From positions 1-32,847 of the IMG/VR virus record IMGVR_UViG_3300036846_001359: a stretch of DNA of 32,847 nt. One strand, written 5' to 3'. The translations under genes and the position numbers were made by a program. The DNA is from a virus. How positions within the stretch are numbered: position 1 is the stretch's first letter; each line of letters opens with the position of its first letter. The notes under the pieces were generated by a model, which saw only the letters and a list, made by a program, of their open reading frames with translations, was not told the origin of the DNA and made no database searches. Shown here piece after piece: positions 1-32,847 of the stretch.

Positions 1-2
1 CA

Positions 3-170
3 ATTGATGATCTGAAAAACAAAGTGACGCGCCTCAGGGATGAGCTTCAAGACGCCGAAACAAAATTGATTAATGCAGTCCGCGAAACCGCACCGTTTAA
101 AGTCGGCGATGTATGGGTCGACAATCGTCCACAGACGGTGCCGGGTCTTGGGCAGCGGGGTGAGGAGTGA
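3..170 (+). CDS. 3' end of a small coiled-coil protein (5' truncated by window edge)
   Basis: An open frame runs from the first bases of the window to a TGA at 168-170 and encodes the last 55 residues of a protein whose start lies outside. The visible part opens with a charged, heptad-like stretch (DDLKNKVTRLRDELQDAETK), suggesting a coiled coil, followed by a short tail around VGDVWVDNRP. The stop overlaps the GTG start of the next gene by four bases, the close coupling used throughout this genome, which supports it being real. It is too short and incomplete for the function to be named. Confidence 0.6.
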   Translation: MDDLKNKVTRLRDELQDAETKLINAVRETAPFKVGDVWVDNRPQTVPGLGQRGEE

Positions 171-886
171 CAGACCTTAGGCCGCAGGACCAGGAGCGCC
201 TCGTCAGGAAGCTCGCCCGCAAGGCCGACCGCAGCACGACCCCCGTCAAGCTGCGGGACATGGGGTTCGTGGGCAACGTCGACGAGCTTCCCACCGACAA
301 GATCATGGAAGCCCAGCCTATGCAGCGGCCCTGGCGCAGCCGCCGCTACGCCGCCTCCCCCACACCCCACCTGCCCAAATACCTCAACCGGGGCGACCCC
401 ATCCTCCTACCCCAAGGTAGCCCCGCCGAGCGTGTGCAAGAGGAGCGGCACAAGCTCCTGCGGGCCTTCCGTGCCCGCATCACCCCCCGCCCCGATGCCC
501 ATGTCCGCGACCCCGAGTTCGTCGCCGGCCTCCACCCCGACGACGCCTGCTGGGAGACGGGGGAGGCCGCCATCCACGTGATCGCCAGCCGCGACATCTG
601 CCGGCTCAACAAGCACTTCGCCGGCCAGCACAGCCTCCTTGCCGGCAACCTCTACCTCGCAGACCCGGAGGTGAACACCGAGGTCTGGTACTGCGCCCGG
701 CTCCATTTCCCGCGCAAGGGCAACCCCACCCTCGACCGCTGCTACCTGGGGCGCACGGTCCTCCCCCGCTCCAACCAGATAGTCGTCACCCAGCCCTACA
801 AGACCGGGACCGCGCCCTTCATTGCCGCCCGCGACACCTTCGCCAGCGCAATGGCAAGCATCCTCTACCAGGAGGAGAAGGTGTGA
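167..886 (+). CDS. Hypothetical early phage protein, 239 aa
   Basis: Starts at GTG 167, preceded by a purine-rich ribosome site (GGTGAGGA) and overlapping the previous stop by four bases. It is soluble, basic near the N-terminus and proline- and arginine-rich to about residue 100, then more globular (LHPDDACWETGEAAIHVI, EVWYCARLHFPRKGNP). I see no catalytic motif, membrane segment or signal peptide and do not recognise the family. It heads a run of four or five overlapping small + strand genes and is probably an early, host-directed or regulatory protein, which is inference from position only. Confidence 0.75.
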   Translation: MTDLRPQDQERLVRKLARKADRSTTPVKLRDMGFVGNVDELPTDKIMEAQPMQRPWRSRRYAASPTPHLPKYLNRGDPILLPQGSPAERVQEERHKLLRAFRARITPRPDAHVRDPEFVAGLHPDDACWETGEAAIHVIASRDICRLNKHFAGQHSLLAGNLYLADPEVNTEVWYCARLHFPRKGNPTLDRCYLGRTVLPRSNQIVVTQPYKTGTAPFIAARDTFASAMASILYQEEKV

Positions 887-1086
887 CGGACTACCCGGTC
901 ATCTGGCCCCTGCGGCACGGCGACACGATGGTCGTCATGGTCCTCCACGGCCCCCAGGACGATGCCGGCGAATGCGAGATCGCCGGTGCCTGCTACCACG
1001 CCCACTGGTGCGACCTACACATGCGCCTCGAACTGATCTTCTCTCCAGCCAACTTTAGCGAGGAGTCCCTCGATGCAGACTTCTAA
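883..1086 (+). CDS. Small hypothetical protein, 67 aa
   Basis: GTG start at 883 overlaps the previous stop (GTGTGA), with GGAGGAGAAG just upstream as ribosome site. The product is acidic and has three cysteines and several histidines in a compact stretch (ECEIAGACYHAHWCDLHMR), which could bind a metal, although there is no recognisable zinc-finger spacing. Its 3' end overlaps the next gene by 14 bases. Function unknown. Confidence 0.65.
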   Translation: MTDYPVIWPLRHGDTMVVMVLHGPQDDAGECEIAGACYHAHWCDLHMRLELIFSPANFSEESLDADF

Positions 1087-1468
1087 CAAACCCCTCACCG
1101 TGCCCGCCATGCTCCTCAACAAGACCAAGTGGACCGGCCCCGATACGGTCACGATACCCCGCCCACGAGGCCGCCCGACCACGCCGGTGCGGCGTGACTG
1201 GCGTGAGTTCCCCATCGCCTACGCGGACCACCTCCGCGAGACACAGCGCACGCTGCCCCTCCAGCTCGGCCCCATGTCGTGGAACGATGCCCGCTTCGCC
1301 CAACGCGAGCTGCGCTACTTCTTCCGCGCCCTCGCCGCCCGCCGCCACGACCCCGAAGCAAGCGTCCTATACTCGCTGTCCCAACGATTACGCATCAGTT
1401 GTCCACGCGTGGACGGCAACCCCACCCAGCACTGGGTGGTCCTCAAGCTCAACCCCCTCACCCCTTGA
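1073..1468 (+). CDS. Hypothetical protein, 131 aa
   Basis: ATG at 1073 is preceded by GAGGAG at a good distance and lies inside the 3' end of the previous gene. The protein is basic in its first 45 residues (NKTKWTGPDTVTIPRPRGRP), then has a helical segment with WNDARFAQRELRYFFRALAA. The C-terminal part (residues about 100-131) is hydrophobic and polar mixed, with no membrane helix. The pattern, a basic tail plus a small helical/beta domain, would fit a nucleic-acid-binding protein, but no known motif is visible. Part of the early overlapping gene run. Confidence 0.7.
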   Translation: MQTSNKPLTVPAMLLNKTKWTGPDTVTIPRPRGRPTTPVRRDWREFPIAYADHLRETQRTLPLQLGPMSWNDARFAQRELRYFFRALAARRHDPEASVLYSLSQRLRISCPRVDGNPTQHWVVLKLNPLTP

Positions 1469-1483
1469 GCAGAGAGGTCCCAG

Positions 1484-1690
1484 ATGAAGACCCTCGCCCG
1501 CATCACCGACCGGCTGCTTCACGCCCCCCGCCGTCAGGCTGACCTCGACATCCTGTGGCCGGCCCTCAAGAAACAGGCCCGCACCGTCGCCCAAGCCCGC
1601 GCCGCCTTTACCGCCCATGCCCTCCAAGACCCCGCGTGGCTCGCCCTCGGCAAGGCCGAACTCATGGTCCGCATGGAAGCCCTGTGTTGA
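1484..1690 (+). CDS. Small helical hypothetical protein, 68 aa
   Basis: ATG 1484 has GAGAGG upstream. The product is almost entirely alpha-helical in character and basic (ITDRLLHAPRRQADLDILWP, KKQARTVAQARAAFTAHALQ). It ends at TGA 1688-1690 inside a 14-bp perfect palindrome that also contains the stop of the convergent - strand gene. It is the last gene of the left + strand run. Function unknown. Confidence 0.65.
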   Translation: MKTLARITDRLLHAPRRQADLDILWPALKKQARTVAQARAAFTAHALQDPAWLALGKAELMVRMEALC

Positions 1691-1701
1691 CTTATAAGTC
1701 A
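1688..1701. repeat. 14-bp perfect palindrome at a convergent gene junction
   Basis: TGACTTATAAGTCA is a perfect palindrome. Its left end is the stop codon of the + strand gene ending at 1690 and its right end, read on the other strand, is the stop codon of the - strand gene ending at 1699. There is no long T-run, so a terminator role is uncertain. Confidence 0.6.
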
Positions 1702-1797
1702 CCAGCCGCAGCTAACGCCCCGCCACGCCTCCCACACTACCAGCCACGCGAGGAGGGCCAGACCCAGCATGACCAGCCAGTGCTGCCCGTGGGTCAT
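1699..1797 (-). CDS. 32-residue membrane peptide
   Basis: A very short frame starting at ATG 1797, which overlaps the stop of the upstream gene as ATGA. The peptide is MTHGQHW, then a hydrophobic helix of about 17 residues (LVMLGLALLAWLVVWEA), then a short tail, so it is predicted to be a single-span inner-membrane peptide. Exact ATGA coupling to a membrane-anchored protein gene suggests the two act together, for example as a small holin/antiholin-like or toxin-like pair. That role is inference; the size and coupling are what is seen. Confidence 0.5.
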   Translation of the reverse strand: MTHGQHWLVMLGLALLAWLVVWEAWRGVSCGW

Positions 1798-2006
1798 GGG
1801 CCGCCCAGCGCGCGTGCGAGATGTTGTATGAGGTCGCTGTTCGCCTGGGTCCGCGCTGAGGTGTCGTCCACCCGGCTGTCCAGCGTGCCTAGCTGGCGTT
1901 CTATGCTGGCCAGCCTCTGCTCCACCATGTAGCCAATGGTGGAGAGCAGCACCCCGACGACCACAATGGCACCACGCCATATGTGCCTCCAGGCATCGTC
2001 GGGCAT
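1794..2006 (-). CDS. Membrane-anchored coiled-coil protein, 70 aa
   Basis: ATG 2006 follows an excellent ribosome site (AGGAGG). Residues about 12-28 form one transmembrane helix (GAIVVVGVLLSTIGYMV). The rest (EQRLASIERQLGTLDSRVDD and onward) is a predicted coiled coil on one side of the membrane. Such N-terminal anchor plus coiled-coil proteins include inner-membrane spanins and holin-associated proteins of phage lysis cassettes, but short membrane proteins of early operons look alike, so no name is given. Its stop overlaps the start of the 32-residue membrane peptide. Confidence 0.7.
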   Translation of the reverse strand: MPDDAWRHIWRGAIVVVGVLLSTIGYMVEQRLASIERQLGTLDSRVDDTSARTQANSDLIQHLARALGGP

Positions 2007-2014
2007 GCTGCCTC

Positions 2015-2209
2015 CTACCGCGTTCGCGTCACCTCTAGAAACCCTTGGAAGAACCGCATGAGGAACCGCATGTCCTTGTAATAGTAGCGGGTGCTCTCCA
2101 CAGCGATCTGGGCACTCTCAAACAACTGTGGATCATACACTGTCCTCGTCTCTCCGACCTCCATCTTGCTGAAACCCCAGGGGCGTCTCCTCTTCTTCCC
2201 CTCCGTCAT
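2015..2209 (-). CDS. Small basic protein with MEVGET motif, paralogue of the adjacent upstream gene
   Basis: ATG 2209 overlaps the upstream stop as ATGA. The product (64 aa) has a very basic N-terminus (KKRRR), then PWGFSKMEVGETRTVYD and a helical segment (FESAQIAVESTRYYY). The gene just upstream encodes the same pattern (PF-x-x-MEVGET, aromatic/acidic turn, F-x-SA-x-x-A helix), so the pair is a tandem duplication. Small phage proteins with a W/PF-x-x-M-x-VGD/E-S/T signature are widespread and of unknown function; a DNA-binding or regulatory role is a guess from the basic charge. Confidence 0.7.
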   Translation of the reverse strand: MTEGKKRRRPWGFSKMEVGETRTVYDPQLFESAQIAVESTRYYYKDMRFLMRFFQGFLEVTRTR

Positions 2210-2454
2210 GCGACACGCTGAACCCGCAAGCCAGCCTCGCGTCGACCCAACGTGAACCGCTTGTTGCTCTTGCGGTGGAGGTTGGATGCTGCGTTGTACG
2301 CAGATTGGAAGCGCTTGGTGTCCTCCACATAAAGCGTCTCCCCCACCTCCATCTGCTCGAAGGGCCAGACCGGACGAGGACCTTTCCTCACCGGCAGTAT
2401 GATCTCTACCGGCTCCATGCCGAGGGTGAAGCCGTATAGGGTGCGAGTGTCCAT
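2206..2454 (-). CDS. Small protein with MEVGET motif, tandem paralogue
   Basis: ATG 2454 is preceded by AAGGAG. The 82-residue product begins with a strand-rich part (MDTRTLYGFTLGMEPVEII), then RPVWPFEQMEVGETLYVED, then a helix (KRFQSAYNAASNLHRK) and a basic end. It shares its core with the next gene downstream. It is the first gene of the short leftward unit and its leader contains the large inverted repeat, so any promoter for this unit must lie in or near that palindrome. Confidence 0.72.
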   Translation of the reverse strand: MDTRTLYGFTLGMEPVEIILPVRKGPRPVWPFEQMEVGETLYVEDTKRFQSAYNAASNLHRKSNKRFTLGRREAGLRVQRVA

Positions 2455-2491
2455 TCCGCTTGCTCCTTGAAGATCCTATTTACCCGCCCAG

Positions 2492-2724
2492 AGTTTCTAC
2501 CGATCCGCATATTCGAGTATTTTGAGGGTCTAATTACTTTAAAGCTAAGCGTGTAGATAGGTGTTAAAGGTTCACTGTATGTGTATGTGAATTACTATAT
2601 AATAACAATTCACATACACATACATTACTTCACAATCTTTCGAGCATGTCAAGCGCGCTATGCGCACCTAGCTTTAAAGTAATTAGACCCTCAAAATACC
2701 CGAATACGCGGAACCGTAGAAACT
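2492..2724. repeat. Nested inverted repeats in an AT-rich divergent intergenic region (candidate origin or operator)
   Basis: The arms 2492-2547 and 2669-2724 are 56 bases each and complementary at 52 positions without gaps; the inner 31 bases (2517-2547 against 2669-2699) match perfectly. Between them lies a second, perfect 18-bp inverted repeat (2576-2593 and 2607-2624, core GTATGTGTATGTGAATT) around a 13-base AT-only-like loop. The block is strikingly AT-rich in a GC-rich genome and separates leftward genes (from 2454) from rightward genes (from 2794). This could be a replication origin, a two-sided operator or a paired regulatory site; the structure is seen, the role is inferred. Confidence 0.85.
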
Positions 2725-2735
2725 ATGACGGGGGT

Positions 2736-2764
2736 TTGACAATCTTCAAACCCTCATTTAAAAT
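2736..2764 (+). promoter_or_regulatory. Sigma70-like promoter for the 2794 gene
   Basis: TTGACA at 2736-2741, a 17-base spacer, and TAAAAT at 2759-2764, about 30 bases before ATG 2794 and just outside the right arm of the large inverted repeat. This is close to the host housekeeping consensus, so the gene is probably read by host polymerase early in infection. Confidence 0.7.
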
Positions 2765-2793
2765 CAGCACCCTCACTCAAAAGGACACCCCAA

Positions 2794-3162
2794 ATGGCTA
2801 ACAAGCGGCACTGGAGCGACTTCCCTATCTCCCTTATAGAGACAGTCCAGAAGTTCGAGGAGGCACCCAACGACCGACTAGCCCTCAACGGTCTATCCCG
2901 ATCGGATGCCTATGGTATGAGGAACGAGTTCCACCGCTTCCGCCGCGCCGTGATCGACGCTGTCCACTACGGCCGCGAGAACGAGCAGGACCTCGCCCTC
3001 AACGAACTCTACAGCGCCCTCCGAGACATGAGCCTGTCTCTCCGTCCCCTTGGTACCTCTAACCTCTACCAGTTGGTGTATACCAAGCATGTGGCCTCCA
3101 GGTACCTGGACAAGTGGGAGGCCTTCGAGCCACTTGTTGACACGGAGGAGCAACAAGTTTGA
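2794..3162 (+). CDS. Hypothetical protein, 122 aa, first gene right of the palindrome
   Basis: ATG 2794 has AAAAGGACAC upstream and a good promoter at 2736-2764. The product is charged and helical (WSDFPISLIETVQKFEEAPN, RNEFHRFRRAVIDAVHYGRE, ALNELYSALRDMSLSLRPLG) with no cysteines, membrane segments or catalytic motif. Its position beside the palindrome and behind its own host-like promoter, followed by a terminator-like hairpin, suggests a monocistronic early gene, perhaps a regulator. No helix-turn-helix could be assigned with confidence. Confidence 0.78.
   Translation: MANKRHWSDFPISLIETVQKFEEAPNDRLALNGLSRSDAYGMRNEFHRFRRAVIDAVHYGRENEQDLALNELYSALRDMSLSLRPLGTSNLYQLVYTKHVASRYLDKWEAFEPLVDTEEQQV
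3132..3158 (+). terminator. Weak hairpin at the 3' end of the 2794 gene
   Basis: ACTTGTTG (3132-3139) pairs perfectly with CAACAAGT (3151-3158) around an 11-base loop and is followed by only TT. It overlaps the gene's last codons. A second 7-bp hairpin (CCAACAT 3174-3180, ATGTTGG 3197-3203, then GTTTT) follows. These may be minor terminators or RNA-stability structures. Confidence 0.3.
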
Positions 3163-3261
3163 CTTGAAATTATCCAACATATTCACTACAATCTCGATGT
3201 TGGGTTTTCGCCTTTCTTCCATGTAGAGCGCGGCGATGACCTGGCTACCTGTGTAGACTTA

Positions 3262-3294
3262 GGGGGGCCGCCCTCGTGGCGGTCCCTCCCTTTT
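3262..3294 (+). terminator. Rho-independent terminator-like hairpin
   Basis: An 11-bp stem (3262-3272 with 3278-3288, including two G-U pairs), a five-base loop CTCGT, and TTTT at 3291-3294. It lies between the genes ending at 3162 and starting at 3323, so it would end or attenuate the first transcript. Confidence 0.6.
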
Positions 3295-3322
3295 CCAACC
3301 AAGCAAGAGGAGCATCCCCTAG

Positions 3323-3886
3323 ATGACCGACGCGCAAGTAGTAGACCTCCCGACCGCTCCGGCCCCCTCCGGTAAGCGCAAGATCGCCAATGCCACCATC
3401 AATGGCTCCCATGTCGAGATACAGTTCTCCGATCTCTACGGGAACGCCAAGCTCACCATCGACACCAGCAAGACCGGCGACAACACGCGCGCGCTCCTGG
3501 CCGCACAGGGGGCTGCCTCCGTCATCCAGACGGCCTACTCGGCAGCCGAGGACCCCGTGGCCGCCGCTACCTCCGCCATTGACCGGATGATGTCGGGTGA
3601 CTGGCGGCCGGGTCCGCCGCGTGGAGAGCCTCCCATGGACCCGTTGGTCCAGGCCATCGCCGAGCACCTCGCCCACGAGACAAAGAAACCCTACTCCCCC
3701 GAGAAGGTGCTGGAGGAGTTCATCCCCGCCTATCAAGCCCGCCACCAGCTCACCAACATCTCCGTGGCCCGCCGCCGGCTGCGTGCGCACCCCGACATCG
3801 CCGCGCGCGTCGCCCACATCGAGGCCGCCCGTGCCAAGGCCGCCTCCGACCGGGTCAAGGGCACCACCGCCGAGAGCCTACTGTAG
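3323..3886 (+). CDS. Hypothetical early protein, 187 aa
   Basis: ATG 3323 follows AAGAGGAG at about 10 bases. The N-terminal third is beta-rich (KIANATINGSHVEIQFSDLY, NAKLTIDTSKTGDN); the middle is a flexible proline/glycine linker around residues 94-104; the C-terminal 80 residues are helical and basic (SPEKVLEEFIPAYQARHQ, ISVARRRLRAHPDIAARVAH). A beta domain joined to a basic helical one could bind nucleic acid, but no family is recognised. It sits between two terminator-like hairpins and is probably its own transcription unit or a read-through gene. Confidence 0.75.
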   Translation: MTDAQVVDLPTAPAPSGKRKIANATINGSHVEIQFSDLYGNAKLTIDTSKTGDNTRALLAAQGAASVIQTAYSAAEDPVAAATSAIDRMMSGDWRPGPPRGEPPMDPLVQAIAEHLAHETKKPYSPEKVLEEFIPAYQARHQLTNISVARRRLRAHPDIAARVAHIEAARAKAASDRVKGTTAESLL

Positions 3887-3964
3887 TTGACACCCTGCCG
3901 AGGGAGGGCCACATAACCGCGTAGCACGGCACCCACTCCCCCCTGTAAAACCCCCGGTGCCGCA

Positions 3965-3997
3965 GGCCCGCCATCACCCCCCGATGGCGGGCCTTTT
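3965..3997 (+). terminator. Strong rho-independent terminator
   Basis: GGCCCGCCATC (3965-3975) pairs perfectly over 11 bp with GATGGCGGGCC (3983-3993), with a seven-base C-rich loop and TTTT directly after the stem. It closes the transcript of the 187-residue protein gene and separates it from the replication operon. Confidence 0.9.
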
Positions 3998-4232
3998 CAT
4001 ACCTGGACCCCGTTTTAGAACGGTTCTAAGGGCCTCTAGCCACCCCGACTAGATGTTGATCCTGACTATGGGTCCGATCCATACATGGTAGGTGCGCGCC
4101 GACTTCCCAACCACCGTTCAATAGAAGGCCTTGCCCGTCTACCTGGTCGGCCGAGTCTCTCCAACATCTACCAACAACCTGTCGATGTTAACTAGCGTCG
4201 AACTAACTTCTTGATAACCCCAAACAAATCCC

Positions 4233-4260
4233 TTGACACCCGAAATCAAAGTTGTATGAT
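4233..4260 (+). promoter_or_regulatory. Sigma70-like promoter of the replication operon
   Basis: TTGACA at 4233-4238, a 16-base spacer and TATGAT at 4255-4260. It lies in a locally AT-rich stretch upstream of a run of + strand genes that extends to 13446. Transcription would start near 4267, which excludes the ATG at 4252 as the start of the first gene. Confidence 0.75.
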
Positions 4261-4317
4261 CCGAGGTTCAAACACCGGCATAAGCCGGCGTCGGCTAACA
4301 TCGCCGAGGCGCTCAAC

Positions 4318-4605
4318 ATGGATACCCTACCACACGCCCTACTGCGTGCCCAGCTCCTACACTCCGCAGCCCTCAGGCTTACAGCGGGAGACATACCCAT
4401 GCCCAGTCACGAGGATCGCTCCTCTATGTTGCGCCTACGCGTGCTGGAAGGCGAGGACCTCACTGCCGAGGAGATGCTCTACGAGGTCAACAAGATCAGG
4501 GAGGGGAGACGCACAGCGGAGCCCCGGGCCAAGGCACCCGCCCGCGTGAAGAAGTCTGCCGCCCCTCCCGAGAACCTCACCGACCTCCTGGACCAATCGC
4601 TATGA
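4318..4605 (+). CDS. Small hypothetical protein, first gene of the replication operon
   Basis: The frame is open from 4252, but the promoter -10 box covers that ATG. ATG 4318 with GAGG upstream is chosen (95 aa); ATG 4399 behind GGGAG is a good alternative (68 aa). The core is acidic and helical (RLRVLEGEDLTAEEMLYEVN), followed by a basic, alanine/proline-rich linker (EPRAKAPARVKKSAAPPENL) and a short acidic C-terminal end. The stop overlaps the nuclease gene as ATGA, so the two are translationally coupled. This could be an accessory protein of the nuclease; no family is recognised. Confidence 0.65.
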   Translation: MDTLPHALLRAQLLHSAALRLTAGDIPMPSHEDRSSMLRLRVLEGEDLTAEEMLYEVNKIREGRRTAEPRAKAPARVKKSAAPPENLTDLLDQSL

Positions 4606-5588
4606 GCCGGGTCATCGAGCATCCCTCCGGCCCCGTCGACCTCCTGCCCCCCTTCCCGGAGGTGTGGGACTCATCGATGCGGTCCGCCTGGGTGGCCTGT
4701 CCCCGGCAGTGGTACTACGGCTACCTCCTGGGTCTGCGCAAGTCGGCCTTCTCCATCCACCTGCACTTCGGCGGAGCCTTTGCTCACGGCCTGGAGGCCA
4801 CCCGCAAAGCCTTCTACGTGGCGGGCATGGACGAGGTGAATGCCGTCAACCAGGGCTTCCATGCGGTCATCCGGTTCTGGGGGGACTTCGAGCTGACCGA
4901 CGAGATCAGGCGCACGCGCGCCGGCATCAAAGACCTCAGCGCCTGTCTCGACGCCCTCCTCTCCTACTTCGAAACCTACCCCCTGTCGGATGACCAAGTG
5001 GTCCCGCTCGTCATCAACGGCGAGGCCATCATCGAGAAGAGCTTCGCCCTCCCCATCCCCGGCACTACCCATCCCACCACCGGCCAGCCCATCGTCTACG
5101 CGGGCCGCTGCGACATGGTGGCCCAACATAGGGGCGGGTCCTCTCTCTTCATCGTGGACGAGAAGACGGCCTCCCAGCTGGGTAGCTCTTGGTTAGCTAA
5201 CTGGCCCCTGCGTGGGCAGCTCTCCGGCTACGTGTGGGGGATGCGCTCCTACGGCATAGAACCCGACGGCTGCGTCATAAGGGGTGTGGGCATCCTCAAG
5301 CAAGACATCACCCACATGCAGTCCATCCTGACCCGTCCGCCGTGGCAGATCGACCAGTGGCTCGAACAGCTACGCCGCGATGTGACCCGTGCCGGCGACA
5401 TGTGGACGATGGCCGCCGGCCTCAACAACCCGCACATCGCCTTCGACCAGGCCTTCGACAGCGCCTGTTCCTCCTACGGCGGCTGCGGCTACCTCGACCT
5501 GTGCAACTCCCCCTCACCCATCCCCTGGTACGAGAACTTCGAGATACGCCACTGGGACCCCCTCCAGCGGGAGGGCGACATACCCTAG
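4602..5588 (+). CDS. PD-(D/E)XK nuclease of the Cas4/RecB type with Fe-S cluster cysteines
   Basis: This 328-residue protein carries the full set of RecB/Cas4-like nuclease motifs: a conserved His after GGAFAHGLE (about residue 62), Asp in AGRCDMVA (171), the catalytic IVDEKTA (D186, E187, K188) and a Q-x-x-x-Y segment (206-210). One cysteine before the core (ACPRQWYY, residue 33) and three near the C-terminus (C289, C295, C301 in CSSYGGCGYLDLC) match the 4Fe-4S arrangement of Cas4 and AddB. Members are DNA exonucleases, generally 5'-3', used in end processing. It lies directly before a RecA-like ATPase and a probable ssDNA-binding protein, so recombination or replication-end processing is likely. 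No Cas genes are present. Confidence 0.9.
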   Translation: MSRVIEHPSGPVDLLPPFPEVWDSSMRSAWVACPRQWYYGYLLGLRKSAFSIHLHFGGAFAHGLEATRKAFYVAGMDEVNAVNQGFHAVIRFWGDFELTDEIRRTRAGIKDLSACLDALLSYFETYPLSDDQVVPLVINGEAIIEKSFALPIPGTTHPTTGQPIVYAGRCDMVAQHRGGSSLFIVDEKTASQLGSSWLANWPLRGQLSGYVWGMRSYGIEPDGCVIRGVGILKQDITHMQSILTRPPWQIDQWLEQLRRDVTRAGDMWTMAAGLNNPHIAFDQAFDSACSSYGGCGYLDLCNSPSPIPWYENFEIRHWDPLQREGDIP

Positions 5589-5621
5589 CGGGTAGCGAAG
5601 CGGCCTCAAGTAGCAAGCGCA
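5589..5621 (+). repeat. 33-bp direct repeat, copy 1 (leader of the ATPase gene)
   Basis: The 33 bases from CGGGTAGCGAAGCGG to GTAGCAAGCGCA are identical to 7154-7186. Both copies lie in short gaps directly upstream of genes in the same operon, here immediately after the nuclease stop. Confidence 0.85.
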
Positions 5622-5645
5622 GCGAGCCACAAAAGGACACACAGG

Positions 5646-6458
5646 ATGAGCAATCGTACTAACGCACTCGTCATGGGACCCGTCCAAACGGGTAAGACCT
5701 GGAGCACCCGCACCCTCCTGCCCGAGTACCCCGACATCAAGGGCAAGGTCCAGCGCGGCGCAGGCAAGATCGTCTGCACCGTCAGCCTGGAGCCGGGCTG
5801 GGAGGACACCAACGGCGACCTCACCTGCGACATGGGGATGCACCTCGTCTACATCCCGCCGCTCGATATCGAGTGGGCCGACCTGGAGGGCATCACCAAG
5901 CTAGTAAATGCCGCCACCGATGTGACCAAGGTCAACGATCCCAACCGGCGCTACTACACCCAGCTCCTGGACACATACTCTGCTCTCAAGGAGTTCACCT
6001 GCCAGCGCTGCGGCCAAGAGTTCGGCAACTGCGCCAAGCTGGATGCGCATCATGCGGTGGTGATGGACGGCCTGACAGGCCTCTCCCGCAACTGTATGAC
6101 GGCGACCGTGGGCCTCAAGCCCGCCAAGACCTGGCCCGAGTTCGATGCCGCCGGCCAGCAGGTCGAGAACCTCCTGCGCAAGTGCGCCTCCATCGACGCG
6201 ACCTTCATCCTTATTGCCCACGTTGACCGGGAACCGGACAAGGAGACACAGAAGACCAAGCTCACCATGCACACCATCGGCAACAAGTTGGCCCCGCGCC
6301 TGACCAAGGACATCTTCAGCGAGATCATCCTCGCCCGCCGCGACGACCGAGGCAACTTCTGGTGGTCGACCTCCGAACCGGACATGGACCTCAAGGCCCG
6401 GAAGCTACCTTTCGGGGACCGCATCACCCCCGACTTCCGCCAAATCCTGGCGGACTAA
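5646..6458 (+). CDS. RecA-like ATPase (Sak4/AAA_24 type) with a zinc-finger insertion
   Basis: The protein (270 aa) opens with a Walker A motif GPVQTGKTWS (residues 11-20) and has a hydrophobic strand ending in Asp (HHAVVMDGLTGLSR, D141) as Walker B, the layout of the compact phage RecA-fold ATPases used as single-strand annealing/recombination factors. Directly before Walker B is a C2H2-like segment, CQRCGQEF...LDAHH (C119, C122, H135, H136), unusual inside such an ATPase and probably zinc-binding. A sensor-like FILIAHVDRE follows. ATG 5646 is preceded by AAAAGGACAC. The neighbours are a Cas4/RecB-type nuclease and a probable ssDNA-binding protein, a common phage recombination trio. The Sak4 assignment is from layout, not alignment. 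Confidence 0.8.
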   Translation: MSNRTNALVMGPVQTGKTWSTRTLLPEYPDIKGKVQRGAGKIVCTVSLEPGWEDTNGDLTCDMGMHLVYIPPLDIEWADLEGITKLVNAATDVTKVNDPNRRYYTQLLDTYSALKEFTCQRCGQEFGNCAKLDAHHAVVMDGLTGLSRNCMTATVGLKPAKTWPEFDAAGQQVENLLRKCASIDATFILIAHVDREPDKETQKTKLTMHTIGNKLAPRLTKDIFSEIILARRDDRGNFWWSTSEPDMDLKARKLPFGDRITPDFRQILAD

Positions 6459-6525
6459 ATCCCACTAAATCCCACGAATGCCCGGCCGGCAGGGCTACTA
6501 CCAACGCCGGCAGAAAGGACCACTG

Positions 6526-7050
6526 ATGGCACAGGACGACACCTTCGACACCAGCGCACTCATCGAAACCGAGAACACCGGCGACCTCAACCGTTACATG
6601 GAGCCGGTGCCCGAAGGCGAGATGATGGCGCGGGTCAACGCCGACAGCGTCAAGGTCGAGCGCTTCACCTCCAAAGCGGGGAACCTCGTCACTCTCTGCC
6701 GCATGGTCTTCACCGTCGAGGACGAGGACGTGAAGGCGGCGATGCAGATGGACAAGCCGACCATCAACGCATCGATCTTCCTCGACATGGAGAACGGGCG
6801 GCTCCAGACCAAGGACGACAACCCCAATGCCAACGTCGCCTTGGGCAAGCTCAAGTACGCGCTGCGTATTCCGGAGGGCAAGCCCTGGTCGCTGCGCCAG
6901 TTCGAGGGCCTCTCCTGCTTTATCAAGGTCGCCCACGATCCCAACCCCGAGGACATCGAGCATCCCTACTCGCGTGTCACCGGCTTCTACCGCGACCGCA
7001 AGGAGGCCGGGGCTGCGCCGGCCACCGCTCGCTCCGCTCGCGGTCGCTGA
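6526..7050 (+). CDS. Probable phage ssDNA-binding protein (OB-fold-like), 174 aa
   Basis: ATG 6526 is chosen because AGAAAGGACC precedes it; in-frame ATG 6478 has no such site. The protein has an acidic N-terminus, then a beta-rich core (GEMMARVNADSVKVERFTSK, GNLVTLCRMVFTVEDEDVKA, NASIFLDMENGRLQTK), a helical segment with W in EGKPWSLRQFEG, and a final strand-rich part ending in an alanine/arginine tail. This pattern, and its place right after a RecA-like ATPase, match phage single-stranded DNA-binding proteins that pair with Sak4-type ATPases. There is no acidic C-terminal tip as in bacterial SSB. Function is inferred from context and fold pattern. Confidence 0.6.
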   Translation: MAQDDTFDTSALIETENTGDLNRYMEPVPEGEMMARVNADSVKVERFTSKAGNLVTLCRMVFTVEDEDVKAAMQMDKPTINASIFLDMENGRLQTKDDNPNANVALGKLKYALRIPEGKPWSLRQFEGLSCFIKVAHDPNPEDIEHPYSRVTGFYRDRKEAGAAPATARSARGR

Positions 7051-7138
7051 CCTAACCCTAGCTAACCCCTACGCCCTGGCTCCAGTAGTCGGGGCGTAGG
7101 TCGCGCTGCACAAAACCAGCAGCAATCGCAGTATCCCT

Positions 7139-7167
7139 CGCTTCGCTCGGATACGGGTAGCGAAGCG
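7139..7167 (+). repeat. Short hairpin in the 7051-7225 leader
   Basis: CGCTTCGCT (7139-7147) and AGCGAAGCG (7159-7167) form a perfect 9-bp stem with an 11-base loop. The right arm is part of the 33-bp direct repeat, so the second copy of the repeat can fold whereas the first copy at 5589 lacks the left arm. Confidence 0.55.
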
Positions 7168-7186
7168 GCCTCAAGTAGCAAGCGCA
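7154..7186 (+). repeat. 33-bp direct repeat, copy 2 (leader of the 7226 gene)
   Basis: Identical to 5589-5621. It is followed by AAGCACCGCCAAAGG and then the ribosome site of the 7226 gene. A diverged stretch (AGTAAGCAAGCGCA...CGTCGCCAAAGG, about 26069-26095) lies in the late intergenic region. Confidence 0.85.
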
Positions 7187-7225
7187 AGCACCGCCAAAGG
7201 TGCTGCATACACAGGAGACTACCCG

Positions 7226-7426
7226 ATGCTTGAGAAGCTTACCCCTGGTCGCCACGCCCCCCGCTGTCTTCTCGCAGCCCAGCCCCGCCGGCTCAAGCGG
7301 CCACTCGGCTGGCGCTCCCCTATCGAGGAGGAGTGGCCGCTCGAAGTCGCCCAACCCTTGCCCTGGTCATGTGTACCGGAGGACCCGCCAGAGGTCCCGG
7401 TTGGTAAAAACTCACCCATTCCTTGA
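7226..7426 (+). CDS. Small hypothetical protein, 66 aa
   Basis: ATG 7226 is preceded by AGGAG at a good distance, and the stop lies 10 bases before the GTG of the kinase gene. The product is arginine- and proline-rich (RHAPRCLLAAQPRRLKRPLG) then has a tryptophan/proline-rich end (EEEWPLEVAQPLPWSCVPED). No known motif. Its clear ribosome site and tight fit between the repeat-bearing leader and the kinase gene argue for a real gene; the unusual composition argues caution. Confidence 0.5.
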   Translation: MLEKLTPGRHAPRCLLAAQPRRLKRPLGWRSPIEEEWPLEVAQPLPWSCVPEDPPEVPVGKNSPIP

Positions 7427-7436
7427 GGAGAACGCC

Positions 7437-8048
7437 GTGCCCCAAATAATAGCTTTCATCGGTCCCCGTGGCTGCGGCAAGTCCACCGCCGCCATGATCC
7501 TCACCCACCAGTGCGGCTTCCTCCCCCTGCCCTTCGCGGCCCCGGTCAAGGAGATGGTTGCCGCCCTCCTGCACTATCAGGGTGTGCCCCCCTACAGCAT
7601 CCAGGCCATGCTCCTCGGCAGCCGCAAGGACGCCCCTTCAGTCTACCTCGCCGGCCAATCGCCGCGCCACGTCATGCAGACCCTCGGCACCGAGTGGCGT
7701 GACCTGATCGACCGCACCCTCTGGTCCGGTATCTGGCAGTCCCGCCTCAAGCTTCTCGGCTCCCGCAATGTCGTCGTCGACGACATGCGCTTCCACCATG
7801 AAGCAGCTGTCGTCAGAGCCGCAGGCGGCAAGATATTCACCATCAGCCGGCCCGGCCACCACACCTGTGACAAGCACATCTCTGAACAAGAGTGGAAGGA
7901 GATCGAACCCGATGGCGTCCTGGTCAACGACGAGGGCCAGCAGGACGCGATGTTCGACCAACTCAGCGCCCTCGGCATCGTCCCCCTCAACACCATCCCG
8001 CACGACGTTCCCCTCCCCCTCGACATCCCCATGGGAAAGCGCCACTAG
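7437..8048 (+). CDS. Deoxynucleoside monophosphate kinase
   Basis: GTG 7437 follows GAGGAG. The 203-residue product starts with a P-loop, IAFIGPRGCGKSTAAM (Walker A at residues 9-17), and continues with an FAAPVKEMVAALL segment typical of phage dNMP kinases, a YLAGQSPRHVMQTLGTEW lid/substrate region (the M-Q-x-x-GTEWRR-like motif is characteristic of the T4 gene 1 type) and VVVDDMRFHHEA. The C-terminal part has ISRPGHH and VNDEG. The enzyme phosphorylates dNMPs to dNDPs to supply phage DNA synthesis. It stands directly before the DNA polymerase gene, consistent with that role. Confidence 0.88.
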   Translation: MPQIIAFIGPRGCGKSTAAMILTHQCGFLPLPFAAPVKEMVAALLHYQGVPPYSIQAMLLGSRKDAPSVYLAGQSPRHVMQTLGTEWRDLIDRTLWSGIWQSRLKLLGSRNVVVDDMRFHHEAAVVRAAGGKIFTISRPGHHTCDKHISEQEWKEIEPDGVLVNDEGQQDAMFDQLSALGIVPLNTIPHDVPLPLDIPMGKRH

Positions 8049-8049
8049 C

Positions 8050-9822
8050 ATGCGCCTGATCCAAGAAGGACCCCGCACTCCAGGGGGAATACTTCTATGC
8101 GGCGAAGCGCCTGGTGCTGAGGAGGATCGCTCCGGGCGGCCCTTCTCCGGCACCAGCGGGTGGGAGCTGGACAAAGAACTGGCTGCCTCTGGCTTGCTCC
8201 GCTCTCAACTCTTCATCACCAACGTCTGTCACGAGCGGCCGCCAGGCAACGAGATCGAGAAGTTCTTCGCCACCAAGACCGAGGCCAAGAATGCCCCCAA
8301 GCTCGACACCCTAAGCCTTGCCAATGCAGCCTCTCGCCTAGCTGCTGACATCACCGTGATCGCGGGCCGGTGTGCCCGCCGCCCGGTGATCGAAGGCCTC
8401 GTCCAGCTGCAAAAGGACATCGACGCCCTCCGGCCCCGCCTGATCATCGCCATGGGCAACACCGCCCTCTGGGCTTTGACCGGCCACACCGGCATCCGTT
8501 CTTGGCGTGGTAGCATCCTGGAAGCGTCCGGCGGCCCAGTGGACGGAAAGGGGATCAAACTTATCCCCACTGTTCACACCGCCTCGGTCCTCCGTGAATA
8601 CCAGTGGAAGGGGATCGTCATCCATGACCTCAAGCGCGCCCTCCGCGAGTCCCGCTACCCCGAAGTGCGACGGCCCACCTGGAGCTTCACGGTTCCGGGT
8701 TCACTCCGCGAGCTACGGGACTGGCTGGGAGACAACTTCGCTACGCTCCCCGAAGACGCCTACGTCACCGCCGACGTGGAGAACGACTACTCCACCGACC
8801 GCGTCCATGACGCTCGCATTTATTGCCTTGGCCTTGCTGTTGATCCTCACACTGCTTGCTGTGTGCCTTTTGCTCATCGCGCCGGCGACAACCCCCATTG
8901 GTGGGCCTCTCCAGAGGAGGAGCGGGACGCCGTGCTCCTCCTCCGCGATTACTTGCGACGCCGGCCCGTCCTCTTCCACAACGGCCTCCACGACTGTCAG
9001 GTCATAGCCCACAACTGGGGTTGGATGCCCCGCTTCACCCACGACAGCATGGTCGCCCAGCACACCCTTTTCCCGGCCCAGCTCGGCGGCAAGATCGACC
9101 CCATCACCGGCCGCACCAGCAAGAGCGGCAGCAGCTACAGTCTTCTGTTTTGCTCCTCGATCTACTGTGACTACCACCGTTACTGGAAGGACGACGGCAA
9201 AGGCTGGGACCCGGGCATTCACGACGAACTCCAATACTGGCACTACAACTGCGAGGACCTGGTGCGAACACACGAGGTGTTTGCCGCGCAGCGGCAAATG
9301 CTTCACAGCAACAAGCTGTGGGAGCAGTACGAGTTCCTGATGAGCCTCTTCCCCGCTGTCTTCGAGATGATGTTCTCCGGCCTCGCCTTCGACGACACCG
9401 CTCGCCGCACCTACCGGGCCGACGTTGAGCGGCAGATCAAGGAGGCCCAGGCTTGGATCAACGAGGCCGTCGGCCACCCGCTCAACGTCGAGTCCTCCCC
9501 CCAAATGCAGCGCCTCTTCTACGAGGACCTCCGGCTCAAGCCCATTCTCCACCGCAAGACCCGCCAGCCGACCGTCAACGACCACGCCCTGGAACGCTTC
9601 AAGATCGTCCGCCCCATCCTGCGGCCCCTGGTCGAGCGCATCCAGGCGGTGCGCTCCCTCGCCGTCTACAAGGAGAACTTCCTCGACATGCGCCTTTCCC
9701 GCGATGGCCGGCTACGCCCTGCGATCAACGTCGCCGGCCCCGAAACCTACCGCTTCTCGATGAACCACACCGCCCTCGGGGAGGCCGGCAATCTCCAGAA
9801 CCTGCCACGAATGGAGGACTGA
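8050..9822 (+). CDS. DNA polymerase A, N-terminal half: UDG-like domain, 3'-5' exonuclease, polymerase thumb
   Basis: ATG 8050 starts one base after the kinase stop; earlier starts in the frame lie inside the kinase gene. The 590-residue product has a family-4-like uracil-DNA-glycosylase domain (GEAPGAEEDRSGRPFSG near residue 18; NVCHERPPGNE; VHTASVLR near 176), then an intact DEDDy exonuclease (VTADVEND; LFHNGLHD; YNCEDLV), then the PolA thumb and start of the palm, ending at NLQNLPRMED. In bacterial Pol I this NLQNIP segment directly precedes motif A, so the polymerase active site is missing here and is encoded in the gene at 10230. The two products probably assemble. The cysteine pair that begins family-4 glycosylases is absent, so an Fe-S cluster is doubtful. 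Confidence 0.9.
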   Translation: MRLIQEGPRTPGGILLCGEAPGAEEDRSGRPFSGTSGWELDKELAASGLLRSQLFITNVCHERPPGNEIEKFFATKTEAKNAPKLDTLSLANAASRLAADITVIAGRCARRPVIEGLVQLQKDIDALRPRLIIAMGNTALWALTGHTGIRSWRGSILEASGGPVDGKGIKLIPTVHTASVLREYQWKGIVIHDLKRALRESRYPEVRRPTWSFTVPGSLRELRDWLGDNFATLPEDAYVTADVENDYSTDRVHDARIYCLGLAVDPHTACCVPFAHRAGDNPHWWASPEEERDAVLLLRDYLRRRPVLFHNGLHDCQVIAHNWGWMPRFTHDSMVAQHTLFPAQLGGKIDPITGRTSKSGSSYSLLFCSSIYCDYHRYWKDDGKGWDPGIHDELQYWHYNCEDLVRTHEVFAAQRQMLHSNKLWEQYEFLMSLFPAVFEMMFSGLAFDDTARRTYRADVERQIKEAQAWINEAVGHPLNVESSPQMQRLFYEDLRLKPILHRKTRQPTVNDHALERFKIVRPILRPLVERIQAVRSLAVYKENFLDMRLSRDGRLRPAINVAGPETYRFSMNHTALGEAGNLQNLPRMED

Positions 9823-9823
9823 C

Positions 9824-10246
9824 ATGCCTGACCCATCCCCCCGAAACGTGACCCTGAGGGCTGCACCGCCACTTTGCACCGACTGCCGCTGGTGCCTCAT
9901 CGAAGAGGCCAGCTACGAGGAGCCGCAATGCACCTCGCCCAAGCAGCCGATGTCCGTGGTCGACGGCAAGCCCCGCTGGCCCGAGTGCTACCTCCAGCGC
10001 GGCGAGGACGACGAGCGTGCCACCTACCACCACGACCTCTGCCGCACCGACGGCCGCTACTTTGAGCCGCGCGAAGGCGAACCCGCAAAGACCCACGACG
10101 AGCAGATACGGGACGCCACCATCGAAGAGTGCCAGGCAACGATCCTTGGGGGCAGCTTCTTGCACGACGCTGCACCGGCCAAGCAGTTCGCCAAGGAAGT
10201 CGTGGAGGCTCTCGACAGGATCAAGTCCGATGCCCTTCGAACCTGA
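9824..10246 (+). CDS. Small cysteine-rich (putative zinc-binding) protein between the polymerase halves
   Basis: ATG 9824 lies one base after the polymerase N-half stop, and its 3' end overlaps the start of the C-half by 17 bases. The 140-residue product has CTDCRWC near residue 18, further cysteines in PQCTSP, PECYLQ and HDLCRTDGRYFEP, and a helical C-terminus. This CxxC...C...C...C-x-x-x-G-x-YFEP arrangement resembles a widespread class of small phage proteins of unknown role, presumably zinc-binding. It has no HNH, GIY-YIG or LAGLIDADG motif, so it is not an obvious homing endonuclease although it sits exactly at the split. Confidence 0.75.
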   Translation: MPDPSPRNVTLRAAPPLCTDCRWCLIEEASYEEPQCTSPKQPMSVVDGKPRWPECYLQRGEDDERATYHHDLCRTDGRYFEPREGEPAKTHDEQIRDATIEECQATILGGSFLHDAAPAKQFAKEVVEALDRIKSDALRT

Positions 10247-10985
10247 CCTCCCCCCGATCCGCTCGCTCATCAAACCGGACCCCGGATGGGTATTAGTAGA
10301 CGCAGATTTTGATCGCGCGGACGCCCAGATCGTCGCGTGGAGCGCCAACGAGCCGGCCCTCAAGGTCATCTTCCAGGAGGGCCACGATGTTCACACCGAG
10401 AACGCCGCCCTCGTCTCCGGCTGGGCCAAGAAGCCTGTCTCCCGCCAAGCCCTCAAAGCTGGCCTCCACCTCACCAACTACGGCGGCAAGGCCCGCACCC
10501 TCGCCTCTACCCTGGGCACCACCATCGCCATCGCCGAAGCCTTCCAGCACTACTGGTTTGGCAAGTATCCCGGCATCCGGCGGTGGCACGAGAGCACCCT
10601 CACCGTCCTCCGGCTCCAGCACTACATCCGCAATGTCTGGGGCTTCCGCCGCTTCTACTTCGAGCGGCTCGACGGCCACAACGCCGACCTCCTCCTCCCC
10701 CAGGCCCTCGCTTGGCTCGGCCAATCAGGCGTCGCCATCGCCATCAACCACGCCATGCTCCAGGTCAGGGCCAAGTTCCCCCGCACTGACGTGCGGCTCA
10801 AGCTTCAAGTGCACGACAGCCTCCTCCTAGAGGTCCGCGCCGACCTCTGCCCCGGCATCTTCCCCGAGATCATCCAGGCGATGCAGGTCCGCATCCCCTT
10901 TGCCGACCCGCTCTACATCCCTGTCAGCCTCAAGTTCAGCAAGAGCAGCTGGGGCGAGGTCCACAAATGGAGCCAAGCAGCATGA
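10230..10985 (+). CDS. DNA polymerase A, C-terminal half (palm and fingers with motifs A, B and C)
   Basis: ATG 10230 overlaps the preceding gene by 17 bases. The 251-residue product begins just before PolA motif A (LVDADFDRADAQIVAW), continues with motif B on the O-helix (RQALKAGLHLTNYGG) and motif C (LQVHDSLLLEV), so all catalytic residues of the polymerase are here: the two Asp residues and the Arg/Lys pair. Compared with E. coli Pol I, the position of Glu710 is Asp and that of Phe762 is His, a pattern I associate with a clade of phage polymerases. It lacks thumb and exonuclease, which are in the gene at 8050, and it must pair with that product to be a normal enzyme. Confidence 0.92.
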   Translation: MPFEPDLPPIRSLIKPDPGWVLVDADFDRADAQIVAWSANEPALKVIFQEGHDVHTENAALVSGWAKKPVSRQALKAGLHLTNYGGKARTLASTLGTTIAIAEAFQHYWFGKYPGIRRWHESTLTVLRLQHYIRNVWGFRRFYFERLDGHNADLLLPQALAWLGQSGVAIAINHAMLQVRAKFPRTDVRLKLQVHDSLLLEVRADLCPGIFPEIIQAMQVRIPFADPLYIPVSLKFSKSSWGEVHKWSQAA

Positions 10986-12211
10986 TCGAACTCTCCGACC
11001 AGCAACACGCCGCCCTCGATACCATCAAGGCATGGTGGACAAGTTTGCGGCCGGCTCCGCCGGCCATCGAGCAGCGCCCAAATCCTATAGACGACTGGCA
11101 TCTTCCCCAAACCGAGGTCACCATAGGTGGCCGAGGCCGGTTCTTCCTGCTCGACGGCGGAGCGGGGACCGGCAAGACCACCCTGGCCTATCATGCTGTC
11201 CAGGCCCTGGCCCCCAAGCCCATCGAAGTCTGTTACGCCGCCTACACCGCCAAGGCTGCCCGCGTCATGCAGGAGAAGGGGATGGAAGGTGCACGCACCC
11301 TCTTCTCCGCGATGTACTACCCACGACACGATGAGAAGGGCAAGCTCACCGGCATCTTCGAGCCGGCCTTCCTCGAAAACCTCGACCTCCTCGTCATCGA
11401 CGAGTCCAGTATGGTACCCGACCGCATGGTGCAGGACATCACCTCTACAGGGGTCCCCACCATCGTCCTCGGCGATCTCGACGGCCAACTGCCGCCGGTC
11501 AAGGGCGACCCCGGCTTCTTCAACTGGAAGCCCGACTTCCGCCTGACCGAACCCCACCGCTCCGTCCTCAACTCGCCCGTGGACCGCCTCGCTTGGCTGG
11601 TCCGCCAGGGCTCACCCATCAAGCCGCACATGGGCGACGGCGACACGGTCCACGTCATGCCCCTCATGGGCGAGGCCGTCTGGGACATCATCACCGACCC
11701 CAACAACATGGTCATATGCGGCCGGCACAAGAGCCGCTTCGCCGTGACCCGCCGCTGCCGCGCCAAGGATGGCTTCATCGGGCACACACCCTGCCCCGGC
11801 GAACCCCTCATTTGCTGCCGCAACAACTACGGCGAAGGCTTTATCAACGGCCAGATGGTCAACGTCTGGCGCATCCACCAAGACCGCGCCGGCCTCCCCT
11901 ACTTCACCGCCGACCTGCTCGTGGACGGCGAGGTCCACCCCAACGTCAAGATCGCCCGCTACCATTTCGAGTGCCACTTCAACCCCGATCTCCTCAAGGA
12001 AGAGAACTCGGCTTGGCGGCACAAGGACCAAGTCGAGTTCGACTGGGCCTACGCCATCACCGCCCACAAGGCCCAGGGATCGGAGTGGCCCCGTGTCGTG
12101 GTCATCGACGACCGGCTCATGGCTCACGACCGGGACTTCCGCCGACGCTGGCTCTACACCGCCGTCACCCGCTCCTCCGAAAGGCTGACTATCTTGCAGA
12201 CCGGCTCATGA
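10967..12211 (+). CDS. SF1 DNA helicase (RecD2/Dda-like)
   Basis: The 414-residue protein has all main SF1B motifs in order: Walker A GGAGTGKTT (residues 64-72), motif Ia region AAYTAKAARVM, Walker B VIDESSM, motif III GDLDGQLPPV, motif IV-like CGRHKS, motif V ITAHKAQGSEWPRVVVID and motif VI YTAVTRSSERLTI. Such helicases unwind 5'-3' during phage replication and recombination. ATG 10967 is used, with GCGAGG upstream, overlapping the polymerase end by 19 bases; ATG 10982 is an alternative. The stop overlaps the next gene as ATGA. Confidence 0.9.
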   Translation: MEPSSMIELSDQQHAALDTIKAWWTSLRPAPPAIEQRPNPIDDWHLPQTEVTIGGRGRFFLLDGGAGTGKTTLAYHAVQALAPKPIEVCYAAYTAKAARVMQEKGMEGARTLFSAMYYPRHDEKGKLTGIFEPAFLENLDLLVIDESSMVPDRMVQDITSTGVPTIVLGDLDGQLPPVKGDPGFFNWKPDFRLTEPHRSVLNSPVDRLAWLVRQGSPIKPHMGDGDTVHVMPLMGEAVWDIITDPNNMVICGRHKSRFAVTRRCRAKDGFIGHTPCPGEPLICCRNNYGEGFINGQMVNVWRIHQDRAGLPYFTADLLVDGEVHPNVKIARYHFECHFNPDLLKEENSAWRHKDQVEFDWAYAITAHKAQGSEWPRVVVIDDRLMAHDRDFRRRWLYTAVTRSSERLTILQTGS

Positions 12212-13446
12212 CCAAACGCCACTTCGGGGACTGGATCAAGGCCTTCGTCAACACCTTTGACGCGAAGACCGAAGCACCGGCCCGGCTCCTGTTCTGGACC
12301 GCTGTCGCCACCATTGGAGGGGCAGTGACCCGGCGCGCCTACATCGACGAGGTGATCTTCAAGCTCTACCCCAACTTCTACATCGTCTTTGTGGCTCCCC
12401 CCGGCGCGCTTACCAAGTCCACCACCATCAGCTTCGGCATCAACATCCTGCGCGAACTCGATCACGTCTTCTTGGCCGCCGACAACACCACCTACCCGGC
12501 TTTTATCAAGGACCTCTCTCAGCGCTATGTCGAGCTGCGCACCACCCTGGGTGACGACATAGAAGACGATCAGTGGATCAAGCAATGCGCCGTCACCGCC
12601 GGCATCTCCGAACTCGGCACCTTCTTCAAGCCCGAGGACGAGGAGATGGTCAACGGCCTAACCGACCTCTGGGACTGCCGGCCTCTCATCATCAAGGATA
12701 CCAAGTATGGTGGCACCGATGTCCTCGAACACCCCTTCTTCAACCTTATAGCCGGGACCACCACCAAGTGGATCAAGGACAAGATCAAGTCTCAGCTTGG
12801 CGGCTGGGGCCTCTCGTCCCGCATCATCTTTGTCTACGAGAGCAAGAAGACCAAGTTCGTCGCGCGGCCCTCTAGGTTATGGTCCGCCGGCGAGTTCGAG
12901 CGTCTGAGCCACAGGTTGGTGGAAGACCTCAAGTGGATCTCCGACCTAGAGGGTCCTATCACCTTCTCTCCGGCCGCCGACGCCCTGGTGACCTCGTGGT
13001 ATGAGGCGCACTCCAGGAAGATGGCCGCGCATGCCGACCTGCCCGACGCCGATCCTTGGCTGGGCTACTTCTTCGCTCGCAAGCAGGCCCACATCCACAA
13101 GCTGGCGATGGTCCTCAGTCTCTCCAGGCGCGACACCCTCGTCATCGAGAAGGTCGACTACGTCGATGCGATGACCGCAGTAGACGCTGTTGAGGTGGAG
13201 GTCCCCTACATCTTCAAGCATGCGCCGGAGCCGACGGCCCTGGCCCTGCTAGAACATGATGCCCTAGAGAAGATCGGCAAGCTGCTAGCGGCGTCGCCAG
13301 CTGGCATGATCCCGCGCATGAGCGCGTTTGCTGCGGTGGCGCGCACGGTGGACAGCGCCACCGCGAACCGCATCCTCGACGCCGCTATCGGGCGCGGCGA
13401 CCTCCGCCAGCGGGTGGACAAGGGGAAGACTTACCTTCTGCCCTGA
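12208..13446 (+). CDS. DUF3987-like ATPase, probable replicative helicase/primase-type protein
   Basis: ATG 12208 overlaps the helicase stop (ATGA). The 412-residue protein has the layout of the DUF3987 family: an N-terminal helical part, a P-loop-like APPGALTKSTT (about residues 63-73) in which the usual GKS/T glycine is replaced by Thr, a long central part with GISELGTFF and FNLIAGTTTKWI, an R-finger-like GLSSRIIFVYE, and a C-terminal helical and winged-helix-like region. Proteins of this kind are common in phage replication modules and are thought to act as helicase- or primase-associated ATPases; the role is not proven. It is the last + strand gene, and its 3' end may overlap a short antisense late gene. 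Confidence 0.75.
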   Translation: MTKRHFGDWIKAFVNTFDAKTEAPARLLFWTAVATIGGAVTRRAYIDEVIFKLYPNFYIVFVAPPGALTKSTTISFGINILRELDHVFLAADNTTYPAFIKDLSQRYVELRTTLGDDIEDDQWIKQCAVTAGISELGTFFKPEDEEMVNGLTDLWDCRPLIIKDTKYGGTDVLEHPFFNLIAGTTTKWIKDKIKSQLGGWGLSSRIIFVYESKKTKFVARPSRLWSAGEFERLSHRLVEDLKWISDLEGPITFSPAADALVTSWYEAHSRKMAAHADLPDADPWLGYFFARKQAHIHKLAMVLSLSRRDTLVIEKVDYVDAMTAVDAVEVEVPYIFKHAPEPTALALLEHDALEKIGKLLAASPAGMIPRMSAFAAVARTVDSATANRILDAAIGRGDLRQRVDKGKTYLLP

Positions 13447-13506
13447 CATAATGGACTTTACGTCCTCGCGCACCTGCTCTCGTATCTCCTCGGTGACCTG
13501 GAACAT
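13285..13506 (-). CDS. Possible short late gene overlapping the 3' end of the DUF3987 gene
   Basis: ATG 13506-13504 overlaps the stop of the lipoprotein gene as TGATG, the same coupling seen elsewhere in the late genes. The first 23 residues (MFQVTEEIREQVREDVKSIM) look like a genuine amphipathic helix; the rest runs antisense through the last 162 bases of the DUF3987 gene and has an arginine-rich composition that may be only a mirror of that gene. There is no ribosome site beyond coupling. It would be the last gene of the leftward operon, ending tail-to-tail inside its neighbour. Confidence 0.3.
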   Translation of the reverse strand: MFQVTEEIREQVREDVKSIMSGQKVSLPLVHPLAEVAAPDSGVEDAVRGGAVHRARHRSKRAHARDHASWRRR

Positions 13507-13817
13507 CAGCGTGGCAACGGGCTGTTGGGTGGCGAAGAAGCCGGCACGGACCCAGCCGGCTCCCCGGAGTGGTGCCGTGTCACATGCCGTCGGAGGCCGA
13601 CCGGCCGCACATGGCGGCGGTGTCGCCAATGGTGCCTGACCGGCCCTACATACTCAGGCGGCGCTGGAGGCGCATAGGCTCCCACCGGAGCTACTACTGG
13701 CGGCGGCGCGATGGGGACAGGGGCAGGCGGAGGCAGTGGGGCGCAAGCCGCCAGAGCGAGCACCGCAGGCGTGAGCTTAGGCAGCGCGAGGCTTCTTAAC
13801 ACCTTCGACCAGCGCAT
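13506..13817 (-). CDS. Proline-rich lipoprotein, possible outer-membrane spanin or phage surface protein
   Basis: The 103-residue protein has a basic start, a hydrophobic segment and a lipobox LAAC (TPAVLALAACAPLPPP, Cys about residue 25), so it should be lipidated and exported. The mature part is extremely proline-rich (PPPAPVPIAPPPVVAPV) and then His/Arg-rich (HHWRHRRHVRPVG). Small proline-rich lipoproteins encoded late are typical of Rz1-like o-spanins, which help break the outer membrane at lysis; small His/Arg-rich lipoproteins also occur in Rhizobiales chromosomes. No partner i-spanin is obvious next to it. ATG 13817 overlaps the previous gene by 41 bases. Confidence 0.6.
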   Translation of the reverse strand: MRWSKVLRSLALPKLTPAVLALAACAPLPPPAPVPIAPPPVVAPVGAYAPPAPPEYVGPVRHHWRHRRHVRPVGLRRHVTRHHSGEPAGSVPASSPPNSPLPR

Positions 13818-13989
13818 CTCCCCGGCTCCTTATGTTGGACATCAAGGCGTCTCGCTCTTCTCTCAGGCTCTCGCCCACAATGTTGGCCCCATAACCAAGG
13901 GCCGCCGCGTTTTGCCGCATATGTATCATCGCCATCTCAATCTGCCAGAGGCGGATCGCGGCGTCGTTCAGGTTGTCGTCTGTCGGCAT
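13777..13989 (-). CDS. Small helical hypothetical protein, 70 aa
   Basis: ATG 13989 is preceded by AGGAGG. The product is helical and amphipathic (NDAAIRLWQIEMAMIHMRQN, GESLREERDALMSNIRSRGD), soluble, with a short basic end. No known motif. Given its position among exported and membrane proteins at the end of the late operon, a lysis-accessory or minor structural role is possible, but not supported by sequence. Confidence 0.7.
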   Translation of the reverse strand: MPTDDNLNDAAIRLWQIEMAMIHMRQNAAALGYGANIVGESLREERDALMSNIRSRGDALVEGVKKPRAA

Positions 13990-14116
13990 CAGGCTCCTCC
14001 TGAGTGGTCAGCAGCTTGGCACGCTCCGGCAACAGCCGGGCAAGGTCACTGCGGCGCACAATGTGGTCGACAGAGTCCTTCTTCGTCACGGCTGCTTTTC
14101 CGACTGGTTTACCCAT
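13937..14116 (-). CDS. Small basic hypothetical protein, 59 aa
   Basis: The frame is open further upstream, but ATG 14116 is chosen because the residues before it read as a shadow of the gene at 14086-14304. From there the product is basic and charged (GKPVGKAAVTKKDSVDHIVR, DLARLLPERAKLLTT) and ends in an Arg/Glu-rich tail. It overlaps the gene upstream by 31 bases and the one downstream by 53. There is no clear ribosome site, so expression would depend on coupling. Its codon pattern is good only up to about residue 43. Confidence 0.45.
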   Translation of the reverse strand: MGKPVGKAAVTKKDSVDHIVRRSDLARLLPERAKLLTTQEEPDADRRQPERRRDPPLAD

Positions 14117-14304
14117 GCTGCACAGGCCGGCGTCTTGATGCAAGAACTCCACCACGCCAACTGTTCCTGCTGGGTTAGAACCTGCCTCTCGCGCATGTCG
14201 AGCAAGCGGGACAGGTCCTCGATACGAAGCTGGGAGAAATCCAGCTCCCCACCAACACACGGCACAGTCATCAAGAGCAGGGCCAACAACAGCCACCTCA
14301 GCAT
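14086..14304 (-). CDS. Small exported protein with signal peptide, 72 aa
   Basis: ATG 14304 overlaps the stop of the fibre-like gene by seven bases; ATG 14331 is possible but gives a poorer signal. Residues 1-19 form a signal peptide (MLRWLLLALLLMTVPCVGG), followed by a charged helical mature part (LDFSQLRIEDLSRLLDMRER) with two cysteines (SSCIKTPACAAW) that could form a disulphide in the periplasm. This would suit a periplasmic lysis or envelope protein. It directly follows the fibre-like gene, which also encodes a signal peptide. Confidence 0.65.
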   Translation of the reverse strand: MLRWLLLALLLMTVPCVGGELDFSQLRIEDLSRLLDMRERQVLTQQEQLAWWSSCIKTPACAAWVNQSEKQP

Positions 14305-15803
14305 ATGTGAACTGCCCCCGACGAGTTCCATAGTGTGCCTGGAGCCGCCCCAGTACAGCTTGTCACCATACCAGGCACAACAAGCCCGCCGTTGCCACCG
14401 ATCACGATAACGCCGGTTCCCTTGGGGATAAGCTCCAGGCTCAGATTGGCATCCGCGCCGTTAAGCGAGATCGCGGAGTTCACCCCGGTCTGACCTGCCG
14501 CTAAGTTGAAGCTGGCGTAATTGCCACTCCCCGACGGCGCCAGAGTAACCTCCATCGCCTGAATGCCCGAAAGCAAAGTCTGCAACACACCGGCGTTTGT
14601 GCCCTGGATAAAAAGCAGGGAGGATGTTCCATACACCGTCGAGTCCAAGATGTCCGACCTGATAATCGCACCCGGCCCGTTTGGTGTCTCCCAGACGATC
14701 TGATGCCGACGCGCCAGATCGATCGCCGTCGCCGTCGCGCCATCAGCCCCTAGGGCCGTATTATGGAATACGATCCCCTTGTTAAAGGGTGCCCCATTAT
14801 CAGTGATCCCGATCGCCGCGCTAGCTGCATTGGCAGCAACATTCGTGGTGCCATTAAAGCATCTGAAGGTGCCCACGCCGCAGCCACCACCCGAGGCCAG
14901 CCATGCCGAAATCGCCTGTCCCCCAGGGTTCATGTTGTAGGGGGTGATAGAGACTACGGCTCCCAGCTGCGTCGCATCCAGTTCCATGGCCTGGGCCGTG
15001 CCAGCCCCATCGATGCGGCGGCTCTCCGAATATATCCCCCAACCTGCCGCCGGCGTTGCCGTGTTGAAGTTGAAGTTCCACCCCAGCAGACCGATTGACG
15101 CGTTGACCCCCCCGTTGTTGTCGGTGTTTCGCGACCCGCCGACGACAGCCACCTGACCTGTCGAACTCAGCGACGCCACAGGCGTGTTCACATAGCCATA
15201 CGCATAGGTCGAGAGCCAGTCTGCGGCACCCGCATTAAGGATGCCAACGGCGCCGATCGTCCCCGGCAGCTTCCCATCCTTCAAAGTGAGGCCGCCGTTC
15301 CACACAGCTATACTCCCCGCTGGTGCCGACGGGCTGGTTGGACCTACGACATTGCCGCCACCCGGGCCAGGGAAAGGATAGACCGTACCGTTGAGGGATA
15401 TTTGCAGACCACTTGAGGCTGCCCCTCCTATCGCCCCTACGGCGATGGAAGCGGTATTGGCGCCGGCGTTGGCCGAGACGCACAGATAGTGTCCCGGCGT
15501 CCCCAACGGGCTATCATAAAGACACAGGTTCTCGCCGTTGGGTCCGCTTCCACTAGCAGCAGCGGGGAACGGGTTACCACTCTTGTTGGCCGGCGCAGTC
15601 AAACCCAGCTCATGCGGCAACAGGCCTTGTGGCCTGTCGGCTGCACCGCCGGCATCCATCACCGTGTTGTTGGTCGACCACATGGTGAGATGCTGCGGCA
15701 CCACGCCGCCTTGCTGAAACACTTGAGCGTTGGCACTCATGGCAATTGCCAGGCACGAGAGCTGGGCGAACACCAACCAGCCAACAGTAGCGCGGAGCTT
15801 CAT
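14298..15803 (-). CDS. Glycine-rich fibre-like protein with an N-terminal signal peptide
   Basis: ATG 15803 overlaps the previous stop as ATGA and opens a clear Sec signal (MKLRATVGWLVFAQLSCLAI...ANA), with likely cleavage after ANA before QVFQQGG. The mature part (about 475 residues) is rich in Gly, Ala, Asn, Ser and Thr, with short beta-strand segments (NGTVYPFPGPGG, GSIAVWNGGLTL, GTGVIVIGGNGG) as in phage tail fibres or beta-helical spikes, and a short C-terminal end with cysteines (SCTGAAPGTLWNSSGAVHIC). The QQGG-V-x-P-x-H-x-x-x-W-x-T-N-x-x-x-x-DAG opening resembles phage fibre-like proteins of alphaproteobacteria. A signal peptide on a virion fibre is unexpected: it may be exported to the cell surface instead of assembling in the cytoplasm. 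Confidence 0.75.
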   Translation of the reverse strand: MKLRATVGWLVFAQLSCLAIAMSANAQVFQQGGVVPQHLTMWSTNNTVMDAGGAADRPQGLLPHELGLTAPANKSGNPFPAAASGSGPNGENLCLYDSPLGTPGHYLCVSANAGANTASIAVGAIGGAASSGLQISLNGTVYPFPGPGGGNVVGPTSPSAPAGSIAVWNGGLTLKDGKLPGTIGAVGILNAGAADWLSTYAYGYVNTPVASLSSTGQVAVVGGSRNTDNNGGVNASIGLLGWNFNFNTATPAAGWGIYSESRRIDGAGTAQAMELDATQLGAVVSITPYNMNPGGQAISAWLASGGGCGVGTFRCFNGTTNVAANAASAAIGITDNGAPFNKGIVFHNTALGADGATATAIDLARRHQIVWETPNGPGAIIRSDILDSTVYGTSSLLFIQGTNAGVLQTLLSGIQAMEVTLAPSGSGNYASFNLAAGQTGVNSAISLNGADANLSLELIPKGTGVIVIGGNGGLVVPGMVTSCTGAAPGTLWNSSGAVHIC

Positions 15804-16177
15804 CCTCGCACCCTGTATTCCAACAAGATCATGGGCAGGACCACGCCCACCGAGAACACCCCGAAGACACCGGCGCTCCACACATCGGTAACCTTCCAGC
15901 CCAGCGCGAAGGCCCCGACGACGGCCACCATCATAAAGAACCGGACAGCCAGGATGCGGCTGATCACCTCGAAGACCGCCGCCACCCTGACATCTCTAGG
16001 CGTGGCCCGGACGGGTGCTGGTGGAGGAGACGCCGGGTCTATCGTGGGGGGCGGCCCCAATTGGCCGTCTTCGCTGGGGTCTCTTGATGAGCGAGGCCTC
16101 CGGCGGTCCGGCGCTATCCTCTCGCTCACCACTTCCAGCCGGCGCGGCTCCCCCGGAAAGCTGTTCTCGGAACTCAT
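15800..16177 (-). CDS. Two-helix membrane protein, holin candidate, 125 aa
   Basis: ATG 16177 with GAGAGG upstream is chosen; the frame is open to 16225. The first 70 residues are polar, disordered and proline/arginine-rich; residues about 71-120 hold two hydrophobic helices (AVRFFMMVAVVGAFALGW and AGVFGVFSVGVVLPMILL) separated by a short turn, followed by the charged tail EYRVRG. Two helices and a charged C-terminus suit a class II holin, and the gene lies in the late operon among exported proteins, but no endolysin gene stands beside it. It overlaps the 3' half of the preceding gene in a different frame by 182 bases. Confidence 0.6.
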   Translation of the reverse strand: MSSENSFPGEPRRLEVVSERIAPDRRRPRSSRDPSEDGQLGPPPTIDPASPPPAPVRATPRDVRVAAVFEVISRILAVRFFMMVAVVGAFALGWKVTDVWSAGVFGVFSVGVVLPMILLEYRVRG

Positions 16178-16358
16178 CGAAGCCGTTCCTCTCGTCGGGC
16201 ATGTTGAGCCGGTTCTTGACCGCAACCCACCGCGTGGCAGCCTGCATGACCGCCAGCCGCTTGTCGAGCGGCAGGCCTGCGGCCTCCTCGATAATTTCCC
16301 GCATCATCGCGTCGGCCCCGTCGACCACATCGCTCCGCTGCCCCAGGCTGTTCGCCAT
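15996..16358 (-). CDS. Hypothetical protein, 120 aa, overlapping the membrane-protein gene
   Basis: ATG 16358 overlaps the stop of the giant virion gene as ATGA. The first 65 residues are a helical domain (DGADAMMREIIEEAAGLPLD, KRLAVMQAATRWVAVKNRLN, PDERNGFDEFREQL); the rest is disordered and arginine/proline-rich and shares its DNA with the two-helix membrane protein in another frame. Either both genes are real with a long out-of-frame overlap or the C-terminal tail is translated by default. Function unknown. Confidence 0.6.
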   Translation of the reverse strand: MANSLGQRSDVVDGADAMMREIIEEAAGLPLDKRLAVMQAATRWVAVKNRLNMPDERNGFDEFREQLSGGAAPAGSGEREDSAGPPEASLIKRPQRRRPIGAAPHDRPGVSSTSTRPGHA

Positions 16359-19300
16359 CACTTCTCCTTCAGCCTACGCCGGTAATCTTTCAGTTCTTGC
16401 ATCTGTTCAAAGCGCTCGATCTTCTTCGGGTTGGTGATGACCACGGGGGCCGGTACGAACCCGAAGAAGCTCATCAAGTAGGGGAACCAGTCAGCATGCT
16501 CCTTCGCCTGCCGCTGCGCCCCCCGAAAGCTGAAAGGCGTGGCCGAATACGCCAGATACTTGCCGAACTGAAGACCACCGTAAGTCTTGTCCAAGTCCGA
16601 GACGATGGCCCCACCATAATAATCCTTGTTATTGTACAACTCCAGCATCGTCGACCACAGCGGGTGCAGCTTGTTCATCAAGGTGCCGCCGGGACTGTTG
16701 TTATAGCCCACCACATCCTTCACATAGGTCGGCATCGCCAGTCTCTCTTTGGTTCCCTCCGGCGTGCTCCTTCCCGTCGGCGGATAGAAGTAGTCGACCA
16801 TGCCCTGCGGGCCTTTGCCCGTGAACAAATAGGTCAGGATGGCTCCCTGCCACGCAACAACAATGGGCAGCGCTATCGAATAGCGGGCGCGGTCTGTCAT
16901 CTCGGCGATGTTGCCTCCCGTCGACAGGTGGTAGCCAAACTGCGTCAGGTCGGCCAGACCTCCGCCCAACTCCCGTATCGTGCCCAGGTTCCAACCCACC
17001 GCACGCACCGCCAAGAAGGACGTATCCTTCAACATGCGGTCCCAGAACAGATTGTCGTAGACCATCTCGCCCATCCGATTATCCACGCTCTCCCAGGCCC
17101 GCTGCGCAAAGGTATCAAACTCGGCATTCGTCGGCCCCGGATGGCTCTGCATAAAGGTCGCCCTATCAACACCGGGGTTCTTCCGCGAGAACTCCTGCCA
17201 GGCCGCCTCTGCATGGCCCTGGACAAACTCCCGTGCCATATCCCGCATGACCCCCAGCTTTGCCAGCGGGACAAACTGGGTCATGATCGGCTCGGCCACA
17301 GTCTCTATCGTCCGCGACGCCAGCTTCAACCCGGTCAGGACTGCCCGCGTCGGCATCGAATACTTCTCGGTAGACCCGAATGTCTCCTTGATGCTCTCCC
17401 AGATGTAGCCTTCATAGGGTCCCTTGCCGGCCAGGTTCTTCCCCAGCTGCGCCGGCTTCCACGCTCTTAGAAAGCCACCCATGCCGTTGGATCGGTGGAT
17501 CATGTCCATGTTCACCCGGCCACCGCTGTGCAGAAAGAACTTGACCGCTGCTGCGCGGTCAGCCGTCAAACTCATAGGATCATCGACATACTTCATGATG
17601 TCGCGGCGGAACTCCCTGCCCCGCGCAACATTCCTCACGCCGGCATAGATACCCAGGGGTGTGGCCGCCGCCAGCCCCAGGTCGGCGGCATGCTGCAAGT
17701 CCCCCCGGTAAAGCGCCCGAGGGATCATCGTCAGCGCCGACACCGCGTTCTCGATGCTCACCATCCCCAGATGGAAGAAGCTGAGGCCCAGCTGCAACTG
17801 ATTAAAGCTGTTGGCAAAGCCTCTCATCGAGTCCACCAAGTCCCGGTTCTTAAAGCCCTCCGACACAAAGTTGTTAAAGACCGTCGCCACCTGCTCCGGC
17901 GCAAACCACCCCCCCAGATACCTCAGCCCTGGAAAGACCTTGTGGAAGTGCTCCTCAAAGCTCTGGACCCGGTCAGCCCCCGCTGTCACCAGACTGGGCT
18001 TCACATTGTCGACCACCCCCCGCAACGCCCTGTTCGCCGGCTGCGCCAACCAGTCCTTCAGCGCCTTGTCGGCATCGGGCGCGATCTGCTTCAACAAGTC
18101 GGGAGCGTGCCAGTAGGCATGAAAGAGATTGGCGATCCGCTCATCTTGGTTGATCAGGTAGTCGTAGTATTCCTGCACCTTGGGGTTCTGCCGGGCCGCC
18201 GCCAGGAGCGAGGCCTCATCCATCCCGCTGCGGGCTATCCCTAGCTTCCGCAGCCCCTCCCAGGCGGCCGGGAAGTTGTTCCTGAAGTAGTCGGCAAGGT
18301 GATGCTGGAACTCGATGTGATGCCCGATCTCGTGCATCATGATGCCTTCGTAGGTGCCGAACTGCGCCACTAGTTCCGGCAACCTCGACGCATAGCCTTG
18401 TGTCATCGGGTGCGCCTGCAAGTAGGGGTCCTCGCTTCGCAGCGGCCTCTTGGGATCGATACCTAGGAACCTGGCAACGTCCTCCACCCCTTTCCGCAAC
18501 TTCTTGTCAAAGCCCTCCTGGTGAATGGCCTCGGCCCTGAAAGTCTTATCCACCTCCGCCGGCATCAAGTGGGCCTCGAAGAACTTGTCGTTGAGCTTGA
18601 CCATGCCGAGGTCGGCGGCCTCTCTCTCCTTATTCCAGGGGAAGAACTTGGCGATGCCCGTCCCCTTCATCTCCTGGCCCTGCAACTTGCCATAGACATG
18701 GTGCATGATGCCGTCGTGCCGGACGAGGAACGCGTCGATGGGGTTGGTGAACTTCAGCTCAAGACCTTTGTCCAAACTAGCCTGCAACGTCGGCACAGTC
18801 CTCGGCAGGAGGCCAGCGGCTCCCTTGGACCCCTGCATCGGCCGCCGGCTGCGCGATGCCGCTACCGCCCGCTCATGCTCCTCCCACAACCCAATCGCCT
18901 TCTCCGGGTCCTTGAACTGCCGCGACCAATACTCGCCGGTCGCCCGTGACAGGGACCCCACGGCGACCAGCATCTCCTCGTCCCGGTCGACCCACCGTCT
19001 CAAGACATCCGCCATCGGCTGAAGGCCGGTCAGCACCTTCGGGTCCGTCGGCGACAACGCATGAGGTTCGCCAGACATCAGCAGCTGGAAGTTGATCCCC
19101 TCCTCCGGGGTCATCCGCTTGGCCACATGCTGGAAAGGCTCCAGCTCGTCCCGCACCTTCTGCTCCATCAGCGCCCGCATGGTTTGATGGCGTCTTATAA
19201 CCTCGGCGAACTTGGCCGGCGTCTTGAGCCACTTGTTTAGCGGAACGCCTAAGCCAGCGTCGGGACCCTCCTTGATAAACTTCTCCGTGCTGCGCAGCGG

Positions 19301-20065
19301 CATCATCCCGCCCGCCGGGTCCGGCACCAGGCTCGGCACCTTCTGCCGCCTTGTAGAAGCCGACACCAACGACTCGACACCCTGACCGAACCTGCTCTCC
19401 CTCACCTGTTCAAGGCCCTTGCCCACCAGCGACGCCGGCTGGCCCAGCTTGCTCACGCCCAACGTGCTCTGGACAGCGGGCATCTTCCCCACCAACCCCA
19501 GCAGCGGGTCGGCAAAGACTTGCGCCGCCATCGTCCCCACCTCACCTACCCGGTGCGCCAGGCCCGGCACCTTGGTCACTCGCTCCAGCGGCTCCCCCAC
19601 CACTTCTTCCGCAGCGGCCTGAAGCGGCGAGGTCACCATGCCGACGCCGCCGCCCAGCGTCCTCAGCACCTGCCACGCTCTTCCTTGAAGGGAGTGCCTC
19701 TTCCACTGCTCCTTGAGCGAGTCCTTCAACTCGTTGAAGTTCTCGTAGAGGTCCTGCCGCACCAGCCCGAAGTATTCGGGCACCAGGTCGCTCAAACCCA
19801 TGCCGTGTGGATAGCGGTGAGCCAGGACCGGATCAAAGCCCTGCGGCCCATACGGCGTCTTCCAGCCTGTTGCTGCACTCGGGGCAGGTGTCACCTCGGG
19901 AGTAGCACTGCCCCTCCCAGCTCGTTGGCGAAAAAGCTCCGAGGCCGACGGTGGCTCGGAAGGTGTCGCAGGAGCAGCCGGACCAGGTGCGACGCTAGAT
20001 CTTCGTTGCGCACGCTCGCGGAAAAGCTGCGAGTTATCCGAGACAACAACATCATCCTCGGCCAC
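16358..20065 (-). CDS. Giant internal virion protein with an HEIGHH metallopeptidase motif
   Basis: GTG 20065, just after the upstream stop, is chosen; TTG 20080 would add five residues. The protein (about 1235 aa) has a disordered N-terminus with two similar SQLFRERA / SELFRQRA segments, long helical parts, and near residue 578 the zincin motif HEIGHH within TYEGIMMHEIGHHIEFQHHL, consistent with a zinc protease. The C-terminal third is rich in aromatic and amphipathic segments (SFFHLGMVSIENAVSAL, TSFLAVRAVGWNLGTIREL, IVVAWQGAILTYLF) as in large ejected proteins of short-tailed phages. Placed after two other large internal proteins, it is probably ejected into the host; the protease might act on envelope or host proteins. 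Confidence 0.8.
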   Translation of the reverse strand: MAEDDVVVSDNSQLFRERAQRRSSVAPGPAAPATPSEPPSASELFRQRAGRGSATPEVTPAPSAATGWKTPYGPQGFDPVLAHRYPHGMGLSDLVPEYFGLVRQDLYENFNELKDSLKEQWKRHSLQGRAWQVLRTLGGGVGMVTSPLQAAAEEVVGEPLERVTKVPGLAHRVGEVGTMAAQVFADPLLGLVGKMPAVQSTLGVSKLGQPASLVGKGLEQVRESRFGQGVESLVSASTRRQKVPSLVPDPAGGMMPLRSTEKFIKEGPDAGLGVPLNKWLKTPAKFAEVIRRHQTMRALMEQKVRDELEPFQHVAKRMTPEEGINFQLLMSGEPHALSPTDPKVLTGLQPMADVLRRWVDRDEEMLVAVGSLSRATGEYWSRQFKDPEKAIGLWEEHERAVAASRSRRPMQGSKGAAGLLPRTVPTLQASLDKGLELKFTNPIDAFLVRHDGIMHHVYGKLQGQEMKGTGIAKFFPWNKEREAADLGMVKLNDKFFEAHLMPAEVDKTFRAEAIHQEGFDKKLRKGVEDVARFLGIDPKRPLRSEDPYLQAHPMTQGYASRLPELVAQFGTYEGIMMHEIGHHIEFQHHLADYFRNNFPAAWEGLRKLGIARSGMDEASLLAAARQNPKVQEYYDYLINQDERIANLFHAYWHAPDLLKQIAPDADKALKDWLAQPANRALRGVVDNVKPSLVTAGADRVQSFEEHFHKVFPGLRYLGGWFAPEQVATVFNNFVSEGFKNRDLVDSMRGFANSFNQLQLGLSFFHLGMVSIENAVSALTMIPRALYRGDLQHAADLGLAAATPLGIYAGVRNVARGREFRRDIMKYVDDPMSLTADRAAAVKFFLHSGGRVNMDMIHRSNGMGGFLRAWKPAQLGKNLAGKGPYEGYIWESIKETFGSTEKYSMPTRAVLTGLKLASRTIETVAEPIMTQFVPLAKLGVMRDMAREFVQGHAEAAWQEFSRKNPGVDRATFMQSHPGPTNAEFDTFAQRAWESVDNRMGEMVYDNLFWDRMLKDTSFLAVRAVGWNLGTIRELGGGLADLTQFGYHLSTGGNIAEMTDRARYSIALPIVVAWQGAILTYLFTGKGPQGMVDYFYPPTGRSTPEGTKERLAMPTYVKDVVGYNNSPGGTLMNKLHPLWSTMLELYNNKDYYGGAIVSDLDKTYGGLQFGKYLAYSATPFSFRGAQRQAKEHADWFPYLMSFFGFVPAPVVITNPKKIERFEQMQELKDYRRRLKEK

Positions 20066-20069
20066 AATT

Positions 20070-22328
20070 CTACCTGCCAACCTGTGGGGCTAGGCCGAGA
20101 GGCATCCCACCATAGTCTCCGCCGGCCGGAGCATCACCCGGCAGATAAGACGAGGCCGGAGCCGCCACCGGACCCGATGTCGTCCCTGTCTCCTCCGGCC
20201 ACACCGCATCGAAGTCGTCTTCACTCAGACCAAAGCGGGCAGCGTACTTGGCGAAGTAAGCCTTGGCCGTCTCCCTGCTTACTCCCCCGTCCCTACCCTC
20301 GACGATCTTGTCGGCCAGCTCTTGGGCATCGCGGGGTTCCGCTTGCTGTCCCGCCGCCGGCCCCGTCGGCGTCTGCTCACCGACAACATACTGCCGGCCC
20401 CGGTTCTTTGGCTTGGTCGCCGTCTCGTATTGCTTGATGAGCTGCGCATTGCGGGCGACATCACTCCCCGGCTTGACCAGCGCGTTGTAGAGCTTGATCT
20501 GGTCGTCGGTGTAGCCCTTGGCCTTTAGCGCCGCCTCGTCCAGTGCGCCATCCGGCGCAGCCCGTCCCAGCGCAACATCCCTTCTAAAGCTCTTTGGCCA
20601 GTGGTCGGCGTCGAGGTCCTCACGGGCGGCATCAATTTGGTCGTTCATCTCCTGCTGCGGCGTCGTCAACCCCCCCTGGACCGTGCGACTAAAGGTCGCC
20701 GCCTGCCGCTGCAACTCCAGCTTCTCGGCATCATTCAAATCACGGCCGCCCACCTCCGCCTGCTTATTCCGGTACAGGTTCTTGTAGTAAACCTTGGCGT
20801 TGCCGGTCATCCCATACGAACCGTCCTTCTTGTCCTGGGCATCCTCGACAAAGCCATCCATGTCCCGCTGGTACTTCAGTCGCAACTCCTCCCTTCTCAA
20901 CTGGGTCAGGTCGTTCTTCTCGATCCGCTCATACACTTCCTTCCACTGGTTGGACTGGGCCAGCCGGAGGTCCTGGTCCATTTGCCACAGCCTGAAGTAA
21001 TCGGTCAATTTGTGCTGCTTCTCAGCATCCGTCAGCGTCATGTCCTGCACGATGTTCTGGATGCCCTGGTTCTGCATCTCGAACGCCGTGTGGGCCATGT
21101 TGGTCTGGGTCTTCCACAGGTCGACATTGTTGGCGAACTGGGCATCATTGCCCTCCTTCAACCCCTGGAGGGCACCCGACATCGCGTTGATCGCCCCCAG
21201 CCCCGGTCTTCGTGTGGCGAAGCCGCCCATCGCCACCAGGAACGTGAGAAGAGGCGTGATCCCACTGGCAGCTTCCATCGGTGTCCGCGACGTAGGCATC
21301 TTGGTAGACAGCTGCTGATACTGCTTGGCCAATCTATCGGACTCGTCCATCGCCTCATGCAGGCGCTTGTGCATCTCCTCCGACGCCGGGTCGCTGGCCC
21401 GGATGATCTTCTCCAGTTCAGTCATCCTGACGCGGCCCGCGTCAATAGCTTCCTGATTGGTCCGCTGCATATTGGCGAAGGCCTCATCAGAGCGGGCCTG
21501 ACCGGCACTCCCCTGTCCCAACGTCGGCCACAGGCTATGTAGGACATTGTCGATGCTCGCAAACTGCCCCGCCTTGAAGTCCGCCAGCAGATCATGCCCG
21601 GTATGGGTCTTGTACGCCTGGGCCGCCAGCAACAGGTTGCCCTTGACTTGGTTCTCCGGCGTCATTCGCGTGTCGCCATTGAGGAACTGCGGCACGATTG
21701 TCTTTGTCCAGGTGTCAACCTCGTCCTGGAAGTACCCGTAGGCCGTCGTCCGATCGCCCGTTGGCCCCCTATCACCTTGCCAACCCAGCACATAAGGGTG
21801 GTTGGTGTTGGCTCCTTCCCATGGTTTGCCATTGTAAAGCTCGGTGAACGCGCCGGTGCCCTGGCTTTTGTGCTCTCCCTTGGTGATGTAGTTGGCGAGT
21901 GATGCCCAGTCAGCGGCCGTCTCCTTGGGAAAACCAGACCTCACCGCCAGATCGGCCGTGACCGCTCCTGGCCACCCACCCGTTGGCGGCTGCTGCGCAC
22001 CACTGCTGGGATAAAGCGACGAGGCCGGCGGCTGCACCCCGGGTGCGTCAGTCGAGAAGGTGGCAGGGGCCTGCCCGTGTGGCCGCAGGTTGCTGACATC
22101 GTCCTTGTTGGCCGGTGTCTTGCCCTCGGGGTCGGGCCGCTCAACTTCCTTGCCCTCCGCTTCTGGAGGGGGGACTGGCTTGACCGGCACGATGGGCTTG
22201 TAGTCGGTAAGCTCCTTTGGCGGCTTGACGGCCGGCAGGCCCGACAGCAGACCGCTCGGCTTCACTTTAGGCGTGTTGCCGTAGATGCCCTCGATGCCAC
22301 CCAGCGGGTCGGCAAAGAACCCGGTCAT
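20070..22328 (-). CDS. Internal virion protein with a lambda-lysozyme-like (GH104) domain
   Basis: ATG 22328 lies just after the upstream stop. The 752-residue protein has a proline-rich N-terminus to about residue 120, then a lysozyme-like domain at about 140-280: candidate catalytic Glu in NYITKGEHKSQG (E152), NHPYVLGW, TTAYGYFQDEVDTW, TPENQVKGNLLLAA and IDNVLHSLWPTLGQG, which follow the order of motifs in lambda R-type transglycosylases (the I-x-x-x-L/C-x-x-x-W-x-x-LP/LG ending is especially alike). The rest is helical and charged, with coiled coils at about 280-500. It probably opens peptidoglycan during DNA ejection. It is not a free endolysin, being far too large and placed between internal virion genes. 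Confidence 0.82.
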   Translation of the reverse strand: MTGFFADPLGGIEGIYGNTPKVKPSGLLSGLPAVKPPKELTDYKPIVPVKPVPPPEAEGKEVERPDPEGKTPANKDDVSNLRPHGQAPATFSTDAPGVQPPASSLYPSSGAQQPPTGGWPGAVTADLAVRSGFPKETAADWASLANYITKGEHKSQGTGAFTELYNGKPWEGANTNHPYVLGWQGDRGPTGDRTTAYGYFQDEVDTWTKTIVPQFLNGDTRMTPENQVKGNLLLAAQAYKTHTGHDLLADFKAGQFASIDNVLHSLWPTLGQGSAGQARSDEAFANMQRTNQEAIDAGRVRMTELEKIIRASDPASEEMHKRLHEAMDESDRLAKQYQQLSTKMPTSRTPMEAASGITPLLTFLVAMGGFATRRPGLGAINAMSGALQGLKEGNDAQFANNVDLWKTQTNMAHTAFEMQNQGIQNIVQDMTLTDAEKQHKLTDYFRLWQMDQDLRLAQSNQWKEVYERIEKNDLTQLRREELRLKYQRDMDGFVEDAQDKKDGSYGMTGNAKVYYKNLYRNKQAEVGGRDLNDAEKLELQRQAATFSRTVQGGLTTPQQEMNDQIDAAREDLDADHWPKSFRRDVALGRAAPDGALDEAALKAKGYTDDQIKLYNALVKPGSDVARNAQLIKQYETATKPKNRGRQYVVGEQTPTGPAAGQQAEPRDAQELADKIVEGRDGGVSRETAKAYFAKYAARFGLSEDDFDAVWPEETGTTSGPVAAPASSYLPGDAPAGGDYGGMPLGLAPQVGR

Positions 22329-22331
22329 GGC

Positions 22332-24395
22332 TTAGGCCGTCACATTGATCGAAGAGGGGCTGATCTGCGACAGCGCCAGGTTCTTGCTCAGGGCCGCCAA
22401 GGCCGTGTTCAACTCGTTGTCCGCCTCAAGCTGCAACTTGGCCACGCCCAGATCGGCCTGGCTGATCGTCTGCGCGGCATTGGTCACAGCGTTGGCCGCA
22501 TTGGTGACGCCGCCGGCCGCCCCTGTCTCGGTACTCACCGCTTGATTGAGGCCCTGGATACCATTCAAGATAGAGGTTACGCCGGCCAAGGCATTCCCGC
22601 TCGCGACACCGGACCCCTGCGCCTCCTGGATGCCCTGGCTCACCAAGCTACTCAAGATGCCCGGTATCTGGGCGATGATGTTCCCGCTCACCGCCCCGAC
22701 ATCGGCACCTTCGGTCGAGGACCCCGACAGCCCTAGGTTTGCATACCTGTTCGTGACGCCTCCCCGGGCCGTGCTAAGTGCGGACCGGATCGAGTCAGCG
22801 ATACCAGGGGGCAACTGCCCGGTTGTTTCGGCCGACAACAGCGGTATGGCGGCCTGACCCTCCCGTGCCGACAGGTCGCTCTGCTGCTGGATGATCGGCG
22901 ACGCACTCTGGATCGCCGTCGCCAGTCCGGTCTGCGCGGCTGGTATAAGTTGCTGGGCGGCGGTCTGGAAGCTCTGGTTGGCCGGTCCTTGTGCCGCGAA
23001 AGCATTGGCTCCGGCTTGCGTCGGCGCATTGGTCGCCTGCCCCGGTACCACCGGCTTGTTGAGGAAGTTCATCCCCAGCCCGCCAACCAGCCCCGCCAGG
23101 CTCAACAGGCCCTGGTTCTCGTTGGCCCAGGCCTTGAGGTTGCCAAACAAACCCTTGTCCGCACCTGCCTCGTCTGCTGTCACACTGCTCGACAAGTCCG
23201 TCCCGCTCACAGTTCCCTTGGTTGCTCCCGGGAAGAACTCCCCACCACTCGTGCCTGCGGCACTCGTGGTTGGCGCTGTGCTCGTGGTAGTTGGCGGTGT
23301 GGTGGTAGGTGGTGTGACAGCCGCCGTGTTGACCGGACCCGTTGTGGTTGCCGTGGCGGGCGGAGTCGTCGACGGCGGCGCAGCGGTGGTCCCGGCAGTC
23401 GATCCCGACACATTGGTGGTGGTGTCCAGCCCACCAATGCTGGGGGCCTGAAGCTCGATGGGAGCGGCACCCGGCGCGGGTGGAGCGGCGGCGGCCCCGC
23501 CAGTCACCAGCGAACTAGGAGCCGTCGTCGGCCCCCCTCCAGGCAGTGGAGTCACGCTCCCCACCCCCATTGGCCCGCCGGTCGCCGGATCAATCCTCCC
23601 ACCTGCATTAGGAGCCTCGCTCAACGAAGGGAAGTCCGCCCTCGGCCCTGCCGGAGCCAGCCCAGTAGGCGCTTGAAGAGGGGGAAGCTCGCCGGCCTGG
23701 GCCGTCCCGATGGGGTTGATCGCGCTGAGCAATCCACTTGGCGATGGCAGAGGGATGCCAAAGAGGCTCGGCCCGGCCCCACCTGCCGCCGCCTCGGGGG
23801 CCGCTGCTGCGACATTGACATCCGGCAAGGCAATCCCTGCCGCCGTCGCATCTGTCGCCGGCAGGTAACCAAACGCCTGGAGGAACTGTGCCGCCTCAGC
23901 CGGGGTAGCAAAGCTGCCCGACGCGAACGCCTCACCTATCAGTTGCGGCGCGAATTGCTCCCCCACCGCCGCTGTCTCGGCCCCCAGCTGACCGGACCCC
24001 AGCACCTCCCCCAGTGCCTGCGTCTGACCCAGCTCCCCTGCCCCGCCCGGCTCCTGCAACAAGGTGGCGGCCTTAGCCAGGTTCGGCTGGATTTGGTTGG
24101 CGATCTGCTCCGGGCTGTAGGTAAAGCTGGCATCGGGTCCCAAGCCCGCCGCGCCGCCTATGCCACCTTCGACACCACCGAGGGCACCAATGGCGCTCGG
24201 TATGGCCCCACCAAGCGCCAGCGCTCCCGCTCCCACACCACCTAGGATGTCTCCCAGTCCGACAGTCGCTCCGAGGACCTCGGGGGCCACCGCGCTGACG
24301 GCCACCTCCGGCAGGATAACCTCCGGCAGGATGGCGGCCGAAAAGATGTAGCACCGGAAATGTGCGTCGGGATCAGTCCACGGAAAGCTTTTCAT
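22332..24395 (-). CDS. Alanine/glycine-rich internal virion protein, 687 aa
   Basis: ATG 24395 has AGGGGAAG upstream and overlaps the acetyltransferase gene by 23 bases. The protein is low in charge and rich in Ala, Gly, Pro and Thr, with a Thr/Pro-rich linker (residues about 330-370) joining an N-terminal part to a C-terminal helical domain (ENQGLLSLAGLVGGLGMNFL, AAQQLIPAAQTGLATAIQSA, ADNELNTALAALSKNLALSQ). The C-terminal region resembles small internal core proteins of podoviruses. It is the first of three consecutive large internal proteins, so it may form part of the ejected core or trans-envelope tube. Confidence 0.7.
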   Translation of the reverse strand: MKSFPWTDPDAHFRCYIFSAAILPEVILPEVAVSAVAPEVLGATVGLGDILGGVGAGALALGGAIPSAIGALGGVEGGIGGAAGLGPDASFTYSPEQIANQIQPNLAKAATLLQEPGGAGELGQTQALGEVLGSGQLGAETAAVGEQFAPQLIGEAFASGSFATPAEAAQFLQAFGYLPATDATAAGIALPDVNVAAAAPEAAAGGAGPSLFGIPLPSPSGLLSAINPIGTAQAGELPPLQAPTGLAPAGPRADFPSLSEAPNAGGRIDPATGGPMGVGSVTPLPGGGPTTAPSSLVTGGAAAAPPAPGAAPIELQAPSIGGLDTTTNVSGSTAGTTAAPPSTTPPATATTTGPVNTAAVTPPTTTPPTTTSTAPTTSAAGTSGGEFFPGATKGTVSGTDLSSSVTADEAGADKGLFGNLKAWANENQGLLSLAGLVGGLGMNFLNKPVVPGQATNAPTQAGANAFAAQGPANQSFQTAAQQLIPAAQTGLATAIQSASPIIQQQSDLSAREGQAAIPLLSAETTGQLPPGIADSIRSALSTARGGVTNRYANLGLSGSSTEGADVGAVSGNIIAQIPGILSSLVSQGIQEAQGSGVASGNALAGVTSILNGIQGLNQAVSTETGAAGGVTNAANAVTNAAQTISQADLGVAKLQLEADNELNTALAALSKNLALSQISPSSINVTA

Positions 24396-24879
24396 CCGAG
24401 GCTTCCCCTATCAAGCGAGTGTAGTTGACTTCACTAATCCTATAGCCCAAAAGCGTGAGGAAGGCATCCGCCGCATTGGCTTCCGTCTTCACCCGGATGT
24501 TGATGATCTGCGCGCCGTACCGTTCTACGGCGTAGCGCTCGACAAAACGGATCAGCGTCCGGGCATGTCCACGATACTCGGGCCGCATGTAATAGACAAG
24601 TGCACCAAGGGTGACGACCCGCTCTTCCGGTTTCGCTAGACTATTGCGGTGCAAGTCCCGGCCAAGAACACCTATAAAATACCCTGCAAATCCCCCTGCT
24701 TCATTACTCGCCACCACCGTCAACAAGCGGCCCGCTGCGGCGAGCATCCGGTACTCTTCATAATGTATACATCGGGTGAAGTGGTCGCGGTAACTGCCGA
24801 CCTCTTGCCAATGAGCGTCCAGCACTCCCTCGATCTCGGGGAGCGCCTCGTCGAATGTCGTGACCCTACAGCGGATCAT
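24373..24879 (-). CDS. GNAT-family N-acetyltransferase
   Basis: ATG 24879 is chosen (ATG 24891 and TTG 24897 are in frame); no start has a good ribosome site, so coupling to the overlapping upstream gene is likely. The 168-residue protein has the GNAT layout: an N-terminal substrate part, a central strand (GFAGYFIGVLGRDLH), the motif V-T-L-G-A-L-V-Y-Y-M-R-P-E-Y-R-G-H-A-R (strand 4 with the acetyl-CoA-binding R/Q-x-x-G-x-A/G loop, here RGHART), then a helix and AADAFLTLLGYRISEVNYTR, typical of the last strands. It would transfer acetyl from acetyl-CoA to an amine; the target is unknown. Acetyltransferases do occur in virion operons of podoviruses. Confidence 0.82.
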   Translation of the reverse strand: MIRCRVTTFDEALPEIEGVLDAHWQEVGSYRDHFTRCIHYEEYRMLAAAGRLLTVVASNEAGGFAGYFIGVLGRDLHRNSLAKPEERVVTLGALVYYMRPEYRGHARTLIRFVERYAVERYGAQIINIRVKTEANAADAFLTLLGYRISEVNYTRLIGEASDEKLSVD

Positions 24880-25390
24880 CGGGGAAGACATCGACAATCA
24901 AGTGCACTCGGCCCTCCGCACCATCATTGCCCGCCGAATGCAAGCTGTGCTTGTCAAAGGCCCCGATCATACCCGCCGGCAGGTGACAGCGCCGCTCTCC
25001 CCAGGCGAGCCACGCACCAGGATTGGTCAACAGCGCCAGGTGATAACGTTCCGTCGCCTCGGCATAGACCCCAATATCAATGTGGGGCGTCACCCGGCCA
25101 CCGGGGGCCAGACGTACCAGCATTGCTCGGCCTGGCCGGCCCTCGGCTCGCAACGCAACAGCTGCAACAGCCTCGGCCAGCACGCCTTGGTAATGTCGTG
25201 TGCCTACCACCTCAAGTTGGTGCAGCACATCCCGTGGCCGGTCACCCGGCTGCCGGCGCAGGAAGATCGTCTCGCTGTCTCGGTGCGGCGTGTAAGGCAA
25301 CCTTTGCCGCCACCGCTCTTCCTGCCACGCCTCCTCTAGCTTGGGCAGCACACCCAGGATCGCCTCAATGTCATAGTTATAACCAAGCAT
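24866..25390 (-). CDS. Aspartyl/asparaginyl beta-hydroxylase-like 2-oxoglutarate/Fe(II) oxygenase
   Basis: ATG 25390 with GGTGGATGAG upstream is chosen; upstream residues to 25474 mirror another gene. The 174-residue protein has a jelly-roll core with VRLAPGGRVTPHIDIGVYAE (His and Asp, iron ligands), RYHLALLTN, WLAWGERRCHLPAGMIGAFD and HSAGNDGAEGRVHLIVDVF, where a distal His and the R-x-H-L-x-V-D ending are typical of the aspartyl-hydroxylase clade. It probably hydroxylates a protein side chain with 2-oxoglutarate and O2. It overlaps the acetyltransferase gene by 14 bases, so the two are co-translated, which suggests successive or shared modification of a target. Confidence 0.85.
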   Translation of the reverse strand: MLGYNYDIEAILGVLPKLEEAWQEERWRQRLPYTPHRDSETIFLRRQPGDRPRDVLHQLEVVGTRHYQGVLAEAVAAVALRAEGRPGRAMLVRLAPGGRVTPHIDIGVYAEATERYHLALLTNPGAWLAWGERRCHLPAGMIGAFDKHSLHSAGNDGAEGRVHLIVDVFPDDPL

Positions 25391-25391
25391 C

Positions 25392-25748
25392 TCATCCACC
25401 GACGAGGACGCCCTGCGCCGCGAACACCTGGTAAACGCTGGTGTGCTCCGAGTAATTGACGCCGACAAAGGCATCGAGGTTTTCTTTGTTGGTGAAGTCG
25501 TACTTGGTCAGGTCGTCCCCCGTCAGACCAAAGGCGGCGTTCATCGCGTTGTGTTTCTGCTGGTGATTTATCAACCAGAAGAACGCGTTGTCGAGCGCCG
25601 GCAACGGATCAAGCGGGATCGTCGGCTGCGGGAAACCGGCAGCAGCAAGCGCGGCGTCGATGTCGTCATGGTCACGTGCATGGGCGAACGACCACGCCGA
25701 CAGTTGCTGTGGCGTGTTGCCTGCTGATAAGATGCCCACGAGCGTCAT
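25392..25748 (-). CDS. Hypothetical virion-operon protein, 118 aa
   Basis: ATG 25748 overlaps the upstream stop as ATGA. The protein has a strand LVGILSAGNTPQQLSAWSFA, a helix with HDDIDAALAAA, a proline-rich link (FPQPTIPLDPLPALD), WLINHQQKHNAMNAAFGL and NYSEHTSVYQVFAAQGV. I recall similar uncharacterised proteins, with a W-x-x-x-HQQ-x-H-x-x-M/F-N signature, in phages and prophages of alphaproteobacteria, near virion genes. The many histidines could bind metal. No function is assigned. Confidence 0.75.
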   Translation of the reverse strand: MTLVGILSAGNTPQQLSAWSFAHARDHDDIDAALAAAGFPQPTIPLDPLPALDNAFFWLINHQQKHNAMNAAFGLTGDDLTKYDFTNKENLDAFVGVNYSEHTSVYQVFAAQGVLVGG

Positions 25749-25927
25749 GCTCGTTTCCGCTCTTCATGCAAGCGTCCGCCCTCGGCGATAAACCAAGCGT
25801 CGAGCATAGCTTGCCAGACATCAAACGCCATCGTCTCGGGTCCACCCTTGCACATAGTAAGTGCCCGCACAGCAGCCTCGATCATCTCTGGGGTGGGTTC
25901 CTCCGGCGGCCACAAGCGCTTCGCCAT
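25745..25927 (-). CDS. Small helical protein, 60 aa
   Basis: ATG 25927 is chosen for its AGGAG site, although the frame is open to 25993. The product (PPEEPTPEMIEAAVRALTMC, FDVWQAMLDAWFIAEGG) is two helices, acidic then basic at the end. Similar small W-x-A-M-L-x-A-W/A helical proteins are common among phages with unknown role. It is the first gene after the 25928-26271 gap. Confidence 0.65.
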   Translation of the reverse strand: MAKRLWPPEEPTPEMIEAAVRALTMCKGGPETMAFDVWQAMLDAWFIAEGGRLHEERKRA

Positions 25928-26271
25928 CTGCTTAGCTCCTACCATTGGTAGCCCCCGGAGGTGATTAGGCCCCGGGGGATAGCCTACGCTCATTCAACCA
26001 AAGTGCTGCTGCATGTGCTAGCTCGTTAGCGAGCCTCCGGCGGCTCTCGGCGTAGGACAACCACCGGAGTAAGCAAGCGCACCCGTCGCCAAAGGCAGTA
26101 GGCACTCAGCACATGGGATACATGCACTTCGCACCTCGGGTCTGGCGCTCTCGGCGGGACGACGATGCCGCGTAGCCCCACCGGAGCGGAACGGTCCCCA
26201 AGCCTCGTTCAGTCCTGGGTCCCAAGCCAACGGTCGGCATACCGTTTGAGGGCGCAATGTGCGTCAACAAC
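25928..26271. other. Largest gap in the late operon: hairpins and a diverged copy of the early repeat, no convincing gene
   Basis: About 340 bases with no gene supported by a ribosome site; a 79-codon - strand frame at 26018-26257 has poor composition. Seen here are a GC hairpin (CCCCCGG 25952-25958 with CCGGGGG 25972-25978), a GCTCG...CGAGC hairpin near 26026-26037, and, on the + strand near 26069-26095, a stretch resembling the 7170-7200 leader. It may hold a late promoter or a processed RNA leader; no clear promoter is seen on the - strand. Confidence 0.5.
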
Positions 26272-26478
26272 TTACAGCTTGTCGAGCAAGTTGGCAAGTT
26301 CGTCGCGCCGCTCCCTGATGTAGGTCCGGATCGCTGCCATCTTCTCCAGGTCCTCCCGGATAGCGGCGGCCTCGATCAACACCCGTGCCCACTGCTCGAT
26401 ATGGAAGCGGTGCATCTCTGCCTCGGGCACGGCCGTTTGCTGGAGTTGGGCCGCCCCGTTTGCTTCACATTCTCCCAT
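26272..26478 (-). CDS. Small helical protein, 68 aa
   Basis: ATG 26478 overlaps the upstream stop as TGATG. The product is a long charged helix (AEMHRFHIEQWARVLIEAAA, REDLEKMAAIRTYIRERRDE), predicted coiled coil, preceded by a short polar start (MGECEANGAAQLQQTAVPEA). No membrane segment. It may be a scaffold-like or accessory virion protein; nothing in the sequence decides it. Confidence 0.7.
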   Translation of the reverse strand: MGECEANGAAQLQQTAVPEAEMHRFHIEQWARVLIEAAAIREDLEKMAAIRTYIRERRDELANLLDKL

Positions 26479-26699
26479 CAGAAGCCTCCTCCCCGGCTCT
26501 CCCCCGAACGGTTGGTGTTGGCCGCCGGCCGCTCGATGGTCTTGGCCCCAACTTGTGTAGTATCCATGCAGCCTCTTCCGAGAAAGCCATTCGCGAAAGG
26601 AGACTGCGACCCTTGCTCGTAGGTCTTCCCATTGGGCGTCACATTGCAAACGTGGCCCTGCGGCCAGTCCGCCTCGTCGGGCTTGTTCCATCTCGGCAT
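26478..26699 (-). CDS. Small hypothetical protein, 73 aa
   Basis: ATG 26699 overlaps the upstream stop as TAATG and has GGAGGAGAAG upstream. The protein is polar, Gly/Asn/Ser-rich and largely disordered (QGHVCNVTPNGKTYEQGSQS, GAKTIERPAANTNRSGESRG), with two cysteines. Probably a minor virion or accessory protein, inferred from position between coupled late genes. Confidence 0.65.
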   Translation of the reverse strand: MPRWNKPDEADWPQGHVCNVTPNGKTYEQGSQSPFANGFLGRGCMDTTQVGAKTIERPAANTNRSGESRGGGF

Positions 26700-26926
26700 T
26701 ACCTTCTCCTCCTAAACAAACTCTTCAACCAATCCCACCAGGATCTCTTATGCGGGGCCAAGACTTTCACCAGGACGGGTGCCCAGCCGGCCAGTATCTC
26801 CAGCAGGTCGATGCCCATGATCTGGCCCAGCTCGATCAGCTTGTCGGGGTCGTACCCGGCCTCACGCAGCTTCCACCCCAACTCGATGGGGGTGATGTGG
26901 TCAGGGTCGTAGACTTGTATGGCCAT
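26699..26926 (-). CDS. Small amphipathic protein with a basic end, 75 aa
   Basis: ATG 26926 overlaps the upstream stop (TGATG). The N-terminal half is acidic and helical (TPIELGWKLREAGYDPDKLI); residues about 34-57 are hydrophobic (LGQIMGIDLLEILAGWAPVLVKVL) and may lie on or in the membrane; the end is strongly aromatic and basic (WWDWLKSLFRRRR). This could be membrane-active, for example holin-like, but one weak helix is not enough to assign it. Confidence 0.65.
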   Translation of the reverse strand: MAIQVYDPDHITPIELGWKLREAGYDPDKLIELGQIMGIDLLEILAGWAPVLVKVLAPHKRSWWDWLKSLFRRRR

Positions 26927-27114
26927 CAGGCCATCCCTGTCTTAACGGCCAGCCACTCCGGGACGCGCATCGTGCCGGCCTCATCCCACTCGCACCGGCT
27001 CTTAGGTAGCCAGACTGCCCGGCGGCCGTCGGCGAACTTCCAGGCAAGCTCCGTCTCGGCAAGGACCTCGCCGTGGAACTCGTGCATCTCATCATCATCA
27101 GAAGGCTGGGGCAT
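26926..27114 (-). CDS. Small conserved-looking phage protein, 62 aa
   Basis: ATG 27114 is chosen inside the end of the tail protein gene (overlap 17 bases); a TTG at 27129 is also possible. The core (EFHGEVLAETELAWKFADGR, AVWLPKSRCEWDEAGTMRVP) resembles short phage proteins with an x-DG-x-x-VWLPKSQ signature, in which a small beta-barrel is expected. No catalytic motif. Function unknown. Confidence 0.65.
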   Translation of the reverse strand: MPQPSDDDEMHEFHGEVLAETELAWKFADGRRAVWLPKSRCEWDEAGTMRVPEWLAVKTGMA

Positions 27115-29386
27115 CGGGGAGCCACGCAAGAGCCATGTAATTGATATTATTCGCGGCCACCGTCGAGGTCAATGTCCAGCCCAGATAGTGTCCCCAGACG
27201 CCTTGTGCATCCTGATATTGGACCGCGAAGCTCCTCCCATACGCACCCGGCGGCGAAGGCATAATGACGCCGGGATTGGGATAGCCGAGGGGGCCGAGGG
27301 GCACATCACCGAACTCCGAGTGGATCACCAACTCATAGTTCATCGACTGCTCGGCGGTCAGGTAGAAGCGCATCGCCCGCTTGGCCTTCAGGGCCGACGT
27401 AGCCCCGTAAAACTTGCTAATCATGGTCTTGGTCAGTGTCACACTAGGCCTGGAGAACATCTGCCAGATATGTTGGTGGTCGGCCCCATAGCCAATGAAC
27501 TGGCCGCCGACGCCGACAGTGGCCAGGTACAACATCAGTTGTTCTTGCGTGGCACTAAACCACTTGAACCCATCCCACAGCAACAGCAGGTTCCTTACCA
27601 GGTTCTGATAGGGGTCCAATACCTGCATCGATATACAATAACATTTGATACCAAAGAGGTGGACTGTGCAGGCCGTCGGCAGGATGCCCGATTGGTCGGG
27701 CAGGTTGTTGAAGAGGTCGTCGAGGTCGGTGCTGATCTTCCTGACACTCGATCCATAGAGGCCATAGATGCCGGTGGGGTTGGCGAAGATGATGGCCTCG
27801 CCAAAGTTCTGGATGGTCTGCGGCCAAATGCAGCCTACCTGCGGGTCCACGTTGGTGACGGTGAAGGTAGTGCTGGTCACGCCGGGCGAGGTGCTCGTCG
27901 CCCCGACGGTCGAGGTGGTCGGGTTGCTGATGGCATTCACCGAACTATCGCCGAACTCGTAGAGGAAGCCCGATGACTGGGCCAGCCCCAGCAGATGGTA
28001 GATCAGGAAGTTGTCGTTGTTCTGGCTTATGATACCCCCAGACGCCGCCGAGAAGTCGGACACGCTGCCGCCGGCCGTCGTATAGCGGAACGTGTTGTTG
28101 ACCATCCACACCCGGTTCTTGAAGACCTGGATGGCCGCTCCGCTAACCGGGTTGGCCCCGCCTTGCGGCATCAACTCGACGGTCGCCGTCGCCACGTTGG
28201 GGTTGCCGCCGACAAAGGTCACCACCGCGTCATGGTAGTCCTGCCCCGGATTAATGACGGTCACGCTGGTGACGACGCCGGCCCCCATGTTGGCCGTCGC
28301 CACGGCACCAAAACCAAACCCGAAGGGATCGGTGATCTGCACCGTCGGCGTACTGGTGTAGCCGGCCCCGCCGTCGGTGACGTTTACCGTGTTGATCCCG
28401 TTGAGGCTGACTACCGCTATACCTGTGGCCGTGTCGCCGCCGCCGGCCGGAGCACCAATGGTCACTGTTGGCGCACTGGTGTAGCCGACGCCCGGGGTCA
28501 CTACCGAAATCTGAGTGATGCTGTTGGCGGTGCCGGCGGCCACAGCTGTCGCCCCGCTGCCGCCGCCCCCGGTAAAGGTCACTGTTGGCTGGTTAGTGTA
28601 ACCTGTGCCGCCGTCTACGATCTGGACGCTAAGCACCCCGCCGCCGCCGATGACGGCATCGCCTGTCGCCAGGCGGTCGGCATTGCCACCGCCGGTTATC
28701 AACACTTGCAATGAACCACCGTCATGGGGGCCATACCCGGTCCCAGGATTAGTCAGGGTGATACTCGTCACTGAGCCGTTGACAATCTGCGAGGTGGCCG
28801 TCGCCCCTGTCCCACTACCCCCCACGATGGTGACCGTCGGCGGGCTCGTATAGTTCTGCCCCGCCGACGTGACCGTCACCTGTGGGGCAAGAGTCCCTGG
28901 CCCATAAAGCACCAACCCGTCCCAGATATGATAGCTGTCAGCGCTGCCGATACACAGATACTTCGCCCCGTAGGTGGCGCTAACAGGGAGGGTCGGGTTC
29001 AGGTTGAAGGTGCCCGCCGGCGCAATCTGTTGCTGCGTGCCACCCGGTATCTGCACTTCGACCGCTGAGCCATCGCTGAGGAACACACAGAACAACTCGG
29101 TGCCGGCGATGAAATTGGGGGGGCCGAGGACAAAGAACTGATAGGCCGCAATGCTGAGGGGGCTGCTGGTATAAATCGGGGTGCTTGCCGAACTGGCCAG
29201 GAAGGCCATCTGCCCGTTGCCGATCCACATGACGTTCTCAAGCCACGCGAAGTCGGCATCGTCGATCGCCGTCGGCGACCCCTTAACCTCCATCCCCTTG
29301 AACGGGAACGGGCTGAACAGCTCAAGCTCGCCGGGCAGCCCCGTCGCCAGCCCAGCGCCCCGGGCAGCTTGCTGCCCTTGGGCCAC
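27098..29386 (-). CDS. Tail tube/stabilisation protein with six inserted GYTS-type repeats
   Basis: GTG 29386 is the only start available in frame before the N-terminal domain; a 13-bp hairpin lies just upstream. The N-terminal part (ELFSPFPFKGMEVKGSPTAI, DFAWLENVMWIGNGQMAFL) and C-terminal part (VWMVNNTFRYT, LYEFGDSSVNAISN, NPTGIYGLYGSSVRKISTDLDDLF) match podovirus tail tube or tail-stabilisation (P22 gp10-like) proteins that close the neck. Residues about 168-405 are an insert of six repeats (VDGGTGYTNQPTVTFTGGGG, TPGVGYTSAPTVTI, TDGGAGYTSTPTVQI and others) that split that body. The protein sits below the head-tail adaptors in the neck. Confidence 0.8.
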   Translation of the reverse strand: MAQGQQAARGAGLATGLPGELELFSPFPFKGMEVKGSPTAIDDADFAWLENVMWIGNGQMAFLASSASTPIYTSSPLSIAAYQFFVLGPPNFIAGTELFCVFLSDGSAVEVQIPGGTQQQIAPAGTFNLNPTLPVSATYGAKYLCIGSADSYHIWDGLVLYGPGTLAPQVTVTSAGQNYTSPPTVTIVGGSGTGATATSQIVNGSVTSITLTNPGTGYGPHDGGSLQVLITGGGNADRLATGDAVIGGGGVLSVQIVDGGTGYTNQPTVTFTGGGGSGATAVAAGTANSITQISVVTPGVGYTSAPTVTIGAPAGGGDTATGIAVVSLNGINTVNVTDGGAGYTSTPTVQITDPFGFGFGAVATANMGAGVVTSVTVINPGQDYHDAVVTFVGGNPNVATATVELMPQGGANPVSGAAIQVFKNRVWMVNNTFRYTTAGGSVSDFSAASGGIISQNNDNFLIYHLLGLAQSSGFLYEFGDSSVNAISNPTTSTVGATSTSPGVTSTTFTVTNVDPQVGCIWPQTIQNFGEAIIFANPTGIYGLYGSSVRKISTDLDDLFNNLPDQSGILPTACTVHLFGIKCYCISMQVLDPYQNLVRNLLLLWDGFKWFSATQEQLMLYLATVGVGGQFIGYGADHQHIWQMFSRPSVTLTKTMISKFYGATSALKAKRAMRFYLTAEQSMNYELVIHSEFGDVPLGPLGYPNPGVIMPSPPGAYGRSFAVQYQDAQGVWGHYLGWTLTSTVAANNINYMALAWLPDAPAF
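28171..28885 (-). repeat. Six GYTSxPTVT-type repeats inside the tail tube protein
   Basis: Residues about 168-405 of the 762-residue protein are about 40-residue units of the form V-x-x-x-G-x-GYTSxPTVTI-x-GGGGxGATAxA-x-x-G-x-V-x-x-I. On the + strand each unit shows as GTGTAGCC-type bases followed by GCC-rich sequence. Units 2 and 6 are the most diverged. Confidence 0.85.
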
Positions 29387-29390
29387 GGCG

Positions 29391-29431
29391 CGCTACGCTC
29401 GCCGTTTGTGGCAATGATGGCGAGCGTAGCG
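29391..29431 (-). repeat. 13-bp hairpin just upstream of the tail tube start
   Basis: CGCTACGCTCGCC (29391-29403) pairs perfectly with GGCGAGCGTAGCG (29419-29431) around a 15-base loop. It fills the gap between the adaptor stop at 29437 and the GTG at 29386. No T-run follows on the - strand, so it is more likely a translation or mRNA-stability element than a terminator. Confidence 0.7.
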
Positions 29432-29436
29432 AGCCA

Positions 29437-30381
29437 TCAGGCCATGCCGGCGGAGTTGTAATAATCGGGTATGATGGTCCGACCCGACGCCGTCATCGAG
29501 GCGAACCTCATTCGCATCATGTACTGGGCGTCCATCTGCGGCGCTCGCCCTGCCAGGTCAGGCTCACTGAGGCAGGCGATCTCGGCCGCCTTATACGCTA
29601 CCGCCAAGTCGAAGGGCCTGGGTATGGCGTCGTATATCTCGTTGTTGGCCATGTCCAGGTCGACGGGTGTGCACGTGCAGTCCAGGTCCATCTGGGCGTT
29701 CTGGGCTGGGATGGGCCACAGGTAGAAGCTCCCGTTCGTTCCCAGCTGGTAGGGTGACCACACACGGGGGAAGCCCTGAGCAGCGACGTTGTACGACCTG
29801 AGGTAGGCTTGGAAGTCGCCCCATGTCATGTACCTCATCATCGGCTTCATCGACCCCCACGACACCGCGCAGTTCCTGATGTTGACGATCTCGTTGAGGC
29901 CCGGGCTTGCCGCACTCCCCCTAAGAATGGGATTAAGCGACTGATGCGTGTACACTTCCTGCCCGAAGATGGCCTGAGCGAAGGGCATCAGCGTAAAGGT
30001 GGCCGTCGCCCCCGTACCGCCTCCCCCCACAAAGTTGATGGCCGGCGTCGAGAAGGTTGAGTAACCGTCGCCCGGCGTGATCAACTGTATAAAGGTGACT
30101 TGGCCACCACCAATGAATGCCTGGGCCGTCGCGGCCGTGCCCAACTGTGGGGGCGAGATCACAACCTGTGGCACACTTGTGTACCCGGAGCCGCCGTTGA
30201 CCATGGTGAGATCCCCAATCCCTGCCGTGCTAGGGACCAATCCTCTACAGCACTCACCTTCAAGGGCGACAAAGACCCGCGCCTCGTTGACATACTGGAC
30301 CAGATCGTCGATGTTGAAGCGCTGAAAGGTCTGATCGGTCAGCACCCTCTGGACCCGTTGGAGATACTCGGCCAGCTGCAT
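29437..30381 (-). CDS. Head-tail adaptor (tail tubular A-like) with two inserted GYTS repeats
   Basis: ATG 30381 overlaps the stop of its paralogue (TAATG). The 314-residue protein begins like the neighbouring 271-residue one (MQLAEYLQRVQRVLTDQ / FNIDDLVQYVNEARVFVALE), the helical N-terminal pattern of podovirus head-tail adaptors, and ends with a helical part (FDLAVAYKAAEIACLSEPDL, QYMMRMRFASM). Residues 58-131 hold two GYTS-type repeats (NGGSGYTSVPQVVI; TPGDGYSTFSTPAINFVGGG) in place of a short loop in the paralogue. It probably sits between portal and tail tube. Confidence 0.8.
   Translation of the reverse strand: MQLAEYLQRVQRVLTDQTFQRFNIDDLVQYVNEARVFVALEGECCRGLVPSTAGIGDLTMVNGGSGYTSVPQVVISPPQLGTAATAQAFIGGGQVTFIQLITPGDGYSTFSTPAINFVGGGGTGATATFTLMPFAQAIFGQEVYTHQSLNPILRGSAASPGLNEIVNIRNCAVSWGSMKPMMRYMTWGDFQAYLRSYNVAAQGFPRVWSPYQLGTNGSFYLWPIPAQNAQMDLDCTCTPVDLDMANNEIYDAIPRPFDLAVAYKAAEIACLSEPDLAGRAPQMDAQYMMRMRFASMTASGRTIIPDYYNSAGMA
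29988..30210 (-). repeat. Two GYTS-type repeats inserted in the adaptor
   Basis: Residues 58-131 of the 314-residue adaptor: MVNGGSGYTSVPQVVI and ITPGDGYSTFSTPAINFVGG with a GGGGTGATATFTL end, the same unit as in the tail tube protein. The paralogous adaptor at 30381-31196 lacks it at the equivalent place. Confidence 0.85.
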
Positions 30382-31196
30382 TAGCCACCGCCCTGTCCAC
30401 CACCTTGCCCTTGAGCAGGCGGCCCCGCCCCAGCACCCCTCTGAGGCGGGGCCATCCCTGGTAGGCGACGCGCACTCAGTCCACCAGGGAAGGCATTCTG
30501 CTCCGGTAGCGGCGTCACGATGCCGCGTGCCCGGGTCATGAACAGCTCATAGACTTGAAGGGCCTGCTGGGCCAGCTCGTTGAGCCGGGCATCCATGAAG
30601 CCCAAATAGAGCGCATAAAGAGGCACTGCGTCAGTGAAGGGTCCCGGTATCGCCTCCGGATCTGCTTCCACTTCCAGGTTCTCCGGCCCCCAGGTGCCAT
30701 CCACCAGCAGCAGGTAGACAGCATTCGGCGGGTTGATAAAGAAGCTACCGGCAGCCACGACACCCCCTGAAACACCGCCCTGCGGCAAGGTGGGTTGCCC
30801 CATCATAAAGGGTGCCCAGACCCGTGGCGGCCCCGGCGCTCTCTGTGCCATCCCCAATTCATAGAAGTTGAACCAGTCCCAGTTCCGCTTGACCAGCGTG
30901 ACCTGGGGTGTCCGGCCACTGGTTAACACCAGTCCCGGATCATACTGGATCGACCTGGGTGTAATCAGGTTGGCGATGCCCACCGGCACCATCGGCACCG
31001 TGACACTACTATTCGAGTAGGATGTCTGGCTAGGGACCGTCGGGATCGCGCCGATGCCCCGGATGCTCTCGCTCTCCAGGGCAACCTGCTGCCGTGCCTC
31101 GTTGATGAAGCCGGTCAGGACCGACTGCGGATACGCAAGTCCAGCCTGATCGTGCAGGAGTATTTGCAGCGCATTAAGGTAGGCATTGAGGGCCAC
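30381..31196 (-). CDS. Head-tail adaptor paralogue without repeats, with a disordered Pro/Gly-rich C-terminus
   Basis: GTG 31196 with GGCGAG upstream. The 271-residue protein shares its N-terminus with the next gene (ALNAYLNALQILLHDQ / VLTGFINEARQQVALESESI), a helical adaptor fold, and has a beta-rich middle (QVTLVKRNWDWFNFYEL, AGSFFINPPNAVYLLLVDG, WGPENLEVEADPEAI) and a helical end (LYALYLGFMDARLNELAQQA). The last 40 residues are disordered, Gly/Pro/Gln-rich. Two adjacent adaptor-like genes probably arose by duplication; they might form one mixed ring or two stacked rings. Confidence 0.78.
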   Translation of the reverse strand: MALNAYLNALQILLHDQAGLAYPQSVLTGFINEARQQVALESESIRGIGAIPTVPSQTSYSNSSVTVPMVPVGIANLITPRSIQYDPGLVLTSGRTPQVTLVKRNWDWFNFYELGMAQRAPGPPRVWAPFMMGQPTLPQGGVSGGVVAAGSFFINPPNAVYLLLVDGTWGPENLEVEADPEAIPGPFTDAVPLYALYLGFMDARLNELAQQALQVYELFMTRARGIVTPLPEQNAFPGGLSARRLPGMAPPQRGAGAGPPAQGQGGGQGGG

Positions 31197-31205
31197 GGCT
31201 CGCCA

Positions 31206-31676
31206 TCAACTGTAGGTGCCCACGCCGGTGCTAATCAGGTTTGCTGTCGTCGGCGATATGATCTGCACGACGAAGTCCCGGGTCGTGTTGTTGGCTATGG
31301 TGAGCAGTCCTCCGGTAAAGGTCCAGCCGCCACCCGCCGGCAGCACCACCGTAATGATCTGCCCGGAACCAGCATTCACGATCCGCAGCCGATACCACCA
31401 GCCGACGATGTCCTGCTGGGCAAAGGGTGCCCCCTGCGCCGCCACGATGGCGGCCACCGTCGGCAGGGTGTAGTTGACGCCGCCGACCTGCGCGCCATTC
31501 AAGATTATGGTGACATGACTCGACCCACCCGTCGGCACCCCGGTGAGGTCCTGGGGGGAGCCGAGGATGTTGCCCACCGTGCTATTGGTGCTGACCTCGG
31601 CGAACGGCCCAAAGAAGGGGCCGGTGAAGACCCCTTCGGTAAAGGCCAGCGTCCCACTGATCCCAGGCGTTCTCAT
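31206..31676 (-). CDS. Small beta-rich virion protein, 156 aa
   Basis: ATG 31676 follows the upstream stop by four bases. The protein is Gly/Thr/Val-rich with a beta pattern throughout (GTLAFTEGVFTGPFFGPFAE, HVTIILNGAQVGGVNYTLPT, WWYRLRIVNAGSGQIITVVL, TRDFVVQIISPTTANLISTG), consistent with a small jelly-roll or decoration protein. Between head-side genes and the adaptors it may be a head decoration or neck protein. It lacks the GYTS unit. Confidence 0.7.
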   Translation of the reverse strand: MRTPGISGTLAFTEGVFTGPFFGPFAEVSTNSTVGNILGSPQDLTGVPTGGSSHVTIILNGAQVGGVNYTLPTVAAIVAAQGAPFAQQDIVGWWYRLRIVNAGSGQIITVVLPAGGGWTFTGGLLTIANNTTRDFVVQIISPTTANLISTGVGTYS

Positions 31677-31680
31677 CGGA

Positions 31681-32826
31681 TCAACCCGTCATGGACTGAA
31701 TGTAGATGATGTCGAGGTTGCCGCCGACGGTCGCCGCGACAGTCGCGCCGGTCGTCTCTGTGCCGGACCCCGACAGGATCGCCAGGTTGGGGATGGCCGA
31801 GAAGCCAATGCCCCAGTCCTCAACGGCGAGCGGCGGCGTCGTGCCGCTTGGCACGATAGCTCCGCCCGACAGTGCCGGCACGATCTTCGCCTGCCGGGGT
31901 AGGATCAGACCCGCTTCGATGCTCGGGTTCACATGGATTGGCGTGGCAGCCACGATGCCGCCGGTGGAGATAAGGGCAGTGCCCGCCGGGACGCCGGTGC
32001 CACCAGACGATACAGTGTAGCCGGTGACGGAGAAGTTCATCACCGCCGTGGCCGCAGCCGCCGTGCCGCCACCACCGGCAAACGCCAACGTCGGCACCGC
32101 CGTTTGGGGCAGGCCCGGGTTGGTCATGACGACGGCCGCAATCGTCCCGGCACCTGTCAGGCTCAACGTCATCGAGTTGGGGGTGTTCTGGACACTCGCA
32201 CCGGCCCCATTGATGGCCGATCCGGTATCGTTGGGATCGGTCACGAACGTAGCCAGCGGAGGACTCGTGTAGCCGGCACCTTGGTTGTCCACCACGATAG
32301 TATTGACCGCGCCTCCCGACAACGTCGTGTGGGCAGTCGCTTGAACTCCACCAGGTGGAGGGGCACTGACCAACAACCTCGGAGGAATGGTGTAGCCGGA
32401 GCCTGGGTTCGCCGGAAGTGTCTGCGAGGTGTTCACCAAGCCGCCGACAATCGCGCTGAACTGTGCGCCGCCGGCACTCGCCGTCACCAGTGGCGCACTC
32501 GTATAGCCGGAGCCGGCCGCCGTCAACAACGCTCCCAGCACACACCCGCTGAGGTTGGCGATCCGCAGGTTGACGCCGTCGCTCTCGACGTAGATCCAGC
32601 CGTTCCAGGGCCGGGGACAGGTCTTCCACTCTCCGGTCGGCCCAGCGTTCGACGCGGTGTTCACATTCCACACCGGGTCGAAATACTGGAGGAAGCTGTA
32701 CTGGCCCAGGTGAACAGCGTTGGCACCCGCCGGCAGAACCCGCGATGCCCCAGCAGCGAGGCTCTCGGTGTTGGTGGTCGCCTTGCCGAGGGTGAGGGGA
32801 AGCCCGGTGCCGCGAATAGTAGGCAT
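31681..32826 (-). CDS. Beta-rich virion protein with about four GYTS-type repeats, 381 aa
   Basis: ATG 32826 has GGGAG upstream. The first 95 residues form a beta domain (MPTIRGTGLPLTLGKATTNT, VHLGQYSFLQYFDPVWN, WNGWIYVESDGVNLRIANL). Residues about 100-265 hold about four repeats of the same GYTS type as in the tail tube and adaptor proteins (TAAGSGYTSAPLV; PGSGYTIPPRLLV; NQGAGYTSPPLATF; TNPGLPQTAVPTLAF). The C-terminal 110 residues are again beta-rich (ILPRQAKIVPALSGGAIVPS). Probably a head or neck surface protein; no named family is recognised. Confidence 0.75.
   Translation of the reverse strand: MPTIRGTGLPLTLGKATTNTESLAAGASRVLPAGANAVHLGQYSFLQYFDPVWNVNTASNAGPTGEWKTCPRPWNGWIYVESDGVNLRIANLSGCVLGALLTAAGSGYTSAPLVTASAGGAQFSAIVGGLVNTSQTLPANPGSGYTIPPRLLVSAPPPGGVQATAHTTLSGGAVNTIVVDNQGAGYTSPPLATFVTDPNDTGSAINGAGASVQNTPNSMTLSLTGAGTIAAVVMTNPGLPQTAVPTLAFAGGGGTAAAATAVMNFSVTGYTVSSGGTGVPAGTALISTGGIVAATPIHVNPSIEAGLILPRQAKIVPALSGGAIVPSGTTPPLAVEDWGIGFSAIPNLAILSGSGTETTGATVAATVGGNLDIIYIQSMTG
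32031..32526 (-). repeat. About four GYTS-type repeats in the 381-residue virion protein
   Basis: Units at residues 104, 141, 181 and 236, plus a fainter one near 268 (SVTGYTVSSGGTGVPAG). The DNA shows three copies of a GTATAGCCGG/GTGTAGCCGG core (near 32268, 32390 and 32502 on the + strand). Confidence 0.75.
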
Positions 32827-32847
32827 TCAAGTTGCTCCCTTAGAACG

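Follow-up and report, generated by a model that had tools for sequence, protein, structure and literature searches.

The 32,847-nucleotide stretch of viral DNA analysed here (the window) contains a long nested quasi-palindrome that we tentatively read as a double-stranded DNA element acting in cis, and most likely as the origin of replication in a clade of phages that has been little described. Across the phage family that carries it, the sequence of the element is not conserved, while its anatomy is. The origin reading, drawn from sequence comparison, is favoured by compensating arm changes in four sister genomes, by the same placement in distant relatives, by a conserved polarity and the lack of an RNA-strand preference, and by the presence of a single copy in a phage with replication proteins of its own.

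The element consists of two inverted repeats, one inside the other (Table 1). The outer arms pair without gaps at 52 of 56 positions, the inner 31 perfectly, and the four mismatches (2501/2715, 2503/2713, 2509/2707 and 2516/2700) all fall within the outer 25 bases; the inner repeat is a perfect 18-bp match around a 13-nt AT loop. The pairing counts agree with an earlier note made on this DNA. That note had also described an AT-rich block in a GC-rich genome at a divergence of genes, and we found 39% GC in 2467-2749 versus about 62-65% in the flanks and genome, with the palindrome lying between a leftward ORF (2206-2454) and a rightward one (2794-3162). Its description of the repeats as concentric holds for the nesting but not exactly for the centres, which are offset by 8 bp (2600 for the inner and 2608 for the outer repeat), leaving spacers of 28 and 44 nt. 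The self-complementarity score of the element is 178, compared with a maximum of 44 among 1000 Markov resamplings. No other palindrome of the whole record comes near it in strength, it occurs there once, and no second copy of the arm sequence was found elsewhere in the record.

Table 1. Coordinates of the palindrome, the predicted promoters and the adjoining genes in the window
Feature	Positions	Strand	Remarks
Whole quasi-palindrome	2467-2749	.	From self-complementarity scan; outward extension of the symmetry is imperfect
Left outer arm	2492-2547	.	Pairs with 2669-2724 at 52 of 56 positions; co-varies in sisters
Right outer arm	2669-2724	.	Pairs with 2492-2547; co-varies in sisters
Left inner arm	2576-2593	.	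Perfect 18 bp; letters partly conserved in sisters
Right inner arm	2607-2624	.	Perfect 18-bp match to 2576-2593
AT-rich core/loop, ACTATATAATAAC	2594-2606	.	13 nt, from sequence; relatives also have AT cores
Predicted leftward promoter, TTGACA-17-AGTAAT	2624-2652	-	Motif match only; inside palindrome
Predicted rightward promoter, TTGACA-17-TAAAAT	2736-2764	+	Motif match only; at right edge, likewise in most relatives
Small leftward gene	2206-2454	-	Starts at left edge of element; same arrangement in sisters
R gene, first to the right of the element	2794-3162	+	Family common to relatives
gp187	3323-3886	+	Neighbour family used to find relatives; left of element in ~40-kb phages

Three sister genomes from the same metagenome (G001, G002 and G003) likewise have a nested palindrome where these two genes diverge, and its arms differ in their letters. 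Their flanking genes are mostly about 80-90% identical in DNA. Each outer arm matches its own partner at 77-89%, versus at most 72% for the arm of any other genome. In an alignment of these three genomes and the window, the four sequences that make up the whole co-variation sample, 87.7% of cells pair and 38 of the 74 pairs have changed on both sides; shuffling gave 17.6 on average, and sliding the partner gave no more than 10. The compensating changes that the earlier note proposed to look for in related phages are therefore abundant, and its argument that absence from close relatives would point to a random or mobile repeat falls away. So does its other counter-argument, presence of the sequence at many unrelated sites, given the single copy in the record. 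A mobile, MITE-like repeat was rejected for that reason and because the element keeps its place in relatives and its arm letters differ between sisters; a dispersed operator was rejected for want of a second copy of the arms.

We located more distant relatives through the DNA polymerase (80 IMG/VR loci) and through the 187-aa neighbour gp187 (further loci). Besides the three sisters, some 30 distant phages carry a nested palindrome of 125-320 b at the corresponding place, nearly all of them with an AT-rich core. Examples are G043 and G044 (about 56% and 42% polymerase identity), G039, G006, G012, G018, G027, G029, G030 and G051, with a weaker one in G014; among named phages, MW202489 has the palindrome and Microcystis phage Mel-JY34 a weak candidate form at 44129-44291. 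The polymerases of phages that share the place, AT core, polarity and promoter edge are only about 30-45% identical. A DNA comparison gave no match to named phages, and no relatives were found in bacterial genomes. A scan of 1.7 Mb gave few comparable scores elsewhere, except several in Desulfofustis phage LS06-2018-MD01 (OP947158; L019 in our set), whose strong long palindromes at 7549, 29652, 31106, 31643, 38987 and 40554 are scattered over several sites, unlike the single palindrome of the window phage's family.

We measured the association with gp187 by scoring the region from +430 to +1700 relative to gp187 at 60 loci against 172 control windows. A palindrome score of at least 60 was reached at 27 of the 60 loci and in 3 of the 172 controls (Mann-Whitney p=9e-14, a value that is too small because the loci are phylogenetically non-independent), and a score of at least 75 at 17 loci and in none of the controls. 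Five of the 60 loci were already familiar when the test was made, and leaving them out gives 22/55 and 13/55, respectively. Over half of the gp187 loci, including a group of similar contigs (L186-L195), have no palindrome above threshold, which weakens the origin reading.

The order of features in the ~40-kb members, read in the orientation of the early genes, is gp187 region, noncoding gap, palindrome, promoter and R gene. The element stands at the head of the early region, and the predicted sigma-70-type promoter that usually marks its right edge leads into R and on to the replication genes, which forms part of the case for an origin. Within the element there is a clear polarity. Among 33 elements, the left half favours a C-run over a G-run by 25:4 (p=1e-4), and on the early-gene strand a T-run of six or more, usually near the centre, outranks an A-run by 22:2 (p=4e-5); the most enriched 6-mers are CCCTCT, CCCCTC and CCCTTC. 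The window group (the window and its three sisters) itself has no long T-run. We considered an invertible promoter switch and do not favour it, the polarity of the T-run being nearly constant. Direct repeats spaced about 21-22 bp apart are clear in 3 of 17 elements (MW202489, G027 and G030); they add a little to the origin reading, and the restriction of such iteron-like repeats to three members takes something from it.

The phages encode replication proteins of their own, namely an exonuclease, a Sak4-like protein, a Dda-like helicase, a family-A polymerase of the UDG-PolA type and a DUF3987 protein (in 10 of 13 records), with no DnaB among them. In the window the polymerase, whose N-terminus carries a uracil-DNA-glycosylase-like domain, seems to be divided between two ORFs within 7768-10985 (+), either as a true split or through a frameshift or insertion, the first (7768-9822) holding the UDG and the first part of PolA and the second (10017-10985) the remaining PolA. 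The G027 contig has DUF3987 near both ends (2852-3763 and 42375-42983), which suggests an assembly that extends beyond one complete genome, circular or terminally redundant.

If the element is an origin, it would serve as the site where an initiator loads and DNA unwinds. A phage initiator would bind the two mirror-image arms, and the AT core might then melt or extrude as a cruciform, aided by the negative supercoils that form behind the early promoter, so that the phage's own helicase and family-A polymerase could load there. The AT-rich core between inverted arms that such a site calls for is present. The earlier note had judged two inverted repeats of this size to be more than an ordinary operator needs and had named a replication origin or a cruciform; these still appear the best readings. 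Two further results count against an origin. GC skew shows no consistent switch at the element between genomes (left versus right, p=0.2), and the candidates for the initiator, R and gp187, are candidates by position only, R having no structural match: its model (mean pLDDT 77) gave no PDB match at E<=0.001. The fold model of gp187 is poor.

It is possible, though we would not call it probable, that these phages represent an undescribed class of phage origin, an AT-cored nested palindrome of 125-320 b coupled to the early promoter and adjoining R and gp187, in which self-complementarity and polarity rather than sequence are conserved across a wide clade of uncultured phages and R or gp187 may be the initiator. 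In the literature, as far as our incomplete coverage of it extends, we found no description of a phage family that keeps only shape, place and polarity.

The strongest rival to an origin, which we rate as rather unlikely, is a control region upstream of the early promoter, with inverted sites arrayed along its arms, where a protein of the phage or the host would loop, repress or activate the promoter; in the window group it would act on the two divergent promoters. By motif matches only, about 15 of 17 elements, and most of 22 more that partly overlap the 17, have their best forward sigma-70-like site at the right edge or just beyond it. An operator-like TTGA-N6-TCAA overlaps the -35 of the rightward promoter at 2736-2749, and the window also has a predicted leftward promoter inside the palindrome, which recurs in G002 and G003 and serves small leftward genes absent from many relatives. 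However, self-complementarity over 125-320 b, spacers included, exceeds what protein sites need; the arms are found nowhere else in the record, and their sequences differ between sisters. Regulation to both sides of a divergence, another suggestion of the earlier note, does not generalize, as many members have tandem early neighbours and only the right-hand promoter is conserved. The first gene beyond the element belonged, where tested, to one divergent family, R; the window group is placed in that family by a multiple alignment in which few columns are conserved. On the left, two small genes of the window run leftward (82 and 64 aa; 2015-2454, minus strand); they have a common MEVGET... motif and look like tandem copies of one small domain, and locus L077 has similar 'VGE' proteins left of its element.

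The palindrome might instead act when single-stranded, as a hairpin that starts a primer in the manner of a plasmid single-strand origin or as a single-strand promoter like Frpo of the F plasmid, which folds into a stem-loop that rebuilds the -10 and -35 boxes (PMC9849209). In its favour, the phage element is a long, imperfect, noncoding palindrome of fixed polarity ahead of early genes. The best predicted promoters lie outside the palindrome, and single-stranded phage DNA at entry is unsupported, so that we regard such a hairpin as distinctly unlikely.

Co-variation of the arms is concerted change and by itself no proof of selection, because template switching by polymerases also homogenises the arms of quasi-palindromes and can invert their spacers (PMC8604942). 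This weakens the origin reading, and it would allow an old quasi-palindrome to be kept tidy with no selected pairing function; two A-run cases could indeed be inverted spacers. We nevertheless find this quite improbable, since place, AT core, polarity and promoter edge recur at about 30-45% polymerase identity, and do so in compact genomes.

A structured RNA, whether noncoding or the leftward gene's 5' leader, has a still slimmer chance. Folding favours the minus strand in each of the four genomes of the window group, but the advantage is weak when G.U pairs are counted by strand (23:18 in the four full palindromes) and is gone over 34 elements (188:193). Balanced counts of this kind indicate that the constraint, if any, is on DNA. 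Moreover, an Rfam search matched no family and returned only sub-threshold microRNA hairpins, which we take as chance, and a transcript from the predicted leftward promoter would begin within the palindrome and thus hold one outer arm only. A protelomerase telomere site was rejected, as PF16684 was found in none of 11 records (several of them fragments) and the centre, with its ACTATATAATAAC loop, is not perfectly palindromic.

Herpesviruses and SV40 have palindromic origins with an AT core. Herpesvirus oriL and oriS and the SV40 core origin resemble the phage element in general layout, being palindromic, with an AT-rich strand-asymmetric core, and placed beside early genes. The phage element differs in having no known homology to them, in its longer arms whose sequence changes freely, and in lying between tandem genes in many relatives. 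Iteron-type origins of plasmids and phages likewise have an AT-rich core, and three phage members have direct repeats, whereas most have no clear iterons. N15-type protelomerase sites also nest inverted repeats around a short central palindrome, unlike the phage core, which is not a perfect one, and the protelomerase itself was not found (0/11 records). Frpo is a long noncoding stem-loop ahead of early-expressed genes as well (PMC9849209), from which the phage element departs in having its best predicted promoter outside the palindrome.

For most environmental phages it is not known where replication begins, and origins that change fast escape sequence search. Here shape, place and polarity mark a site despite differing letters, which could make origins or control regions predictable in phages not yet grown. 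R and gp187, two unknown families beside the site, are direct candidates for an initiator or regulator, and the element would offer a clear example of paired arms that evolve jointly over long distances in DNA and not in RNA.

Beyond the R gene, a noncoding block (3163-3300, plus strand) with a terminator-like hairpin is strongly conserved in all four genomes of the window group. It includes a promoter-like TTGAAA-17-TACAAT (3164-3192), a 29-base string whose exact match in viral_contigs occurs only in the sister G001, and the block is possibly a small RNA.

Follow-up and report, generated by a model that had tools for sequence, protein, structure and literature searches.

In known phages, the nozzle sits as a hexameric ring at the end of the tail, and tail fibres dock on a region of the adaptors of the T7/SU10 type. 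Virion proteins can also carry promiscuous Ig-like domains, small beta-domains that are appended to or inserted in unrelated proteins in variable number and for which a role in binding virions to glycans or host capsules has been proposed. In the nozzle of phage SU10, four Ig-like nozzle domains were inserted between blades 2 and 3 of the propeller; the blunt end of the tail was formed by the first two, and each of the four straightened at genome release (PMC9509320).

Here, we analysed the whole of a viral stretch of 32,847 bases (IMG/VR virus record IMGVR_UViG_3300036846_001359), hereafter the window. Similar to SU10 (Kuravirus; gp17, PDB 7z47, 7z4b and 7z4f), it encoded an adaptor and nozzle gene pair, and its 762-aa protein was predicted to have a propeller and platform body in which the first propeller blades were followed by an inserted string of beta-domains. 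Unlike the SU10 nozzle domains, the inserts formed a sequence family that had no PDB match and was present in 0 to 6 copies, and the same domain was also found in an adaptor and in a capsid-adjacent protein.

The gene block and its repeat unit

Five minus-strand genes encoded, in this order, a 381-aa protein, a 156-aa protein, a 271-aa adaptor, a 314-aa adaptor and the 762-aa protein. Their features were as follows (units are numbered within each protein).

31681-32826, minus strand: putative virion protein, 381 aa, four units (alignment, model)
32299-32532, minus strand: 381-aa protein pair domain 1, units V1 and V2 (profile)
32029-32298, minus strand: 381-aa protein pair domain 2, units V3 and V4 (profile)
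31206-31676, minus strand: 156-aa protein without the module (profile scan)
30381-31196, minus strand: adaptor 1, 271 aa, paralogue of adaptor 2, without the module (BLAST E 4e-6)
29437-30381, minus strand: adaptor 2, 314 aa, SU10_adaptor family, one inserted pair domain (PF24175, E 2.8e-7)
29983-30210, minus strand: adaptor pair domain, units A1 (30091-30210) and A2 (29983-30090) (profile)
27098-29386, minus strand: nozzle protein, 762 aa (predicted structure, Foldseek and VIA matches)
28628-28879, minus strand: nozzle pair domain 1, units T1 (28763-28879) and T2 (28628-28762) (profile, model)
28388-28627, minus strand: nozzle pair domain 2, units T3 (28511-28627) and T4 (28388-28510) (profile, model)
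28157-28387, minus strand: nozzle pair domain 3, units T5 (28265-28387) and T6 (28157-28264) (profile, model)

The 762-aa protein had no Pfam match. However, the best Foldseek and VIA matches of its AF2 model (pLDDT 77.6, 30 sequences in the alignment) were the nozzle proteins of SU10, T7, P22, A4 and Pa223. Namely, VIA aligned 450 residues with the SU10 nozzle 7z4b (Z 22.1, rmsd 3.1; Foldseek E 1.9e-15) and 443 residues with Pa223 9nwi (Z 23.5, rmsd 3.2), and 411 residues were aligned with P22 gp10 (Z 19.8, rmsd 3.5). Since the model matched the nozzles of short-tailed phages, we named this protein a nozzle rather than a long-tail tube. The initial annotation had labelled it a tail tube protein, but body residues 20-761 strongly matched nozzle propellers and no tube protein was present among the structural matches listed. 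Its predicted structure is that of a T7/SU10-type nozzle with a propeller and platform fold, in which residues ~20-160 and 419-762 form the body. Its overall fold was common with T7 gp12, P22 gp10 and the nozzles of cyanophages A4 and P-SCSP1u (Foldseek, VIA-align), although P22-type nozzles were short (~470 aa).

The 314-aa adaptor, which was encoded directly upstream of the nozzle gene in the window and its relatives, matched the SU10_adaptor family (PF24175) above the gathering cut-off of 27 with 31.6 bits, but differed from it by the added pair domain. The 271-aa adaptor was its paralogue.

The repeat unit had the consensus VTVTNPGxGYTSxPTVTIxGGGGxGATATA. A hand-cut alignment and a profile located 12 units in the window, of which the 762-aa protein had six (residues 170-410), the 314-aa adaptor two (residues 58-133) and the 381-aa protein four (residues 99-266). 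The profile scan gave 0 units in the 271-aa adaptor and the 156-aa protein, and no more units were found in the rest of the window. When each protein was left out of the profile in turn, its units were still recovered with E-values of 8e-17 (762-aa protein), 3e-11 (adaptor) and 3e-7 (381-aa protein), while the best decoy among 1000 shuffles had an E-value of 0.15 or worse. BLAST comparisons among the three proteins were also consistent with homology. Thus, the numbers of units proposed initially (six, two and about four), as well as their absence from the two other genes, were right.

Unit number and insertion site in the nozzle

All nozzle units formed one contiguous insert that separated the N- and C-terminal parts of the body. 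Among the 146 non-identical nozzle relatives in the matches listed, the most frequent numbers of units were 6 (81 nozzles), 4 (30) and 0 (13), followed by 10 (7), 8 (4), 2 (4) and 12 (1). The first large scan was ranked with the repeats in the query and hence was biased toward six units. The second scan used the C-terminal body alone as the query and gave, among the 65 nozzles in the matches listed, four units in 23 nozzles, none in 12, six in 11, ten in 6 and eight in 4, with few others. The module had been described as expandable, and this description was borne out by the range from 0 to 12 units among the nozzle relatives listed.

The number of units was even in 140 of the 146 nozzles from the listed matches and odd in 6. 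The median distance between the N- and C-terminal body was 29, 90, 176, 254, 331.5, 412 and 492 residues for 0, 2, 4, 6, 8, 10 and 12 units, respectively, so that the insert grew by ~39 aa per unit or ~80 residues per pair. In several nozzles with odd numbers, the insert length was near the median of the next even number (259 and 268 versus 254 residues; 327 versus 331.5), which suggests that degenerate units were missed there by the sequence profile. Since the nozzle counts were even, changed between relatives and followed steps of ~80 residues, we considered the module to be a two-unit domain that was gained and lost as a block. Moreover, three strands per unit were predicted throughout the nozzle array, where the model had moderate confidence (pLDDT ~49-83 by block). 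As modelled, the structural unit is probably a pair of the units initially described, namely an all-beta domain of two times three strands and ~80 residues. Had the pairs been copied as blocks recently, odd and even units would be expected to be more similar within their classes than between them, but they were not. Therefore, the pairing was based on the counts, the spacing and the strand number.

Relatives of the window's nozzle at 93-95% and down to ~55-56% identity all still had six units, and the number varied among those farther away. Across a quick tree of 79 nozzle bodies, in which odd counts were entered unaltered, we counted at least 24 changes in unit number, and a tree built with more care from the 33 bodies closest to the window had 12 changes. 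Two nozzle bodies that were 89% identical over 470 residues (L168 and L178) differed by an insert of ~154 residues, present in one and absent from the other, and two bodies with 86% identity (L139 and L152) were one pair apart. This indicated that the block was dispensable for the nozzle body and moved in pairs.

In the nozzle model, the predicted strands ahead of the insert amounted to about two blades. As judged from this strand order rather than from superposition, the insertion site is apparently equivalent to that of the SU10 nozzle domains. In a small group of three other phages (L109, 10862-12640; L110, 10841-12604; L111, 10574-12331), the same site held a different module of ~75 residues instead of GYT pairs (..SSTTDVVNGMMVTDAQGDIPAHTLVVSHTSNSAVISQAA.. 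in L109 and a similar one in L111), suggesting that the nozzle site accepts unrelated domains.

A probable role of the pair domains in nozzle, adaptor and 381-aa protein

We consider it rather probable that the string of pair domains at the nozzle is a spacer and contact surface at the outer or distal tail tip, in which blocks of pairs are gained and lost. The domains would be strung in after about two propeller blades, where SU10 has its Ig-like nozzle domains, so that the array would lie distally or on the outside of the tail tip, with its length set by the domain number. One pair domain is carried by one of the two paralogous adaptors, near the fibre-docking region of T7/SU10-type adaptors, and two are incorporated in the capsid-adjacent 381-aa protein, with whole-pair blocks added and removed over time. 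More tentatively, a large group of short-tailed, uncultured phages might use this undescribed two-unit beta-domain as a length-adjustable segment of the tail tip, present 0 to 6 times at one nozzle site and tuning the reach or grip of the tail end, with the same domain also decorating an adaptor and a capsid-adjacent protein. Nozzles with 0 to 6 domains at a single site, some of them with nearly identical bodies, form a natural series suited to the question of how the tail-tip length affects infection.

The pair domains might alternatively be putative surface domains that bind carbohydrates or mucus, by analogy with phage Ig-like domains, and we regard this as unlikely. The module resembled promiscuous Ig-like domains in its size, its insertion in unrelated virion proteins and its variable number among relatives. 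As would be expected for promiscuous surface domains, it was also present in diverse virion proteins (at least 20 PHROG families), among them those of fibres, baseplate and head. However, it differed from Ig-like domains by its two-unit internal repeat and its GxGYTSxPTV...GGGGxGATA core; none of the Ig sequence models in Pfam or NCBIfam matched it, and no binding family was matched by sequence. In addition, glycines, the GYT-turn tyrosines and one alanine made up the invariant or near-invariant residues of 43 pair domains, and these look structural at the sequence level. Conservation over 60 pairs was 0.57 in the array, similar to the N-terminal nozzle body (0.56) and slightly below the C-terminal body (0.67), unlike typical receptor-binding parts. 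The conservation of the array is more in keeping with a structural role as spacer or contact domain than with a receptor binder that changes fast, although it is not decisive.

It was much less probable that these proteins had an old beta-rich fold without modular behaviour, of which the repeats were simply the ordinary body. The unchanged unit number of the window's close relatives agreed with this possibility. However, the nozzle had 0 to 12 units at one site, and nearly identical nozzle bodies existed with and without the insert. A similar picture emerged for the adaptors: in the alignment, the pair domain was inserted after residue 57 and was absent from the 271-aa paralogue and from most relatives, and the adaptors of relatives had either one pair or none, always at one site.

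The 381-aa protein was a different case. Across its family about four units (two pairs) were constant, and since the family kept about two pairs, the module looked like an ordinary part of the body in this protein. Thus, the ordinary-body reading was refuted for the nozzle and the adaptor, where the number or presence of units varied, and largely holds for the 381-aa protein. In relatives, the gene adjoined the major capsid gene (capsid gene in L001). The four units lay between the terminal parts in the model (pLDDT 76.5), and these parts were jelly-roll-like at low confidence with weak structural matches (Z up to 7.3). A structure search of the PDB with the model gave no convincing match, and its structural matches in a viral library were probably due to common repeats. 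Two tandem paralogues of the 381-aa protein were present side by side in four other phages (L106, 3220-5394; L108, 5352-7527; L145 and L155).

At loci with a gene of the 381-aa type, nozzles tended to have 0-6 units when the adaptor carried the module and mostly 6-12 when it did not. Although this raw table was striking, we did not infer a trade-off between adaptor and nozzle modules from it, because the adaptor state changed only three times on the tree, too few independent changes to judge it by.

Spread of the module and other features of the window

The best matches of the nozzle and 381-aa domains were their counterparts in the same protein class of other phages. Outside close relatives, the adaptor domain was best matched by nozzle domains of distant phages. 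Within the lineage of the window, the adaptor, nozzle and 381-aa domains matched one another with ~37-58 bits and those of distant phages with ~36-74 bits, and units of different nozzles were mostly more similar when they shared a position than when they did not. Since same-class matches were best and same-position units mostly more alike, recent exchange within the operon was unsupported.

It was therefore least probable that recent duplication or recombination passed the module from gene to gene in this operon, for which the initial annotation had suggested duplication and recombination: three neighbouring genes bear it and short direct DNA repeats (30-51 nt, 63-83% identity) connect the copies, but the repeats are weak and coincide with the conserved protein core, own-lineage neighbours matched no better than distant phages, and relatives down to ~55% identity had the same copy number. 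An old spread of the module, perhaps between phages, fits the sequence comparisons better.

Many structural proteins of Synechococcus and Prochlorococcus phages carried the module, although a search of phages with a 70-residue consensus of it had no hits, probably because of the low-complexity filter. It was shared by PHROGs 701, 19630, 460, 5342, 2885 and 708, and their names (virion structural, Hc2, fibre, baseplate wedge) describe the carriers. Two single ORFs of ~2400 aa in other phages (L114, 3936-11150; L115, 3762-11174) had roughly 20 units each. The module was not found in a search of plasmids, and it had no match in Pfam, NCBIfam or the PDB sequences (any chain). We found no description of the motif in the literature searched, which covered few subscription journals, and the module is apparently without a name. 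A widespread virion module that has no Pfam or NCBIfam model probably misleads automatic annotation; one nozzle relative was labelled 'baseplate wedge initiator' in GenBank.

Elsewhere in the window, the plus-strand region 7768-10985 encoded a fusion of a uracil-DNA glycosylase domain with the first part of a family A DNA polymerase (PF00476 positions 6-132). The rest of the polymerase (PF00476 positions 141-369) was encoded by a separate later ORF (10017-10985, plus strand), and ~430 bases and a 140-aa ORF (9824-10246) were located between the two parts. This divided polymerase may represent a split gene, an intervening element or a sequencing error. Finally, on the minus strand (24866-25474 and 24373-24897), a gene similar to aspartyl/asparaginyl beta-hydroxylases (PF05118) was located beside a weak match to GNAT acetyltransferases.
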